A stretch of 64,000 nt of DNA, taken from contig CAJWVI010000001.1 in assembly GCA_913048115.1 (NCBI GenBank), positions 1 through 64,000 of the forward strand. Reading direction: 5' to 3'. Under the pieces are notes generated by a model, which worked only from the letters and a program-made list of their open reading frames with translations, had not been told where the DNA came from and did not search any database. The translations under genes were made by a program, and so were the position numbers. This DNA is from an uncultured Flavobacteriaceae bacterium. Lineage in GTDB: Bacteria; Bacteroidota; Bacteroidia; Flavobacteriales; Flavobacteriaceae. Shown one piece after another: positions 1 through 64,000 of this stretch; within the stretch, counting starts at the first letter, position 1, and each line of letters opens with the position of its first letter.

Positions 1-96
1 CTATTAGGACAAAAACCAAGGGTTTCATTAAAAAAGGCAGCAAGTTCTTTGGTGGAATCGTCGTGATCTTTAGATAATGGAGTTACTAATGGGCAT
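1..96 (-). CDS. Partial AhpD/carboxymuconolactone decarboxylase-like protein, apparent frameshift at its start
   Basis: Read leftwards from base 86, the minus strand encodes VTPLSKDHDDSTKELAAFFN and then ETLGFCPN before the window ends. From memory this matches the N-terminus of flavobacterial CMD/AhpD-like peroxidase-related proteins, which usually begin MPLVTPLSK. The only nearby ATG (94-96) is followed by CCC ATT AGT and stops after eight codons, because there is one C more than the expected ATG CCA TTA GTA. The homologous frame has no ATG, GTG or TTG between its upstream TAG and the window edge. Either the gene is frameshifted or the C run is miscounted. The rest of the gene lies outside the window. 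Confidence 0.5.
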
Positions 97-162
97 AGTG
101 CAAGGCTCTAGTTAGTATATAATGTTTATCACAAAAATAGGAATATCTATAAGGGATAGGTA

Positions 163-1626
163 TTATATTTTTAAAAGTTTTAACGTAGTGTCTTCAATAG
201 CAAGAAAGTATGCCCCTTTTTGTATTTCAGATAAATTTAGTGTTATTTTTGAATGTATAAACAACCCTTGTTTTATTATTTTTCCTGAAATATCCGTAAT
301 CGTATAACGTTTATTTTGAAGATCACAGTCACAGATAATAGAGAAAACATCTTTGGATGGGTTTGGGAATATGATTGGGGGGTTATTTTTGTTTTCATCT
401 ATTCCTAAAGGGCTATTATTGTATTGAGCTACAAGTAAATTAATTTCTGGGCCATTATACCAAATATCACTTCCTGCAAGTAAAATCTTTCCATTAGGAG
501 TGGGGCTTATGATATAACCACTAAGCTCACTGTAATTATATTGAAAAACAAAACTCGCGTCAAAAGCTCCGTTAGAAAAGTGTCTTCTTAAAAAGGGTGT
601 TACGCCACCTTCCCAATCTGGAGTCTCCGAAGTTGTTATGAATCGCTGGTTTTCTTGGATAAAAGCGACAGAATACCCGTCTAGAATTCCATTATCAGCA
701 AAATTAACATCTTGAGTTCCATTGGGTATAAATTTTAATATTTTTCTAATAAATAGGTCATTTTCTGTATCATAACTCACAAAACTTAATAAAAAACTTC
801 CTGTGTTAAATACATGAATAGCAGTGTTCCTCAAACCCTGGAAATATATTTCTATGCTACCATTATTTCCAAAGCTAGTATCTACTTGTCCATTTTGAGA
901 AATACGTACGACCTTGTTTAGAATATCACTATTTGTATTTTCTTTAGTAGAATAGTTTATTAGAATAGTACCATTATCTAGAAATTTGATAGGTTTTTTA
1001 TAAAAGTTTAAAAAAGGGTTTAGTGGAAATACAGCGCGCCCTTGGTCACCAAAGGTCGTGTCTACAAGACCATTGCTCGTGTATTTTTTAAGGAAATAAT
1101 CTCTATTAGTTGAATAAATGATCCCAGACGTATAAATACTTCCATCTTCATGTAGCGCATAATTAAGTACACTAATAGAACTGCCATTATTATTATTAAT
1201 AGAGCCATTATCTCCAAAACTTAAATCTCGGTCTCCATTTGGTAGCAACTTTATAACAGTGTCTCCATACTGGTATAGTATAGTATTGTCATCTAATACA
1301 CTAATGTTATTTATAGGTGTGCCCGTATCATTGGCTATAATTAGATAACCATTGTCGCCAAAAGAAGTGTCTGTACTACCGTCTTCATTATAAACTTGTA
1401 TAAAACCTATCGTGGCAATAAGAATTGGATATTCAGTTGCTAAAACAGCAATTCGACCACTAGCGCCTTGACTTACAGAAGATATGACTAAAGAGGTTTC
1501 ACCAAAGTTTTTTAGAGCCAAACCTTGATTTCCAAAGTCTAGAAAAGGGCTTCCGTCTTGGGCTAGAACAGGAAGCAATATAAGGAGAAGTTTAAATAAA
1601 AGTAATTTCTTCAAAACACGATTCAT
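163..1626 (-). CDS. Secreted delta-60-type repeat protein with T9SS C-terminal sorting domain
   Basis: A 487-residue predicted extracellular protein. Residues 1-23 form a signal peptide ending VLAQ. The body carries spaced copies of a D-x-S-F-G-D-N-G motif (near residues 86-93, 134-141, 189-196 and 249-256, with weaker ones later), which is the signature of the delta-60 repeat, a probable beta-propeller. The last ~75 residues (from IIFPNPSKDVF to the end LKLLKI) look like a type IX secretion type A sorting domain, so the protein is predicted to cross the outer membrane and be released or anchored. It is monocistronic, with its own -7-like box directly upstream. Ligand or role is unknown. The T9SS component SprE is encoded in this same window. 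Confidence 0.8.
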   Translation of the reverse strand: MNRVLKKLLLFKLLLILLPVLAQDGSPFLDFGNQGLALKNFGETSLVISSVSQGASGRIAVLATEYPILIATIGFIQVYNEDGSTDTSFGDNGYLIIANDTGTPINNISVLDDNTILYQYGDTVIKLLPNGDRDLSFGDNGSINNNNGSSISVLNYALHEDGSIYTSGIIYSTNRDYFLKKYTSNGLVDTTFGDQGRAVFPLNPFLNFYKKPIKFLDNGTILINYSTKENTNSDILNKVVRISQNGQVDTSFGNNGSIEIYFQGLRNTAIHVFNTGSFLLSFVSYDTENDLFIRKILKFIPNGTQDVNFADNGILDGYSVAFIQENQRFITTSETPDWEGGVTPFLRRHFSNGAFDASFVFQYNYSELSGYIISPTPNGKILLAGSDIWYNGPEINLLVAQYNNSPLGIDENKNNPPIIFPNPSKDVFSIICDCDLQNKRYTITDISGKIIKQGLFIHSKITLNLSEIQKGAYFLAIEDTTLKLLKI

Positions 1627-1629
1627 AGT

Positions 1630-1890
1630 TTAAAGATACCAAAAATAGTAACAATAGATTTTCGTGCATTCCTAACCCTAATAGACGGAGTATCCAGCCA
1701 AAGGTACCTGAGGAAAAGTAGCCAAACGAGCACAAGGCTTAGGTGTTTAAATAGGGATGCTACGACATACTAATACAAAAATAAATACAAAATCATTCGG
1801 GATGTTATTTCTTTCCCTAGAGGACAGCGATTATATGAAATTTCAGAAAAACATAAAAAGAACCCACAATTCTTGAATTTGAAGGTATAA
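1630..1890 (+). pseudogene. Possible remnant of an unidentified gene upstream of recJ
   Basis: The 314 bases between the T9SS protein and recJ hold no intact gene. One plus-strand frame is open for 86 codons except for a single TAA at 1771-1773 and ends at a TAA at 1888-1890. Its second half reads like real protein (IIRDVISFPRGQRLYEISEK, then HKKNPQFLNLKV), and the first half contains DGVSSQRYLRKSSQTS. I do not recognise the family. It has no good start codon and overlaps the promoter region of the minus-strand neighbour, so it could be a decayed gene end or a chance open frame. Confidence 0.25.
1631..1638 (-). promoter_or_regulatory. -7-like box TATCTTTA, four bases before the start codon
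   Basis: On the minus strand TATCTTTA is followed by AACT and the ATG of the delta-60/T9SS protein. It matches the Bacteroidota -7 consensus TAnnTTTG at all but the last base. No clear -33 TTTG was seen. The spacing implies a leader of almost no length. Confidence 0.4.
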
Positions 1891-1918
1891 ATTGAATGAT
1901 ATGGTTCATAAACTTGTA

Positions 1919-1926
1919 TATTTTTG
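1919..1926 (+). promoter_or_regulatory. -7 box TATTTTTG of recJ
   Basis: TATTTTTG fits TAnnTTTG exactly and lies 14 bases before the ATG at 1941. The first start in the ORF track (1896) is upstream of this box, so the box favours 1941 as the true start. The -33 element is not obvious. Confidence 0.45.
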
Positions 1927-1940
1927 TAATTTTCAACCCT

Positions 1941-3635
1941 ATGCGCTGGAACCTTTCCCCAAAACCAAATTTAGATACAGTAACTCACTTAGCTCAAGCT
2001 TTAGGGATCGCTCCTTTATTAAGCTCGCTCTTAGTGCAAAGAGGAATTACAACATACGCTGAAGCCAAACGCTTTTTTAGGCCCGGGCTTGATGAGTTGC
2101 ATGACCCCTTTTTAATGCAAGACATGCACCTTGCTGTAGCGCGAATACAAACAGCCATCGCAAAGAAAGAGAACATCTTGGTCTACGGAGACTATGATGT
2201 AGATGGGACCACGAGTGTCGCGCTAATGAGTAGTTATTTAAAGAGCTACTACCCAAATGTAGTTACTTATATTCCAGATCGTTATGAAGAAGGATATGGG
2301 GTTTCTTATAAAGGGATTGATTTTGCGGCAGACAATAGCATCACTCTTATTATTGCCTTAGATTGTGGAATCAAAGCCATAGAAAAAGTAGCATATGCCA
2401 CAAAAAAAGGCATTGACTTTATTATTTGTGACCACCACCGTCCTGGTCCAGAAATACCAAAAGCAGTTGCGGTTTTAGACCCTAAAAGAGAAGATTGTAA
2501 GTACCCATATAAAGAACTATGTGGATGTGGCGTTGGCTTTAAGCTTATTCAAGCTTTGGCCTCTGGACGCGGCCAAACTATTGATGATTTATTGTTGTAT
2601 CTAGACCTTGTGGCCACCGCTATTGGTGCAGACATTGTTCCTGTTACTGGAGAGAACAGGGTGTTGGCCTATTATGGGCTTAAGGTAATTAACAGCAATC
2701 CTAGAGTAGGCTATCAAGCCATGTTGAAACAAGTACAAAAAAGCACCCTCACTATTACCGATGTTGTTTTTATAATTGCACCACGCATTAATGCTGCGGG
2801 TAGGATGAAACACGGAAACCATGCGGTGACACTATTAGTAGAAACAGATTTAAATAAAGCTGCTGTTTGGGCAAGTGAAATAGAACAATTTAACGAAGAC
2901 AGGCGAGACGCAGATAAGCGCATCACTCAAGAGGCTTTAGCGCAAATTCAAGAAGCAGCCCAAGAAAACGCAAATACAACGGTTGTCTATCAAAAAGATT
3001 GGCACAAAGGGGTTATTGGTATTGTAGCCTCCAGATTAATAGAAACGTACTACCGCCCTACACTGGTTTTTACAAAAAGCGGAGACAGACTTGCGGCTTC
3101 GGCACGATCGGTGAAAGGCTTTGATGTCTATAATGCTCTAGAGGGGTGCGCTCCATACATAGAACAGTTTGGCGGTCATAAATACGCAGCAGGGCTAACC
3201 CTGTTAGAAAAAGACTATGCAGGCTTTAAAGCACAGTTTGAAAAAGTGGTCTCTGAAACCATCGATCCAAAATCACTCAACCCTGAGCTCACGATTGACG
3301 CGGAGCTTGACTTTGCAGACATCACTCCAAAATTTTACAGAATTTTAAAGCAATTTGCACCTTTTGGCCCTGGGAACAGGCAGCCAGTTTTTATGACAAA
3401 AAACCTAAAAGACACTGGGTATGGAAAATGCGTGGGAGCAGATAAAACACATTTACGCCTCACCCTAAAACAAGGAAAAAGTAGCGCATTTATTGGTATT
3501 GGTTTTGGTCTGGGAGATAAAAAAAACATTGCCTGTACAAATACCCCCTTTATAGCAGGGTACTGTATTGATGAAAATCATTGGCAAGGAAACGTAAGTT
3601 TACAGTTGCGCTTAAAGGATGTTAAGGCTATTTGA
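1941..3635 (+). CDS. recJ: Single-stranded-DNA-specific exonuclease RecJ
   Basis: A 564-residue 5'-to-3' single-strand exonuclease of recombination and mismatch repair. The DHH phosphoesterase core is clear: GDYDVDGTTS near residues 83-92 and the CDHHRP motif near 163-168 supply metal ligands, and FGGHKYAAGL near 420 is the DHHA1 motif, followed by the C-terminal OB-like region. Length is normal for the family. I start at MRWNLSPKP (1941) rather than 1896, because the upstream 15 codons overlap a -7 box and encode an unlikely hydrophobic tail. The 3' end overlaps the convergent LpxH-like gene by eight bases. Confidence 0.95.
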   Translation: MRWNLSPKPNLDTVTHLAQALGIAPLLSSLLVQRGITTYAEAKRFFRPGLDELHDPFLMQDMHLAVARIQTAIAKKENILVYGDYDVDGTTSVALMSSYLKSYYPNVVTYIPDRYEEGYGVSYKGIDFAADNSITLIIALDCGIKAIEKVAYATKKGIDFIICDHHRPGPEIPKAVAVLDPKREDCKYPYKELCGCGVGFKLIQALASGRGQTIDDLLLYLDLVATAIGADIVPVTGENRVLAYYGLKVINSNPRVGYQAMLKQVQKSTLTITDVVFIIAPRINAAGRMKHGNHAVTLLVETDLNKAAVWASEIEQFNEDRRDADKRITQEALAQIQEAAQENANTTVVYQKDWHKGVIGIVASRLIETYYRPTLVFTKSGDRLAASARSVKGFDVYNALEGCAPYIEQFGGHKYAAGLTLLEKDYAGFKAQFEKVVSETIDPKSLNPELTIDAELDFADITPKFYRILKQFAPFGPGNRQPVFMTKNLKDTGYGKCVGADKTHLRLTLKQGKSSAFIGIGFGLGDKKNIACTNTPFIAGYCIDENHWQGNVSLQLRLKDVKAI

Positions 3636-4398
3636 TTTGTGTGGCTTCAAATTCTTTTAATTCGAAATTAGCGCCATCAAAAACGCCATAGGTGTACTGT
3701 GTAATCCAATCACCTAGGTTGAAGTATTCACTAGACTCCCCTACGTTTATTTTCATAGCCAAATGGCGGTGCCCAAAGACAAAATAATCATACTGTTTTG
3801 TTTCTAGTTTTCTCCTAGCGTATTGCGCCAACCACTCTTGTTCATCTCCTAGAAACACCTTATCATCGTCACCAGAAAGAAGTTTATTTTTCACAGATAG
3901 ATATTGCGCCAAACGCATCCCTAGTTCTGGATGAAACCACCTAAATAACCATTTAAATACAGGGTTGGTAAACACCTTTTTCATGCGTTTGTACCCTATA
4001 TCACCAGGGCCTTTTCCGTCTCCGTGCCCAATAAGAAATACTTTATTGTTGAAGGTAAATTCTTTAACATCTCTGTAGGTTGGTATATTGAGCTCTTTTT
4101 CAAAATAGTCTTTCATCCACAAGTCATGGTTTCCAACAAAAAAGTAAATAGGGATACCACTGTCACTTATCTCAGCTAGTTTACCAAGCACGCGAACAAA
4201 TCCTTTTGGAACTACGGTTTTGTATTCAAACCAAAAATCAAACAAATCTCCTAATAAAAAAATGGCAGCAGCATCTTCTTTGATCGTGTCAAGCCACCGT
4301 ACAAATTTTTGTTCTCTAGGAAGACTTTGGGCTGCCGAAGGAGCACCTAAGTGGTTGTCGCTAGAGAAATATATTTTTTTTCCTGGAGGAATTTGCAT
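3628..4398 (-). CDS. lpxH: UDP-2,3-diacylglucosamine diphosphatase-like metallophosphoesterase
   Basis: A 256-residue calcineurin-like phosphoesterase predicted to cleave UDP-2,3-diacylglucosamine to lipid X in lipid A synthesis at the inner face of the cytoplasmic membrane. The dinuclear metal motifs occur in order: SDNHLG (9-14), GDLFDFW (around 50), GNHDLW (around 99), GHGDGKGPGD (around 128-137) and GHRHLA (around 210). The H-x-H motif and overall length favour LpxH over generic phosphoesterases, but specificity is inferred. The gene is transcribed convergently with recJ, sharing eight terminal bases, and has its own -7 box immediately before the ATG. Confidence 0.8.
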   Translation of the reverse strand: MQIPPGKKIYFSSDNHLGAPSAAQSLPREQKFVRWLDTIKEDAAAIFLLGDLFDFWFEYKTVVPKGFVRVLGKLAEISDSGIPIYFFVGNHDLWMKDYFEKELNIPTYRDVKEFTFNNKVFLIGHGDGKGPGDIGYKRMKKVFTNPVFKWLFRWFHPELGMRLAQYLSVKNKLLSGDDDKVFLGDEQEWLAQYARRKLETKQYDYFVFGHRHLAMKINVGESSEYFNLGDWITQYTYGVFDGANFELKEFEATQIK

Positions 4399-4402
4399 GA
4401 TT

Positions 4403-4410
4403 CAAATATA
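4403..4410 (-). promoter_or_regulatory. -7 box TATATTTG, four bases before the lpxH-like start
   Basis: Minus-strand TATATTTG, then AATC, then ATG. This is an exact match to TAnnTTTG. The position implies transcription starting at or within a few bases of the start codon. Confidence 0.5.
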
Positions 4411-4459
4411 GTTGGAAATTTACGAATTGCCACTCTTGGCTTACCTAATGGTGTTATGA

Positions 4460-4476
4460 TAACCCCTGAGGGGTTA
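4460..4476 (-). terminator. Hairpin after queD
   Basis: TAACCCC-TGA-GGGGTTA is a perfect 7-bp stem with a 3-base loop, located just past the queD stop. It lacks a clean U-run on the minus strand, so it may act as a terminator or only as a 3' stability stem. Confidence 0.4.
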
Positions 4477-4478
4477 AT

Positions 4479-4928
4479 TTAATTATCGCTAGCAAACCAC
4501 TCTGCAAAGCTAGTGGCGGTTTCCTGTAATTTTAAAGAGTGTAATTTTGTGTCTTGTGGCAGGCGTTGTTTTATTTTTTCAGCAAAATCAATCACCATCA
4601 TCTCACTAGTTGGTTGATAATCGGCTAACAAAACACTGTGCCCACGATCACTTAATTCTTTGGCAAGCTCAACGTGTGGCGTATTTTTATTAAACACAGT
4701 GGCGTGATCAAAGACGTCTACAATCTCTTCTTTTACAATTTTTTTTAAATCGCTAAAGTCTATTACCATTCCAAATTTGACATGTGACGAATCAGCAATA
4801 GGGGTCCCAATAACGGTCACAGAAAGTTTGTAGCTATGCCCGTGAACATTACGGCACTTGCCATCATACCCATAAAGTGCGTGACCCGTTTCAAATGAAA
4901 ATTGCTTGGTAATACGTATAGAACTCAT
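4479..4928 (-). CDS. queD: 6-carboxytetrahydropterin synthase QueD (PTPS family)
   Basis: 149 residues. The enzyme converts 7,8-dihydroneopterin triphosphate to 6-carboxy-tetrahydropterin in queuosine precursor synthesis. Zinc ligands fit H16 in ETGHALYG and the H-G-H of CRNVHGHSY near residues 26-33, with the catalytic cysteine just before. The family motifs DFSDLKK, FDHATVFN and PTSEMMV follow. The region near residues 105-115 (DRGHSVLLADY) is a short insertion before the PTSE motif. The gene stands alone between hairpin 4460-4476 and its own promoter box; no other queuosine genes are adjacent. Confidence 0.88.
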   Translation of the reverse strand: MSSIRITKQFSFETGHALYGYDGKCRNVHGHSYKLSVTVIGTPIADSSHVKFGMVIDFSDLKKIVKEEIVDVFDHATVFNKNTPHVELAKELSDRGHSVLLADYQPTSEMMVIDFAEKIKQRLPQDTKLHSLKLQETATSFAEWFASDN

Positions 4929-4932
4929 AGGG

Positions 4933-4940
4933 CAAAGATA
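4933..4940 (-). promoter_or_regulatory. -7 box TATCTTTG, four bases before queD
   Basis: Minus-strand TATCTTTG, then CCCT, then ATG. Exact TAnnTTTG match with the same spacing as upstream of the LpxH-like gene. The box lies between the queD start and the stop of the small ORF at 4943-5086. Confidence 0.5.
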
Positions 4941-4942
4941 GG

Positions 4943-5086
4943 TTACTTTTGCTTATTTTTTCGGGCTTTCTTCATGTCTTTAAAGTAGCGATAGCTTTTG
5001 TATTTTTTATACAAAACAGCCAGAACCACAAAAAAGGCTAATATCACAAAGCCACCTTGACCATTAAGGTAATTGAAAACTTCCAT
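4943..5086 (-). CDS. Small single-pass membrane protein, 47 residues
   Basis: This ORF is too short for the ORF track. It starts MEVFNYLNGQGGF, has one hydrophobic segment at residues 13-25 (FVILAFFVVLAVL) and a strongly basic tail (YKKYKSYRYFKDMKKARKNK), the pattern of a small N-out/C-in membrane protein. It ends 15 bases before the queD start, overlapping the queD promoter region. A TACTTTTA box-like sequence sits about 19 bases upstream of the ATG. I do not recognise a family and no function can be assigned. Confidence 0.5.
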   Translation of the reverse strand: MEVFNYLNGQGGFVILAFFVVLAVLYKKYKSYRYFKDMKKARKNKQK

Positions 5087-5279
5087 TTTTTTAATTTAAG
5101 ATGGTAAAAGTAGTAGAATTTTAACAATCTCGAAGGGTTGTTTATGATAACCTAAAACTCATTTTTGAGTAAAACTTCTACGAGATACCAAAAAGAAACG
5201 TATTTTTACGGTCCTATCACCGGTTTATATACTAAAAACGACTGTTTTAAGTTATTATAACTAACAAAAGATATAGATT

Positions 5280-7985
5280 TTGAAGCGCATACAATATACT
5301 TCTCTTTTTTTATTGGCAATCCTAGCAATAACAGCTTGTTCAAGAAAAAAAGACACTTTTTTGAATAAAAAATTTCACTCAGTCTCTACAGAGTACAACA
5401 CTTTGTTTAATGGTGATAATGCTTTTTTACAAGGAAAAGAAGGCCTGGCTCAAACCTATAAGGATGATTTTTATGAAATCCTCCCTGTTGAGCGTATTGA
5501 AGTTATCAAGGATGATGGAAAAACGACAGCTGTAAAGAATCCAAACTTTAATAGGGCAGAAGAAAAGGCAGTAAAAGCAATCCAGAAACACTCTATGTAT
5601 ATTGGCGGAAAAGAATACAACCCCCAAATAGATGAAGCTTACATGCTCCTAGGGAAAGCACGATACTATGACAATAGATTCATTCCGGCTCTAGATGCTT
5701 TTAATTTTATTTTAAATAAGTCTGCAACAAGCAACAATGTAAATAACGCTAAAATTTGGAAAGCTAAAACAAACATTCGGTTAAAAAATGAAGAGTACGC
5801 TATAGAAAATCTTCAAAAAATGCTCGAGGAAGAAAACCTTGAGGATGAGGTTATAGCAGACGCTAATGCTATGCTTGCCCAGGCGATGATTAATCTAGAC
5901 TCCATACCACAAGCCTTACCCTATATGAAGATTGCCTCTGAGTATGTAAAAGACTTCGAGCTAAAAGGCCGCTTCATGTTTATTAAAGCACAATTATACA
6001 ATAGACTAGATCAAAAAGATAGTGCAAATATTGCCTTTGATGAGGTGGTAGCGCTCAACAGGAAAACATCTAGAGTATACATGATCAATGCGTACATAGC
6101 TAAAGCACAAAACTTCAATTACAGTGCAGGAGATCAAGTGGCGTTTTTAGAACTTTTACAAGACTTAAAAGATGATAGAGAGAATCGCCCATTTTTAGAT
6201 AAAATTTTTAATGGTTTAGGAGATTACTACAGAAACACAGCCAATGACAGCCTAGCAGTTGTTCATTACAACAAGTCTATACAATCATTCAATGAGGATC
6301 AAACACTACAGTCTATAAATTACCAGACCCTAGCAGAAATGAACTTTGATGAAGCCATGTATAAAGATGCTGGGGCCTATTATGACAGTACCTTGACCAA
6401 CTTAGTAGAAAACACAAAACAATGGCGCCGTGTTAAAAAGAAGCGTGAAAATTTAGACGATGTTATCAAGTATGAAGACATTGCCGCTAACAATGACAGT
6501 ATCTTGCGTATTTCTAAAATGAATGACAGCGATAAACTAGCTTTTTTTACAACATACACAGACAAACTAAAAGCTAAGGCAGTTGCAGACTCTATTAAAG
6601 CAGCTAAGGGCGCAGACAAAGGCAATCGAATCACTAACAATGAATTTTCAAAAAAACCAGTAGGAAGCGGGCCAAGTGCCTCTGGCGGGAAATTTTATTT
6701 CTATACACCTTCCACAGTTGCTTACGGTAAAGTAGCGTTTAGAAAAGTATGGGGTGATAGAAAATTAGAAGACAATTGGAGAAGATCCAAAAAGAAGTCA
6801 ACGGGCTTTGATCAAGTTGAAGAAATTGTAATGGATCTTACCCCTATCGCAGAGCTTGAAATGTTTAAACCAGAAACCTATATAGCAGCAATCCCCACAG
6901 AGGCCAAGGTGCTAGACAGCCTAACAAAAGACCGTGATTTTGCTTATTACCAGTTAGGACTAATTTATAAAGAAAAGTTTAAAGAATATGACCTTGCTGC
7001 CAATAGGCTAGAAAAATTACTTGAAAATACTCCTGAGGTACGCTTGGTATTACCTGCAAAGTATACTTTATATAAAATATACGGGCAGCTTGAAAACATA
7101 AGACTTGCACAACAGTATAAGAATGATATTTTAAACAACCACAGCAGCTCCAGGTATGCTGAGATTTTAAGAAACCCTGACGCTCAGTTAGCCTCTGACA
7201 CCTCGAGCCCAGAATTCAAGTATAACACTCTGTATAAAGAGTTTGAAGCTTCACAGTATGCTGCAGTCATTAAGAAAAGCGATCAATACATTACACTATA
7301 TAACGGGAATGACATAGTGCCTAAGTTTGAGTTATTAAAGGCAACAGCAACCGGAAGACAGGATGGTTTTGAGGCCTATAAAAAGGGCTTAAATTTTGTC
7401 TCTCTTACCTATCCTAATTCTCCAGAGGGGAAGCGCGCACAGATACTGTATTCCACCACGATTGCTAATCTAGAGTTTAAAAACTTTGTTCCAGATAAAG
7501 AGAGCACTAAATTCAAGTTGCTATATGTCTTCAAAAATAATGATGATGCTACTCTTTTAGATCTAAAAAAGCAAATACAAGCCGCTATTGAGTATTATAA
7601 GTATGTAGAAACAATGTTTGTATCTGTAGACTATTACAACGCCACAACAACTCTTTTGGTGGTTCACGGGTTAGATTCAAGGTTAGGAGCTGAAGGTCTT
7701 GGAGAAGTTTTTTCAAGCCCGCAAAAAGAGGCCAGAAAGAACGATATCACAGCTGTGACCAGAGATTTTGTAGGGATTTCTTCGGGAAATTATAAAATTG
7801 TACAGATTCACAAAAACTTTAATGCCTATAAATCTAACTCAGAGCCAAAAGCCAAAAGCCAAAAGCCTGTTGCTTTAGAAAGGCCTGTAAGCAAACCCAT
7901 ATCCAAATCCAAAAAAACCCCAGATCCTTTTAAGAAAAAAGCCATAAAGGAAAAGAAAAAACCTACTAAGAAAGAAACACTTTAA
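5280..7985 (+). CDS. sprE: SprE/PorW-type gliding motility and type IX secretion lipoprotein
   Basis: A 901-residue lipoprotein. The TTG start is followed by a type II signal peptide with lipobox near AITAC (residues 16-20). The remainder is largely helical tetratricopeptide-like repeats, with a low-complexity region near residues 440-460 and a very basic, proline- and lysine-rich C-terminal tail (~50 residues, e.g. KKKPTKKETL). The N-terminal KKFHSVSTEYNTLFNG segment is what I associate with SprE/PorW, an outer-membrane-associated T9SS component. It is followed after three bases by bactofilin, suggesting cotranscription. The upstream 193-bp gap holds no other gene. The assignment is by remembered sequence pattern, not alignment. 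Confidence 0.75.
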   Translation: MKRIQYTSLFLLAILAITACSRKKDTFLNKKFHSVSTEYNTLFNGDNAFLQGKEGLAQTYKDDFYEILPVERIEVIKDDGKTTAVKNPNFNRAEEKAVKAIQKHSMYIGGKEYNPQIDEAYMLLGKARYYDNRFIPALDAFNFILNKSATSNNVNNAKIWKAKTNIRLKNEEYAIENLQKMLEEENLEDEVIADANAMLAQAMINLDSIPQALPYMKIASEYVKDFELKGRFMFIKAQLYNRLDQKDSANIAFDEVVALNRKTSRVYMINAYIAKAQNFNYSAGDQVAFLELLQDLKDDRENRPFLDKIFNGLGDYYRNTANDSLAVVHYNKSIQSFNEDQTLQSINYQTLAEMNFDEAMYKDAGAYYDSTLTNLVENTKQWRRVKKKRENLDDVIKYEDIAANNDSILRISKMNDSDKLAFFTTYTDKLKAKAVADSIKAAKGADKGNRITNNEFSKKPVGSGPSASGGKFYFYTPSTVAYGKVAFRKVWGDRKLEDNWRRSKKKSTGFDQVEEIVMDLTPIAELEMFKPETYIAAIPTEAKVLDSLTKDRDFAYYQLGLIYKEKFKEYDLAANRLEKLLENTPEVRLVLPAKYTLYKIYGQLENIRLAQQYKNDILNNHSSSRYAEILRNPDAQLASDTSSPEFKYNTLYKEFEASQYAAVIKKSDQYITLYNGNDIVPKFELLKATATGRQDGFEAYKKGLNFVSLTYPNSPEGKRAQILYSTTIANLEFKNFVPDKESTKFKLLYVFKNNDDATLLDLKKQIQAAIEYYKYVETMFVSVDYYNATTTLLVVHGLDSRLGAEGLGEVFSSPQKEARKNDITAVTRDFVGISSGNYKIVQIHKNFNAYKSNSEPKAKSQKPVALERPVSKPISKSKKTPDPFKKKAIKEKKKPTKKETL

Positions 7986-7988
7986 AAA

Positions 7989-8435
7989 ATGTTTTCAGAT
8001 AAAAAACAAAGCAACACATCCCTTTCAGAACCGGGAGCTAGTCAAAACAGAATCAACGAAGGAACCCATATAAAAGGAGATATTACTTCAAAAGGGTTTT
8101 TTAGGATAGATGGTATTATAGAGGGCACCGTTACAACCCCTTCTAAAGTTGTGCTTGGAAAAAATGGTGTAATTACAGGAAATCTTTCTTGTGAAAACGC
8201 AGACATTGCCGGAAGTTTTAATGGAAACCTTAAGGTCTCTGGGTTACTAACCTTACGCAGTTCTGCAAACATTAAGGGAGATGTAGTTGTAGGGAAGCTT
8301 TCTGTAGAACCAGGGGCTATGTTTAATGCCTCTTGTAGCATGCAAGCTGGAGAGGCCGTATCACCCTCCTCAAAAAGCCCCCTTTTTGATCGGCCTAATT
8401 TATCTGCCACAAAAACCGCAGAGCAACTCAATTAG
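7989..8435 (+). CDS. Bactofilin (polymer-forming cytoskeletal protein)
   Basis: 148 residues with a central bactofilin beta-helix (about 22-115): THIKGDITSKGFFRIDGIIE, then repeated short strands with G at regular spacing (VVLGKNGVITGNLSCENADI). Flanking tails are polar and disordered-looking, as expected. Bactofilins self-assemble without nucleotide and position cell-wall or envelope machinery. It lies 3 bases after sprE and 5 before the AtpZ-like gene, so it is probably translated from a message spanning sprE and the start of the atp cluster. Confidence 0.88.
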   Translation: MFSDKKQSNTSLSEPGASQNRINEGTHIKGDITSKGFFRIDGIIEGTVTTPSKVVLGKNGVITGNLSCENADIAGSFNGNLKVSGLLTLRSSANIKGDVVVGKLSVEPGAMFNASCSMQAGEAVSPSSKSPLFDRPNLSATKTAEQLN

Positions 8436-8440
8436 AATAC

Positions 8441-8656
8441 ATGTCAAAAAAACCACTCAACGGTGTTAAAAGGTGGGCAGCCCTTTCTGCTATAGCCATA
8501 CAAATGGGGGTGATAATCTACCTATTTGTGCAATTAGGGAAATGGCTAGATGCAAATTACACAGATGGCAAGTTTTTTTTAATAGTCTGTACCTTATCTG
8601 GTGTTGGCCTTTCTCTTTATGCAGTTTTAAAACAGACCAATAGACTTAATAAATAA
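8441..8656 (+). CDS. AtpZ/AtpI-like ATP synthase accessory protein
   Basis: 71 residues, two predicted helices (about 12-33 and 42-62), with QMGVIIYLFVQLGKWLD typical of the small AtpZ family encoded ahead of F-type ATPase genes and implicated in c-ring assembly or Mg/Ca handling. Its position directly upstream of the F0 genes supports this. The exact role in Bacteroidota is not established. Confidence 0.7.
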   Translation: MSKKPLNGVKRWAALSAIAIQMGVIIYLFVQLGKWLDANYTDGKFFLIVCTLSGVGLSLYAVLKQTNRLNK

Positions 8657-8665
8657 GGTTTTTGT

Positions 8666-9055
8666 ATGACAGCTTCAAGCATTCGGTTTTTAGGGCTTCT
8701 TTTTGGAACACTTCTAGTTCTTTTCGGTGTCCATATTGGGCTGCTGTATGTTTTAGAATCTCCTCTTTTTGAAAACAGAATTATTGCATCTTACTTAGTT
8801 AATTATGTACTGGCAGGAGTTCTTTTGTATTTAATACAATCAAACTTCAATAAAAAATCATCAAATACCGCTTTTATTTTTATGCTCGGTAGCGGGATAA
8901 AATTCGTGTTCTTTTTCATCCTTTTCTTTCCTTTATACAGGGTAGACGGCCAGATGCAAACAGCAGAGTTTGCTGCTTTTTTTGTGCCCTATGCAACCTG
9001 CTTAACACTAGAGGTTCTCTTTCTTTCTAAGCAGCTTAATAATCATGCCTATTAA
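8666..9055 (+). CDS. Four-helix membrane protein at the AtpI position (DUF6168-like)
   Basis: 129 residues with four hydrophobic segments (about 7-29, 40-58, 68-90, 101-121). I recall it as a DUF6168-type protein common in flavobacterial atp clusters. It sits between the AtpZ-like gene and atpB, where other bacteria carry AtpI, and could do the same job of helping c-ring assembly. That is inference from position and topology only. Confidence 0.55.
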   Translation: MTASSIRFLGLLFGTLLVLFGVHIGLLYVLESPLFENRIIASYLVNYVLAGVLLYLIQSNFNKKSSNTAFIFMLGSGIKFVFFFILFFPLYRVDGQMQTAEFAAFFVPYATCLTLEVLFLSKQLNNHAY

Positions 9056-9180
9056 TAGAAAGGCAAGAATAGAAACCTTTGGCAAAAACAAGAATAAAAA
9101 AAAAAGAAAATAATTTTTTCTTTTTAGGGATTAACTGTATTTTTGCACCGATTTTAAGGACGCCTTTAAATTGTCTCAAA

Positions 9181-10326
9181 ATGCAAAGAAAAACATTGGT
9201 TAAATTACTTTCAATTCTGTTTTTGGCAACAACATTTACAATGTCTGCCAAGGATACCTCAAAAGATGCTGCTTCATCTGGAGATACAAGAGCTGAAAGA
9301 AAGCAACAGGTGAAAGATTATATCGCTCATCACTTATTAGATTCACATGATTTTGGTCTATTTTCTTATACAGATGATGCTACCAAAGAGAAGCACCACA
9401 TAGGGTTTCCTTTGCCTGTAATTCTTTGGGATGACGGTCTAAAAGTATTCTCTTCGTCTAAGTTCCACCACGGTGAGACAGTTGCAGAAGTAGATGGCAA
9501 TTTTTACATCATAGAACACGCCAAGATCTACAAGACAGATGCGGCTGGAACCATAACCTATGATGATGTTCATCATGCAACCAATGCAAAGCCATTAGAC
9601 TTTTCTATAACAAAAGGAGTCTTTATGATATTGCTTACTGCTTTTTTAATGTTCTTCTTGTTTAGAGGACTCGCAAAGAGTTATGCAACAAATGGAGGCA
9701 TTGCAAAAGGTACTGGACGATTCTTTGAGCCAATTATAACATACATTCGTGATGACATTGCTATTGCAAATATTGGGGAGACCAAACACAAAAAATACAT
9801 GCCATTTTTATTAACTGTATTTTTCTTTATATGGTTTTTAAATATGTTTGGCTTAACACCACTTGGAGTTAACGTTACGGGTAATATTGCTGTAACAACT
9901 GCTTTAGCACTTATCGTTTTCTTAATTACAACATTTACAGGAACCAAAGACTATTGGAAACATATTTTTGACCCACTAGGAGATGGTATGCCATGGGCAG
10001 GGAAGATTTTTATCTATATCATCTTAGTTCCTATTGAGATATTAGGCTTGTTCATAAAGCCATTTGCTTTGTTAATTCGACTATATGCAAACATGACTGC
10101 CGGTCACGTTGTATTAGGAAGTTTATTAGGCTTGATTTATATCTTCCAAAATTGGATAGGTGGATCTTTATCATTTGGATTGGCATTTGCCATTTCATTA
10201 ATTGAAATATTAGTAGCGTTATTACAGGCATACATTTTTACAATGTTGGCCGCATTGTACTTTGGTTTTGCAAGTGAAACCCACGAGCACGAAGAAGAGC
10301 AGGATGGAGAGATTGCACATTTATAA
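9181..10326 (+). CDS. atpB: F-type ATP synthase subunit a, with long N-terminal extracytoplasmic domain
   Basis: 381 residues from MQRKTLVKLL. The ORF-track start (TTG 9079) adds 34 implausible residues. Residues 1-22 look like a signal peptide, followed by a ~120-residue hydrophilic, His- and Asp-rich domain, and only then the membrane domain (first helix about 145-165). The essential arginine of the proton channel lies in the conserved LLIRLYANMTAGHV stretch. The C-terminal tail is acidic (HEHEEEQDGE). The protein is about 110 residues longer than the E. coli subunit because of the N-terminal domain. Subunit a forms the proton half-channels against the c-ring. Confidence 0.93.
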   Translation: MQRKTLVKLLSILFLATTFTMSAKDTSKDAASSGDTRAERKQQVKDYIAHHLLDSHDFGLFSYTDDATKEKHHIGFPLPVILWDDGLKVFSSSKFHHGETVAEVDGNFYIIEHAKIYKTDAAGTITYDDVHHATNAKPLDFSITKGVFMILLTAFLMFFLFRGLAKSYATNGGIAKGTGRFFEPIITYIRDDIAIANIGETKHKKYMPFLLTVFFFIWFLNMFGLTPLGVNVTGNIAVTTALALIVFLITTFTGTKDYWKHIFDPLGDGMPWAGKIFIYIILVPIEILGLFIKPFALLIRLYANMTAGHVVLGSLLGLIYIFQNWIGGSLSFGLAFAISLIEILVALLQAYIFTMLAALYFGFASETHEHEEEQDGEIAHL

Positions 10327-10377
10327 ATAATTACATACCCTGAGCTTTAAAGGCAAAGGGTCAAAATTGAGTTTTAA

Positions 10378-10629
<252 letters not shown>

Positions 10630-10640
10630 CTAAAACAGAT

Positions 10641-10677
10641 AACATATTGCTGCAACGGTTGGTTGCAGCGATATGTT
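10641..10677 (+). promoter_or_regulatory. Long intergenic hairpin between atpE and atpF
   Basis: AACATATTGCTGCAAC (10641-10656) pairs with GTTGCAGCGATATGTT (10662-10677): 16 bp with a single G-U wobble around a 5-base GGTTG loop. It lies 12 bases past the atpE stop and is followed by TTCTATTAC, a poor U-tract. It could be a leaky terminator, an RNase stop protecting atpE mRNA, or a processing site. Confidence 0.7.
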
Positions 10678-10737
10678 TCTATTACTTTAAACGATTACTA
10701 AGAGGAGGCGTTTCGTTTCTTCGAAAATATTATATAA

Positions 10738-11238
10738 ATGGAAAAATTAATAAACGAATTTTCAGTAGGTCTTTTCTTTTGGCAAGCGGTTGTATTTATT
10801 CTATTGCTTTTTTTGCTTAGAAAATTTGCCTGGACACCAATTTTAAATGCTGTTAACGAGCGCGAGCAAGGTATTAAAGACGCCTTAGACGCTGCAGAAA
10901 AAGCAAAGTTAGAAATGGCAAACTTGCAAGCAGATAATGAAAAATTGTTACAAGAAGCAAGAGTAGAGCGTGAGGCGATGATGAAAGAAGCTCGTGAGAT
11001 TAAGGCAAGCATGATTGCAGGAGCTAAAGATGAAGCGCAAGCAGAAGCGAGCAAAGCAATAGCAAGTGCACAAGCATCAATCCAAGCAGAGAAAAAAGCA
11101 GCTGTTGCAGAATTAAAATCAACAGTAGCAAGTCTATCTATAGAGATTGCAGAAAAAATAGTGAAGAGTGAGTTATCAAACAAAGACAAGCAATTGGAGT
11201 TGGTTGAAACGATGTTGAAAGACGCAAACGTAAACTAA
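10738..11238 (+). CDS. atpF: ATP synthase subunit b
   Basis: 166 residues: one N-terminal membrane helix (about 9-30, FFWQAVVFILLLFLLRKFAW) and then a long charged alanine-rich coiled coil (about 40-150) with many E/K/A repeats. It forms the peripheral stalk joining F0 to F1. An AGGAGG sequence lies at 10703-10708, 29 bases before the ATG, with a 5-bp stem (10711-10715/10722-10726) between them. It is seven bases upstream of atpH. Confidence 0.94.
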   Translation: MEKLINEFSVGLFFWQAVVFILLLFLLRKFAWTPILNAVNEREQGIKDALDAAEKAKLEMANLQADNEKLLQEARVEREAMMKEAREIKASMIAGAKDEAQAEASKAIASAQASIQAEKKAAVAELKSTVASLSIEIAEKIVKSELSNKDKQLELVETMLKDANVN

Positions 11239-11245
11239 TATTAGG

Positions 11246-11785
11246 ATGAGTAGCAGAGCAGCCATAAGATACGCAAAAGCAGTTTTAGACCAAGCCAACG
11301 ACGCTAATATTAGCAATGTTGTTTTTGATGACATGAAATCTGTCCACGCAACCCTAGAGGGAAGCAAAGAGCTGCGAACGGTATTACAAAGTCCAGTTGT
11401 TAAAGCAGACGACAAAAAAGAAGCTTTAATAAAAATCTTTGAGAACAACAGTGATGTAACCAAAGGTTTAATACAAATCTTGACAAGTAATAAGCGCATC
11501 AACCTTTTGGGTAGCGTAGCGTCAAGTTATGTAGATTTGTACAATGCCTCTAAAGGAGTTAAAACGGCTACTGTAACAACAGCAGTTGCATTAACACCGG
11601 CGATAGAAGCACAAGTGCTAAGTAAAGTAAAAGAAATGACAGGTAGTGAAAATGTCACTATTCATAATACTATTGATGATAGCATCATTGGTGGTTTTAT
11701 ACTTCGTGTAGGAGACCTGCAATACAACGCAAGTATTGCAAACCAACTAGGAAGTTTGAAAAGAGAATTTAGTAAATCATTGTAA
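11246..11785 (+). CDS. atpH: ATP synthase subunit delta
   Basis: 179 residues. OSCP/delta family: N-terminal helical bundle beginning RAAIRYAKAVLD and a conserved C-terminal segment with DDSIIGGFILRVGDLQYNAS. It caps the alpha3beta3 head and binds subunit b. Seven bases follow the atpF stop, and a 67-bp gap precedes atpA containing a small ACCCTT/AAGGGT stem. Confidence 0.94.
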   Translation: MSSRAAIRYAKAVLDQANDANISNVVFDDMKSVHATLEGSKELRTVLQSPVVKADDKKEALIKIFENNSDVTKGLIQILTSNKRINLLGSVASSYVDLYNASKGVKTATVTTAVALTPAIEAQVLSKVKEMTGSENVTIHNTIDDSIIGGFILRVGDLQYNASIANQLGSLKREFSKSL

Positions 11786-11852
11786 TTTTTTAACGCCTTC
11801 GGAAATTTTCTGGAGTCACCCTTAGAGATTAAAGGGTAAAATCTAAATAAAA

Positions 11853-13433
11853 ATGGCAGAAGTTAAACCAGCTGAAGTTTCAGCAATCTTAAAACAACAA
11901 CTTACCGGCTTTGAAGCAAGCGCTTCTCTAGATGAGGTAGGAACTGTGTTAACTGTAGGGGATGGTATTGCACGTGTATACGGGCTTACTAACGTACAGT
12001 ACGGTGAATTAGTAGCGTTCGAAAACGGTATGGAAGGTATTGTTTTGAACCTTGAAGAAGATAATGTAGGGGTTGTATTACTAGGGCCTTCTAGAGGAGT
12101 TTCTGAAGGAGCTATCGTAAAACGAACCCAACGTATTGCGTCTATTAATGTAGGTGAAGGCGTTGTTGGTCGTGTGCTTAACACATTAGGAGCACCTATC
12201 GATGGTAAAGGGCCTATTGAGGGTAAAACATATGAGATGCCATTGGAGCGTAAAGCACCAGGAGTTATCTACCGTGAGCCTGTAACAGAACCACTACAAA
12301 CGGGTATTAAATCAATTGACGCAATGATTCCAGTAGGAAGAGGACAGCGTGAGTTGGTTATTGGTGACCGTCAAACAGGAAAGTCTACTGTTTGTATTGA
12401 CACCATATTAAATCAAAAAGAATTTTACGATGCTGGCCAGCCAGTATTCTGTATATATGTTGCTATTGGACAAAAAGCTTCAACGGTAGCAAACATTGCA
12501 AAAGTATTGGATGAAGCAGGAGCTTTAGCCTATACTACTATTGTTGCTGCAAACGCAAGTGATCCAGCACCAATGCAAGTATATGCACCATTTGCAGGAG
12601 CTGCTATTGGTGAGTACTTTAGAGATACAGGGCGTCCTGCATTAATTGTATTTGATGATTTATCTAAACAAGCTGTAGCTTACCGTGAGGTATCACTATT
12701 ATTACGTCGCCCACCGGGACGTGAGGCTTACCCTGGAGATGTATTTTTCTTACATTCAAGACTTCTGGAGCGTGCTGCTAAAGTAATTAATGATGATAAG
12801 ATTGCTTCAGAAATGAACGATCTTCCAGAATCTTTAAGACCAATTGTAAAAGGTGGAGGGTCATTAACAGCCTTACCTATTATTGAAACACAAGCAGGTG
12901 ATGTATCTGCCTATATACCAACCAATGTAATTTCTATTACAGATGGACAAATTTTCTTAGATGGTGATTTGTTTAACTCTGGAGTTCGTCCAGCGATTAA
13001 CGTAGGTATCTCGGTATCTCGTGTTGGAGGTAATGCTCAGATCAAATCCATGAAGAAAGTATCTGGTACTTTAAAGCTTGACCAAGCTGCGTACCGTGAA
13101 CTGGAAGCTTTTGCTAAGTTTGGATCAGATCTAGATGCAGCAACGCTAAACGTAATTGAAAAAGGAAAGCGTAACGTAGAGATCTTAAAGCAAAATGAGA
13201 ACACACCTTTTACAGTAGAAGATCAAATTGCAATTATCTATGCAGGGTCTAAGAACTTGTTACGTAATGTACCTGTGTCAAAAGTAAAAGAGTTTGAAAG
13301 AGATTATATAGAGCTTTTAAATGCAAAGCATAGAGGTATGCTTGACACCTTAAAGGCTGGTAAGTTAACAGACGAGGTAATCGACACGTTAACAACAGTA
13401 GCTGCAGATTTGTCTGCAAAATACAAAGCATAA
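11853..13433 (+). CDS. atpA: ATP synthase subunit alpha
   Basis: 526 residues with all expected parts: N-terminal beta-barrel, Walker [10 protein letters not shown] near residues 170-178, Walker B region [12 protein letters not shown], and the [26 protein letters not shown] block including the catalytic-site arginine region. Non-catalytic nucleotide-binding subunit of F1. The long antisense ORFs in the track (for example 11843-12184) are shadows of its coding bias. Confidence 0.98.
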
Positions 13434-13441
13434 ATTTTTAT

Positions 13442-13479
13442 ACTCCATATATTCCCCTGTAACAAGGGGATACAGGAGT
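13442..13479 (+). promoter_or_regulatory. Two-part hairpin between atpA and atpG
   Basis: Inner stem TCCCCT (13453-13458) with AGGGGA (13465-13470) around GTAACA; outer stem ACTCC (13442-13446) with GGAGT (13475-13479). It has no U-run, so it is more likely an mRNA stability or processing structure than a terminator. Confidence 0.5.
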
Positions 13480-13515
13480 GTTAAGCCTAAGTGTTATTAA
13501 TAATAACTAAAGAGA

Positions 13516-14379
13516 ATGGCAAACTTAAAAGAGATTAGAAACAGAATAGCATCGGTTGGATCAACCATGCAGATTACCAGTGCCATGAAAATGGTATCTG
13601 CTGCAAAGCTTAAAAAAGCCCAGGACGCCATTACGGCAATGCGCCCTTATTCTGAAAAATTAACAGAGTTACTACAAAACTTAAGCGCTACACTAGACGC
13701 AGACAGCGGCAGTACCTTTGCAGAGCAGCGCGATGTCAATAAAGTATTGGTTGTTGCCATTACTTCAAACCGTGGATTGGCGGGAGCCTTTAACACCAAC
13801 ATCATTAAAGCAAGTAAGGCTTTAAGACAAGACACTTATGCTGGAAAGCAGGTTGATTTTATTACCATCGGTAAAAAAGGAAATGACATTATCAGTAAAG
13901 ATGGAAATGTTATAGAATTTAACACAGCCATCTTTGATGATTTAAACTTCCAAGCCTCTTCAAACATTGCAGAAATGCTAATGAAAAAATACGAAGAAGG
14001 TGCTTATGATAAGATTGTTTTGGTGTACAATCACTTCAAAAATGCAGCAACACAAGAGGTAATGAGAGAGCAGTTTTTGCCTATCCTACCGCCTCCAGTA
14101 AGCGAAACTACAAATACCGCCGACTATATCTTTGAGCCAACAAAGCCAGAAATTGTAGAAGGATTAATCCCTAAGAGTCTAAAAACACAGTTGTTTAAGG
14201 CTATTAGAGACAGTGTTGCTAGTGAACACGGTGCCCGTATGACGGCAATGCACAAAGCAACAGACAACGCAACAGAGATGCGTGATGCCTTGAAGTTGCA
14301 ATACAACAAAGCGCGTCAAGCAGCAATTACTAACGAAATCTTAGAGATAGTTGGTGGTGCAGAAGCATTGGCAGGATAA
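13516..14379 (+). CDS. atpG: ATP synthase subunit gamma
   Basis: 287 residues, the central rotary shaft. The conserved N-terminal helix (IRNRIASVGSTMQITSAMKM) and C-terminal helix (LQYNKARQAAITNEILEIVGGA) that form the coiled coil inside the head are intact. It is the last gene of the cluster here and is followed by a terminator. Genes for beta and epsilon are absent from the window. Confidence 0.97.
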   Translation: MANLKEIRNRIASVGSTMQITSAMKMVSAAKLKKAQDAITAMRPYSEKLTELLQNLSATLDADSGSTFAEQRDVNKVLVVAITSNRGLAGAFNTNIIKASKALRQDTYAGKQVDFITIGKKGNDIISKDGNVIEFNTAIFDDLNFQASSNIAEMLMKKYEEGAYDKIVLVYNHFKNAATQEVMREQFLPILPPPVSETTNTADYIFEPTKPEIVEGLIPKSLKTQLFKAIRDSVASEHGARMTAMHKATDNATEMRDALKLQYNKARQAAITNEILEIVGGAEALAG

Positions 14380-14404
14380 CAATATCTTTTAGAGTATATA
14401 TATA

Positions 14405-14438
14405 AAGTCTGTTTCGTAAATGCGCAACAGACTTTTTT
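14405..14438 (+). terminator. Terminator of the atp operon
   Basis: AAGTCTGT (14405-14412) pairs with ACAGACTT (14427-14434), followed by a T-run (14433-14438). It lies 26 bases after atpG. A good intrinsic terminator. Confidence 0.75.
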
Positions 14439-14551
14439 ATTTTCATGAATCACAGGATTATGCCACTAGCTAGTTTTATAAGGCATCACTTACGCCTCTT
14501 CAAAGAACAAGAATTAATTTAGCTACCTTTAGAAGGTAAATATTTGAGGCA

Positions 14552-16012
14552 TTGAGCATCTTTAAAAAACTATTTAAACAAACCTTTATTTATGGTCTGG
14601 CAACGGTATTGCCCCGCGCCTTGGCTATTGTACTAGTGCCCTTGTACACAAGCGTGCTAGCCCCTTCAGACTTTGGAGTCTATGCCACGTTAATGTCTTA
14701 TATCATCTTAGGAAATGTCTTGTTAAGTTACGGTATGGAGACTGCTTTTTTTAGGTTTATTAATAAAGAACCTTCTCAAAAGAAAACCGTACAATCTACC
14801 GCTTTAGTGTCTGTGTTTATTTCTTCACTTTCCTTTTTTATCATTGCCTTTTTGTTTCGCGAGCAGCTTGCTGGGTTCATTAATTTTGACATACAATTTG
14901 TAAGCTATGCATTGCTTATTTTATTGCTAGATGCACTAGTTATTATACCTTTTGTATGGTTTAGGGCTAATGAAAAACCAATGAAGTATGCCCTAATAAA
15001 AATTATAAACGTATGTATTAACCTAGGGTGTAACTTGTTTTTTTTCCTAGTTCTTCCTGGGCTTGTTGAGAGTGATGCCGATACTATACTACAGGGGGTG
15101 TATACAGAAGACAATAAGGTCTTGTATGTGTTTATAGCAAACATTATTGCTAGTGGGATTACCTTAGTTTTATTAGCTCCTTTGTATTTTAAAATTGGGT
15201 TTAATTTCAATGCTTCCATCTGGAAACAAATGCTTAAGTATTCATTTCCAGTTCTCATTGCAGGGGTTGCTTTTTCTATCAACGAAGCCTTTGATAAAAT
15301 CTTGCTTAATTATTTATTACCTCCAGAGATCGCGGCCAACGAGGTAGGGGTGTATGCAGCTTGTTATAAGCTAGGAGTTTTTATGACCTTGTTTGCTACG
15401 GCTTTTAGGCTGGGTATAGAACCCTTTTTCTTTAACCACGCCAATAAAGCAAATGCAAAAAACACCTACGCTACTATTACCAAGTACTTTGCTATTTGCG
15501 GAAGCGCTATTTTATTATTTGTCATTGTATATATTGATTTTTTTAAAACAGTATTAATTAAAAATGAAGCCTATTGGGTTGCCCTCTCTATCGTGCCAAT
15601 TATTCTATTAGCTAATTTATGCTTGGGGATATACCACAACTTATCTGTTTGGTATAAAGTGACAGACCGCACTAAGTACGGGGCCTATATTTCGGTAATG
15701 GGTGCGGGGATTACCATAGGGTTAAATTTTATACTAATTCCTAAGATAAGTTATTTTGGCGCTGCCATCGCGACTCTTGCCGCTTATGGTGCCATGATGT
15801 GTGTTTCCTATCTCTTAGGGCAGAAATATTACAAGGTTCCATATGATATTAAACGCATTGGAACGTATTTAGGGATTGCCATTGTTTTTGCAGGAATCTC
15901 TTTCTATACTTTTGAGAGAAACCTTTGGATTGGAACTGCATTATTAATGGTATTTTTGTTACTCGTATTCTTTTTAGAGCGCCAAGAAATACAACGCATC
16001 ATTAAAAAATAG
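14552..16012 (+). CDS. Polysaccharide flippase (MOP/Wzx superfamily)
   Basis: 486 residues, about 12-14 membrane segments, with the N-terminal KLFKQTFIYGLATVLPRALA pattern common in Wzx-like lipid-linked oligosaccharide flippases. A TTG start at 14552 is used; a TACCTTTA box-like sequence at 14524-14531 is a plausible -7 element. It leads the co-directional set flippase-dut-nucleotidyltransferase-TPR-DUF4292-EnvC, far from the large polysaccharide locus, so it may serve a housekeeping envelope glycan. Substrate cannot be told from sequence. Confidence 0.8.
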   Translation: MSIFKKLFKQTFIYGLATVLPRALAIVLVPLYTSVLAPSDFGVYATLMSYIILGNVLLSYGMETAFFRFINKEPSQKKTVQSTALVSVFISSLSFFIIAFLFREQLAGFINFDIQFVSYALLILLLDALVIIPFVWFRANEKPMKYALIKIINVCINLGCNLFFFLVLPGLVESDADTILQGVYTEDNKVLYVFIANIIASGITLVLLAPLYFKIGFNFNASIWKQMLKYSFPVLIAGVAFSINEAFDKILLNYLLPPEIAANEVGVYAACYKLGVFMTLFATAFRLGIEPFFFNHANKANAKNTYATITKYFAICGSAILLFVIVYIDFFKTVLIKNEAYWVALSIVPIILLANLCLGIYHNLSVWYKVTDRTKYGAYISVMGAGITIGLNFILIPKISYFGAAIATLAAYGAMMCVSYLLGQKYYKVPYDIKRIGTYLGIAIVFAGISFYTFERNLWIGTALLMVFLLLVFFLERQEIQRIIKK

Positions 16013-16080
16013 TGTATCATTTTTGCCCAAGAATAAACAGCCCTAGTTGCCTTATATAAGTACAAAATAAATCACACCTC

Positions 16081-16515
16081 ATGACTGTAAAGATCATTAA
16101 CAAATCAACCCACCCACTGCCAAGTTATGAGACCATAGCAAGCGCCGGGATGGACATTAGAGCTTATATTGCTCAGCAAGTTGTTTTAAAACCAATGCAA
16201 CGCGCTATTATAAAAACTGGATTATTTATAGAACTCCCTTTAGGGACTGAAGCGCAAGTGAGACCCAGAAGTGGCTTGGCGGCAAAAAAAGGCATCACAG
16301 TATTAAATAGCCCAGGCACCATTGATGCAGATTATCGTGGCGAAATTGGCATTATCTTAGTGAATCTAAGCAACGAAGATTTTACAGTAGAAAACGGTGA
16401 GCGCATTGCTCAATTAGTTTTTGCCAAACACGAACGCGCCGTTTTGGATAAAGTAAGTATCTTGAGTGACACCAGTCGTGGTGAAGGAGGGTTTGGAAGT
16501 ACTGGAGTTAAGTAA
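16081..16515 (+). CDS. dut: dUTP diphosphatase
   Basis: 144 residues, trimeric dUTPase. All five motifs are visible: AGMDIRA (23-29), RPRSGLA (61-67), [11 protein letters not shown] (79-89), GERIAQLVF, and the C-terminal [10 protein letters not shown] that closes over the active site. It hydrolyses dUTP to dUMP, limiting uracil in DNA and feeding dTMP synthesis. Sits between the flippase and the nucleotidyltransferase in one direction. Confidence 0.97.
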
Positions 16516-16518
16516 TAA

Positions 16519-16548
16519 AATAAACAACAAACCTAGCCGTTGTTTATT
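16519..16548 (+). terminator. Hairpin between dut and the nucleotidyltransferase
   Basis: AATAAACAAC (16519-16528) is perfectly complementary to GTTGTTTATT (16539-16548) with a 10-base loop. No U-run follows, so it may be a weak terminator or a 3' stability stem. Confidence 0.4.
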
Positions 16549-16573
16549 ACAACAGCAATAAATTAAAATATAG

Positions 16574-17590
16574 ATGAAAATAATAGTTCCAATGGCAGGT
16601 CGCGGTAGCCGTCTTCGCCCCCATAGTTTAACCGTGCCAAAACCTTTAATTCCTGTTGCAGGAGTGCCTATTGTACATAGATTGGTTGCAGACATTGCAG
16701 GAGTTTTAAACACACCCATAGAGGAAATTGCTTTTATTTTAGGAGATCCTGCTTGGTTTGGAGATGATGTAATAGCGAGTTTAAAAGGCTTGGCAGTGAG
16801 CCTGGGAGCTAAACCAACTATTTATAGACAGCTAGACCCAAAAGGAACAGGGCATGCTATTATGTGCGCAGAGCCTTCACTAAGTGGCCCTGCTGTTATT
16901 GCCTATGCAGATACATTAATTAGAGCAGATTTTGATCTAGACAAACAAGCAGATGCCGTAATTTGGACAAAAAAGGTAGACAATCCAGAGGCCTATGGTG
17001 TGGTAAATTTAAACGATAAACAAGAAATTGTTGAGCTCGTAGAAAAACCAGAAACCTTTGTAAGTGATCAAGCGGTGATTGGGATTTACTATTTTAAAGA
17101 GGTTGGGATGCTTAAAAAAGAGCTCCAGTTTGTGCTTGATAATAACATTATTAATGGCGGAGAATACCAAATTAATGATGGTATAAAAAGAATGATGGAT
17201 AAGGGAAAGGTCTTTAAGCCAGGCACTGTTACTCAGTGGATGGATTGTGGCAATAAAGAAATTACGGTACAGACCAACCGCCGCATGTTAGGATTTTTGC
17301 AAGAGGATGGGGCTGCTTTAGTTTCAAAAACAGCTACTCTAGACAACGCTACTCTTATTGAACCTTGCTTTATAGGCGAAGGGGTTGTGCTTAAAAATAG
17401 CACCGTGGGTCCTTTTGTATCTATAGGGAAGGGCACGGTAATTGAAAATAGCACTATAAAAAACAGCATCATTCAAACCAACACTGTTATAGAAAATGCG
17501 TCTTTGGATAATGCTATGATTGGAAATAACGCCCATTTTAACGGCAATTTCACCAACGTTAGTATTGGAGATTACTCTCAATTAAAATAA
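16574..17590 (+). CDS. Sugar-phosphate nucleotidyltransferase
   Basis: 338 residues. Residues 1-230 are a nucleotidyl transferase domain with the nucleotide-binding signature VPMAGRGSRLRPHSLTVPKP and a later acidic EKPETF segment. Residues 250-338 form hexapeptide-like repeats (NATLIEPCFIGEGV, IGKGTVIENSTIKNS), a left-handed beta-helix. It probably activates a hexose-1-phosphate, glucose-1-phosphate being a common substrate, for envelope glycans. The product sugar is not determinable here. It is distinct from the RfbA fragment at the right edge. Confidence 0.85.
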   Translation: MKIIVPMAGRGSRLRPHSLTVPKPLIPVAGVPIVHRLVADIAGVLNTPIEEIAFILGDPAWFGDDVIASLKGLAVSLGAKPTIYRQLDPKGTGHAIMCAEPSLSGPAVIAYADTLIRADFDLDKQADAVIWTKKVDNPEAYGVVNLNDKQEIVELVEKPETFVSDQAVIGIYYFKEVGMLKKELQFVLDNNIINGGEYQINDGIKRMMDKGKVFKPGTVTQWMDCGNKEITVQTNRRMLGFLQEDGAALVSKTATLDNATLIEPCFIGEGVVLKNSTVGPFVSIGKGTVIENSTIKNSIIQTNTVIENASLDNAMIGNNAHFNGNFTNVSIGDYSQLK

Positions 17591-17623
17591 TGCCCCCCAC
17601 AAGGGTCAAAAAGATTACACACA

Positions 17624-19003
17624 TTGTTATTGAATTTTAAACACATATTAACAGTTTTACTCATCCTAGGAGGTCTTTTTGCTCCCAGAGGGCTAGTTGC
17701 CCAACAAATTCCAGCAACCGCTCTAGGGGAGTCTCAAGAGGTTTCAGATGCCTTTTTAGAAAGCTTTTATGAGGCGTTAAAACAAAAATCAATAGAGAAC
17801 TACGCCCTGGCCATTACTGCTCTAGAAAAAGCTCAAAAAGAAAGTGGTGGAAACCTCCAGGCAGATGCTATTGTGTTTTTTGAGTTTGCTAAAAACCAAA
17901 TAAAGCTCAAACAATACACTCAAGCAGAAATAAACCTACAAAAAGTGCTGCGCCAAGAGCCCAAAAACCAAGATGTTTTAGAAACCCTCTATGATCTTTA
18001 TTATCTAACTAGAGAGTATAACAAAGCTATAGTTTTGGTGGAAAACCTTATCGCGTTTGACCAAGATTACAAAGAAGATTTGGCCAATTTATACCACCGC
18101 ACCAAACAGTATAAAAAGGCGCTCGTATTGCTAGACGAGTTAGACACATCTTGGGGAGAAAGCGTGTATCGTAACACTTTACGCACACAAATTTACAATG
18201 TAACGGGTAATCGTGTAGCTGCCATTAGTAATGCAGAAAAAAAGGTGTTGAAGAATCCGGCCAATGCCCGTGAATACCTTTCCCTTATTTATTTATATAG
18301 CGAAGAGGGCAATACAAAAAAGGCATACCAAACCGCAAAAGAACTGCTAAATAATAATCCAAAAAATGAATTAGTGCATTTGGCCTTGTACAAGTTTTAT
18401 CTGGATGATGGCGCTATAAAAGACGCCATAGCGTCTATGAAAAAAGTGTTTAGATCTAGCGAGATAGAAAAAGAAAGCCAGTACAGAGTCCTGGGAGATT
18501 TTTTAAAATTTGTAAATATAAATCCACAATATGAGGCAGATCTTGAGGCTGTAGCTCAGGTGTTTTCAAAAGAGAATAACGGGCAGGTATTTCAAAAAAT
18601 TGGAGATTACTATGTCTCTAAAGGCAAAAAAGAAATTGCCCTTAGCTTTTATGAAAAAGGAATTACGGGTGATTCAGATAATTTCAGCTTATTAAAAAAC
18701 ACTATATTACTACAAATAGATTTTAATAGGTTTGAAGATGCAAAAAGACTAAGCGAAAGTTCTTTAGAGATTTTCCCAGCACAGCCACTTTTGTATTTAT
18801 TAAATGGCATTGCAAACAACAAGCTTCAAAATTTTAAAGCAGCTGTAACAGTTTTAGAAACGGGGATGGACTATTTGCTAGATGACGCCCAATTAGAAAA
18901 AGATTTTTACGAGCAATTAAGCACTGCTTATAGTGGCAAAGGAGATGCTACAAAAGCAGCAAGTTATGCCACAAAAGCGGAGGCTATTCAAATCTCAAAT
19001 TAG
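17624..19003 (+). CDS. Secreted TPR-repeat protein
   Basis: 459 residues: N-terminal signal peptide (about 1-26, ending LVAQ), then tetratricopeptide-type helical repeats throughout, such as AEINLQKVLRQEPKNQDVLE and ISNAEKKVLKNPANAREYLS. Predicted periplasmic or outer-membrane scaffold. Start is TTG at 17624; an in-frame TTG at 17630 is an alternative. It is four bases from the DUF4292 lipoprotein, so the two are probably translated together and may share an assembly. Confidence 0.75.
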   Translation: MLLNFKHILTVLLILGGLFAPRGLVAQQIPATALGESQEVSDAFLESFYEALKQKSIENYALAITALEKAQKESGGNLQADAIVFFEFAKNQIKLKQYTQAEINLQKVLRQEPKNQDVLETLYDLYYLTREYNKAIVLVENLIAFDQDYKEDLANLYHRTKQYKKALVLLDELDTSWGESVYRNTLRTQIYNVTGNRVAAISNAEKKVLKNPANAREYLSLIYLYSEEGNTKKAYQTAKELLNNNPKNELVHLALYKFYLDDGAIKDAIASMKKVFRSSEIEKESQYRVLGDFLKFVNINPQYEADLEAVAQVFSKENNGQVFQKIGDYYVSKGKKEIALSFYEKGITGDSDNFSLLKNTILLQIDFNRFEDAKRLSESSLEIFPAQPLLYLLNGIANNKLQNFKAAVTVLETGMDYLLDDAQLEKDFYEQLSTAYSGKGDATKAASYATKAEAIQISN

Positions 19004-19007
19004 CATT

Positions 19008-19787
19008 ATGAAATTAAAACATTTTGTTGGCGCAGCACTTATATATATGTTTCTAGGCTGTGGAGCAACCAAAGGCATTGATGGCTCTTTTACTGCAAAT
19101 GCAGCACTAAGCGCCAAGGATGTTTTAAAGGCCCACAAAGCAGCGGCTCAAGACTTTAAGACCTTGGCAGCACGCATGCAGGTTAGGTACCAGGACCCAG
19201 ATCAATCTCAAAGTATTACAACGAGCCTTAGGCTAGAAAAAGATAAAATTATTTGGATTAAAGCTTCTATTTTGGGAATTACACTTGCAAAGGTTTTAAT
19301 AACACCAGATCAAGTTCAGTTTTACGAAACCTTAAGTAATTCCTATTTTGAAGGTGATTTTAGTTTGATTAGCGATATGCTTGGCACACAAATTAATTTT
19401 GAACAAGCACAGGCCTTATTATTAGGGCAAATCATGCTTAATTTAAAACCTAAATCAGTGAGCACAACTGTAAAGAACAATAAATACCGTATAGCGCCCA
19501 TTAAACAAGATGCAAGTTATCTATTATCTATGTTGTTAAATCCAGATAGCTTTATGGTGCATCAGGCTAAAATTTCACAACCCGATAAGCAAAGAAACCT
19601 TTTGGTTCAATACGGGCCTTACCAAAAAATAGAAGGGAGTTTTTACCCAACTCAAATAGGCATTCGAGCCCTTGATGTTCTTGAACAAACAAGCATTGCT
19701 ATAAAATATAAAAAAATAGACCTCAATGTTTCGGTGAGTTTTCCGTTTACTATTCCAAAGGGGTATACCCAGAGCACTTTTAAATAA
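19008..19787 (+). CDS. DUF4292-type outer-membrane lipoprotein
   Basis: 259 residues from MKLKHFVGAALIYMFLGC; the ORF-track start at 18933 lies inside the upstream gene and is rejected. The lipobox is FLGC (15-18). The body resembles LolA/LolB-like folds as I recall them for DUF4292 proteins (FKTLAARMQVRYQDPDQSQS, later TSIAIKYKKIDLNVSVSFPF). It may handle lipid or lipoprotein cargo, but this is only a fold analogy. It abuts the EnvC-like gene with no gap. Confidence 0.65.
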   Translation: MKLKHFVGAALIYMFLGCGATKGIDGSFTANAALSAKDVLKAHKAAAQDFKTLAARMQVRYQDPDQSQSITTSLRLEKDKIIWIKASILGITLAKVLITPDQVQFYETLSNSYFEGDFSLISDMLGTQINFEQAQALLLGQIMLNLKPKSVSTTVKNNKYRIAPIKQDASYLLSMLLNPDSFMVHQAKISQPDKQRNLLVQYGPYQKIEGSFYPTQIGIRALDVLEQTSIAIKYKKIDLNVSVSFPFTIPKGYTQSTFK

Positions 19788-21026
19788 ATGAAAAAACAGG
19801 CTTACATATTAATTTTAACGCTCTTGTTCTTCGGAAACTTTAGCGCCATTGCACAACCCAATAAGCAAGAGCAATTAGAACAGCAGCGCAGAAACATCTT
19901 AAACGATATAAAGAAAATCAATACCCTATTGTTTAAAACTCGTGGGGTGAAGAAAACTGTTCTTTCTGAAGTTGATGACATCAATCAACGCATTAAGGCG
20001 CAAGAAAACTTAATACGTGTAACCAATCAACAAGCCAATTTTCTAACCCGTAAAATCAATGAAAATCTTTCTCAAATTTCATTATTGAGAAGCGAACTCC
20101 AAAAATTAAAAGATGATTATGCGGCGATGGTTCAAAAATCATACAAAAGTAAATCTCAACAAAGTAGAGTGCTATTTCTATTATCTAGCGAGGATTTTTT
20201 ACAAGCCTATAAGCGCGTGCAGTACATGAAACAATATGCTAACCATAGAAAAAAACAAGGAGAAAGCATCAAAGCAAAGACGCAGTTATTGCAACAATTA
20301 AATCAAAGTTTAATTTCTCAGCGAAAGCAAAAAGGGCTGCTTATTTCAGAAAATACAATAGCCAAAACTAAACTTAAACAGCAGAGAGAGCAACAAGAAG
20401 CACTTATTGTATCGTTAAAACAAGAAGAAAACACATTCACTAAACAAATACGAGGGAAGCAACGCAAAGCAAATCAGATAAATGGGCAAATAAAAAAGTT
20501 AATTAGGAACGCCATTGCTGCAGCAAACAAAAAAGCTAGAAAAAACGCCACCAAAGAAGCCGCGGTATCTACCACAAAGTTTGCATTAACCCCAGAGGCT
20601 GCTGCTATAGCAAAAGACTTTAAAAACAATAAAGGAAAATTAATTTGGCCTGTAAAAGAGGGGTTAGTCATTAACAAATATGGAACGCGGCAGCACCCAC
20701 AGTTTCCAAACGTAACACAGACTTTTCATGGTGTAGAAATTGCTACTAGCAAAAATGCTCAAGCACGGGCTGTTTTTAATGGAGAGATCTTACAGATACA
20801 GCAGTTAAAAAACGCAAACAAGGCTGTTATGATACAGCATGGAGACTATATAACGATCTATTATAATTTGGCAACAATACGTGTAAAAAAGGGAGATAAA
20901 GTAAACACGAAAGACCCTATAGGAGGAGTGTTTACACATCCAATTACAGGGGAAACAGTTATAAAGTTTATGGTCTACAAAAATGACACAGAGATGAATC
21001 CAGCAGACTGGATTTATAGAATGTAA
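19788..21026 (+). CDS. EnvC-like murein hydrolase activator (M23/LytM domain)
   Basis: 412 residues: signal peptide (about 1-22), long coiled coil (about 25-250, Q/K/E-rich), then a LytM-like domain (about 285-410). The LytM zinc motifs are degenerate: the first-ligand position reads FHGVEIAT instead of H-x-x-x-D and the HxH motif is altered to IQHGDYITIYYNL. It is therefore probably a catalytically inactive activator of amidases in daughter-cell separation, like EnvC. It is convergent with the thioesterase three bases downstream. Confidence 0.85.
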   Translation: MKKQAYILILTLLFFGNFSAIAQPNKQEQLEQQRRNILNDIKKINTLLFKTRGVKKTVLSEVDDINQRIKAQENLIRVTNQQANFLTRKINENLSQISLLRSELQKLKDDYAAMVQKSYKSKSQQSRVLFLLSSEDFLQAYKRVQYMKQYANHRKKQGESIKAKTQLLQQLNQSLISQRKQKGLLISENTIAKTKLKQQREQQEALIVSLKQEENTFTKQIRGKQRKANQINGQIKKLIRNAIAAANKKARKNATKEAAVSTTKFALTPEAAAIAKDFKNNKGKLIWPVKEGLVINKYGTRQHPQFPNVTQTFHGVEIATSKNAQARAVFNGEILQIQQLKNANKAVMIQHGDYITIYYNLATIRVKKGDKVNTKDPIGGVFTHPITGETVIKFMVYKNDTEMNPADWIYRM

Positions 21027-21029
21027 AGT

Positions 21030-21539
21030 CTATTCAAACAGTGCTTTTAGTTCTGTAGCATCTTCTGGAGTTATTTTTCCGGCCAACAGCAAGCTTAACT
21101 GCTTTCTGCGCAATGCAGCATCAAAACGATCTTTTTCAATCGTACTCTCTGGCCTAAGTGGTGGCACCGGCATTGGGTTCCCCATTTCATTAACCGCTAC
21201 AAAGGTGTAGATGCCCTCGTTGGCTTTGCTGCGTATACCGCTTTCCCGGTCTTCTATCCACACATCCATAAATACTTCCATAGAGCTTTTAAAGGCCCTA
21301 GAGACTTTTGCCTCTACCGTAACGACACTTCCTAAAGGAATCATTTTATTAAAGGCTACATGGTTCACTGATGCGGTTACCACAATTCTACGGCTGTGTC
21401 TTCTTGCCGCAATACTCGCCGCACGATCCATACGCGCTAAGAGTTCGCCTCCAAACATGTTACCAATAGGGTTGGTTTCGCTTGGGAGTACTAAATCGGT
21501 AATAATGGTAAAAGAATCGGCAGGTGTCTTAGTTTCCAT
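21030..21539 (-). CDS. Acyl-CoA thioesterase (hotdog fold)
   Basis: 169 residues from METKTPADSF. A single hotdog domain with the GNMFGGELLARMDRAASIAA motif (active-site Asp in LLARMD) and VVTASVNHVAFNKMIPLG, as in the YciA/BFIT group of acyl-CoA hydrolases. The ORF-track start (TTG at 21557) lies in the -7 box, so I use 21539. The physiological acyl chain is unknown. Confidence 0.85.
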   Translation of the reverse strand: METKTPADSFTIITDLVLPSETNPIGNMFGGELLARMDRAASIAARRHSRRIVVTASVNHVAFNKMIPLGSVVTVEAKVSRAFKSSMEVFMDVWIEDRESGIRSKANEGIYTFVAVNEMGNPMPVPPLRPESTIEKDRFDAALRRKQLSLLLAGKITPEDATELKALFE

Positions 21540-21554
21540 GATCAATGTTTTAAG

Positions 21555-21562
21555 CAAAGATA
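21555..21562 (-). promoter_or_regulatory. -7 box TATCTTTG of the thioesterase
   Basis: An exact TAnnTTTG match on the minus strand, 15 bases before the ATG at 21539; it decides the start codon against the upstream TTG. Confidence 0.45.
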
Positions 21563-21638
21563 TAATGAAAAGCCTACATTGGAATGTATTATTGAAAATT
21601 TAAGACAAATTAATAGTGCTTTTAGCACTGTTTGTTGC

Positions 21639-22580
21639 TTACTTAATCTTTAGTTCTTTTACTAATAACCAAGCATCGTTGTTTTCGGTGCGTTTGATGG
21701 TACGAAGATTTTTAAGCGCTTCTAGCCTGTTCTCAAAACTAGCATACAAAACTTGATGTAGCCCATATTTATTAATACTAAGAGTGGTAGCTATAAATCC
21801 TTTTTTATGTAACTGTGTAGCTTTCCTATAGGCATTTTCTTTGACCCTAAAAGCACCAGCAACAATATGATATTTTCCTTTTTGTTTGGTTACTGAAAGC
21901 TTTAATGCAGGAAGAGGGCTAGCAATACTGAATGTAGCTTGTTGAATTTCTTTTTCAAGCTTGCTGTTTGCTTCTTGTTTTTGTGCAAAATTATGTTCCT
22001 GTACAGACCCCTCGTATAGCTTCATGCCTGCTAATCCAGAAACAGCTAGGGCAATAAGGCCTATGGCGGCATATTTAAGATACGGAGCTGTGCGCCTTCT
22101 TGGAGCAAATAGCAGCGTAATATCCTCCTCTTGATCAACAAGCTCCTCTTGTTGAATGTCTCTTAGTATCTCAGAAGAAATAAAGCTTGCTAAGCCAAAA
22201 GAGGCACTATTAAAATTTTCGTTTCCAGAAGGTAAAAATTGAACATTGTTTTCTTTGTTTAAAGAAAAATCACCGACGTTATCAAGGGTCACAGTAGCCC
22301 CTTCAGATAATTGAAGTGTCAAATCCCCGGTAAAACTTCTAATTTTTTGTAGCGCTAACTCATACGAGGTTCCCTCTACTGAGGCAACATAATTAGCCAA
22401 TAGGCCGTCATTAGTTTGCAATTGTTTATTAAAAGAAATGGTTTTGCCTGGGGGGTAGAATGTGCTAGAGTCTGGGTCTATAGTGGCTGATGTGTAATTT
22501 GCCAAAAAGGCACCAAAGCCGGGAATGATAACGCATTCATAACGGTATAGTAAGTCTTTTATGTATAGGGAGAGTTGCAT
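21639..22580 (-). CDS. HU-CCDC81-type plus SPOR membrane protein
   Basis: 313 residues from MQLSLYIKDLL; the first 20 residues of the ORF-track version are upstream of the true start. Residues 1-135 look like tandem prokaryotic HU-like domains of the CCDC81 type (YECVIIPGFGAFLANY, later TLDNVGDFSLNKENN). A single membrane helix lies at about 170-187. Residues 235-309 are a SPOR domain (GKYHIVAGAFRVKENAYRKA) expected to bind denuded septal glycan. The topology links a cytoplasmic HU-like region with a periplasmic septum-binding region. It stands alone, divergent from dprA. Confidence 0.8.
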   Translation of the reverse strand: MQLSLYIKDLLYRYECVIIPGFGAFLANYTSATIDPDSSTFYPPGKTISFNKQLQTNDGLLANYVASVEGTSYELALQKIRSFTGDLTLQLSEGATVTLDNVGDFSLNKENNVQFLPSGNENFNSASFGLASFISSEILRDIQQEELVDQEEDITLLFAPRRRTAPYLKYAAIGLIALAVSGLAGMKLYEGSVQEHNFAQKQEANSKLEKEIQQATFSIASPLPALKLSVTKQKGKYHIVAGAFRVKENAYRKATQLHKKGFIATTLSINKYGLHQVLYASFENRLEALKNLRTIKRTENNDAWLLVKELKIK

Positions 22581-22583
22581 AAA

Positions 22584-22591
22584 ACAAATAT
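22584..22591 (-). promoter_or_regulatory. -7 box TATATTTG, four bases before the HU-SPOR gene
   Basis: Minus-strand TATATTTG, then TTTT, then ATG. Exact consensus with the same four-base spacing as lpxH and queD. A run of A/G-rich sequence lies upstream and no -33 TTTG is evident. Confidence 0.5.
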
Positions 22592-22711
22592 AGTTTTTTT
22601 TTCTTTTCTTTTTTTTCTGCCTATAGCAACTTATTAACAACCTAAAAAATGTGTATATTGATGCCTCTCCCTAGCATAGCTCTAGAAATTATTTTCTAAT
22701 AATTTGACACT

Positions 22712-23818
22712 ATGCTTTCTGAAACTGAATTACTATATACCCTGGCGCTTCAGCGCACCCCCAACCTTGGCGACACATCTGCTAAAAAATTATTACATCA
22801 TGTAGGATCTGCCGAAGGGATTTTTAAAGAAAAACCATCAAACCTTCTTAAAATACATGGCATTGGGAGATTTAAAATTAAAGAACTACAAGAAACTCTT
22901 TTGCTAGACTTGGCCATTGCAGAGTTAGCCTTTATGAAGTCTCAAAACATAAGTTACAGTTATTTTAAAGACGCTACATACCCAGAAAAATTAAAACACT
23001 GTTTGGACGGCCCAATTTTGTTTTTTCAAGACGGAAATATAGACTTGGTCAATAAAAAAATACTCAGCATCGTAGGAACTAGAAAAATCACCACCTATGG
23101 CGTAGGTTTTTGTGAAAGATTGGTGGCGGAACTCGCCCCAATAAATCCAGTAATTGTGTCGGGTTTTGCTTATGGTATTGATATTTGTGCGCATAAAGCA
23201 GCCTTAGAAAATGGCTTACAAAACATTGCGTGTCTAGCCCATGGCATGAACCAAATATACCCCAAAGCGCATAAGAAATATATGGCTCGTGTATTAGAAA
23301 ACGGGGGGTTTATTAGTGAGTTTTGGAGTAGCGATAGGTTCTATAGAAATAATTTTCTAAAACGCAATCGTATTATTGCAGGGATGAGCCAAGCCACTAT
23401 TGTTATTGAATCTGCCGAAAAAGGCGGGAGTTTGGTCACTGCAGACATAGCTAATAGTTATGAAAGAGATGTTTTTGCTGTGCCTGGAAGAGCTACAGAT
23501 ACTCAAAGTGCAGGATGTAATATGCTTATAAAAACACATCAAGCAAGTATCATAACTAGCGCTGCAGATCTTATTTATAACCTAGGTTGGGAGCTAGATG
23601 GGCCTCAAAAGCTAGCGAAGCAAACCCAATTACTTGTGGAGCTCCATCCAGAAGAAAAAACACTATACAACTATCTTAAAGACAAGGATAAAGCACTGCT
23701 AGATGCCATTGCTATTGGATGTTCAATGCCAACATATAGGGTAGCGCAACTGTTGTTACAATTAGAAATGAAAGGCCTAGTGAGACCCCTGCCAGGGAAG
23801 TTGTTTCAATGGATATAA
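22712..23818 (+). CDS. dprA: DNA-processing protein DprA
   Basis: 368 residues. N-terminal helix-hairpin-helix region (about 10-60), a Rossmann-like DprA core with VSGFAYGIDICAHKAAL near 150-166, NRIIAGMSQATIVIES and GGSLVTADIA near 230-245, and a C-terminal winged helix ending MKGLVRPLPGKLFQWI. It loads RecA on incoming single-stranded DNA during transformation and is widely conserved even in non-competent species. The gene runs divergently from the HU-SPOR gene. Confidence 0.95.
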   Translation: MLSETELLYTLALQRTPNLGDTSAKKLLHHVGSAEGIFKEKPSNLLKIHGIGRFKIKELQETLLLDLAIAELAFMKSQNISYSYFKDATYPEKLKHCLDGPILFFQDGNIDLVNKKILSIVGTRKITTYGVGFCERLVAELAPINPVIVSGFAYGIDICAHKAALENGLQNIACLAHGMNQIYPKAHKKYMARVLENGGFISEFWSSDRFYRNNFLKRNRIIAGMSQATIVIESAEKGGSLVTADIANSYERDVFAVPGRATDTQSAGCNMLIKTHQASIITSAADLIYNLGWELDGPQKLAKQTQLLVELHPEEKTLYNYLKDKDKALLDAIAIGCSMPTYRVAQLLLQLEMKGLVRPLPGKLFQWI

Positions 23819-23836
23819 AAAGCGTTTAAATTATAG

Positions 23837-23844
23837 TAGTTTTG
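23837..23844 (+). promoter_or_regulatory. -7 box TAGTTTTG of cutC
   Basis: TAGTTTTG fits TAnnTTTG and lies 23 bases before the cutC ATG. Confidence 0.35.
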
Positions 23845-23867
23845 CTGGAAACAATACATCTAGTAAA

Positions 23868-24575
23868 ATGATTATAGAAATCTGCGCCAATTCTTTTGCT
23901 TCTGCCCAAGCTGCCCAAGCTGCAGGTGCCCACAGAATAGAGTTGTGCACACAATTAAGCGTGGGTGGATTAACGCCCTCTTATGGATGTATCGAGAAGG
24001 TGCTTAAAGAACTTGATATTGACGTACATGTGCTCATTCGCCCAAGGGCTGGAGATTTTATCTACACTAACCAGGAGCTTGATATCATGAAAAGAGACAT
24101 TGCCTATTGCGTAAAAATAGGTTGTGCTGGTATTGTGAGCGGCGCACTTAATGCGCAGAATGCGTTAAACCTTCAAGCAACTCAGGAACTCATTACTGCC
24201 TCAGCAGGTCTAGAATTTACCTTTCATAGAGCCTTTGATGTGGTTGGCGATCCTATAAAAACATTAGCGAGTTTGCAAAACTTAGGGGTCACTAGAGTTC
24301 TGTCTTCTGGCCAACACGTTAAAGCAATTGACGGCATTGAGGTATTGAAAAAATTAAAAAGCAGCACAGGCAACATACAAATCATGCCTGGAGGCGGCAT
24401 TGACATAACAAACGCACGTGTATTTAAAAAAGCTGGATTTAAGATGATTCATTTTTCGGCTATTTCAAAAGTAATATCTGCAAAGAGCACCACAGCGGTT
24501 TCATTTATAGAGGGCACAGAGGGCACCAGTAACCAATACGTTATTAGTGAAATAATTGACACTCTAAGAACCTAG
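23868..24575 (+). CDS. cutC: CutC family protein (copper homeostasis)
   Basis: 235 residues, TIM barrel. CutC signatures are clear: IEICANSFASAQAAQAAGAHRIELC at the N-terminus, GGLTPSYG, HVLIRPRAGDF, FHRAFDVVGDP and IMPGGGI. The family was named for copper tolerance in E. coli, but its biochemical role remains uncertain. It converges with the CYTH gene. Confidence 0.93.
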   Translation: MIIEICANSFASAQAAQAAGAHRIELCTQLSVGGLTPSYGCIEKVLKELDIDVHVLIRPRAGDFIYTNQELDIMKRDIAYCVKIGCAGIVSGALNAQNALNLQATQELITASAGLEFTFHRAFDVVGDPIKTLASLQNLGVTRVLSSGQHVKAIDGIEVLKKLKSSTGNIQIMPGGGIDITNARVFKKAGFKMIHFSAISKVISAKSTTAVSFIEGTEGTSNQYVISEIIDTLRT

Positions 24576-24617
24576 TTTTAGTATCTCTAGGGATGATTCT
24601 TTTCTTAAAAAAAGAGT

Positions 24618-25085
24618 TTACCAATCCTTGAAAGGTTTTTGGATCAAGCTCGAATTGTAATATTTTATATCACCCGTCACCTCTTTTCCAAGCCAAGCAG
24701 GAGCAGTGTAAGTATCCTCTTCAGAGCTTAATTCAACCTCAGCAATTACCAAGCCCGCGTTGTTTCCCGTAAAAACATCTACTTCAAAAAGATGCCTCCC
24801 TAAGGGGATATTATACCGAGTTTTGTCAATGATGGGGTTTTCACATAGTCTTAGAAGCGTCTCTGCTTCAGAAAGTGGAATTTCTTTTTCCCACTCAAAG
24901 CGAGTAGTGCCGGTCTCATTAGACAGCCCTTTAATAGTTAAAAACCCCTGATCACCTTTAATACGAACCCTAACCGTGCGCTCTGGATGTGTGCTTAAAA
25001 AGCCTTGAACAATTTTTTTTTGACATGTGGCTTGCGCCTTGTAATCATTGTTTTTAACTAAGAATTTACGTTCTATTTCTTGCAT
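24618..25085 (-). CDS. CYTH-domain protein (probable inorganic triphosphatase)
   Basis: 155 residues from MQEIERKFLV. The EIERKFL signature plus alternating basic and acidic residues on beta strands (RVRIKGDQGFLTIKG, FEWEKEIPL, VIAEVELSSEED) mark a CYTH tunnel domain. Bacterial single-domain members usually hydrolyse triphosphate or thiamine triphosphate rather than make cAMP. The start four codons upstream (25097) is equally open. Confidence 0.88.
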   Translation of the reverse strand: MQEIERKFLVKNNDYKAQATCQKKIVQGFLSTHPERTVRVRIKGDQGFLTIKGLSNETGTTRFEWEKEIPLSEAETLLRLCENPIIDKTRYNIPLGRHLFEVDVFTGNNAGLVIAEVELSSEEDTYTAPAWLGKEVTGDIKYYNSSLIQKPFKDW

Positions 25086-25228
25086 GGTTGTATTCACTTA
25101 AAAGGAAATATCGGGTTGATTTTACGCGTTTTCATTGGCTTTATTTATTAAAATCATTGGGTTTTGAGACATTTTGAAAAGCGGAGGTAATTTGATTAAA
25201 GTTCATAATAATTGTGATTTAAAGATAG

Positions 25229-25236
25229 TAACTTTA
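25229..25236 (+). promoter_or_regulatory. -7-like box TAACTTTA, four bases before dinB ATG
   Basis: TAACTTTA, then CGGG, then ATG at 25241: one mismatch to TAnnTTTG, with the four-base spacing seen at five other genes here. If transcription starts at or after the ATG, either a leaderless message from 25241 or translation from 25259 follows. Confidence 0.35.
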
Positions 25237-25240
25237 CGGG

Positions 25241-26347
25241 ATGGACACGCCAATTCATATGAGAAAGATTATTCATGTTGACATGGATGCCTTTTACGCT
25301 AGTGTAGCGCAATTGGATGACCCATCATTGGCAGGAAAAGCTATTGCTGTAGGCGGTGGCGGGAAACGTGGGGTAGTAAGCGCAGCAAGCTATGAGGCTA
25401 GAAAGTTTGGGGTGCGTTCTGCAATGGCTGGTGCCCTGGCAATTAAATTATGCCCACACCTTATTTTTGTAAAATCAGATTTTGACCGGTATCGAGAAAT
25501 CTCAGAGAAAGTACGTACTGTATTTTTTGAATATACAGATTTGGTAGAGCCTCTTTCGCTAGACGAAGCCTATCTCGATGTTACCCAAAACAAAAAAGGA
25601 AACCCTAGCGCATCATTAATTGCTCAAGAGATACGCGCCAAGATAAAACAGCGCACAGGCTTAAATGCTAGTGCAGGAATCTCTGTCAATAAATTTGTAG
25701 CCAAAATTGCAAGCGATTATAATAAACCTAATGGCCAGAAGACAGTACCTCCAGAAGATGTGTTAGATTTTGTAGCGGCCTTAGACATTAAAAAGTTTTA
25801 TGGTGTTGGCAAGGTGATGAAAGAAAAAATGTATCGGTTTGGTATTTATACAGGACTTGATTTAAAAGCTAAGTCTCTTGAGTTTCTAGAAGAGAATTTC
25901 GGTAAAAGCGGGCCATTTTATTTTCATATTGTACGCGGCATACATCATAGTAAAGTGAGCCCTCAGCGCACCAGAAAATCATTAGCAGCAGAACGCACAT
26001 TTGGTGAAAACATTTCAAGTGAATTGTATATGATAGAGCGTTTACAGGATATAGCTCAAGAGGTAGAACGACGTCTCAAAAAAAACAAAGTAGCCGGAAA
26101 AACCATTACATTAAAAATAAAGTACAGTGACTTTACGCTGCAAACTCGCAGTAAAACACTTCCTCATTATATTGCCACAAAAGCCCTACTTATGGAACAT
26201 GTCACAGAATTATTATATCAAGAAAAGATGAAAAACTCTGTACGCTTGTTAGGGATCTCTTTATCGAGTTTGAATAATGAAAAGAAGGAGAGTTTGAAGG
26301 TTTCAGAAGAAAAAAAATACGATGTACAAATGAAGCTCGAGTTTTAA
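25241..26347 (+). CDS. dinB: DNA polymerase IV
   Basis: 368 residues, Y-family translesion polymerase. Catalytic motifs: IHVDMDAFYASV (metal-binding Asp) and PLSLDEAYLDVT (Asp-Glu pair), then the thumb helix-hairpin-helix region (KFYGVGKVMKEKMYRFGI) and little-finger domain. There is no obvious beta-clamp peptide beyond the basic C-terminus. An in-frame ATG at 25259 (MRKIIHVDMDAF) matches the usual family start, so six extra residues may be absent in vivo. Confidence 0.95.
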   Translation: MDTPIHMRKIIHVDMDAFYASVAQLDDPSLAGKAIAVGGGGKRGVVSAASYEARKFGVRSAMAGALAIKLCPHLIFVKSDFDRYREISEKVRTVFFEYTDLVEPLSLDEAYLDVTQNKKGNPSASLIAQEIRAKIKQRTGLNASAGISVNKFVAKIASDYNKPNGQKTVPPEDVLDFVAALDIKKFYGVGKVMKEKMYRFGIYTGLDLKAKSLEFLEENFGKSGPFYFHIVRGIHHSKVSPQRTRKSLAAERTFGENISSELYMIERLQDIAQEVERRLKKNKVAGKTITLKIKYSDFTLQTRSKTLPHYIATKALLMEHVTELLYQEKMKNSVRLLGISLSSLNNEKKESLKVSEEKKYDVQMKLEF

Positions 26348-26463
26348 AACCAGTGCTAGTGCAACAAATATGGGGGGATGTTAGTTATATATACATAAAA
26401 GGACCACACGCTTCTATCTAAAGCGTATCGATTTCTTTACCCTTAACCTAAAACACGACCCAC

Positions 26464-27231
26464 ATGAAAAACACAGCTTTTAATATCGCAGCACTTGCCA
26501 TGATCACACTTTTTAGCTCCTGTCAAGACAAAATAAAAAAGACAACTACTAATGTGGCAGTAGCAGAAACTGTGAAGGAGGTTGTTCCACAAAAAGGAAC
26601 AAGGCATTTATACGTTACTGCTGCTAGCGGATTGTCTTTAAGAGAGTACAACAATCTAAACAGCGAAAAACTTGCCGTAATGCCCTACGGAACTAAAGTT
26701 GAAGTTGTATTAGCAGAAAAAAACAACACTATGAATATTAGAGGTGTAAGCGGAGGCATGCACCAAGTAGCATACAATAATAAGACAGGATATGCCTTTA
26801 GCGGGTATCTGTCTGAGTTGTTTCCTCCAGAACCAGGGGCTAATGCAAAGATGTATATTGCAGACCTTCAAAATACGCATCCAACAGCATCCATAACAGC
26901 TCTTGTGGGCGGAACAGCTAGTGAGCCAAGCAACACACAAACGCTGTTAATTCCTACTATAAAATGGCATGAAGCGTACTTAATTGCTCAAAAACTATAT
27001 GAAATTCCAAGATCTTTTGCTCTGCCAGAGCCAAAGGGTGAAGACCAAGAAGTTATCAATAACCCAAATAAATTAGCAAGTACCTTGCTAAGTGAATTAC
27101 AGGTTAGCCGCGTTGAAGACACTCTGTTAAAGATTGTATTTACTTTTGTGTCTCAAGATTTTAAGCGCACTGTTAGCATTACACAACAAGACAACATGAT
27201 GAAAATAGAAGAGGCGCGTATTGTGTACTAG
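26464..27231 (+). CDS. SH3-domain lipoprotein
   Basis: 255 residues. Signal peptide with lipobox near LFSSC (residues 16-20). Residues 47-105 form a bacterial SH3-like domain (LYVTAASGLSLREYNNLNSE, VMPYGTKVEV, KTGYAFSGYLSELF), usually involved in cell-wall binding. The C-terminal half is unassigned. Monocistronic, closed by a strong bidirectional terminator shared with pyk. Confidence 0.75.
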   Translation: MKNTAFNIAALAMITLFSSCQDKIKKTTTNVAVAETVKEVVPQKGTRHLYVTAASGLSLREYNNLNSEKLAVMPYGTKVEVVLAEKNNTMNIRGVSGGMHQVAYNNKTGYAFSGYLSELFPPEPGANAKMYIADLQNTHPTASITALVGGTASEPSNTQTLLIPTIKWHEAYLIAQKLYEIPRSFALPEPKGEDQEVINNPNKLASTLLSELQVSRVEDTLLKIVFTFVSQDFKRTVSITQQDNMMKIEEARIVY

Positions 27232-27261
27232 AGGGTATTTATGAGCATTACTAACTAAAAA

Positions 27262-27296
27262 AAAAGAGCCTTAAAATAAATTTTTAAGGCTCTTTT
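27262..27296. terminator. Bidirectional terminator between the SH3 lipoprotein and pyk
   Basis: AAAAGAGCCTTAAAA (27262-27276) is perfectly complementary to TTTTAAGGCTCTTTT (27282-27296), with a 5-base loop and A/T runs on both sides, so it can stop convergent transcription from both genes. Confidence 0.9.
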
Positions 27297-27321
27297 AAAG
27301 CTATAATTTTAGCAGCAAGGA

Positions 27322-28749
27322 TTAAACCTGAGAAATACGCAGCGTATTTACCATTCCTTTATCTACAATAGGCATTGCCGCCAAGTTAATAAGGTGGTCT
27401 CCTTTTGACACAAAACCTCTTTCATGTGCAATTTTGTTAACGTCTTCTACTGTTTCATCTGTGCTTACATATTTGTCGTAGAAGAATGATTTTACACCCC
27501 AAAGCAAATTTAATCTTGAAAGAATTCTAGGGTTATTAGTAAACACTAAGATGTGAGCATCTGGTCTCCATGCAGATATTTGAAAAGCAGTATAACCACT
27601 ATTGGTTAAAGTACAAATAGCCGTTGCTTTAATTTCATTTGCCATACTTGCTGCATGGTAACAAATAGATTTTGTTATATAGCGTTTGGTACGAATGTGA
27701 GGTGGTTGATGTGGCACGGAGATAAGAGAGCTGTTTTCCACCTGCTTGCAAATATTTGCCATTTTTTGAATTACCTCTACAGGGAACTTTCCTACAGAAG
27801 TTTCACCACTTAACATTACTGCATCTGCTCCATCCATAATAGAGTTTGCAACATCATTTACCTCTGCTCTTGTTGGGGTTAATGATGAAATCATTGTTTC
27901 CATCATTTGAGTGGCAATAATCACAGGTATTCTAGCTCTCTTTGCTGTAAGCACTAATTCTTTTTGAATTAAAGGAACCTCCTCTGCAGGCACCTCTACT
28001 CCTAGATCACCACGGGCTACCATTAAACCATCACAATGAGCAACGATTTTTTCAATATTTGCTACAGCTTCAGGTTTCTCAATTTTAGCTATAATTGGAA
28101 TTTTGTACTTGCTATTTGCTTTAATTAATGCTTGTAATTCTTTTAAATCTTCAGCATGTCTTACAAATGATAAGGCAATCCAATCTACCTCAAGAGAGAT
28201 TGCAAAAATAGCATCCTCTTTATCCTTGATTGTTAAAGCAGGCAATGAAATATTAGTGTTTGGAAGGTTAACACCTTTTCTAGAGCGCAACGGACCTCCT
28301 TGTATTACTTTCGTTCTTACTTCTGTTTTACCGTCTGTAGCGATGACTTCAAACATTAATTTTCCATCATCAAGAAGAATACGCTCGCCCTTTTTAACAT
28401 CCTTAGGGAAATTATTGTAGTTCATAAATACTCTCTTTGAAGTTCCTTCAAACTCCTCTCCCGTGCAAAACAAAATCTCGTCTCCTGGATGAACAAACAC
28501 TTCTTCTTTCATCATGCCAACTCTTAATTTAGGCCCTTGTAAATCTGCAAGAATTGCGGTTGATGTATTAAGTTGAGTCCCTAAATCTCTAATGAGAGCA
28601 ACAACTTCTTTTACATTGTCATAATTTGCATGAGAAAAATTAACGCGAAACACATTAACTCCAGCTAGAATCATTTCTTTAAGTACTTTTCTGTCTGCTG
28701 TAGCAGGGCCAAGGGTGGCTACAATTTTAGTCTTTTTTTGGGTATGCAT
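27322..28749 (-). CDS. pyk: Pyruvate kinase
   Basis: 475 residues, phosphoenolpyruvate + ADP to pyruvate + ATP, last step of glycolysis. Motifs: KIVATLGPAT, FRVNFSHANYDN, the active-site signature IPIIAKIEKPEAV, ARGDLGVEVP, and ATQMMETMISSLTPTRAEVNDV. Length matches the usual enzyme. It follows the IPExxxVDY gene without a gap (stop at 28750, ATG at 28749), so they are cotranscribed and probably translationally coupled. Confidence 0.97.
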   Translation of the reverse strand: MHTQKKTKIVATLGPATADRKVLKEMILAGVNVFRVNFSHANYDNVKEVVALIRDLGTQLNTSTAILADLQGPKLRVGMMKEEVFVHPGDEILFCTGEEFEGTSKRVFMNYNNFPKDVKKGERILLDDGKLMFEVIATDGKTEVRTKVIQGGPLRSRKGVNLPNTNISLPALTIKDKEDAIFAISLEVDWIALSFVRHAEDLKELQALIKANSKYKIPIIAKIEKPEAVANIEKIVAHCDGLMVARGDLGVEVPAEEVPLIQKELVLTAKRARIPVIIATQMMETMISSLTPTRAEVNDVANSIMDGADAVMLSGETSVGKFPVEVIQKMANICKQVENSSLISVPHQPPHIRTKRYITKSICYHAASMANEIKATAICTLTNSGYTAFQISAWRPDAHILVFTNNPRILSRLNLLWGVKSFFYDKYVSTDETVEDVNKIAHERGFVSKGDHLINLAAMPIVDKGMVNTLRISQV

Positions 28750-29241
28750 TTAGTCAAATATTAGATTGTGCTTTGATTTAAGCGTTTCTGTATCTACTTC
28801 GTAGGCAGAAATAATTTGTTTTATATCGTTGACAGCTGTGATCAACATTTTGGTTCCTACTTTATCAAAATCACTTTGGATTTTCAAAAAGTAATCTACT
28901 TTTTTAAGTTCCGGGATAAGGTGCGTTATTACCGTTTCCTCGCCCATTGTGTTTTCGAATAATTCTCCGCTTTGGTTAATTTTAGCAACTGCAGATTTAC
29001 ATTTATTAGCAACCAACTTATAGTTTGTGTAATTGGCCAAATCTTCAAATCTAAAAAGGGGGAAGTTAATTTCTAAACCCTTGATTGAATATGACAAATC
29101 AACTTTGTTGCGGCGTAACTTTAAACGCGCAAATTGGTTGAGTATATAAGCAGTTTTGTAGGGCTCTTCACTACAATGAATAGCAATGAGTGAGAAATCT
29201 TCTTCAAAATCATCGTCTAATACTAGTTTGTGAGTTCCCAT
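28750..29241 (-). CDS. IPExxxVDY family protein
   Basis: 163 residues of unknown function. The namesake motif is present as IPELKKVDY near residues 108-116. The sequence is mixed alpha/beta, without signal peptide or membrane segment, and starts MGTHKLVLDDDFEEDF. It lies between rnc and pyk, directly upstream of pyk. Position suggests a link to central carbon metabolism or expression, but nothing in the sequence proves it. Confidence 0.85.
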   Translation of the reverse strand: MGTHKLVLDDDFEEDFSLIAIHCSEEPYKTAYILNQFARLKLRRNKVDLSYSIKGLEINFPLFRFEDLANYTNYKLVANKCKSAVAKINQSGELFENTMGEETVITHLIPELKKVDYFLKIQSDFDKVGTKMLITAVNDIKQIISAYEVDTETLKSKHNLIFD

Positions 29242-29265
29242 GGGTATACTGCTAGCCTATAAAAG

Positions 29266-29273
29266 TAAAGATA
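29266..29273 (-). promoter_or_regulatory. -7-like box TATCTTTA upstream of IPExxxVDY-pyk
   Basis: Minus-strand TATCTTTA lies 24 bases before the ATG of the IPExxxVDY gene, one mismatch to TAnnTTTG. Likely promoter of the two-gene operon. Confidence 0.35.
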
Positions 29274-29373
29274 CTTTTAGTAACAATATGTAAAGATGTT
29301 GTGAATTCTACCTTAAACCACGATATGTTGTAGTCATGTAGTGGTGTCTTTGCAGGAAGCAACGATAATGGGC

Positions 29374-30123
29374 TTAGCTTTTTTTACTAAAGCCGTCAAT
29401 TGCTTCTTGTAATTTGTAATAGGCTCTCTTGGCCGCTTGCTCTTCAGCTTTCTTTTTGGAGGTTGCCCGAGCTTTCCCTACTGTTTCTCCGTCTAAGTTT
29501 AGTTTTACCGCAAAGTGTTTAAGTGTTTCATTTCCGGTGTCTTCATAAACAGCAAACTTAAACTGATGCTTATTTTTCTGGCACCACTCAATAAAAAGAC
29601 TTTTATAACTTATAACCTTACCTTCTAGTTTTTCAATATCAACATACGGTATAATGACCCGTTTATTGATGAATTTCTCACAGTACTTATAACCCCTATC
29701 AAGATATATTGCACCAACGAGTGACTCAAAGACATTGCCGTGAATATTGCCCCCAAACTGGCCAATAGGCACCGTAGTTTTCACATGCTTGATGAGTTGT
29801 AGATCACGCCCTAATTCATTGAGGTGCTCTCTACTTACTACCTTGCTTCGCATCTTTGTAAGATACCCTTCGTCACCGCCAGGAACCTTATTAAATAGAT
29901 GCGCTGCAATAATAGAGCTTAGCATAGCGTCTCCAAGAAACTCCATGCGCTCATAGTTTTGTGCATGTCCTTCAACAGAGGTGGTATTAGTAGATCGATG
30001 GGTAAAGGCTTCTTCGTAAATGCTAATGTCTTTAGGACTGAAGCTCAATAATTTTTTAATTGCTAAAAAAAAATCCCCGTCCTTAGGGGTACGGGGATTA
30101 AATATGTTTTTTAAAGACGCCAT
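29374..30123 (-). CDS. rnc: Ribonuclease III
   Basis: 249 residues. The RNase III signature is NYERMEFLGDAML, with the second acidic cluster at GNVFESLVGAIYLDRG; the C-terminal double-stranded RNA-binding domain spans about 172-240 (SYKSLFIEWCQKNKHQFKF, KKAEEQAAKRAYY). It processes rRNA precursors and structured mRNAs. It is five bases downstream of fabF in the acpP-fabF-rnc order common in bacteria. Confidence 0.97.
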   Translation of the reverse strand: MASLKNIFNPRTPKDGDFFLAIKKLLSFSPKDISIYEEAFTHRSTNTTSVEGHAQNYERMEFLGDAMLSSIIAAHLFNKVPGGDEGYLTKMRSKVVSREHLNELGRDLQLIKHVKTTVPIGQFGGNIHGNVFESLVGAIYLDRGYKYCEKFINKRVIIPYVDIEKLEGKVISYKSLFIEWCQKNKHQFKFAVYEDTGNETLKHFAVKLNLDGETVGKARATSKKKAEEQAAKRAYYKLQEAIDGFSKKS

Positions 30124-30128
30124 TGCTG

Positions 30129-31382
30129 TTAGGCGTCTAATTTTCTAAACAAAACACAAGCATTGTGCCCTCCAAAGCCAAAGGTGTTGCTCATGGCGAC
30201 ATTTACTTGTCGTTTTTGTGCTTTGTTGAGTGTTAAATTTAAAGATGGGTCTATGTTTGGATCAACTGTGGTATGGTTAATAGTAGGGGGTACTAAACTA
30301 TGCTGCATAGAAAGTATAGAAGCAATAGCCTCTATAGCACCTGCGGCACCCAGTAAGTGACCCGTCATAGATTTTGTAGAATTGATATTGATTTTATTGG
30401 CATGTGCGCCAAAGACCTTGCTAATTGCTTTTAGTTCTGCAACATCTCCAAGGGGTGTTGAGGTACCGTGAGTGTTAATTGCATCTACTTCACCGGCATC
30501 TATACCAGCGTCATTTAGACAGTTATGCATCACACGTTCTACACCAATACCTTCTGGATGTGGCGCCGTCATGTGATATGCATCACTTGACATTCCACCA
30601 CCAATTACCTCGGCATATATTTTTGCACCACGCGCTTTTGCGTGATCGTAATCTTCTAATATTAATGCGCCAGCGCCTTCTCCTAGTATAAATCCATCAC
30701 GAGTAGCATCAAAGGGTCTTGAAGCAGATTCTGGAGATTCATTTCTTGTAGAGAGTGCGTGCATGGCGTTAAAGCCACCTAAACCAGCCATAGTAATAGC
30801 GGCTTCACTTCCTCCTGTTACAATAATATCACAATGTCCTAAACGTATATAGTTTAGCGCATCAATCATTGCATTGGCAGAAGAAGCACAGGCAGAGACC
30901 GTTGTATAGTTTGGCCCCATAAATCCATGTTTGATTGATATATTACCAGGAGCAATATCTGCAATCATTTTAGGAATAAAAAAGGGGTTGAAACGTGGCG
31001 TTCCATCCCCTTCAGAAAAGTTTATTACTTCATTTTGAAATGTTTCAATACCACCAATACCCGCTCCCCAAATAACACCAACACGAAATTTATCTATAGC
31101 ATCCATATCTATGGCTGCATCTCGTATTGCTTCGTCACTAGAGACCATTGCGTATTGAGCAAAACGGTCTAGTTTTCTAGCCTCTTTGCGGTCAAAATGT
31201 TGTAATGGATCATAATCCTTAATTTCACAAGCAAATTTTGTTTTGAACTTTTCAGTATCAAAATAGGTAATAGGGGCACATCCACTTTTTCCGCTTTTTA
31301 GAGCGTCCCAATATTCTTGGATGTTATTTCCAATAGGGGTAAGTGCGCCAAGACCAGTTACTACAACTCGCTTTAATTCCAT
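30129..31382 (-). CDS. fabF: Beta-ketoacyl-ACP synthase II
   Basis: 417 residues, elongating condensing enzyme of fatty acid synthesis. Catalytic Cys in TVSACASSANAM, first His in INTHGTSTPLGD, second His in STKSMTGHLLGAAG, and the lysine of the latter motif. It is 12 bases after acpP and cotranscribed with it and rnc. Confidence 0.98.
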   Translation of the reverse strand: MELKRVVVTGLGALTPIGNNIQEYWDALKSGKSGCAPITYFDTEKFKTKFACEIKDYDPLQHFDRKEARKLDRFAQYAMVSSDEAIRDAAIDMDAIDKFRVGVIWGAGIGGIETFQNEVINFSEGDGTPRFNPFFIPKMIADIAPGNISIKHGFMGPNYTTVSACASSANAMIDALNYIRLGHCDIIVTGGSEAAITMAGLGGFNAMHALSTRNESPESASRPFDATRDGFILGEGAGALILEDYDHAKARGAKIYAEVIGGGMSSDAYHMTAPHPEGIGVERVMHNCLNDAGIDAGEVDAINTHGTSTPLGDVAELKAISKVFGAHANKININSTKSMTGHLLGAAGAIEAIASILSMQHSLVPPTINHTTVDPNIDPSLNLTLNKAQKRQVNVAMSNTFGFGGHNACVLFRKLDA

Positions 31383-31394
31383 AAAGAATGTATC

Positions 31395-31628
31395 TTATTT
31401 GTTTTCTTCAATATATGAAACTGCTTGACCTACTGTAGCAATGTTTTCAGCCTGGTCATCTGGAATTTGGATATCAAATTCTTTTTCAAATTCCATAATA
31501 AGCTCAACCGTATCTAGTGAGTCTGCTCCTAGGTCGTTAGTGAAGCTCGCTTCGTTTACAACTTCGTTCTCGTCTACACCTAATTTATCGACGATGATAG
31601 CTTTTACTCTTGATGCAATGTCTGACAT
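31395..31628 (-). CDS. acpP: Acyl carrier protein
   Basis: 77 residues, acidic four-helix protein. The phosphopantetheine serine is in [15 protein letters not shown]. First gene of acpP-fabF-rnc. A TATTTTTA box on the minus strand at 31660-31667 is a plausible promoter. Confidence 0.98.
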
Positions 31629-31659
31629 AATCTTTGTTTTTTAAATTTTAATTAAGCGG

Positions 31660-31667
31660 TAAAAATA
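31660..31667 (-). promoter_or_regulatory. -7-like box TATTTTTA of the acpP operon
   Basis: One mismatch to TAnnTTTG; 31 bases before the acpP ATG. The surroundings are extremely A/T-rich, so chance matching is possible. Confidence 0.3.
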
Positions 31668-31752
31668 AATTATTTTAACTTAAAACACCACTTTAAAAAA
31701 AAAATCTACAAGCAAATTAAACATTTTTAAGCGAAGTGAATCTCTATTGCCT

Positions 31753-31760
31753 TACTTTTG
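31753..31760 (+). promoter_or_regulatory. -7 box TACTTTTG of purN
   Basis: Exact TAnnTTTG match, 44 bases before the purN ATG at 31805 and downstream of the ORF-track GTG at 31736, so it supports the later start. Confidence 0.4.
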
Positions 31761-31804
31761 TGATATTTATTGATGATAACTTCTCTGAACACCCAAAGAA
31801 ACCT

Positions 31805-32383
31805 ATGAAGAAGCGTATTGTAATATTTGCTTCAGGCAACGGCACCAACACTCAAAACGTTATAAAATATTTTCAGAACACAAATGTTGCTGAAGTTGTT
31901 TGTGTGTTCTCAAACAAAAAGGATGCTAAGGCGTTAAACCGTTCAAAAGCATTGAAAGTAGAGGCGTTGTCTTTTAGTAAAGCCGAAATGTTAGCCCCTA
32001 AAGGCCTGCTTTCTTTATTGAAAGAGCGAAAACCAGATCTTATCGTTTTAGCGGGATTTTTGCTTAAATTTCCTGAAAACATCATAAAAACATTCCAAAA
32101 CAAAGTGATTAACATACATCCAGCGTTACTACCAAAGTATGGTGGAAAAGGAATGTATGGGCATTATGTTCACCAGGCTGTGGTAAAAAACAAAGAAACT
32201 GAAACAGGAATTACCATACATTATGTAAACCAGCAGTATGACGAAGGAGCCATTATATTTCAGAAGAAAATAAACATAGCGCCAACAGATACCCCAGAGG
32301 ATGTTGCAATAAAGGTCCAGGGCTTAGAACATCAATGGTTTTCTAAAGTCATCGAAGAGGTACTGTTTAATGGTAAAATGTAA
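31805..32383 (+). CDS. purN: Phosphoribosylglycinamide formyltransferase
   Basis: 192 residues, GART of purine synthesis (10-formyl-THF dependent). Start MKKRIVIFASGNGTN. Catalytic residues: Asn and His in INIHPALLPKYGG, the glycine loop, and the Asp in NQQYDEGAIIFQ. The ORF-track start would add 23 residues in the promoter region. The RNase H gene follows after nine bases. Confidence 0.95.
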   Translation: MKKRIVIFASGNGTNTQNVIKYFQNTNVAEVVCVFSNKKDAKALNRSKALKVEALSFSKAEMLAPKGLLSLLKERKPDLIVLAGFLLKFPENIIKTFQNKVINIHPALLPKYGGKGMYGHYVHQAVVKNKETETGITIHYVNQQYDEGAIIFQKKINIAPTDTPEDVAIKVQGLEHQWFSKVIEEVLFNGKM

Positions 32384-32392
32384 AAAGGCACA

Positions 32393-33034
32393 ATGATAAA
32401 GAAAAAACAAAAATATTATGTTGTTTGGTTTGGTAACCCAGCCGGGATTTTTCATAGCTGGAAGGAGTGTCAACAAGCTATAAAGAGTGTGGCAGGAGCC
32501 CAATATATGAGCTTTGAATCTTTGCAAGCAGCAAAAACAGCATACAATAAAAGCTACCATGACTATAAAGGTAAAGGCGGGTCTAAGAAAAAAACGCTTA
32601 CCGCAGCAGAAAAATCAGCATACGGAGTGCCAAATTTATATTCAATTGCTGTTGATGCCGCTTGTAGTGGGAATCCTGGAATAATGGAATACCGCGGGGT
32701 GGATACTCAAACCCAAAAGCAGTTATTTCATCAAGGACCATTTTATCAAGGAACTAATAATGTAGGTGAATTTCTAGCCCTTGTTCATGGACTGGCATAT
32801 CTTAAAATGCAAAAAAGTGATCGAATCATCTATTCTGACTCTAGAACTGCAATGGGCTGGGTAAAAAAGAAGAAATGCAACACAAAGCTAAAAAAGACCA
32901 AAAAGAATGACCCAATCTTTGAGCTTATAACGCGCGCTGAACTTTGGCTAAAAAACAATTCTTACAGCAGCGTTATGGTTAAATGGGAAACAAAAGCTTG
33001 GGGAGAAATTCCTGCAGATTTTGGAAGAAAATAA
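32393..33034 (+). CDS. RNase H with N-terminal viroplasmin-like hybrid-binding domain
   Basis: 213 residues. Residues 1-50 are a caulimovirus-viroplasmin/RNase H1 hybrid-binding domain (KYYVVWFGNPAGIFHSWKEC, AAKTAYNKSY). Residues 75-213 are RNase H type 1, with catalytic acids in VDAACSGNPG, NNVGEFLAL and YSDSRTAMGW, and a terminal Asp in PADFGRK. It removes RNA from DNA-RNA hybrids. It forms a two-gene unit with purN by spacing. Confidence 0.9.
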   Translation: MIKKKQKYYVVWFGNPAGIFHSWKECQQAIKSVAGAQYMSFESLQAAKTAYNKSYHDYKGKGGSKKKTLTAAEKSAYGVPNLYSIAVDAACSGNPGIMEYRGVDTQTQKQLFHQGPFYQGTNNVGEFLALVHGLAYLKMQKSDRIIYSDSRTAMGWVKKKKCNTKLKKTKKNDPIFELITRAELWLKNNSYSSVMVKWETKAWGEIPADFGRK

Positions 33035-33300
33035 GCTAGTAACATAAGAGCACTTAGTGTTTTTTATTTTTTTACAACAATTGGCAGACTCCTTTTTGAA
33101 CCAAACCTTATATATGGATGTGCATTAGGGATGTGTTTTTTGAGCATCAACATGCCTAGATTTGCCGACGAAATGCCTGCTAACACAGTTTATTGTAACT
33201 GAAATTTCCTAACAATAATTCTGTAATAGACTGTTTGATAAAACTTCTTATTTCTCATTTAATTGATTAAATTTACAGCTTAATTATTGCAAATAATTGT

Positions 33301-34224
33301 ATGAGTAAACTTGTTATTGTAGGGACCGTAGCTTTTGATGCTATTGAGACTCCTTTTGGAAAAACCGATAAAATTTTAGGAGGAGCCGCAACCTATATTG
33401 GCTTGTCTGCTTCACAGTTTGATATAGATGGCGCTATTGTGTCTGTCGTGGGAGGAGATTTCCCAAAAAATGATATCGAGATGTTAGAAGATAAAGGCAT
33501 GAACTTAGAAGGCCTTGAAATTGTAAAGCAAGGGAAAACCTTCTTTTGGAGCGGGAAGTATCATAATGACATGAACTCTAGAGATACTTTGGCCACAGAG
33601 CTTAATGTCTTAGAAACATTTAATCCAGTAGTGCCCCAGACCTATAAAGATGCAGAGGTGGTGATGCTAGGAAACCTGCACCCAATGGTTCAAATGAGTG
33701 TCATTGACCAAATGAATAATCCAAAAATGGTTGTCTTAGACACGATGGATTTTTGGATGGACATAGCTCTAGAAGATCTTAAAAAAGTAATCGCTAAGGT
33801 AGACGTTATAACCATTAATGATGAAGAGGCAAGACAGTTGTCTGGAGCATATTCTTTGGTAAATGCCGCTAAGATAATCATGGAGATGGGACCAAAATAT
33901 GTCGTGATTAAAAAAGGAGAACATGGCGCCTTGATTTTTTATAAAAATGAAATGTTCTTTGCCCCAGCCTTGCCACTAGCAGAGGTGTTTGACCCCACAG
34001 GAGCAGGAGACACTTTTGCAGGAGGATTTACAGGGTATCTAGCAAAGACAGCAGATTATAGTTTTGAAAACATGAAAAGAGCAATTATTTACGGCTCATG
34101 TTTAGCCTCCTTTTGTGTAGAAAAATTTGGCACCGAGCGCATGCAAAACTTAACAAAGCAAGAAATAGACATTCGCTTACATCAATTTAAGAGCTTGACA
34201 CAATACGAAATAGATTTATCATAA
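33301..34224 (+). CDS. PfkB family carbohydrate or nucleoside kinase
   Basis: 307 residues. The ribokinase-family signature is FDPTGAGDTFAGGFTGYL near 228-245 (catalytic Asp), with LGGAATYIGLSAS at the N-terminal substrate site. The substrate is not predictable. A 266-bp gap upstream holds no gene that I can see. It is followed by a strong terminator and then by the PurF-like gene in the same direction, a pairing I associate with Bacteroidota. Confidence 0.85.
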   Translation: MSKLVIVGTVAFDAIETPFGKTDKILGGAATYIGLSASQFDIDGAIVSVVGGDFPKNDIEMLEDKGMNLEGLEIVKQGKTFFWSGKYHNDMNSRDTLATELNVLETFNPVVPQTYKDAEVVMLGNLHPMVQMSVIDQMNNPKMVVLDTMDFWMDIALEDLKKVIAKVDVITINDEEARQLSGAYSLVNAAKIIMEMGPKYVVIKKGEHGALIFYKNEMFFAPALPLAEVFDPTGAGDTFAGGFTGYLAKTADYSFENMKRAIIYGSCLASFCVEKFGTERMQNLTKQEIDIRLHQFKSLTQYEIDLS

Positions 34225-34229
34225 CAATG

Positions 34230-34253
34230 CGTCCCAAATTTTGGGACGTTTTT
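34230..34253 (+). terminator. Terminator after the PfkB kinase
   Basis: CGTCCCAA-ATT-TTGGGACG is a perfect 8-bp stem followed by five Ts. It separates the kinase from the PurF-like gene, so the latter needs its own promoter or read-through. Confidence 0.85.
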
Positions 34254-34307
34254 GATTTACATACATACGATTATTAATCATTAATAAGATTCTCGCCTCC
34301 GCGAGAA

Positions 34308-36212
34308 ATGAATATGAGTGACGCTTTAAAACACGAATGCGGAATTGCGCTAGTACGTTTGTTAAAACCTTTGGAGTTTTACAAAGAAAAATACGGTACA
34401 GCTTTTTACGGAGTGAATAAAATGTATTTAATGATGGAAAAACAGCACAACCGTGGTCAAGACGGTGCTGGTTTTGCAAGTATAAAATTAGACCCCACAC
34501 CAGGAGAACGATACATAAGTAGAGTGCGGTCTAACAAGTCTCAACCCATTCAAGATATTTTTGCTCAAATCAATAATCGAATTAATACTGAGTTTGAAAA
34601 AAACCCAGCCATTAAAGATGATGTTGCGGCGCAGAAAAAAGAAATTCCTTATATAGGAGAACTCATGTTGGGCCATGTACGGTATGGAACCTTTGGTGGC
34701 AATAGCGTAGAAACTGTGCATCCCTTTTTAAGACAAAATAACTGGATGCATCGCAACCTTATTATTGCAGGGAACTTTAACATGACCAATACCACAGAGT
34801 TATTCCAAAACTTAATTGATTTAGGAATGCACCCTAAAGAAAAGGCAGATACTATTACAATACTTGAAAACATTGGTCATTTCTTAGATCAAGGTGTTGC
34901 CAGGTTATACAAAAAAGCAAAAAAGCAAGGCCTATCCAAAATGGAAGCTTCTGCTCATATCATTGAAAACCTAAACATTGAAAAGATCTTAAAAAAATCT
35001 GCCAAAAACTGGGATGGTGGATATGCTATGGCAGGATTACTAGGTCATGGAGATGCTTTTGTATTACGGGACCCTGCAGGAATTCGTCCAGCGTATTATT
35101 ATAAAGATGATGAGGTAGTAGTTGTTGCTAGTGAACGCCCTGTAATACAAACCGTTTTTAATGTTGCCTTTGAAGATGTAAAAGAAATAGATCCAGGAAA
35201 TGCCATGATTCTTAAAAAGGATGGTAGCATGAGCATTTCAGAAATAGTGCCTCCATTAGAGCGCAAGTCTTGTTCTTTTGAACGCATTTATTTCTCTCGC
35301 GGTAGTGATGCCGAAATTTACCAAGAACGAAAAGAATTAGGGAGATTGATTATGCCTAAAGTATTGGCAGCTATTGATCATGACACAGAAAACAGTGTCT
35401 TTTCATTTATTCCAAACACTGCTGAAACTTCTTTCTACGGGATGCTAGATGCTGCCCAGAATGAGCTAAATAAACAAAAAAACGAAGCCATTTTAAAAGA
35501 AGGAATTTCCCTTACACCAGAACGACTTAACGAAATACAGGCTCATAAAATACGCACCGAAAAGATTGCTATTAAAGATGTAAAGCTACGCACGTTTATT
35601 ACAGATGACAGTAGTAGAGATGATTTAGTGGCGCATGTTTATGATGTAACCTATGGAGTAGTGAAGGCTACAGATAATTTAGTGATTATTGATGATAGTA
35701 TTGTGCGCGGAACCACATTAAAGAAGAGCATTTTACGAATGCTAGACCGCCTAAAACCCAAACAAATTGTTGTGGTGTCTTCTGCTCCTCAAATACGGTA
35801 TCCAGACTGTTATGGAATCGATATGGCTCGACTAGAAAAGCTTGTTGCTTTTAATGCGGCTGTTGAATTACATAAAGACAATGGTACAGAGGCCATCATC
35901 GAAGAGATTTATCATAAATGTAAAAAACAACTTTTACTTGCAGATGCAGAGGTTATAAACCATGTAAAAGAACTTTATGCGCCCTTTACAGATGAAGAAA
36001 TATCAGATAAGATCGCTGAGATAATTTCAGAAGATAGTATTACAACAAAAGTGAAGTTAATATTTCAGTCTGTAGATGATTTGCACAAAGCATGTCCTAA
36101 AAATCTAGGAGATTGGTATTTTACAGGAGACTATCCAACCAATGGAGGGAATAGAGTTGTAAACAGAGCCTACGTAAATTTCTTTGAAGGAAATCCGGAA
36201 AGAGCATACTAA
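34308..36212 (+). CDS. PurF-like amidophosphoribosyltransferase / class II glutamine amidotransferase
   Basis: 634 residues, about 130 longer than typical PurF. The N-terminal glutaminase has a cysteine in HECGIALVRL (residue ~11; if mature, the leader must be cleaved), HNRGQDGAGFAS, GHVRYGTFGGN and GNFNMTN. The phosphoribosyltransferase half has DNLVIIDDSIVRGTTLKKSI near 457-475, the PRPP loop. Insertions occupy roughly 385-430 and the C-terminus. It could be a true PurF or a specialised paralogue. An in-frame ATG at 34314 is an alternative start. A terminator lies about 160 bases past the stop. Confidence 0.8.
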   Translation: MNMSDALKHECGIALVRLLKPLEFYKEKYGTAFYGVNKMYLMMEKQHNRGQDGAGFASIKLDPTPGERYISRVRSNKSQPIQDIFAQINNRINTEFEKNPAIKDDVAAQKKEIPYIGELMLGHVRYGTFGGNSVETVHPFLRQNNWMHRNLIIAGNFNMTNTTELFQNLIDLGMHPKEKADTITILENIGHFLDQGVARLYKKAKKQGLSKMEASAHIIENLNIEKILKKSAKNWDGGYAMAGLLGHGDAFVLRDPAGIRPAYYYKDDEVVVVASERPVIQTVFNVAFEDVKEIDPGNAMILKKDGSMSISEIVPPLERKSCSFERIYFSRGSDAEIYQERKELGRLIMPKVLAAIDHDTENSVFSFIPNTAETSFYGMLDAAQNELNKQKNEAILKEGISLTPERLNEIQAHKIRTEKIAIKDVKLRTFITDDSSRDDLVAHVYDVTYGVVKATDNLVIIDDSIVRGTTLKKSILRMLDRLKPKQIVVVSSAPQIRYPDCYGIDMARLEKLVAFNAAVELHKDNGTEAIIEEIYHKCKKQLLLADAEVINHVKELYAPFTDEEISDKIAEIISEDSITTKVKLIFQSVDDLHKACPKNLGDWYFTGDYPTNGGNRVVNRAYVNFFEGNPERAY

Positions 36213-36373
36213 TCGTTAAAATATTGTCAATTCGTTAATAATTAAGCCGTTTATCGTCTTTTAATTTCACTTTATCCAAAAGCAGTGAAAGTATTATTAT
36301 TACTATAAAATTTATGATACATTTGACTTATACCATAGCATAAGTAGGTTAAGTTCATGGTAAAATTTGGGGC

Positions 36374-36406
36374 AAAAAAAGGTAAACATCTCGTTTGCCT
36401 TTTTTT
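36374..36406 (+). terminator. Terminator downstream of the PurF-like gene
   Basis: AAAAAAAGGTAAAC (36374-36387) pairs with GTTTGCCTTTTTTT (36393-36406), 14 bp with one G-U wobble, ending in a T-run. It lies 162 bases after the stop; the intervening sequence may be a long 3' UTR or a small RNA. Confidence 0.8.
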
Positions 36407-36503
36407 ATACAGTAAATTCTTTTTTTAATTTTTTGAGATAGCGACCGCTATGTATGCTCCCAAGAAGAAATTAATAAGCGATTTTGCAAGTATATTTTAG
36501 TCC

Positions 36504-37442
36504 TTATTTTAAATTATCAATCATTACCTCGGTCATTTGGTCAAGGCTTACTTCGTGTTTCCATCCCCAATCTTTTCTAGCCTGTGAATCATCAATACTT
36601 GCTGGCCATGAATCTGCTATGGCTTGTCTAAAATCTGGCTCGTACTCAATAGTAAAATCAGGAATATGTTTTTGGATGCTAATCGCAAGCTCTTCTGGGT
36701 TAAAACTTAATGCTGCCAGGTTATATGCATTTCTAATTTTTATTTCTTGGGGAGCTGCCAGCATAATCTTAGTAGTGGCACGAATGGCATCATCCATAAA
36801 CATCATTGGCAATGTAGTCTTTGCGCCTAAAAAACAACTATAGCTTTTATCCTTCAAAGCTTTGTGATAAATATCGACTGCATAATCTGTGGTTCCTCCT
36901 CCTGGAAGGGTTTTATAACTAATCAAACCAGGATAGCGTATGCTGCGAACATCTACACCATACCGATTGTGATAATACTCACACCACCGCTCTCCAGTTT
37001 GCTTGCTTATTCCATAGACTGTAGAAGGCTCCATTACGGTGTGTTGTGCTGTATTTGTTTTGGGTGTTGTGGGGCCGAAAACAGCAATACTTGAAGGCCA
37101 AAATATTTTTTTAATTTTATTTTCCTTAGCAAGGTTTAGTACATTAAACAAAGATGTCATATTTAAATCCCAGCCCTTCATTGGAAACTTCTCTGCAGTA
37201 GCACTCAACATGGCTGCCATTAAGTATACATCTGTAATTTCATAACGTGTTACTATCTTCTCGATAGCATTATAATCCATCGCATCAAGAATTTCAAAAG
37301 GACCACTTTCCATAACGGCATCACTGGCTTCACGAATATCACTTGCGATCACTTTTTGATTTCCGTACATATTGCGTAAATACATGGTAAGTTCGTTACC
37401 AATTTGCCCAGAGGCTCCAATAATTAAAATTCTTTTTCCCAT
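36504..37442 (-). CDS. NAD-dependent epimerase/dehydratase (threonine 3-dehydrogenase-like SDR)
   Basis: 312 residues. Rossmann GASGQIGNELTMYL at the N-terminus, the catalytic Tyr-x3-Lys as VYGISKQTGERW, and RYPGLISYKTLPGGGTTDYA, a pattern of the L-threonine 3-dehydrogenase SDR subfamily. It probably oxidises L-threonine to 2-amino-3-ketobutyrate, but UDP-sugar epimerase activity cannot be excluded. Divergent from the downstream lipoprotein. Confidence 0.78.
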   Translation of the reverse strand: MGKRILIIGASGQIGNELTMYLRNMYGNQKVIASDIREASDAVMESGPFEILDAMDYNAIEKIVTRYEITDVYLMAAMLSATAEKFPMKGWDLNMTSLFNVLNLAKENKIKKIFWPSSIAVFGPTTPKTNTAQHTVMEPSTVYGISKQTGERWCEYYHNRYGVDVRSIRYPGLISYKTLPGGGTTDYAVDIYHKALKDKSYSCFLGAKTTLPMMFMDDAIRATTKIMLAAPQEIKIRNAYNLAALSFNPEELAISIQKHIPDFTIEYEPDFRQAIADSWPASIDDSQARKDWGWKHEVSLDQMTEVMIDNLK

Positions 37443-37528
37443 AATATTACCTCAAAGTTTAATGTAAATATAGTACTATTTACCACTATAAAACACACCG
37501 AAAAATACACGTTTGATGGAGAAAAGCT

Positions 37529-37536
37529 ATATTTGT
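37529..37536 (+). promoter_or_regulatory. -7 box TATATTTG of the lipoprotein gene
   Basis: Exact TAnnTTTG match 17 bases before the ATG at 37554. An upstream TTTG at 37513-37516 is too close to be the usual -33 element. Confidence 0.45.
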
Positions 37537-37553
37537 GTTAACTAAACGCTATT

Positions 37554-38144
37554 ATGAAACGGGAACTCTTTTTTTTTGCTGGTATTGGGCTATTGTTTTT
37601 TGTTTTGAGCTGTGGTGATACTCAAACATTAGAGACACAGGCCATAATAAAAAAACCAGTTTCCAGTAAACTATTTGGTGAAAGCAATACCACACTGCCA
37701 GTTTTTTCTTCTAGCGCGGCTAATTATATTGATCAATGGCCCGTTTTTGAAGATGTTACAACAGAGGTATTGGCTATTAATGGAGCATCCTTAAAAACAG
37801 TTCAACAGCGAAGTGCATTGCTAGTTTCTAGAATGGATTCATTGACTAAAAAAATACCTGATACTCTAAGAACACAAGCAATCTCTTCTCGCCTTATTGT
37901 TACCACTACAAGAGCGGCTATTATAAAGCAAGAAGCCAATAAAGGTAGGGTAGACACACTTGCAATACAAGTAGCTATTTTAGAAATGAATACAGCAACT
38001 GCCAATTTGATTATTCAAATCAATGAAAAATTTGAAAAAGACACCGAGGACAACAAGGTCAAAAACAACGAACAGAAAGAAATGGACCTTCGTAAAAAGC
38101 GGCTAGATTCTATTTATAAAGCCAGCGTCAATAAATCAAAATAA
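37554..38144 (+). CDS. Hypothetical lipoprotein
   Basis: 196 residues. Signal peptide with lipobox near FVLSC (residues 17-21). The rest is helical and charged, with a coiled-coil-like lysine-rich C-terminus (KVKNNEQKEMDLRKKRLDSI). No family recognised. It lies 60 bases upstream of the M13 peptidase in the same direction and may be cotranscribed, but no functional link is evident. Confidence 0.7.
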   Translation: MKRELFFFAGIGLLFFVLSCGDTQTLETQAIIKKPVSSKLFGESNTTLPVFSSSAANYIDQWPVFEDVTTEVLAINGASLKTVQQRSALLVSRMDSLTKKIPDTLRTQAISSRLIVTTTRAAIIKQEANKGRVDTLAIQVAILEMNTATANLIIQINEKFEKDTEDNKVKNNEQKEMDLRKKRLDSIYKASVNKSK

Positions 38145-38204
38145 GAAATCCGTGGGACTACATTATAGTAGTTAAAACAACGAATCACATAAAAATAAAT
38201 TATT

Positions 38205-40250
38205 ATGAAAATTAGAGTATGGCTTTTTTTAGCCGCAACAAGTATTGTTTTTACAGCTTGTAATAACACCAAAGGAGCTGAACAAGAACATGGAATTATT
38301 TTATCTAACATGGACACAAGCTTGAGTCCTAAAGATGATTTTTATAACTACGTAAACGGTAGTTGGATGAAAAACACCGAAATTCCAGAAGATCAAGTGC
38401 GTTGGGGTGGTTTTGGAGTATTACGTAAAAGTACAGATAAAGATGTACTAGGCATTCTTGAAAAAGCTGATAAAGGCGGAGCCTATGAGGCATCTACAGA
38501 TCAGGCAAAGGCAATTGCTATATTTAATACAAAGCTAGACACTATTGCAAGAAATAAAGCTGGTATTGCGCCCATAAAAAATGCTCTTGATGCTATTGCT
38601 AGCATAAATACCATAACAGATCTTCAAAATGTTATGGCCCAATATGCTACTAGTGTTTCACAACCATTTTTTGGATTGGCGGCCTTTTCAAACCCCTCAA
38701 ATAGTGCAATTAATTCTGCCTATGTTACTCCAGGTGGATTAGGATTGCCAGACAGAGATTACTACACCAATACAGACGCTAAGTCTATTGAAATTCGTAG
38801 CCAATACGTAGCCCACATTACTAGGATGTTACAGTTTTTAGGAGATGAACAGCCAGCGGCTCGTTCTCAAGCTGAAATGATTTTAGCTTTCGAGACAACA
38901 CTTGCATCACCAAGACTTGACAAGGTGCAAAGCCGGGATTTTAGAAACTTTAACAACCCTAGAACAATGGTGCAACTTCAAGAAATGGTGCCTGCTATTT
39001 CATGGAGGCAAGCACTAAAGGATTTTGGTGTTGAAAAACAATTAGACACCCTTATTGTAATGCAACCCAAATACATGGAGGTGTTACAAAACACCTTTGC
39101 AACTGGAGATGTTGACACCTGGAAAATGGTTATGCGTTGGGCAACGTTTAATAATGCTACTGGACAATTAACCACAAAAATTGAAAAAGCCAATTGGGAC
39201 TTTTATAGCAAAACATTAAGTGGCGCTAAAAAACAGCGTCCTGCAGATGAACGCGCCTTAGCGACCGTAAACGGGTCTGTTGGTGAAGCATTAGGGAAAC
39301 TATATGTAGATGAAATGTTTCCACCAGAGGCAAAGCAAAAAGCAGAAAAAATGATCATAAATGTTATTGCCGCATATCAAGATCGCATCATGGCATTAGA
39401 CTGGATGAGCGAAGAAACAAAAACAAAAGCCGTAGAAAAATTAAACAAGTTTACTGTAAAAATTGGGTATCCAGATAGCTGGGAAGATTATAGTAGCATG
39501 GTGGTAACTGAAGATAAAAGCTATTATGATAACATGCAGGCAGTGAGCCTTTGGTCTCTTAAGAAAAACTTATCAGAAATTAATGAGCCTGTAGATAGAA
39601 CTAAATGGGGGATGTCTCCACAAACAGTAAATGCGTATTTTAATCCATTTAATAATGAGATTGTATTTCCTGCAGCTATTCTACAACCTCCATTTTATGA
39701 TTATAAAGCAGATGACGCTGTAAATTATGGTGGTATTGGTGCAGTTATTGGTCATGAAATATCGCATGCTTTTGATGACAGTGGTGCCCGTTTTGACGGT
39801 GATGGTAATTTGATAAACTGGTGGACAGAAGAAGATTTAGCTCAGTTTGGTGAGCGAGGAAAGGCATTAGCAGATCAATACAGCAAAATTGAAGTAATTG
39901 ACAGTGTTTATGTCGATGGGGCTTTTACTTTGGGTGAAAATATTGGAGATCTTGGTGGGGTACTCGCTGCCTATGATGGTTTGCAACGTCACTTTAAAGA
40001 AAACGGAAGACCGGAAGATCTTGACGGCTTTACTGCAGAGCAACGCTTTTTTATGAGTTGGGCAACTGTATGGAGAACCAAACAAAGAGATGAGTCTTTG
40101 CGCACACAAGTAAAGACAGACCCTCACACACCAGGAAGGTGGAGAGCTACAGAGCCGCTAAAAAATGTAGATTCATTTTACGAGGCATTTAATATTGTAG
40201 TGGGTGATCCAATGTATGTGGCTCCAGAAGACAGGGTCCGTATTTGGTAA
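38205..40250 (+). CDS. M13 family zinc metallopeptidase (neprilysin-like lipoprotein)
   Basis: 681 residues. N-terminal lipobox near VFTAC, suggesting attachment at the cell envelope. Zinc site: GHEISHAFDDSG (H, H around 516-520) and the third ligand in GENIGDLGGVLAAYDG near 577. The substrate-binding NAYFNPFNNEIVFPA motif precedes it. M13 enzymes cleave short peptides. Length is full. A terminator lies directly downstream. Confidence 0.93.
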   Translation: MKIRVWLFLAATSIVFTACNNTKGAEQEHGIILSNMDTSLSPKDDFYNYVNGSWMKNTEIPEDQVRWGGFGVLRKSTDKDVLGILEKADKGGAYEASTDQAKAIAIFNTKLDTIARNKAGIAPIKNALDAIASINTITDLQNVMAQYATSVSQPFFGLAAFSNPSNSAINSAYVTPGGLGLPDRDYYTNTDAKSIEIRSQYVAHITRMLQFLGDEQPAARSQAEMILAFETTLASPRLDKVQSRDFRNFNNPRTMVQLQEMVPAISWRQALKDFGVEKQLDTLIVMQPKYMEVLQNTFATGDVDTWKMVMRWATFNNATGQLTTKIEKANWDFYSKTLSGAKKQRPADERALATVNGSVGEALGKLYVDEMFPPEAKQKAEKMIINVIAAYQDRIMALDWMSEETKTKAVEKLNKFTVKIGYPDSWEDYSSMVVTEDKSYYDNMQAVSLWSLKKNLSEINEPVDRTKWGMSPQTVNAYFNPFNNEIVFPAAILQPPFYDYKADDAVNYGGIGAVIGHEISHAFDDSGARFDGDGNLINWWTEEDLAQFGERGKALADQYSKIEVIDSVYVDGAFTLGENIGDLGGVLAAYDGLQRHFKENGRPEDLDGFTAEQRFFMSWATVWRTKQRDESLRTQVKTDPHTPGRWRATEPLKNVDSFYEAFNIVVGDPMYVAPEDRVRIW

Positions 40251-40273
40251 TCTCAGAGCATTAACAGATGTTA

Positions 40274-40300
40274 AAAAGAGCTCGTTTTTTGGGCTCTTTT
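40274..40300 (+). terminator. Terminator after the M13 peptidase
   Basis: AAAAGAGC (40274-40281) pairs with GCTCTTTT (40293-40300), extendable by a G-U wobble, across an 11-base T-rich loop. It lies between convergent genes and may serve both strands. Confidence 0.75.
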
Positions 40301-40317
40301 CTTGTTTTCTCAATACA

Positions 40318-41124
40318 CTAAAGTGTTTCTTTAAACGTATATTTTAGGATAGCTGCTAGGTTTATGGAATCAACTTGTTTGGTTGGCGCGTCATCATCTT
40401 GATCTATAAATTCTGGACAAGTGAGATCAAGCTGTTTTGCTTTTTGAGAATAATACTCTTTTTTCTTTGGGTGTGTTGGGTGTACGGCATTAAAAACTTG
40501 ACCATAGGCACTTTGCTTTATAATGCTTGAAATAATACCAATACAATCTTTTCTATGTATTAGGTTTACAGGGGCATTTCCGCCATCCAGCTCTGTTCTT
40601 CCCGCCAGGTACTTTACGGGCTGTCTAGAGCCTCCTATAAGCCCTCCAAAGCGCACAATACTGGTGCTAATTCCGGTAGCATTAAAAAACAATTGTTCTA
40701 CTTGAAATAATTGCCTTCCGGCTTCTGTGTTTGGTAGTGGGATGTGTTTTTCTGTCACGTCTCCTTGACTGTCGTTGTAGACTGAGGTACTGCTTATAAA
40801 TATAATGTTGGTCACCTTAGATTTTAGAATTTCAGATAAAAAATGAGACATTTTTAAGACATAATCTGCTCCAGTGTTTCTTCTGAGTCCTGGAGGAATC
40901 ATAATCACCAAGGTGTCTGCAGTTTTTAAAAACCCTTGAACTGCACCGTAAATTCCATCTTCTGTGCTATTAATTACATAAGCATCAATGCCGCTTTTCT
41001 TTAGAGAGGCGGCCTTGTTTTGAGATGTTACAGAGCCTTTTATAGTGTATCCTAAAAATGATAAATGTTGTGCTAGTGGTTTTCCTAGCCAACCCAATCC
41101 TGCAATTGCAATTGTTTTTTTCAA
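40318..41124 (-). CDS. SDR-type NAD(P)-binding protein (YeeZ-like)
   Basis: 268 residues. Starts at TTG with KKTIAIAGLGWLGKPLAQHL, a dinucleotide-binding motif; SSTSVYNDSQGDVTE resembles the SDR catalytic region, although the usual Tyr-x3-Lys is not clear. Similar to the poorly characterised YeeZ group. It lies 15 bases after the M28 peptidase in the same direction. Confidence 0.7.
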   Translation of the reverse strand: MKKTIAIAGLGWLGKPLAQHLSFLGYTIKGSVTSQNKAASLKKSGIDAYVINSTEDGIYGAVQGFLKTADTLVIMIPPGLRRNTGADYVLKMSHFLSEILKSKVTNIIFISSTSVYNDSQGDVTEKHIPLPNTEAGRQLFQVEQLFFNATGISTSIVRFGGLIGGSRQPVKYLAGRTELDGGNAPVNLIHRKDCIGIISSIIKQSAYGQVFNAVHPTHPKKKEYYSQKAKQLDLTCPEFIDQDDDAPTKQVDSINLAAILKYTFKETL

Positions 41125-41139
41125 GCTGAAATTTTTAAA

Positions 41140-43482
41140 TTATTGAAGCGTATCCTGTTGCTTTGTGCTTTTTTGAATCCTGAATGTTTTTTTGTTGATT
41201 ACAGCATCTGTATTTATAAAAGGCTTTGGCATCATGTTTTTTGCTCTTGGCATTACATTTAGTAAAGGATTGCTCATTAAATCAAACCCGTATTCAAGCA
41301 CTTTAAATATTGGTGAAGGTTCACTTTCTGGCAAGGTGTAAAAAACGTGTAGTGAATCTGTATCTGCAACGTAGTATCTTAGTAATTCATCGGTCGTTCT
41401 ACTAAGAGAGCCCTGTCCTAAACTGTCATTTTCAAAAACGGCCATGCCATTAAATTCTAGGGATGAAAAATGAACGTCCTTGTTTGTGTATAGACGTATT
41501 TGGTGGGCATCTCGCTGGGGTGTAATGGTAAAACCAACCCTGCGCATTGCTTGGCGGACACTATCATGATTAATTGTTATGGTAAACCCTGGAACAGCCA
41601 CCACAGGTGCTTGTGCAGCGTATTTATAGCTTGTATTGTATTTGCTTCCCGCGGCACTTTCAATATATTTTGATGCTGGTTCTGGGTCTTCTCCCAAATA
41701 GCGTTGCGTCCAAGGGTCTAAAATGGCATCATAGGTAACCCAATAGGCCTCTTTGGTGTCAAGATTATTATAGTAAGATAAGCTGTTTGGCTTTTGGCGT
41801 ATTTCAGAAAAAGAACTTTGCGTGTGTGCTATAATAAAGAACAGCAATGCCAATCCAAAAAACAGGTAGGACAAGATGTTTTTAAGCTTATAAAATCCAA
41901 AAACAGGGAGTAATAAGCCAAATAATAAAACAGTGAATATGCAGCTAATCACGATATGATCTGACCCCAATCCAACAGGAAAAAACTGAATAAGAGGTGC
42001 AAACAAAAACAAGGCTGGTGCAGCCAATAAGGCCATACCAATAAAGCTTGGGTTTGACCACCTTATAAGAATTGCCCAAGAAAGCAAACCAAAAAAGACC
42101 GGTATGATAAAAAATGCAGCTCCTTTTAAAAATACAAAAACAAGCACATTAACCACCAACCATAAAAAAAGGGGTGCCGCAAATAGATTTATAACTCCGT
42201 TACGCTTGCTAAAATAGTTGTATACCTTAAATAATATCCCTAAACAAAGCGCCACAAACAAACCAATATAGGCATGCCCATTGTATTTAAAACCATGCTG
42301 TATTTCTTGGTATTGTGGGTACATGTAGCTTAGTAGTTTCCACCCAAAAACCCCAAGTAATCCACAAATTATAAGAGAGAGTAGAAGTGGATAAAACCCT
42401 TTTAGAATGCCGTTGAGGTTTAGCTTGTGTCTGGAGAAGCCATATCCTAAGACCACAAAAAATAAAACAAAGGCAAGTATAACCATGGGTAAGATCCATG
42501 AAAACGGATAGTGGATAAACTTTACTAATGGCATATTTACATACACAGCATCATCCTCTGCTTTTAGCGCGCTTAAATCTGAGGCTGTAAAATAATGCAA
42601 TAAAGGAAGCAAATAACTTCCTTGATGTTGCAGTGTTTCTATGTCTAGATTCTCTACGGTATCGTTGGCGGTATGATAGTCATAGTGGTCATCGATAAAT
42701 GCAAAAAACATACTTTCTATATCGCCATCTTCTCTAAAAACGGTAGAGTCTGTATCATTTGGAAGCATTTTATAAACACTGTACATTAAAGAGGATGCTA
42801 CAGGATAAGAAACGTCTGCTGCAGTAAAGGCCTTAATAAGGTTGGTGTTTCCGCCATTGGTTTCAACAATCATGTTGCTAGGCCCGCCACTACCTCGCGC
42901 CTCGAAGTTAAGAACAAGCCCGACGTTTTTTGCCCAAGGGTGTTTGTTTACAAAGAGTGATGCCCCAACCAAACCAATCTCTTCTGCATCTGTAAAAAGC
43001 ACAATAATATCATTGATGGGTTTTTTGCCACTGGCATTATAGGCGCGTAAACTTTCCAGAATAGTTACCACACCACTTCCTGCATCACTTGCCCCAAGAG
43101 AAGGCACTAAGGCACTATCATAATGAGACAATAAAACCAATGCTTTTCCAGCGCCACTCCCTTTTAATCTGGCAACAATATTTTTTGGCTTTACAAGTCT
43201 CTTGTTATTATTACTTAAGACAAACGCTTGTTGTACTTCTGTTTCAAGACCTAGTTTTTTTAACTCTGAAACAATAAAACTCCGTACGCGGTTGTGTTCG
43301 TCGGTGCCGTGGTAATGTGGTGCCTTTGCAATTTGATGAAGCGGCACTAGTGCCCGCTCTGCAGAGAATTCTGTGTCTGGAGCAGAGGATAATGTTGCCC
43401 TAGTAGGCAACAAGCTATCAAAGCTAAAGCCTATCAAAAATATAATGACAACAAACGAGGCAAGCGCACTAAAGTGTTTCAT
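41140..43482 (-). CDS. M28 family zinc aminopeptidase with multipass membrane domain
   Basis: 780 residues. N-terminal helix (7-25), then an M28 catalytic domain (about 50-310): SHYDSALVPSLGASDAGSG with the His-x-Asp zinc ligands, FTDAEEIGLVGA with the Glu pair, and later ligands near FIDDHYDYHTANDTVEN. Residues ~325-560 hold eight or so membrane segments, followed by a ~200-residue extracytoplasmic C-terminal domain. The architecture resembles ER-type Fxna/M28 proteins. Substrate unknown. Confidence 0.9.
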   Translation of the reverse strand: MKHFSALASFVVIIFLIGFSFDSLLPTRATLSSAPDTEFSAERALVPLHQIAKAPHYHGTDEHNRVRSFIVSELKKLGLETEVQQAFVLSNNNKRLVKPKNIVARLKGSGAGKALVLLSHYDSALVPSLGASDAGSGVVTILESLRAYNASGKKPINDIIVLFTDAEEIGLVGASLFVNKHPWAKNVGLVLNFEARGSGGPSNMIVETNGGNTNLIKAFTAADVSYPVASSLMYSVYKMLPNDTDSTVFREDGDIESMFFAFIDDHYDYHTANDTVENLDIETLQHQGSYLLPLLHYFTASDLSALKAEDDAVYVNMPLVKFIHYPFSWILPMVILAFVLFFVVLGYGFSRHKLNLNGILKGFYPLLLSLIICGLLGVFGWKLLSYMYPQYQEIQHGFKYNGHAYIGLFVALCLGILFKVYNYFSKRNGVINLFAAPLFLWLVVNVLVFVFLKGAAFFIIPVFFGLLSWAILIRWSNPSFIGMALLAAPALFLFAPLIQFFPVGLGSDHIVISCIFTVLLFGLLLPVFGFYKLKNILSYLFFGLALLFFIIAHTQSSFSEIRQKPNSLSYYNNLDTKEAYWVTYDAILDPWTQRYLGEDPEPASKYIESAAGSKYNTSYKYAAQAPVVAVPGFTITINHDSVRQAMRRVGFTITPQRDAHQIRLYTNKDVHFSSLEFNGMAVFENDSLGQGSLSRTTDELLRYYVADTDSLHVFYTLPESEPSPIFKVLEYGFDLMSNPLLNVMPRAKNMMPKPFINTDAVINKKTFRIQKSTKQQDTLQ

Positions 43483-43552
43483 GGAGAAGAATTAATTTTT
43501 TAAAAGACATTTTTATCTTAGGCTTCTAAACAAAAGAAAGCAGCTATTTTAT

Positions 43553-43909
43553 TTATAAAGTAACATCTACTTTAACAAGTAGATACCAATCATTCTCTAG
43601 TGCTAAGTATCCTTGATCATAGACATAATAATACACAGACCCCGTTTTTGTTATGTATTGAGATGTATAGTACTTGAAATCAAAATGATGTTTTAGTAAT
43701 GCTTCCTTCTTTACCTTGGTTTTGTCTTTGGCATTCAAGGTCTTTAGAGTGCGGTAATTTTTACGCAATCTATTATTTATATTTCGCACCAGGTTACTAC
43801 TGTCTTTATTTAAGGTGTTATTGTGTGAGTTGCGGCAGCCGTCGCTACAGAATTTTTTATCTGCGCGCCCCATAATTTTGTCACCACATTCTGGACATTT
43901 TTTCTCCAT
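43553..43909 (-). CDS. Small zinc-ribbon protein
   Basis: 118 residues. An N-terminal four-Cys zinc ribbon (CPECGDKIMGRADKKFCSDGC, ligands at 5, 8, 21 and 25) is followed by a basic helix (NNRLRKNYRTLKTLNAKDKT) and a C-terminal beta-rich segment. Common in Bacteroidota as DUF2116-like proteins, function unknown; possibly nucleic-acid binding. Confidence 0.75.
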   Translation of the reverse strand: MEKKCPECGDKIMGRADKKFCSDGCRNSHNNTLNKDSSNLVRNINNRLRKNYRTLKTLNAKDKTKVKKEALLKHHFDFKYYTSQYITKTGSVYYYVYDQGYLALENDWYLLVKVDVTL

Positions 43910-43913
43910 AGGT

Positions 43914-43921
43914 TAAAGATA
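43914..43921 (-). promoter_or_regulatory. -7-like box TATCTTTA, four bases before the zinc-ribbon gene
   Basis: Minus-strand TATCTTTA, then ACCT, then ATG. A TTTA lies 18 bases upstream of the box, a partial -33 match. Confidence 0.4.
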
Positions 43922-44003
43922 GTGATTATTAGCCGTTTGTAAACAGATGTTTTTAAATTCAATAAAACGAAGCGGTACTAAACAGGCTGTTTTAAGAAAA
44001 AGG

Positions 44004-45359
44004 TTAATATGCTTTTTCCTCACCTTTTACGGCATTGTAAACAGTTTGAAATACAATTTTAAGATCCATAAGGATAGACCAATTTTCCAGATAAAAAATA
44101 TCGCATTTTACTCTGTTAATAATGTCTGAGTCTGTTTCAACCTCTCCTCTATATCCACTTACTTGTGCCAAACCAGTAATGCCAGGTTTTACAAAGTGGC
44201 GCACCATGAATTTATCAATTCTTTCTGCGTACATATGGGTATGGCTTACCATATGTGGCCTGGGTCCAACCACAGACATATCTCCCTTAAGAACGTTAAT
44301 AAACTGTGGCAATTCATCCATGCTTGTTTTTCGAATAATACGGCCCACTTTAGTCACCCTGGTATCTCCTTTTGTAGCCTGGTATAAATCTGCAGTTAAA
44401 CTTGGTGTCATGGATCTAAACTTATAGCAGTAAAATTCTTTATAATCTAAACCGTTTCTTTTTTGCTTGAAGAAAACAGGTCCTTTAGATTCTAGTTTAA
44501 TAAATATTCCAAGAATTGGAGTTAACCATGAAACTACAAATACAATAACAAATAACGAGAGTAAGATGTCAAAGGCACGTTTTATAAATTTATTAAAGGG
44601 TTCGTCGGTAGGGATTTTTCTAAGCGATAAAATAGGGAGATAGCCATAATATGAAAAATCTAGTTTCTTGCCAAAAATCTCTTTATTGTCTGGGAGAAAC
44701 TTTAAAACTTTTAAGTTGTTGTCTGCAAACCCAATCACTTTTGCCATGCAAGAATCACTTAGAGCATTTACAGATGCATATATTTCATCAATATTACTCT
44801 CGATTATTTCCTTGAAAACCACCTCTAGTTGTTTTTCTTCATCGTGTTTGATATCATACCTATTTACAAGGGCATACCCATATTCTGTGTTTTGAGTAAA
44901 GAAATTTTCTAGTTCTTTGGTTTTATCATTAGCCCCAAGAATAACTACCCTTCTGTGATTTCCGCCAAGCAACCGTCTGTATTTTTTTAATACATAATAG
45001 ATAGAGATCTTGATTAAAAAGACAAGACCCATTACCAAGCCTACATATTTTAGAATAGAACTTGCCTCTTCTTGCAACTCTGTATAAAAGCCAAAGAAAG
45101 CAAATACCAATAGCAAAAAAGCAAGGGCTTGTTTTATGGCCAGTGTGAGGATGCTGGTAAATTTTGTGAACCTGTAAATCTCATAAAAATTAAGAATTGT
45201 AGAGCTGCTAATCCAGGCAATTGACATGAAGAAGATGTAGCTGGTATAAGAAGAGCTTCCTTCAAATAAAAGAAAGGCAAAACCGAAAATTACAGATAAA
45301 TCAATGGCATAAGATATGGGCCTTAAAAACCCCGAATACCTTCCTCTTTTAAAAATCAT
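44004..45359 (-). CDS. WcaJ-like undecaprenyl-phosphate sugar-1-phosphate transferase
   Basis: 451 residues. N-terminal membrane segments (about 15-115), a CoA-binding-like Rossmann region (VVILGANDKTKELENFF, about 133-230), and the bacterial sugar transferase domain: KRAFDILLSLFVIVFVV, FKQKRNGLDYKEFYCYKFRSM, DELPQFINVLKGDMSVVGPRP. It would start the polysaccharide repeat unit by transferring a sugar-1-phosphate to undecaprenyl phosphate. The sugar, often Glc, GlcNAc or QuiNAc-type, is not determinable. It lies at the distal end of the minus-strand locus. Confidence 0.9.
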   Translation of the reverse strand: MIFKRGRYSGFLRPISYAIDLSVIFGFAFLLFEGSSSYTSYIFFMSIAWISSSTILNFYEIYRFTKFTSILTLAIKQALAFLLLVFAFFGFYTELQEEASSILKYVGLVMGLVFLIKISIYYVLKKYRRLLGGNHRRVVILGANDKTKELENFFTQNTEYGYALVNRYDIKHDEEKQLEVVFKEIIESNIDEIYASVNALSDSCMAKVIGFADNNLKVLKFLPDNKEIFGKKLDFSYYGYLPILSLRKIPTDEPFNKFIKRAFDILLSLFVIVFVVSWLTPILGIFIKLESKGPVFFKQKRNGLDYKEFYCYKFRSMTPSLTADLYQATKGDTRVTKVGRIIRKTSMDELPQFINVLKGDMSVVGPRPHMVSHTHMYAERIDKFMVRHFVKPGITGLAQVSGYRGEVETDSDIINRVKCDIFYLENWSILMDLKIVFQTVYNAVKGEEKAY

Positions 45360-45364
45360 ATGCG

Positions 45365-46354
45365 TTAAGACCTTATGTGTTTTGAAAAATCTTTGTGTTC
45401 ACTCTTAAAAAGCTCTTCTTTCGTTAAACTTTTAAAATATTCAAACGTAATTTTCATTCCTTCATCCCTAGGCATTTTAGGTTCCCACCCTAAAATATTT
45501 CTAGCTAGTGTAATGTCTGGTTCGCGTTGAAGGGGATCGTCTTTAGGAAGTTCTTTGTATACTATTTTTTGCTCGGTCCCCGTTAATTTGATAATCTCCT
45601 TTGCAAAATCTAATATAGTTATTTCTTCTGGGTTCCCAATATTAATAGGCTCGCTGTAGTCACTCAATAGTAGTTTATATAACCCGTCTACCTGGTCATC
45701 TACATAACAAAAAGAGCGGGTTTGTGTGCCGTCACCAAATACGGTTAAATCTTCTCCACGAAGCGCTTGGCCAATAAAAGCTGGGATAACTCGGCCATCA
45801 TTGAGGCGCATTCTAGGGCCATATGTGTTAAATATTCTTGCAATACGTGTTTCCATACCATGAAAACGATGGTAGGCCATGGTGATTGATTCTTGAAAAC
45901 GTTTTGCCTCGTCATACACACCTCGAGGACCTATTGTGTTTACATTTCCGTAGTAGGTTTCTTTTTGAGGATGTACCAGAGGGTCTCCATACACCTCAGA
46001 GGTAGATGCAATCATGAATCTGGCATTTTTTTCTTTGGCCAATCCTAGTAAATTATGAGTGCCAAGTGATCCTACTTTGAGGGTCTGTATTGGAATTTTT
46101 AAGTAATCTATAGGGCTTGCCGGCGACGCAAAATGCAAAACATAGTCTACATCTCCAGCCACATGAACAAAGGTTGTAACGTCATGATGATAAAACTCAA
46201 AATCTTCGAGCTTAAACAGGTGTTCTATGTTTCGTTTATCTCCAGTGATGAGGTTGTCCATGGCAATCACCTTATAGCCTTCTTTGATGAATTTATCACA
46301 AAGGTGAGACCCTAAAAACCCTGCCGCTCCTGTAATTAATACTGTTTTTTTCAT
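45365..46354 (-). CDS. UDP-glucuronate decarboxylase-like SDR
   Basis: 329 residues from [15 protein letters not shown]. Rossmann [17 protein letters not shown] Tyr-x3-Lys in [29 protein letters not shown] and [20 protein letters not shown], the pattern of UDP-xylose synthases, which make UDP-xylose from UDP-glucuronate. No UDP-glucose dehydrogenase is visible nearby, since WecC here looks specific for ManNAc. The ORF-track start at 46432 adds 26 non-conserved residues. Confidence 0.85.
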
Positions 46355-46444
46355 ATATATATTTCTACAAAAGGTAGAATTAACTATTTTTTTAATGAGG
46401 TTTTGCGCCCCCAGCCTGTTACAAAAATACACTTTACTAGGTTT

Positions 46445-47719
46445 TTATGCTTCTTTTGGGTCATCGATTTGCCTGTAAGAGCGGTTTGCCAAAACAATAA
46501 TGAGTATTAAACCAACATAGTAGGCTCCTATCTGGCGATGAAATATGTTTTCTACCATTGCGTAGGCTATAAAAGTGCATAAAATAGCTGTTTGAAAAAA
46601 GTGCTCTCTATTTTTCATAAAGGTCCATATCACAAACAAGCACAACAGTAAGAGCCCTAGATATCCAGAACTTAATAGAATGTCTAAAAACTGATTGTGA
46701 TTATTGTATCGCTGTGATATAAATAATTCCTTCTTCTGGGCATTAATTATCTTGGTTTGATAACAAAGCGCCAATTGATCCTTGGTGGCTTTAAACCCAA
46801 TTCCAGTTAGTGAAATATCCATGTTTTTTAGAATATCTATGCTGCATCCCCAGGTTATGAGTCTGGTTTGGGTAGTATTTGAAGCGCCGAAGTTTTTATT
46901 TAAAAATGCTGAAAAAGCAATAGGACTATCACTTGATTTTTCTTGCTGAACTTTAAGAAAAAATAGCCCTGTAATCATTACCCCTAAAAAAGCAATGGCA
47001 ATAGGAATCCTGATATTTTTTTTGATGCCATAGCCCTGACGAATCAACAACAGGCAAAACAATACAAGCCCTGCAATTTTTGAGATAACCAATACAATAA
47101 ATAAAGTATTGATAACAATAGCAGCTAGATAATACGCATTGTGTGGGTGGTAGCTTTTACGCATGGAGCGGTAACTAAATAAAATACTAAGCACACTAAT
47201 AAGGCCAAGATAAAGCCTGTCTACAAGCAGGGCCTCAATCATCATGCGGCTATCTCCAAACTCAAAAATTGGATTTGTATTGGCGCTATAAACAATGCTA
47301 ATAACAGAGAATAATATAGCTGCAATGGAGGAGAAAATAACAGCTTTTTGAACCTTACGGTTATATTGTACAGGAAGGTATAATATCACAAGCCCAAATG
47401 CAATTGCTATTTTTTTGAGGATGACAATATCTGTTTCAAACCTACCAGAAAAAAGGCTGTTTAAGGTGATATACCCAAAGAACAATAAAAACAAAAAGAA
47501 AGGTACTTTTTTGATCTTTTGGAAATGGGCCCTTTTTATAATCGCTGGAAAAGTAATGGTTAGGATAATGAGCAAGATATTTGGCAACGCACGGATATAA
47601 TCATCAAAGGGAATGATGAGAAACAATAGCATGAACGCAAAAGGGTATATGGAAGCAAGTAAAATTCTCATAATATTTCTAAAGCTAGTAAAGAGTTCAA
47701 GGTAGGCAACAATGCGCAC
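46445..47719 (-). CDS. O-antigen ligase/polymerase-like membrane protein (Wzy/WaaL), copy 1
   Basis: Up to 424 residues, about 10-12 hydrophobic segments, with a large extracytoplasmic loop (residues ~270-330) that ends RYNNHNQFLDILLSSGYLGL, the H-N-x-x-L-x-x-L pattern of the Wzy/WaaL superfamily. An internal ATG at 47671 (MRILLASIYPF) is an alternative start. It could polymerise repeat units or ligate them to lipid A. Six bases separate it from the downstream TagA-like gene. Confidence 0.78.
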   Translation of the reverse strand: MRIVAYLELFTSFRNIMRILLASIYPFAFMLLFLIIPFDDYIRALPNILLIILTITFPAIIKRAHFQKIKKVPFFLFLLFFGYITLNSLFSGRFETDIVILKKIAIAFGLVILYLPVQYNRKVQKAVIFSSIAAILFSVISIVYSANTNPIFEFGDSRMMIEALLVDRLYLGLISVLSILFSYRSMRKSYHPHNAYYLAAIVINTLFIVLVISKIAGLVLFCLLLIRQGYGIKKNIRIPIAIAFLGVMITGLFFLKVQQEKSSDSPIAFSAFLNKNFGASNTTQTRLITWGCSIDILKNMDISLTGIGFKATKDQLALCYQTKIINAQKKELFISQRYNNHNQFLDILLSSGYLGLLLLCLFVIWTFMKNREHFFQTAILCTFIAYAMVENIFHRQIGAYYVGLILIIVLANRSYRQIDDPKEA

Positions 47720-47725
47720 ATAGCC

Positions 47726-48496
47726 TTATGCCTTTTTAAATTTTTCTTTAAGCACTAAATATATAAAGGTGCTGTTGCCCACAAGGTATCTTTTCCACAT
47801 GCGTTTAGGCTCTTGGGCAAACCTATAAAACCATTCTAGCCCCGCATTTTGCATCCACAAAGGAGCTCGTTTTGTGAGGCCAGCAACTACATCAAAACTA
47901 CCGCCAACTCCCATTATAAAATGCACCCCTTTTAAAATATCTCTGTGCTTGTATAAGAAATTCTCTTTGATAGGGGATGTGATAGCAACAAAAAGCATGT
48001 GCGCGCCACTAGCTGCGATGTCTTCAACAACTTGAGGCTCTTGCTGGGTGGTGAAATACCCATCTCTATAGCCTGCTACAATGTCTTGATTATATTGCTT
48101 CTTGTAGGTGTTGGCTACTTGTTGAACCACTTCTTGTTTAGCTCCTAGCAGGTAAATTTTGTAACCTTTATCATGTGCTAAGGCTACTAAATTTTGCATA
48201 AGATCAATACCCGCTACGCGCTCCTTAAGTGGTTTTTTTAACACCTTTGAAGCCCAAACTACAGCCTGTCCATCTGCATTAATGAGATTGCTGTTATTTA
48301 CACTCTCACAAAGCTGTTGGTCTTTTTGCATGGCCACAATTTTTCCTGCATTTACAACTACATGGTGCAGCTGTATTTTGGAGGCTATACTTTTTTGTAT
48401 CACCTGCAAGGTTTCTTGCATTGATAGGTTATCAATAAAGGTGTTTAGTATGTGAATTCTGTTTTTTGTCAAAATATGCTTTAAAGAGAGAAACAA
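47726..48496 (-). CDS. WecG/TagA/CpsF family glycosyltransferase, copy B
   Basis: 256 residues, GT26. The family signature is INADGQAVVWASKVL with a probable catalytic Asp, followed by KERVAGIDLMQ, YLLGAKQEVVQQVA and the C-terminal KRAPLWMQNAGLEWFYRFAQEPKRM block. It typically transfers ManNAc, ManNAcA or a similar sugar to a lipid-linked acceptor. Very similar to the adjacent 48552-49298 gene, so the pair is a tandem duplication. The NADG form matches canonical members. Confidence 0.88.
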   Translation of the reverse strand: MFLSLKHILTKNRIHILNTFIDNLSMQETLQVIQKSIASKIQLHHVVVNAGKIVAMQKDQQLCESVNNSNLINADGQAVVWASKVLKKPLKERVAGIDLMQNLVALAHDKGYKIYLLGAKQEVVQQVANTYKKQYNQDIVAGYRDGYFTTQQEPQVVEDIAASGAHMLFVAITSPIKENFLYKHRDILKGVHFIMGVGGSFDVVAGLTKRAPLWMQNAGLEWFYRFAQEPKRMWKRYLVGNSTFIYLVLKEKFKKA

Positions 48497-48551
48497 ATAT
48501 AGGTTTTAAACCAAAACCTCGCTGCAAAGTATTGTTGCTAATTTGCCCTCT

Positions 48552-49298
48552 TTATTTTTTAAATTTTTCTTTTAAAACTAAGTATATAAAGGTGGTATTG
48601 CCAACAAGATAGCGTTTCCACATTCGTTTAGGCTCTTGTAAAAAACGGAAAAACCATTCTAGCCCTATGCCCTGCATCCACAAAGGGGCTCTTTTAGTGA
48701 ATCCTGCCATCACATCAAAACTACCGCCCACTCCCATAATTAGATTGATGTTTTTTAATGCCTCTTTATGTTTATGGATAAAGCGCTCTTTTAAAGGCGA
48801 TGCAATACCTACAAAGAGCATCTGTGCGTTACTATCTGAAATGTCTTTAGCAATTTGCACTTCTTGCTGGGGTGTGAAATACCCATTTCTATAGCCTGCT
48901 ATAATTGAAGGATTGTATTTTTTTTTGAATCTAGCGGCAACCTCTTCTACCACCTGCTGTTTGGCTCCAAGAAGGTATATGGTATGTTTTTTTTCATGAG
49001 CTAGGGTTACCAAATTATGCATAAGATCAATACCAGCTACACGCCCTTTTAGGGGTTTTCCTAATATTTTTGAGGCCCAAACAATAGATTGCCCATCTGG
49101 GGTTATAAGATTGCTGTTTACAACACTATCACACAAAGCCTTGTCGTGTCGCATGTCAACGATTTTACTTGCGTTTACGCCCTCTAGATGTATTTGTTGT
49201 TTTTTTTGGATAGACTTCTGAACCCTGTTTAATACCTCTAAAGGGGTTAGGTTATCAATAGAAATCCCAAATATTTTTATTTGTAAGTTCGATTTCAT
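48552..49298 (-). CDS. WecG/TagA/CpsF family glycosyltransferase, copy A
   Basis: 248 residues from MKSNLQIKIFG. The start at 49298 overlaps the upstream GT4 stop by one base (TAATG), showing translational coupling. The sequence closely tracks copy B, for example KRAPLWMQGIGLEWFFRFLQ and GRVAGIDLMHNL, but the active-site motif reads ITPDGQSIVWASK instead of NADGQ, so acceptor or donor use may have shifted. The Asp is retained. Confidence 0.86.
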   Translation of the reverse strand: MKSNLQIKIFGISIDNLTPLEVLNRVQKSIQKKQQIHLEGVNASKIVDMRHDKALCDSVVNSNLITPDGQSIVWASKILGKPLKGRVAGIDLMHNLVTLAHEKKHTIYLLGAKQQVVEEVAARFKKKYNPSIIAGYRNGYFTPQQEVQIAKDISDSNAQMLFVGIASPLKERFIHKHKEALKNINLIMGVGGSFDVMAGFTKRAPLWMQGIGLEWFFRFLQEPKRMWKRYLVGNTTFIYLVLKEKFKK

Positions 49299-50509
49299 TA
49301 ACGAGAAATGGATGTATAAATTTCCTTGTATTTTGCAGCATTTTGCAACCAACTTTTTTGAGAGACCACAAAATCTAGTGCCTCTTTTTTATAGCGATCT
49401 TTATCTTGGGGAGATAGACTCGTCACTTTTTTCACTACTCTTTTTAAATCATTTCTATTTTCACTAGAAAATAAAAATCCAGTTTCTTGGGGTACGATTT
49501 CTTTAATCCCTCCTACATCACTTCCAATAAATAGCTTTTCATAGGCCATTGCCTCAAGGGGTTTTAAAGGAGTCACAGAGTTTGTTAACGGTGTGTTTAA
49601 GCGAGGGTTTATAATTACATCAATTTCAGCAAAGGCCTTGTTTACCTCTGAGGGGGCGATGGCTCCTTTGAAGGTTATAGTATTGATGTCACTTCTTGAG
49701 TTTATTTGATCTTGGACACTTTTTTGATTAATACCCTTTCCATAAATAACAAGTCTGTGCTTAAAACCATCATCATATAACTCCTGGAAGGTTTGTATCA
49801 AAAACTCTAAGCCTTCATATTGGGTGATAGTTCCAATGTATCCAAATACAAGTTCTTGTCCTGTCTTTAGGGCACTAGACGCTTTTAATTCTTCTATTAA
49901 AGAGGTATTTACAGCATTATTAATTATGGTGCTTTTAAAAGCATATCTTGTTTTTGAAACAATAAATTCTTTTAAATTTTCATTTAGTATGATGGCGTGA
50001 TCTGCTTTTTTAAGGCATAGCATTTCGATTTGAAACAATAGCCCTTCAATTTTTTTATTAATAAAGCTTTTGTTTTTTGAATTTGTTTTTTGATACATCC
50101 AGAGAGACCTAAATTCATATACCACCGGGATATTAAACAACTTACCCAATATAAGTGCTGGAATAGCACAAAAAAACATAGCATGTGCATGAAGCACATT
50201 TGGTTTTTCTTTTTTTATAGTATGGTACAACTTCTTTGTAAAATGAAATATTGCAAAGACCCGCAGCACCCTTTTTAAAACACTTTTTCGTTGATCTGAG
50301 ATAGAATCTTTTGTGTTTTGAGACGTTCTAACATATATAATGTCGTTAATAGTATCACTACCATTATTACTGATACAATTTTGAAAGGGAGCCGTAATTG
50401 CCAATACCTGAATGCCAACTTCTTTTTGAGACATCATAATATCTCTACTTCTAATGCTAGAACCAGAAATTTGAGGTAAAGATTGATATAATACGTGAAG
50501 AACTTTCAA
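49298..50509 (-). CDS. Glycosyltransferase family 4
   Basis: 403 residues, GT-B fold. N-terminal acceptor half with a HAHAMFFCAIPALILGK region, C-terminal nucleotide-sugar half with FGYIGTITQYEGLEFLIQTF, LVIYGKG, and the E-x7-E-like LKPLEAMAYEKLFIGSDVGG. It uses a TTG start. It is the only GT4 enzyme in the visible locus. Sugar and linkage unknown. Confidence 0.85.
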   Translation of the reverse strand: MKVLHVLYQSLPQISGSSIRSRDIMMSQKEVGIQVLAITAPFQNCISNNGSDTINDIIYVRTSQNTKDSISDQRKSVLKRVLRVFAIFHFTKKLYHTIKKEKPNVLHAHAMFFCAIPALILGKLFNIPVVYEFRSLWMYQKTNSKNKSFINKKIEGLLFQIEMLCLKKADHAIILNENLKEFIVSKTRYAFKSTIINNAVNTSLIEELKASSALKTGQELVFGYIGTITQYEGLEFLIQTFQELYDDGFKHRLVIYGKGINQKSVQDQINSRSDINTITFKGAIAPSEVNKAFAEIDVIINPRLNTPLTNSVTPLKPLEAMAYEKLFIGSDVGGIKEIVPQETGFLFSSENRNDLKRVVKKVTSLSPQDKDRYKKEALDFVVSQKSWLQNAAKYKEIYTSISR

Positions 50510-50546
50510 ATGGATTGTTTATCGTAAGTTTATAAAAAAAAAACTA

Positions 50547-50554
50547 TAGCTTTG
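50547..50554 (+). promoter_or_regulatory. -7 box TAGCTTTG of the inverted Wzy-like gene
   Basis: Exact TAnnTTTG match, 17 bases before the ATG at 50572, in the 62-bp divergent gap with the GT4 gene. Confidence 0.45.
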
Positions 50555-50571
50555 CAAAACTACATTAATCT

Positions 50572-51801
50572 ATGACTGTTTTCTCTAAAATAAACAAACA
50601 ATTTATACCCTTAGGGCTATTATTGTTTTTTGTTATTAGTTTACCCCTTAAAAATAACATTAATAGTATATCTATTATATTGTTAACCCTTTACAGTATT
50701 TATTTTCAGGTTACATATCGTAGTTTTAATCTAAAAACGTTTAAAAAATTCACGCCATTTATTGTGTATTTTGTAGTAGCGCTGTTAAGTGTTTTGTATT
50801 CAGAAAACACATCAAGAGCCTTTAGGTCTGTAAATAAGTTATTGCCTTTTATACTGCTGCCGTTTATTTTCTCAACCCTGCCAATTGTAAAAAAACAATA
50901 CCATACTGTTTTGCACTACTTTGCGGGTTTTATGGTTTTTTTATGTCTGTTTTCTCACACCAAAGTCCTCATAAAACTCTATGAAAACAATGATGTTTTA
51001 TTCAATATATTTAATAATAAATACTCTTATTTAAGCCTCTCTCAAGACACTGTTGGTATTCATAGCACCTATTACGCTTATTTTGTTTTAACCGCTATTA
51101 TTGTTTTTCTTCACTTATTACTAAAAGCTAAAACCGCCAAACAAAAAACGGTATTGGTTGGCTTGATTGCATATTTGAGTTTTTTCATTTTTCATCTGTC
51201 CTCCAGACTCCCTATAATGGTTTTGTTTTTACTGTTTAATGGAGCTATTATGTATTATTTCTTTACTAAAAAGAAATTAAAAACGGGGGTACTTTATTTA
51301 TTGCTTCTTTACGGGCTTACCTTTTTTATTGGATATAATATAAGAATTACTCGCTATAGATTCCAACAAGTATTTGGTTTTACCTACGCCAATGGCAATG
51401 AGTTTAACGACGGGCTTAATAAACTCCAGCAATTTAAAGCCGCCATACAATCAAACAACAACGTTTTGTTTGGAAATGGAATTGGAGATGCCAATGATGA
51501 AATTTATAAGGCCTACACAAACCTTGGCCTTGACACCTTCGCAGAGCGAAAATACAATGCCCACAACCAATTTTTACAAACCTATGGAGGATTAGGCCTT
51601 TTTGGTGTTGTGGTTTTACTAGCTATTTTTGGCTATGGATTGTTTGTGTTTAAAAGAGAAAAGAATTTTCTTGGAATTCTTTTTGTGTTGAGTTCTTTGC
51701 TTTTGTTTCAAACAGAATCTATGCTAGAGAGACACCATGGAATTGCGTTGTTTACTTTTCTTTTGTGTTTTGAAATAAAACGAAGTAATGAGAATTTCTA
51801 A
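50572..51801 (+). CDS. O-antigen ligase/polymerase-like membrane protein, copy 2 (inverted)
   Basis: 409 residues, about 11 hydrophobic segments. The Wzy/WaaL-like large loop ends AERKYNAHNQFLQTYGGLGL, closely parallel to YNNHNQFLDILLSSGYLGL in copy 1. It is the only plus-strand gene in the locus, with its own promoter box. Its stop and that of the convergent SGNH gene are separated by one base. Confidence 0.78.
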   Translation: MTVFSKINKQFIPLGLLLFFVISLPLKNNINSISIILLTLYSIYFQVTYRSFNLKTFKKFTPFIVYFVVALLSVLYSENTSRAFRSVNKLLPFILLPFIFSTLPIVKKQYHTVLHYFAGFMVFLCLFSHTKVLIKLYENNDVLFNIFNNKYSYLSLSQDTVGIHSTYYAYFVLTAIIVFLHLLLKAKTAKQKTVLVGLIAYLSFFIFHLSSRLPIMVLFLLFNGAIMYYFFTKKKLKTGVLYLLLLYGLTFFIGYNIRITRYRFQQVFGFTYANGNEFNDGLNKLQQFKAAIQSNNNVLFGNGIGDANDEIYKAYTNLGLDTFAERKYNAHNQFLQTYGGLGLFGVVVLLAIFGYGLFVFKREKNFLGILFVLSSLLLFQTESMLERHHGIALFTFLLCFEIKRSNENF

Positions 51802-51802
51802 A

Positions 51803-53239
51803 TTATTTTCTTGCGATAAAATCAATAGCATCAACACGTAACTTTTCCCCTATTATTCCTTTATAGCCTTCCTTGTGGTATAAAAAGAGTTCTATTTTGT
51901 CAATATTTTTTATACTGCTATCTAATTCAAAATAGATACTGTCTTGTTGTTTTTCGAGATTTACGTTTACAAGATCAAAACCCCAACCTTTTTTCTTACT
52001 CCATTTTTTCAGTAAATGCTTATCTCTTTTTTTGGGGAATAGGTGTGCCCCGAGGTTATAATTACTTAAGTAAGTCTCTACAGCATCAGGATTTGATACA
52101 TTTAAAGTAATCCTATACTTATTTTTAGTGCCAATAACTTTTACATTATTAATTGTTACATTTTCTAGTAGCGGGGCACTTATTTTTTTTTCAAAGACTC
52201 TTTCTTTTACATAGTTGGATATATCGTTAAAGTCTTCAAGTAGTTTTTGATTTTCTCTCCACAATTCTTCTGTCGATCTGTCTGGTAAATTGTAATGTTT
52301 ATTTATATAATTACTTAAAAAAACTGAGGCTTTCATGCTTCCATGTATATTTAAATGACCAGGATCCTGAAAATCATCATAACCAATGTTAAGTTCTTTA
52401 TAATGGTCATTAAAATTAATATAATTTAGACCTTGTTCGATACAAATATCATTAAGTTCATCAAAAAAAGTATAGTTATGGTATTTAGATCTCATATCTG
52501 GTGCAGAAACAATTAAAACGTCAATATTATTTTGCTTTGCTATTGAGATAAAATTTAAAATATTATTTTTATCAATTTCAGTAATTGTTTTCTTTCCTCT
52601 TTTAGGAATTATAGATTCAGAATTAAATTCAATAAATTTTTCATCCTCATCATTAAATTTATCCATTGAACCTAAATAGCCCCTATTAAAGTAATCTTTA
52701 GTTTTTATAGATTTATCTAGTCTAAAGTATTTTCTATTTTTCCATTTTTCATGATTTCTAATTAACGGAAAGTACACACCTAAAAGCTCTTTAGGGGCGT
52801 AATATTTTAACACTTTATTTAATTTGTTAATTGAGTGAAACGAAACAAAGTCTAAACTCCGTAACTGGACACCTTTTCTTTTTGGATCCTCAGGAAACCT
52901 TAATGAATAATTGTGGATTTCTAGTACGGCTAATTTAGGGTTTGTTTTTTTTAATGATTCCTCAAGTATTAAATCTGTAATAGGAACCCTTTGTGCCTCT
53001 CCACCCAAGTTGAAGCTAACCGTATTTGCGTAAGCATCAACTATTAAAGGATTAAAAGTTCTAAAAGACCTAGAGCTTCCATAAAAGATAACGTCAATAT
53101 TGGTTTTGCTAGAAAGGGCATTAAATGTTTTTCTAGTGTTTTCTTGAAAGTGAGGTGTTTTAAACACCATATTTAAATACATAAATACACCACTTATTAG
53201 AAAGCCGAGAAAGAGTAATTTTTTTAATGTTTTTTTCAT
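51803..53239 (-). CDS. SGNH-hydrolase-like protein partnered with MBOAT
   Basis: 478 residues from MKKTLKKLLFLGFLISG; an uncleaved signal anchor at 7-27 suggests a periplasm-facing enzyme. A block-I-like IFYGSSRSFRTFNP near 57-70 and a C-terminal DPGHLNIHGSM (block V-like Asp and His) fit an SGNH/GDSL catalytic triad as in AlgJ, AlgX or DltD-type partners. The last ~110 residues form an extra beta-rich domain. It starts one base after the MBOAT stop, so the two are coupled. Function as O-acyltransferase is inferred. Confidence 0.6.
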   Translation of the reverse strand: MKKTLKKLLFLGFLISGVFMYLNMVFKTPHFQENTRKTFNALSSKTNIDVIFYGSSRSFRTFNPLIVDAYANTVSFNLGGEAQRVPITDLILEESLKKTNPKLAVLEIHNYSLRFPEDPKRKGVQLRSLDFVSFHSINKLNKVLKYYAPKELLGVYFPLIRNHEKWKNRKYFRLDKSIKTKDYFNRGYLGSMDKFNDEDEKFIEFNSESIIPKRGKKTITEIDKNNILNFISIAKQNNIDVLIVSAPDMRSKYHNYTFFDELNDICIEQGLNYINFNDHYKELNIGYDDFQDPGHLNIHGSMKASVFLSNYINKHYNLPDRSTEELWRENQKLLEDFNDISNYVKERVFEKKISAPLLENVTINNVKVIGTKNKYRITLNVSNPDAVETYLSNYNLGAHLFPKKRDKHLLKKWSKKKGWGFDLVNVNLEKQQDSIYFELDSSIKNIDKIELFLYHKEGYKGIIGEKLRVDAIDFIARK

Positions 53240-53240
53240 G

Positions 53241-54683
53241 CTAAAATTGAAAATAAATAAATTCTGAAACACTGCCCTCTCCATAGATGCCAAAAATAAA
53301 GATTGCATATATAATAACTAAATACACTAAACTTCGCAACAAAAATGGCGTCTTGTTTAATAATATAACAGCATTGTATTTTCTATGAATAAAATCGAAA
53401 AGCAATAATAAAACAATGATTATAATTGCAAAATCAAACTCATGAGAATCAAGACCTAGGTGATAAAAGTTTTTAAATTCTGGGGTGAAATTAAAAAGAT
53501 TAGAAGCTATATAGATACTGTCTGAAAGGCTATTGGCTCTAAAAAATACCCATGCAAAACAAACAATAGCAAATGTAAAGAGTGTGAATACCCCTGTTTT
53601 TAAAGCGGGATCTCTTTTAATAATTAGTCCATGATTTGAACATGCTTTTTCGGCAACAATAAAACATCCGTGGATAAAGCCCCAAATTATAAAGGTTATT
53701 GCTGCTCCATGCCACAAACCACTTACTACAAATACAATAAATAGATTTAGATAGACTCTAAATTCACTTTTCCTACTTCCGCCCAACGGGATATATACAT
53801 AATCTCTAAACCAAGAGGATAATGATATATGCCATCTGCGCCAAAAATCTGTTATCGAAGTTGCAAAGTAGGGGGTTTCAAAATTTTTCATTAAATCAAA
53901 CCCTAAGGTCCTAGAAATCCCAATAGCGATATCGCTATATCCTGAGAAATCACAATAAATTTGAAAAGCAAAAAAGACGGTGGCGATAATCAGGTCCTGC
54001 CCTCCATGATCTGTAGGATTACTATAGACCTCATTAACTACAATTGCTAATCTATCAGCAATTACCATTTTTTTAAATAAGCCAAAGGCCATTAACAATA
54101 CTCCGCTCTTTACTGCTGAATAATTAAAACGATATGTTTTATGGAATTGAGGCAATAGATGAGAAGCTCTTTCTATAGGTCCAGCTACTAATTGAGGGAA
54201 AAACGCCACAAAGGTAAAAAAGGACAAGGCATCTTTTGAGGGGGCTAATTTACCCCTGTAAATATCTATCGTGTAACTTAGTGTTTGAAATGTATAGAAG
54301 CTAATGCCGACAGGTAAAATAATGTTAAGGCTTAAGTCGTCCATACTAGCGCCAAACAATCTAAAAGAACTTATAAAGGAGTCTATAAAGAAATTAGCAT
54401 ATTTAAAATAGGTTAACAAACCTAGATTAACGAAAAGACTTGTAACCAGATATCTCTTTTTAATTTTGTGATTAGTGGCTGTGTATATCTTCTTTCCGAT
54501 AGTATAATCTACTATGGAGCTAAAAGCTATTAGGAATAAAAACCTCCAGTCCCACCAACCATAAAAAAGATAGCTTGATGCAAGTAGGAATAGATTTCTT
54601 ATGGTGATTTTTTTAGCAACAAGCCAATAGATTATAAAAAATATTGGAAGGAAAATTGCAAAATCTATGGAGTTAAAAAGCAT
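53241..54683 (-). CDS. MBOAT family O-acyltransferase (AlgI/DltB-like)
   Basis: 480 residues, about 11-12 membrane segments. MBOAT markers: YGWWDWRFLFLI, DFWRRWHISLSSWFRDYVY, and the catalytic His in VSGLWHGAAITFIIWG. AlgI-type proteins move acetyl or other acyl groups across the inner membrane for O-acylation of exported glycans, handing them to a periplasmic SGNH partner, here the next gene. Confidence 0.92.
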   Translation of the reverse strand: MLFNSIDFAIFLPIFFIIYWLVAKKITIRNLFLLASSYLFYGWWDWRFLFLIAFSSIVDYTIGKKIYTATNHKIKKRYLVTSLFVNLGLLTYFKYANFFIDSFISSFRLFGASMDDLSLNIILPVGISFYTFQTLSYTIDIYRGKLAPSKDALSFFTFVAFFPQLVAGPIERASHLLPQFHKTYRFNYSAVKSGVLLMAFGLFKKMVIADRLAIVVNEVYSNPTDHGGQDLIIATVFFAFQIYCDFSGYSDIAIGISRTLGFDLMKNFETPYFATSITDFWRRWHISLSSWFRDYVYIPLGGSRKSEFRVYLNLFIVFVVSGLWHGAAITFIIWGFIHGCFIVAEKACSNHGLIIKRDPALKTGVFTLFTFAIVCFAWVFFRANSLSDSIYIASNLFNFTPEFKNFYHLGLDSHEFDFAIIIIVLLLLFDFIHRKYNAVILLNKTPFLLRSLVYLVIIYAIFIFGIYGEGSVSEFIYFQF

Positions 54684-54724
54684 TGTTTTAAAAGTGAATT
54701 TAGTTTTTTTATTTAATGCGCAAC

Positions 54725-55975
54725 CTATGTGCTTGATTTACTCAAATCATATGGAGCCGCTATAATTAGTAGAAACCACAAAAAATTAAATTGATAACAG
54801 AAGGAGTTTGTAATGGCAATTAAAATAAATAGTAAAAAATAATAGTTACTTGTTTTTATGTTTCTATAAGAGTTTAAATACAAGTAGAATATAACAAAAA
54901 ACAGGATAGAAAACACACCATACTTAGCATATAGCGTAAGGTAAAGACTGTCTAGATAGACGTTGTAGTTGTTTATTTCTGTCCTCCAAACAAACCAATC
55001 TATGTAAAATGTTAAGCCAAGCCCTTTTCCAAGGATAAAATTTAAGGAGGAGAAATCTGAAATAGCATTTATAAATGGCGAAAACCGAGTAGCAAAAGAC
55101 TCGCTAATATAGCCGTCATCAAACAACTTTTTTATTCTAAAAAACGGGGAATTCTCGTTGGCTGTAACCACTAAGTAACCTACCGAAATAACTCCAACGA
55201 TCCCAGAAGATAAAATTAAAAATATTTTTCGCAATGTTAGTTTTGAAACATAAATCAATAACAGCACCAAAATAAATGCAAATATCATGGTCCTGTTTCC
55301 TGTATAGAGCAAAGGTATTGAAGAAATAAGTATTTCTTTAAGCGTTGGTTTTTCGTTTTTTATTAATAAATAAAATAGATAAAACCCACCAAAAAAGATT
55401 CCTAAGGTTTCTAGACGCACCTCTTCAAATTGAAAATAAGGATCGTCTGTTAACAATAAATGCAAGTTAAATTGTAGCATTAAAAAGAAAAACACAGAGG
55501 TGATAAATAGATTTATCAGTAAAATTTTATTTATAAATTTTCTAGTTAAAATTTCTGCCAGCCTTGATTTATAAACCTCCAAAAAAGGAATGGCCAAGAG
55601 TATAGTGAGATACGGTTTTACATCTTTTAAAACATTTGTTATTTCCACATTTTTATCTCCAATAAAAATATAATGGACGCCCAAACCTAGAACAGTAGCG
55701 AGTGTTATACCAATTGTTGTAACGGTTGTTTTTTTAAACGTGTGCTTGCTAAAAACTTTTAAAAGGAAGACCAAAAAACAGCCTATAAAAAAAAGATAGT
55801 ATGAAGAGACTTGCCAATTTGTATGAAATTTTGTTGTCAACTTTCCAAATGGCGCAAGTATGGTGAGCACAAAAAATAGTTTTAATGCTAGGTTATTGTA
55901 TTTAAACTTTAAAACAGAAGCAATACCCAAAAAGAGATAAACCAGGCACAACATGAAAAAAACGAGATATGTCAT
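54725..55975 (-). CDS. Wzy-like polytopic membrane protein, copy 3
   Basis: 416 residues, roughly 11-12 hydrophobic segments, with a hydrophilic loop around 270-340 (FDDGYISESFATRFSPFINA). No classical signature of the ligase family is obvious. Topology, length and locus suggest O-antigen polymerase or a related flippase partner. The first four bases of the ORF overlap the end of the next upstream gene (ATGA), showing translational coupling. Confidence 0.6.
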   Translation of the reverse strand: MTYLVFFMLCLVYLFLGIASVLKFKYNNLALKLFFVLTILAPFGKLTTKFHTNWQVSSYYLFFIGCFLVFLLKVFSKHTFKKTTVTTIGITLATVLGLGVHYIFIGDKNVEITNVLKDVKPYLTILLAIPFLEVYKSRLAEILTRKFINKILLINLFITSVFFFLMLQFNLHLLLTDDPYFQFEEVRLETLGIFFGGFYLFYLLIKNEKPTLKEILISSIPLLYTGNRTMIFAFILVLLLIYVSKLTLRKIFLILSSGIVGVISVGYLVVTANENSPFFRIKKLFDDGYISESFATRFSPFINAISDFSSLNFILGKGLGLTFYIDWFVWRTEINNYNVYLDSLYLTLYAKYGVFSILFFVIFYLYLNSYRNIKTSNYYFLLFILIAITNSFCYQFNFLWFLLIIAAPYDLSKSST

Positions 55976-57183
55976 GCGGCTATATTTTTCTTATTTGAGA
56001 TTTCATTTTCTTTAATAGTAAACATTGTAAGAAGTACTAAAAGGTACACAGCAACAGGAGCGTTATTGAAAAAAGTACCCGATAAAAAACCAATACCTAG
56101 TAAAAAACCGGTTTGAATTTTGCCAAATTTACTTAGTTTAGGATACCTGATAATATATTTAAAGTAATATGCTAAGTATAATAAGCCCCCCACAATCCCA
56201 AAGAATAAAAGCACGTCTATAAAATCAAACTCTACCCTATATTTTGTAAAGTTTGTACCACCAAAGGCATAATTTACAAGTCCCCAGTGTGTGTCAACCA
56301 TGTTTATAAGATCTGTTTGCAGGTTTACATTTCTGTAGGAGGTTGCCATGGTTATAAAGCCACTTTCCTCATAGACGTTTAATAAAATGGCAAATGTTTT
56401 CTCTAAAACAGAAATCACGGTGTTTCTAAAGAGCATTAAAATGGTGGCAAGCATCACTAAAACGCCATAAAATAATTTATTTAAATACCATTTGTTCAAG
56501 AGAAATAGATGCCCAAGGGTAAGTACCACAAAGAGCAATAAAGCCTTTGTGCCCACGAGCAGACACGCAAGTAAAACCATAGAAAACAGTATTTTATAGC
56601 GGGTATTTTTTTTTAACTGAAAAGCCAAATAACTTAACGATATGGCATAAAAAAAGGTTGCTATACTAGGCACTAAAAATAAACCACTAAACCCAAAGCG
56701 GTTACTTTGATAGGTTTCTAGCATTTTTATATCAAACAAAAAACCAATAAAAATAGCAATGGTGTTTATTATAATAACCCACTCAAAAGTAGTTAACACT
56801 TTTTTGTCTATTGGTAGGGTATCAATACCGTCAAAAAACAGGAGTATCGAAAATATAAATAGATACCTAGAAAGAATTATAAAGTTTTTAAAAAGGTGCT
56901 CCTCTAGGCCACTAGGTAAAAAAGCATATTGACCCACAAAAAAGAAAAGCGTGAGTGATAAGAGAAACAAAAGCATCCTTTTTCTAAATTTTGTTGGGGA
57001 TAGAAAACTCACCACCAAACTTAAAATAAAAAAGGAGCCCCGAGTAATTGCGCTAAAATTATGAAAATCATAATGTGCGTAAACACATATTTTTACCAAT
57101 ACATCCCCTACAAATAGAAGTAACACAAGCGCTGCCAAGGCTCTTGAGCTTTTAGTATATCCAATGATTCTTTCTTTAATCAT
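55972..57183 (-). CDS. Wzy-like polytopic membrane protein, copy 4
   Basis: 403 residues, about 11 hydrophobic segments and a loop near 270-320 (VNLQTDLINMVDTHWGLVNY). No strong family signature. It overlaps the acetyltransferase upstream by eight bases and copy 3 downstream by four, so it is part of one tightly packed operon. Could be a polymerase or a hypothetical EpsG-like protein. Confidence 0.55.
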   Translation of the reverse strand: MIKERIIGYTKSSRALAALVLLLFVGDVLVKICVYAHYDFHNFSAITRGSFFILSLVVSFLSPTKFRKRMLLFLLSLTLFFFVGQYAFLPSGLEEHLFKNFIILSRYLFIFSILLFFDGIDTLPIDKKVLTTFEWVIIINTIAIFIGFLFDIKMLETYQSNRFGFSGLFLVPSIATFFYAISLSYLAFQLKKNTRYKILFSMVLLACLLVGTKALLLFVVLTLGHLFLLNKWYLNKLFYGVLVMLATILMLFRNTVISVLEKTFAILLNVYEESGFITMATSYRNVNLQTDLINMVDTHWGLVNYAFGGTNFTKYRVEFDFIDVLLFFGIVGGLLYLAYYFKYIIRYPKLSKFGKIQTGFLLGIGFLSGTFFNNAPVAVYLLVLLTMFTIKENEISNKKNIAA

Positions 57184-57676
57184 TAGCCCCTATTTTTTTG
57201 ATTACCCGGCACGGGTTACCAACGACCAATGATCCTTTTTCTATGTTTTTATTTACAAGAGTGTTAGCTCCAATAACACAACCATCTTCAATTGTAACCC
57301 CAGGTAGTATCGTTGCATTTGCAGCGATCCATACGTTATTTCCGATGGTTACTTTCTTGCAGGTATACCCTTGTTTGTAAATAGGGACTGTAGTGTCTTC
57401 AAAATTATGATTTTGGCTATAGACTGTAACATTAGGACCTATTAAAACATCATTTCCTATCTCAATCTCACCGCCAGCATGTAAAACACATCCTCTATTA
57501 ATGGACACATTATTTCCTAAAGTTAGTTTGCTGGGAGAATCTATATGAGTGTGATCCCAAACAAGAACTTTTCTGCCCTGTTTGTAAGGAAGTAATACAT
57601 TTCTTAGCCTGCAGCCAATACGGCCAGGAATGGCTTTTAAAAAAGAAAACACCCACAATTGAATTTCGTACTTCAT
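57176..57676 (-). CDS. Hexapeptide-repeat acyltransferase
   Basis: 166 residues, left-handed beta-helix. Repeats include LGNNVSINRGCVLHAGGEIEIGNDVLIGPN, the catalytic His region VTVYSQNHNFED, and VTIGNNVWIAANATILPGVTI. It resembles WcaF/LacA-like O-acetyltransferases using acetyl-CoA on a cytoplasmic sugar or sugar-lipid. It overlaps its neighbours on both sides by 4-8 bases. Confidence 0.88.
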   Translation of the reverse strand: MKYEIQLWVFSFLKAIPGRIGCRLRNVLLPYKQGRKVLVWDHTHIDSPSKLTLGNNVSINRGCVLHAGGEIEIGNDVLIGPNVTVYSQNHNFEDTTVPIYKQGYTCKKVTIGNNVWIAANATILPGVTIEDGCVIGANTLVNKNIEKGSLVVGNPCRVIKKIGAND

Positions 57677-58893
57677 ATCGCCTTCATTTTTAATTGCTTT
57701 ACTGCATTATAATACCATATTGATATCCTAGATATCCAGACAAGCAAGATACAAAAAGCAACAGCTTCTATACTTTCAAGATATCTGTAACTCAGGGAAA
57801 AAATTAAAACAATAAACACGATAGATTGTATGTTTGCATTTCTAATTATTTTTATGGATCCTATTGCGCCAAGTACAGAAGAAAGCATGCTGTAATTTAT
57901 TCTAAGCACACCTAGGCCCATCAATATAAAAATAAGGGTAGCATTTAAATTAAAAGCGATGGCAGGTATTACCTCTAAGATGTTTAAAATATATGCGGTA
58001 CCATAAATAGCAACGGCAATTCCTAAAGAAAGAAAATTAACACGTATTAGTTTTTTTTTCAAAATAGGCAAAGAGGCGTTTGTTTTAAAAAACACTAATT
58101 CCTTAAACCCTATATACCCTTGTAATAATGCAAATGGAAAATAAAAAATAGTCGATAAATAAAAATAAGTACCAAAGGCGCTAGACCCAAAAAAAGCTTT
58201 TATATAAAACCGATCAAAAAACCCAATAAAGGTTAGGGTGAGCATTGATAGTATAAAGTGAAAGCTATATCTAGAAATAGTGCTAAGGGCAAAGGAGTCA
58301 GTAAATTTAAAAGGCACATTTTTTACAACATATATAGAAAAAACAACAACACTCCCAATAGCGGTATAAGTAAAAACTTCTATTAATGTTTTTGTGCTTG
58401 CAGCTCCATTAATGAGCAGCACCGCCGTTATTGCTAATATGATATACTTCCACATATTACTAAATAACTGAGCCGTTACAAATTGCTTTTTTAGCCTTAC
58501 AATATTGTATAAAAACATCATCAGTGAGGTGCTAAAGGTCAACAAGATCAGTAGGGTAAAAGCAATTTCAATTTTTAAAAAGACCTTTGAAAAAACAAGG
58601 CTAAGCAATAGGCTAAACAGCAAGCCCACCCCAAGGGTTATCTTTAATAATTTTTTATCTGTAAGAATGTCGTTTTCTTTTGAGACCTCAGAAAGCCTCA
58701 AAAACACTTGCTCTAAGCCAAGAAACCCAAAAGACACACACACTTGTAAAAAGGTTATAAATATGGAATACTCACCATATTCAAAATCACTAAGTGTTGC
58801 TTTTAAAACAATGTTGACTAAAAAAACACTTCCTGCCCCTGCTATCATTAACAGCAAGGAAATGTGCTTTTTTAGAAGTTTTAAAAAAATCAA
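57673..58893 (-). CDS. Wzx-like polysaccharide flippase
   Basis: 406 residues, about 12 membrane segments, typical of MOP-superfamily polysaccharide exporters, starting LLKKHISLLLMIAGAGSVFL. It would flip the undecaprenyl-linked repeat to the periplasm for Wzy. It sits between the Wzz-like gene and the acetyltransferase, overlapping the latter by four bases. Confidence 0.78.
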   Translation of the reverse strand: MIFLKLLKKHISLLLMIAGAGSVFLVNIVLKATLSDFEYGEYSIFITFLQVCVSFGFLGLEQVFLRLSEVSKENDILTDKKLLKITLGVGLLFSLLLSLVFSKVFLKIEIAFTLLILLTFSTSLMMFLYNIVRLKKQFVTAQLFSNMWKYIILAITAVLLINGAASTKTLIEVFTYTAIGSVVVFSIYVVKNVPFKFTDSFALSTISRYSFHFILSMLTLTFIGFFDRFYIKAFFGSSAFGTYFYLSTIFYFPFALLQGYIGFKELVFFKTNASLPILKKKLIRVNFLSLGIAVAIYGTAYILNILEVIPAIAFNLNATLIFILMGLGVLRINYSMLSSVLGAIGSIKIIRNANIQSIVFIVLIFSLSYRYLESIEAVAFCILLVWISRISIWYYNAVKQLKMKAI

Positions 58894-58899
58894 TATTTT

Positions 58900-59880
58900 T
58901 TATTGGTTTTTTATGATTGAATATTCTTTGGCTTTTTTATATTTTATTGACAACCAATTAAAAACAAAAAACAAGAACACAAAAAACAGTGGATATAACA
59001 CATATTTCATAGTGTATATAGGCCTGCCTTCTTCTACAATATTTGGATTATTTATTTGAATAATTGCACTATCTGCGTATACTAATTCGTTTTTTAAGCG
59101 GGTATTCTCTTTCTGTAATTTAGCTTTTTCCATCAGCACACCACTATAACTAAAGTTTTTGTCTACAACAACAAGCTGTCCTGAAGTAGACCCCATAAAG
59201 GTGTTTTGGTTGTATTTTGATATCGTTGCATCTATTTGTTTAATCGAGAAGTCATTCATTGCAATATTATCTTCTAATACCTGTTTTCCGTTTTGTGCCG
59301 TTCGTTGTATTATTTCATTGTTGTTTAAGTATGCTATGGCCCTTTTTAACGTTATTTCATTTGCATGGTTTGACATTACAAAATTAACTTGATGAAATTT
59401 ATACCCCGAATAAAATGAGTTTGACACGGCCTCTTCATCCTTAAACTGAAGATTTCTCAGCAAGGCCTCTAGTACCCTTTCATTTTTGTCAAAATTTTCA
59501 GTAATATCCTTAAAGTTTATCATGGGCGTAATTTCAATACCCCTAATTTCAATGGAGGCTGTTTTAAAGCCATTTTCTTTTAAAAACGCAGTATCTAACG
59601 CCTTAGACTTTAGCACCAGAGTGTTAAGAGCACTATAAGTGTACTCTGCAGTATTAAAATTGGTTCTTAAGATAAGTGTTGCTTTCTTTGAGGGTTTTGT
59701 GTCTATTTCAGAAAAATAGCCTGCTACAACCCCGGCAATTAGAAGTCCTAGAATAAGATACCAGTTTCTTAAGCAAAACTGAATACTACCATAGATACGA
59801 ATAGAGATGTTTTTAAATACTTCATTAATCTTATTTAGGAGATATCCTAAATCTATCTCATCATTGCTTGCTTGTGACAT
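58900..59880 (-). CDS. Wzz-like chain-length determinant protein
   Basis: 326 residues. Two membrane segments, at about 47-64 (WYLILGLLIAGVVAGYF) and 292-310 (YVLYPLFFVFLFFVFNWLSI), flank a ~225-residue periplasmic helical domain with a coiled-coil segment near 255-280. This is the PCP fold of O-antigen chain-length regulators. No C-terminal tyrosine kinase domain is attached. It directly precedes the flippase with six bases between. Confidence 0.75.
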   Translation of the reverse strand: MSQASNDEIDLGYLLNKINEVFKNISIRIYGSIQFCLRNWYLILGLLIAGVVAGYFSEIDTKPSKKATLILRTNFNTAEYTYSALNTLVLKSKALDTAFLKENGFKTASIEIRGIEITPMINFKDITENFDKNERVLEALLRNLQFKDEEAVSNSFYSGYKFHQVNFVMSNHANEITLKRAIAYLNNNEIIQRTAQNGKQVLEDNIAMNDFSIKQIDATISKYNQNTFMGSTSGQLVVVDKNFSYSGVLMEKAKLQKENTRLKNELVYADSAIIQINNPNIVEEGRPIYTMKYVLYPLFFVFLFFVFNWLSIKYKKAKEYSIIKNQ

Positions 59881-59886
59881 ATAATT

Positions 59887-60738
59887 TTATTTACTGTTAA
59901 TGACTTTTTTTAGACTGACCTTCCAGTCTGTGAGACCAATACCTAGATTGGTTTTTAACTTCATGCAATCCATTACACTATAGGCGGGTCGCTTTGCAAA
60001 AGTAGCGTAATGCTCGGTTTTGGCAAGCCTTACGGTGTCTATTTCTGCTGTTGCTTCAAATATAGCTTTTGCAAAATCATACCAAGTACCTGCTCCTTGA
60101 TTGCTAAAATGGTACAGACCATATCTTGAACTCCTAGTTTCTATAATGGTTATTAATGCACTTGCCAAATCATTTGCACTAGTGGGAGTGCCTGTCTGTT
60201 GTGTTGTAATTGTTAAGGCCTTTTCTTCTTTGGCAAACCGCAACATGGAGTTTAAAAAATTATGCCCGTACTGGCTATAAAGCCAAGAGGTGCGAATGAT
60301 AAAGTGTTTGTTCCATAAAGCTCTAATGTGTTGCTCTCCTTTTAATTTGGACGCTCCGTATACATTTATAGGGCGTGTGTTATCAGTTTCTATGTAGGGT
60401 GTTTTCTTTGTGCCATCAAAAACATAATCTGTTGATATGTGCAGCAATACAACATCATTTTCTTTACATGCTTTTGAAATGTTACGTGCTCCTTCTGCGT
60501 TAATTAAAAAAGCTAATTTTTCTTCACTCTCAGCTTTTTCTACATTGGTATATGCTGCTGCATTTACACAATAGTCAAAGTTGTTCTCAGCAAAGAACTT
60601 CTGTATTAAAACGGTATTTGTGATATCCAGATCTTCTCTGGTTGCAAAATAACATGTAATACCAGCAGACCTATTGAGCTGTTCTCTCAAACATTGCCCC
60701 AATTGTCCATTTGATCCTGTAACTAGAAGGTTACTCAT
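59887..60738 (-). CDS. rfbD: dTDP-4-dehydrorhamnose reductase
   Basis: 283 residues. Last step of dTDP-L-rhamnose synthesis, NADPH-dependent. Rossmann GSNGQLGQCLREQL, ISTDYVFDGTKKTPYIETD, the catalytic Tyr-x3-Lys in NVYGASKLKGEQ, and PTSANDLASALI. The three other rml genes are split: rfbC and part of rfbA lie upstream; rfbB is not in the window. Confidence 0.95.
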   Translation of the reverse strand: MSNLLVTGSNGQLGQCLREQLNRSAGITCYFATREDLDITNTVLIQKFFAENNFDYCVNAAAYTNVEKAESEEKLAFLINAEGARNISKACKENDVVLLHISTDYVFDGTKKTPYIETDNTRPINVYGASKLKGEQHIRALWNKHFIIRTSWLYSQYGHNFLNSMLRFAKEEKALTITTQQTGTPTSANDLASALITIIETRSSRYGLYHFSNQGAGTWYDFAKAIFEATAEIDTVRLAKTEHYATFAKRPAYSVMDCMKLKTNLGIGLTDWKVSLKKVINSK

Positions 60739-60837
60739 TATAATATTTCAGAAATTATTAAAAAATGTTACACCCTGTTATTCCTCATCAAGATACTATT
60801 AAACTGCTATGGTTGCGTGTATTAACAATGTATTGGT

Positions 60838-62046
60838 TTAGTTTAATACCCCGCAAAAATCTAATATGATTTTGTTGTTTGGGAGCTCCAAATTTTTAAA
60901 GCCAGAATGGGAGACAAGAAATACAATAATATCAGCTTGTTCAAGGGCATTTGATGTACTAGTAAGCTCCATCGTATCGCTTTGATGTAGATTTGGCTCT
61001 ACATTCAAGGTTGTAAAAGATGCTTCTTTTAAAGATTTTGCTACCAACAGCGCCGGAGATTCTCTTAAATCATCAATGTCTGGTTTAAAAGCGAGGCCCA
61101 TACATGCTATCACGGCATCCCTATTATTCTCTCCCTTAAACCCAAGTGCTTTGTTTTTTATTTTTTCTAGCACCCATTGTGTTTTGTAGTTGTTGGTCTC
61201 TCTAGATTTTTTAATTAAACCACTTTCCTCTGGAAATTCAGAAACAATAAACCAAGGGTCTACGGCAATACAATGTCCACCAACACCTGTGCCCGGATTT
61301 AAAATATTAACCCTAGGGTGTTTGTTTGCAAGGGCAATCATATCCCACACATTTATTGCTGCCTTGTCGCAAATAATAGATAGTTCATTTGCAAATGCTA
61401 TTTGATTGTCTCTTGAGGCATTTTCAACCAACTTGACCATTTCTGCAGTTTTTGCATTGGTAGGATGTAATTCTCCTACTACAAAATACTTGTAAAAAGC
61501 GATAGCTTTTTTAGTGGAAACTTCATTGATACCACCAATAGCACGATCATTATGTTTTAGCTCATGAAGAATATTACCTGGCAGTACTCGTTCTGGACAA
61601 TAGGCAATGTAAATATGGCCCTCCAACTCAGGTCTGTCTTTATAAATTTGTTTTTCAATTAATCGGGTAGTGCCCACCGGGCTTGTAGATTCTAAAATTA
61701 CCAAAGCACCTTTTTCTAGTGTGGGAGTAATTTTTGAAACAGCTGTCAATACATAAGAAACATCTGGAACAAAATTATCTTTAAATGGAGTTGGTACCGC
61801 AATTAAGTACACCTCTGCTGTTACTGGATGCAATGTTGCCTTTAAAAACTCTTTTTTCACAACATGGTGCACCAAACCATCCAAATCTGGCTCAACAATA
61901 TGTATTTGCCCTTTATTTATAGTATCAATAACATGTTGGTGTATGTCTACTCCAGTTACATGTAACCCTCTACTGGCTATTAGCGCTGCTGTAGGCAAGC
62001 CAATATACCCTAAGCCCATCATCAAGACACTTGGTTTTCTTTCCAT
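60838..62046 (-). CDS. wecC: UDP-N-acetyl-D-mannosaminuronate dehydrogenase
   Basis: 402 residues, NAD-dependent four-electron UDP-sugar dehydrogenase. N-terminal MGLGYIGLPTAALIASRG, VPTPFKDN, ESTSPVGTT, and the active-site cysteine in NPGTGVGGHCIAVDPWF. The UDP-ManNAc assignment rests on the neighbouring wecB; UDP-Glc dehydrogenases differ but are related. It abuts wecB with no gap. Confidence 0.92.
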   Translation of the reverse strand: MERKPSVLMMGLGYIGLPTAALIASRGLHVTGVDIHQHVIDTINKGQIHIVEPDLDGLVHHVVKKEFLKATLHPVTAEVYLIAVPTPFKDNFVPDVSYVLTAVSKITPTLEKGALVILESTSPVGTTRLIEKQIYKDRPELEGHIYIAYCPERVLPGNILHELKHNDRAIGGINEVSTKKAIAFYKYFVVGELHPTNAKTAEMVKLVENASRDNQIAFANELSIICDKAAINVWDMIALANKHPRVNILNPGTGVGGHCIAVDPWFIVSEFPEESGLIKKSRETNNYKTQWVLEKIKNKALGFKGENNRDAVIACMGLAFKPDIDDLRESPALLVAKSLKEASFTTLNVEPNLHQSDTMELTSTSNALEQADIIVFLVSHSGFKNLELPNNKIILDFCGVLN

Positions 62047-63171
62047 CTATAATGCTTTAATATAATCTATAATTTTTTCTGAAGCCGCGCCGTCTCCGTA
62101 AGGGTTGTGCAAGGTACTCATGGTGTCATACAGAGAGTCATCACTAAGCAATCTCTCTGCTTCTTCAATAATTCTTGAAGTGTCTGTCCCTACCAGCAGC
62201 ACAGTGCCCTGTGTCACCGCTTCTGGTCTTTCTGTGGTGTCTCTAGTTACCAATACTGGTTTTCCTAGACTTGGGGCTTCTTCTTGAATACCACCACTGT
62301 CTGTAATAATTAAGTAACTTTTTTCCATCAGCCAAATAAAAGCAGCGTATGCTAGTGGTTGTATTAAAAAGATAGAATCAAGACCTCCTAACATTTCATG
62401 CACAGGCCCTTTTACATTTGGATTTAAATGGACAGGGTATACAATTTGTGTTTCAGGGTGATTGGTTGCTATGGTTTTTAAGGCAGTACAAATATTATGT
62501 AACCCATTCCCGTGGTTTTCTCTGCGGTGTCCTGTAACAAGAACAATTTTTTTATTGAAATCTAAGAGCTTTTTGAGTTGTGAAATTTCAGCATCTACAA
62601 AGTTAAGAGCATTCACCTTGGCAACTCCATACAATAAGGCGTCAATCACGGTATTACCCGTTACTAGAATGTTTTCTTCTGCAGTATTTTCTTTTAAAAG
62701 GTTGCTTTTTGAACCTTGTGTAGGGGCAAAATGATAATCGGCTATTTTTCCTGTAAGCTGTCTGTTAAATTCTTCAGGGAAAGGATATTGTCTATCATAG
62801 GTTCTTAGCCCAGCTTCTACATGACACACTTTAGCGCCGCTGTAAAAAGCTGCGATACCAGCAGCTGTAGAGGTGGTGGTGTCTCCATGGACATAGACAA
62901 AATCTGGTTGTACTTCATCCAAAACGGGCTTCATGCCCTCGATAATAGACGCGGTAAGCGTAAATAGATTTTGATTAGGACGCATTAAATTAAGGTCATA
63001 ATCTGGGGTAATTTCAAAGAACTCTAGTACTTGATCCAGCATCTCTCTATGTTGAGCTGTAACACATACTTTGGTGATGAAATCATCTCGTTCTAGAAAT
63101 TTTTTAACCAATGGAGCCATTTTTATGGCCTCTGGGCGTGTACCAAATACAATTAAATTTGTTTTTTTCAT
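62047..63171 (-). CDS. wecB: UDP-N-acetylglucosamine 2-epimerase (non-hydrolysing)
   Basis: 374 residues from MKKTNLIVFGTRPEAIKMAP, a GT-B-like epimerase making UDP-ManNAc. Further motifs: VHGDTTTSTAAGIAAFYSG, HVEAGLRTYDRQYPFPEE, VTGHRRENHG and TDSGGIQEEAPSLGKPVLVTR. The ORF-track start adds seven residues of uncertain reality. Pair with wecC gives UDP-ManNAcA. Confidence 0.96.
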   Translation of the reverse strand: MKKTNLIVFGTRPEAIKMAPLVKKFLERDDFITKVCVTAQHREMLDQVLEFFEITPDYDLNLMRPNQNLFTLTASIIEGMKPVLDEVQPDFVYVHGDTTTSTAAGIAAFYSGAKVCHVEAGLRTYDRQYPFPEEFNRQLTGKIADYHFAPTQGSKSNLLKENTAEENILVTGNTVIDALLYGVAKVNALNFVDAEISQLKKLLDFNKKIVLVTGHRRENHGNGLHNICTALKTIATNHPETQIVYPVHLNPNVKGPVHEMLGGLDSIFLIQPLAYAAFIWLMEKSYLIITDSGGIQEEAPSLGKPVLVTRDTTERPEAVTQGTVLLVGTDTSRIIEEAERLLSDDSLYDTMSTLHNPYGDGAASEKIIDYIKAL

Positions 63172-63218
63172 GTAAATGTTCATGGCACTCACGGCGCCAT
63201 GTATTTATTATTATTTCA

Positions 63219-63764
63219 CTACAATGTTAAGGCTGCAAATGTAGGTAATTCAAGATCTTTTTTTGAAATAATCATTTCAGTATTACTTAGGTGCCAATTA
63301 AGGGCTAGGGTTGCGTCATTATAGATAATACCACGCTCACTTTCTTTGTTATAAACGCGATCACATTTGTATGCAAAGACTGTATTGTCTTCCAAAACAC
63401 TAAAACCATGTGCAAATCCTCGAGGCACAAAAAGTTGTTTTTTGTTTTCTTTAGAAAGTATAATACTTATACTTTGTCCAAAACTGGGGCTATCTTTTCT
63501 AAGATCTACTGCAATATCCAAAACACTTCCTTTTACTACACGCACCAATTTTGCTTGCGCATACACTCCTTTTTGAAAATGTAAACCGCGTATTACACCA
63601 AATTTTGAGGTAGATTGATTGTCTTGTACAAACCTAGTATGTATTCCCGTTTGAGCTGTAAATTTTTCTGCATTAAAGGTTTCGCTAAACGTGCCACGTT
63701 CATCCTCAAACACCTTTGGTGTAAGAATAAAACAATCTTTTAGGGTAGTTTTTTCTAGTTTCAA
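63219..63764 (-). CDS. rfbC: dTDP-4-dehydrorhamnose 3,5-epimerase
   Basis: 181 residues, double beta-helix. Motifs: RGLHFQKGVYAQAKLVRVVKG (catalytic His in RGLHFQ), SVLDIAVDLRKDSPSFG and LFVPRGFAHGFSVLED (second active region). It sits two bases after the partial rfbA, in the usual rfbA-rfbC adjacency. Confidence 0.96.
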   Translation of the reverse strand: MKLEKTTLKDCFILTPKVFEDERGTFSETFNAEKFTAQTGIHTRFVQDNQSTSKFGVIRGLHFQKGVYAQAKLVRVVKGSVLDIAVDLRKDSPSFGQSISIILSKENKKQLFVPRGFAHGFSVLEDNTVFAYKCDRVYNKESERGIIYNDATLALNWHLSNTEMIISKKDLELPTFAALTL

Positions 63765-63766
63765 AT

Positions 63767-64000
63767 TTAGTCGAGTTGCATTAAATGTTTACCATACCCA
63801 CTTTTTAATAAGGGTGTTGCTAGGGCGTGAAGTTGTTCTTTTGTAATAAAACCCATTTCATAGGCCGCTTCTTCAATGGCTCCAATTTTTAGGCCCTGGC
63901 GCTCTTCAATCACTTCTACAAACTGAGAGGCTTGCATTAATGAGGCAAAGGTTCCTGTGTCTAACCAGGCGGTTCCTTTGTCTAGAATGCTCACATTTAA
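63767..64000 (-). CDS. rfbA: Glucose-1-phosphate thymidylyltransferase, C-terminal part only
   Basis: The reading frame is open from the stop at 63767 to the right edge of the window, so this is the last ~77 residues of Rfb[41 protein letters not shown]. The GTG at 63994 in the ORF track is internal. RfbA forms dTDP-glucose, the first committed step to L-rhamnose. The N-terminus lies outside. Confidence 0.93.

Follow-up and report, generated by a model that had tools for sequence, protein, structure and literature searches.

Leaderless transcripts are already known in flavobacteria as a minority of mRNAs. In the start-site map of Flavobacterium psychrophilum they make up 5.5% of 890 mapped mRNAs, and the sigma-A box TAnnTTTG lies at -12 to -5 (PMC9723704). 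Leaders of 10 nt or less account for 13% of Flavobacterium johnsoniae transcripts, and the promoters of this species carry a TAHHTTTG box 4-5 nt from the transcription start site (TSS), AT-rich zones at -18 and -28, and no evident -33 element (PMC6847099); in Bacteroides thetaiotaomicron, leaders under 10 nt represent 3.7% (PMC7366714). The leaderless state has also been deduced from the presence of a -10-like box close to the start codon at a constant distance, as for the TA-led genes of Zheng et al. (2011), whose signal, TANNNT, is of the sigma-70 type; in that survey many genes of Bacteroidetes fell into an atypical class (PMC3160421).

In this work, we analyzed a window of 64,000 nucleotides from an uncultured Flavobacteriaceae bacterium (GCA_913048115.1, contig CAJWVI010000001.1, positions 1 to 64,000), in which six genes had been noticed to carry a box of this kind immediately before the start codon. 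These genes resemble the leaderless mRNAs of F. psychrophilum in their promoter (TAnnTTTG at -12 to -5), rarity and organism family, and the short-leader transcripts of F. johnsoniae in a TAHHTTTG box predicted to lie 4-5 nt from the TSS, the lack of a clear -33 element and the AT-rich -18/-28 zones. In contrast, the leaderless state was measured by 5'-end RNA-seq in F. psychrophilum and is inferred here from sequence, and the TAHHTTTR box is unlike the sigma-70 type signal of the TA-led genes. The main text of the F. psychrophilum study gives no gene list or box-ATG spacing (PMC9723704), and the accessible part of the F. johnsoniae study, which treats short leaders as a minority, contains no description of a class with exact box-N4-ATG spacing or of how well it is conserved (PMC6847099). 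Genes of this kind are already known; the new details are the lineage-dependent leader state predicted for queD, lpxH and bioB, the retention in dinB and the occurrence at four neighbouring biotin genes. A visual impression is turned into a quantified, testable class, namely a start-codon-abutting promoter at one spacing, readable from sequence across Bacteroidia, which helps in the correction of start-codon annotation and in the choice of promoters for genetic tools. Further, dinB, where the arrangement is kept, and queD, lpxH and bioB, which would alternate between the leaderless state and leaders of 12-20 nt, provide species pairs for the role of a leaderless start, a question set here in a group without Shine-Dalgarno initiation.

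Candidate sites in the window

The first-pass annotation had described six genes with a box exactly four bases before ATG, three of the boxes being exact and three differing at the last base. Inspection of the window sequence located TAHHTTTR-N4-ATG at all six genes, with G as the last box base in three sites and A in the other three. The sites lie at the places stated, except that the span of the HU-SPOR site had ended one base short (22591 instead of 22592). The sites are as follows:

1624..1638, minus strand: TATCTTTA-AACT-ATG, T9SS cargo gene 163-1626 (DUF5122 beta-propeller and Por_Secre_tail)
4396..4410, minus strand: TATATTTG-AATC-ATG, LpxH-like metallophosphatase gene 3628-4398
4926..4940, minus strand: TATCTTTG-CCCT-ATG, queD 4479-4928 (PTPS family)
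22578..22592, minus strand: TATATTTG-TTTT-ATG, HU-CCDC81/SPOR gene 21639-22580
25229..25243, plus strand: TAACTTTA-CGGG-ATG, dinB 25241-26347 (Y-family polymerase)
43907..43921, minus strand: TATCTTTA-ACCT-ATG, small Cys-rich zinc-ribbon-like ORF 43553-43909

By Pfam, five of the six products could be identified: the T9SS-sorted protein is a beta-propeller, the LpxH-like one a metallophosphatase, in agreement with LpxH, the queD product a PTPS/QueD protein, the HU-SPOR product an HU-CCDC81/SPOR protein, and the dinB product a Y-family polymerase, in agreement with DinB. The zinc-ribbon-like ORF is the weakest member of the six, because it had no Pfam match and its coding score was low. None of the other window genes carried an exact match to the box at a spacing of 3, 5 or 6.

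As a separate observation, HU-SPOR has a divergent neighbour at 22712-23818 whose start is preceded, at spacing 4, by a box with one mismatch (TAATTTGA); this gene is a possible seventh candidate.

Enrichment of the box at spacing 4

Gene calling relied on a simple procedure based on ORFs and hexamers, which took the leftmost ATG and never consulted the box. At a spacing (k) of four bases between box and ATG, the pattern was found at 6/56 ATG starts of the window vs 1/2073 non-start ATGs (Fisher p=1.7e-9), and shuffling of the upstream regions (300 shuffles) gave a mean of 0.13 and a maximum of 2. The genome-scale test, carried out on 864 kb of sampled stretches from the same genome, yielded 30/693 starts vs 29/29,506 other ATGs (p=1e-33); dinucleotide shuffles of upstream regions (100 shuffles), a comparison that the first-pass annotation had proposed, gave a mean of 1.86 and a maximum of 7. 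Its argument that the identical spacing is not due to chance is borne out by both p values, the combination being commoner at starts than in either shuffled or non-start contexts.

The spacing histogram displayed a sharp spike at 4, limited to true starts, with 1/693 starts at k=3 and a small shoulder at 5-6 (9/693 at k=5 and 9/693 at k=6), followed by a fall and a second broad hump at around 15-25, which corresponds to the promoters of leadered genes. The k=4 class comprises 4.3% of the sampled genes, or about 4-5% of those in the genome, a figure that fits the published flavobacterial and Bacteroides minorities; relaxing the box to TT[CA]G endings added 8 genes. An upstream region of 37 bp or more was available for 452 genes. 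Of these, 28 were of the k=4 type and 191 had a box at k 8-70, so that k=4 candidates represent about 13% of the genes in which a box is recognisable and a promoter has room, some of the 191 being chance matches. GTG starts showed a weak k=4 spike (5/693), and TTG starts showed none.

Promoter features of the box

Changes at any core position removed the spike (1 gene at k=4 for T[CGT]HHTTTG and 0 for TAHHT[ACG]TG), as did a pyrimidine as the final base (TAHHTTTY, 0), and G and A were equally good as last base in this genome (15 and 15 k=4 genes). The alternative F. psychrophilum box, TAnnTTGY, was not enriched at k=4. In its core positions, the box behaves as the -7 element of a primary sigma factor (sigma-ABfr type) promoter.

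Base composition was compared between 76 candidates and 1895 other starts pooled over five genomes. A C directly after the box (-4) was present in 38/76 candidates vs 272/1895 other starts (p=8e-17), and a pyrimidine at -1 in 55/76 vs 1046/1895 (p=0.003); the bases after the box look promoter-like, unlike the end of an ordinary leader. A Kozak-like A at -3 did not differ between the two sets (37/76 vs 927/1895). The +1 bases of the candidates cannot serve as evidence, since they are fixed by the ATG, and at the predicted TSS of leadered promoters the purine/pyrimidine preference was weak.

Upstream of the box, the AT fraction of the candidates was 0.76-0.86 at -20 to -16 and 0.78-0.84 at -30 to -28, with a control of about 0.66; the AT-rich zones near -18 and -28 of sigma-ABfr promoters are present, and the -33 TTTG, which is not defining in flavobacteria, is absent. 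The frequency of TTG at -33 was 0.013 in the 76 candidates, at or below background, and leadered promoters displayed only a slight TTG excess at -34. The first-pass annotation had correctly seen that a clear -33 element is lacking, but its suggestion that initiation may depend on special features is not needed: the lack is ordinary, because flavobacterial promoters in general have no clear one, as described for F. johnsoniae (PMC6847099), and the AT-rich zones are in place.

Leaderless reading and its alternatives

The six sites are best read as leaderless genes, a conclusion that is well supported although inferred. Since the published box lies at -12 to -5 (PMC9723704), a box followed by N4-ATG would place the transcription start on the A of the start codon, a predicted position that derives from the published box-TSS distance. 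We assign a probability of about 0.87 to the reading that these are sigma-ABfr promoters with TAHHTTTR ending four bases before ATG and giving leaderless mRNAs. The earlier proposal that the mRNAs begin at or next to the AUG appears sound in view of the published box position, the core-base specificity and the promoter-like bases after the box, the 5' end itself being a prediction. The start codons are supported by orthologues of QueD, LpxH, HU-SPOR and DinB, the four proteins covered, which align from residue 1 or nearly; HU-SPOR orthologues were found in 61/61 genomes and most align from residue 1, which supports its start codon.

Under this leaderless reading, the primary sigma factor (sigma-ABfr type) would recognise the -7 box TAHHTTTR, RNA polymerase would begin transcription at the A of ATG, producing an mRNA with 5'-AUG at its end, and the ribosome would probably initiate on this terminal AUG without a Shine-Dalgarno or Kozak-like leader. 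Leaderless initiation does not require Shine-Dalgarno pairing. Bacteroidia are described as not using such pairing (PMC9976891).

An alternative that we regard as unlikely, though far from negligible, is that the promoters are real and the start choice shifts by a base or two, giving leaders of 1-2 nt or, in some molecules, partial loss of the AUG, so that the mRNAs would be near-leaderless and not strictly leaderless. A distance of either 4 or 5 nt from box to TSS was reported by Baez et al. (PMC6847099), spacings of 5 and 6 show a small excess (9 genes each), and dinB has the box at k=3 in 13 loci, mainly from the Flagellimonas/Muricauda group; however, the maximum is sharp at exactly 4 and k=3 is nearly absent (1/693), which suggests that a start on the A is selected. 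A role of the box at the mRNA level, as a translation signal, with transcription beginning further upstream, is very improbable. In favour of it, the box keeps a constant distance to the start codon, and a second upstream box occurs in 3/30 k=4 genes (vs 101/424 others, a depletion trend with p=0.11). Against it, the sequence shows another peak at k 15-25, which is unexpected for a fixed translation signal, its base preferences match those of the sigma-A box, and AT-rich zones accompany it in the DNA (-16 to -20 and -28 to -30). That the six sites are chance matches chosen by eye in AT-rich sequence has next to no probability and is ruled out by the genome-scale test (864 kb, p=1e-33), for although they come from one window by selection, where one non-start ATG bears the pattern too, the window excess (p=1.7e-9) and shuffle means of only 0.13 and 1.86 stand against it.

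Conservation in dinB and variation in other orthologues

In a family search with one genome per genus, the dinB box was located at exactly 4 in 23/30 genera, and among 110 dinB loci, which come from two partly overlapping searches, the spacing was 4 in 61, 3 in 13 and 5 in 3. The dinB start codon is secure, because the four bases between box and ATG vary among loci, as do the first residues, and no later ATG is able to serve as start in 62/81 loci with a near box; the window dinB has a second ATG at codon 7, where relatives have isoleucine or another residue. The predicted arrangement is unusually well conserved in dinB, where it appears strongly kept.

Two further observations concern this gene. 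In the Flagellimonas/Muricauda relatives (L283, L286, L292-L294) the box lies at spacing 3, not 4, which suggests a one-base start shift with the leaderless state kept. In several genera (L248, L252, L261, L267, L269, L264 and L257), short inverted repeats such as ggcatttaatgcc or attcctgc...gcaggaat are found directly upstream of the dinB box, and may represent either an operator or the terminator of the adjacent gene.

For queD, lpxH and bioB, the leader state is predicted to be lineage-dependent. The queD box is at spacing 4 in ten readable f4 orthologues (a count that excludes L086) and in L082, from another genus of the own family, and most sampled own-family relatives are leadered, with the box at k 16-22. 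For lpxH, L109, the one further genus of the family with this arrangement among those sampled, has spacing 4, as do three f6 genomes, whose box is of the TATCTTCG type; for bioB, spacing 4 was found in 3/30 genera (one genome per genus), the remainder being mostly at 17-25.

Further candidates in the genome

The names of candidates outside the Pfam-tested set rest on inspection of the sequence. The box at spacing 4 was present at a umuD-like gene (C4:3326-3691, L044) that adjoins a DinB/UmuC paralogue (C4:2448-3323), at uvrC (L067) and at the exodeoxyribonuclease III-like xthA (L041). A possible bias towards DNA-damage genes was noticed among the k=4 candidates.

Four biotin genes, bioF, bioD, bioA and bioB, each have their own TAHHTTTR-N4-ATG within 6 kb (L042:10405-16074; contig C3 about 30405-36074); a search for repeats shared between their upstream regions gave nothing informative.

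Altered ribosomes, or 70S monosomes, favour leaderless mRNAs in stressed E. coli and M. tuberculosis (PMC12186496), and a link of this effect to dinB is speculation. Tentatively, and with the odds clearly against it, selection might actively maintain the leaderless state of dinB, perhaps also of the umuD-like gene, uvrC and xthA, so that a translation route stays open under stress in bacteria that initiate without Shine-Dalgarno pairing.

Distribution across Bacteroidota

Comparative counts ignore shared ancestry, except for the bioB and dinB family searches with one genome per genus. The maximum at k=4 was observed in sampled stretches of all five genomes (the own genome and four others, from four families); in the GC-richer G078 the counts were small and k=5 was nearly as frequent as k=4. 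Across the order, k=4 matches in whole-genome pattern counts outnumbered those of the reversed-pattern control for most genomes, and generally exceeded the matches at k=5. The 12 genomes from other orders of class Bacteroidia contained 849 k=4 vs 348 control matches. In the 60 genomes that represent other classes of Bacteroidota the excess is nearly absent (1445 vs 1212), a fading that is expected if the class tracks the Bacteroidia-type sigma factor.
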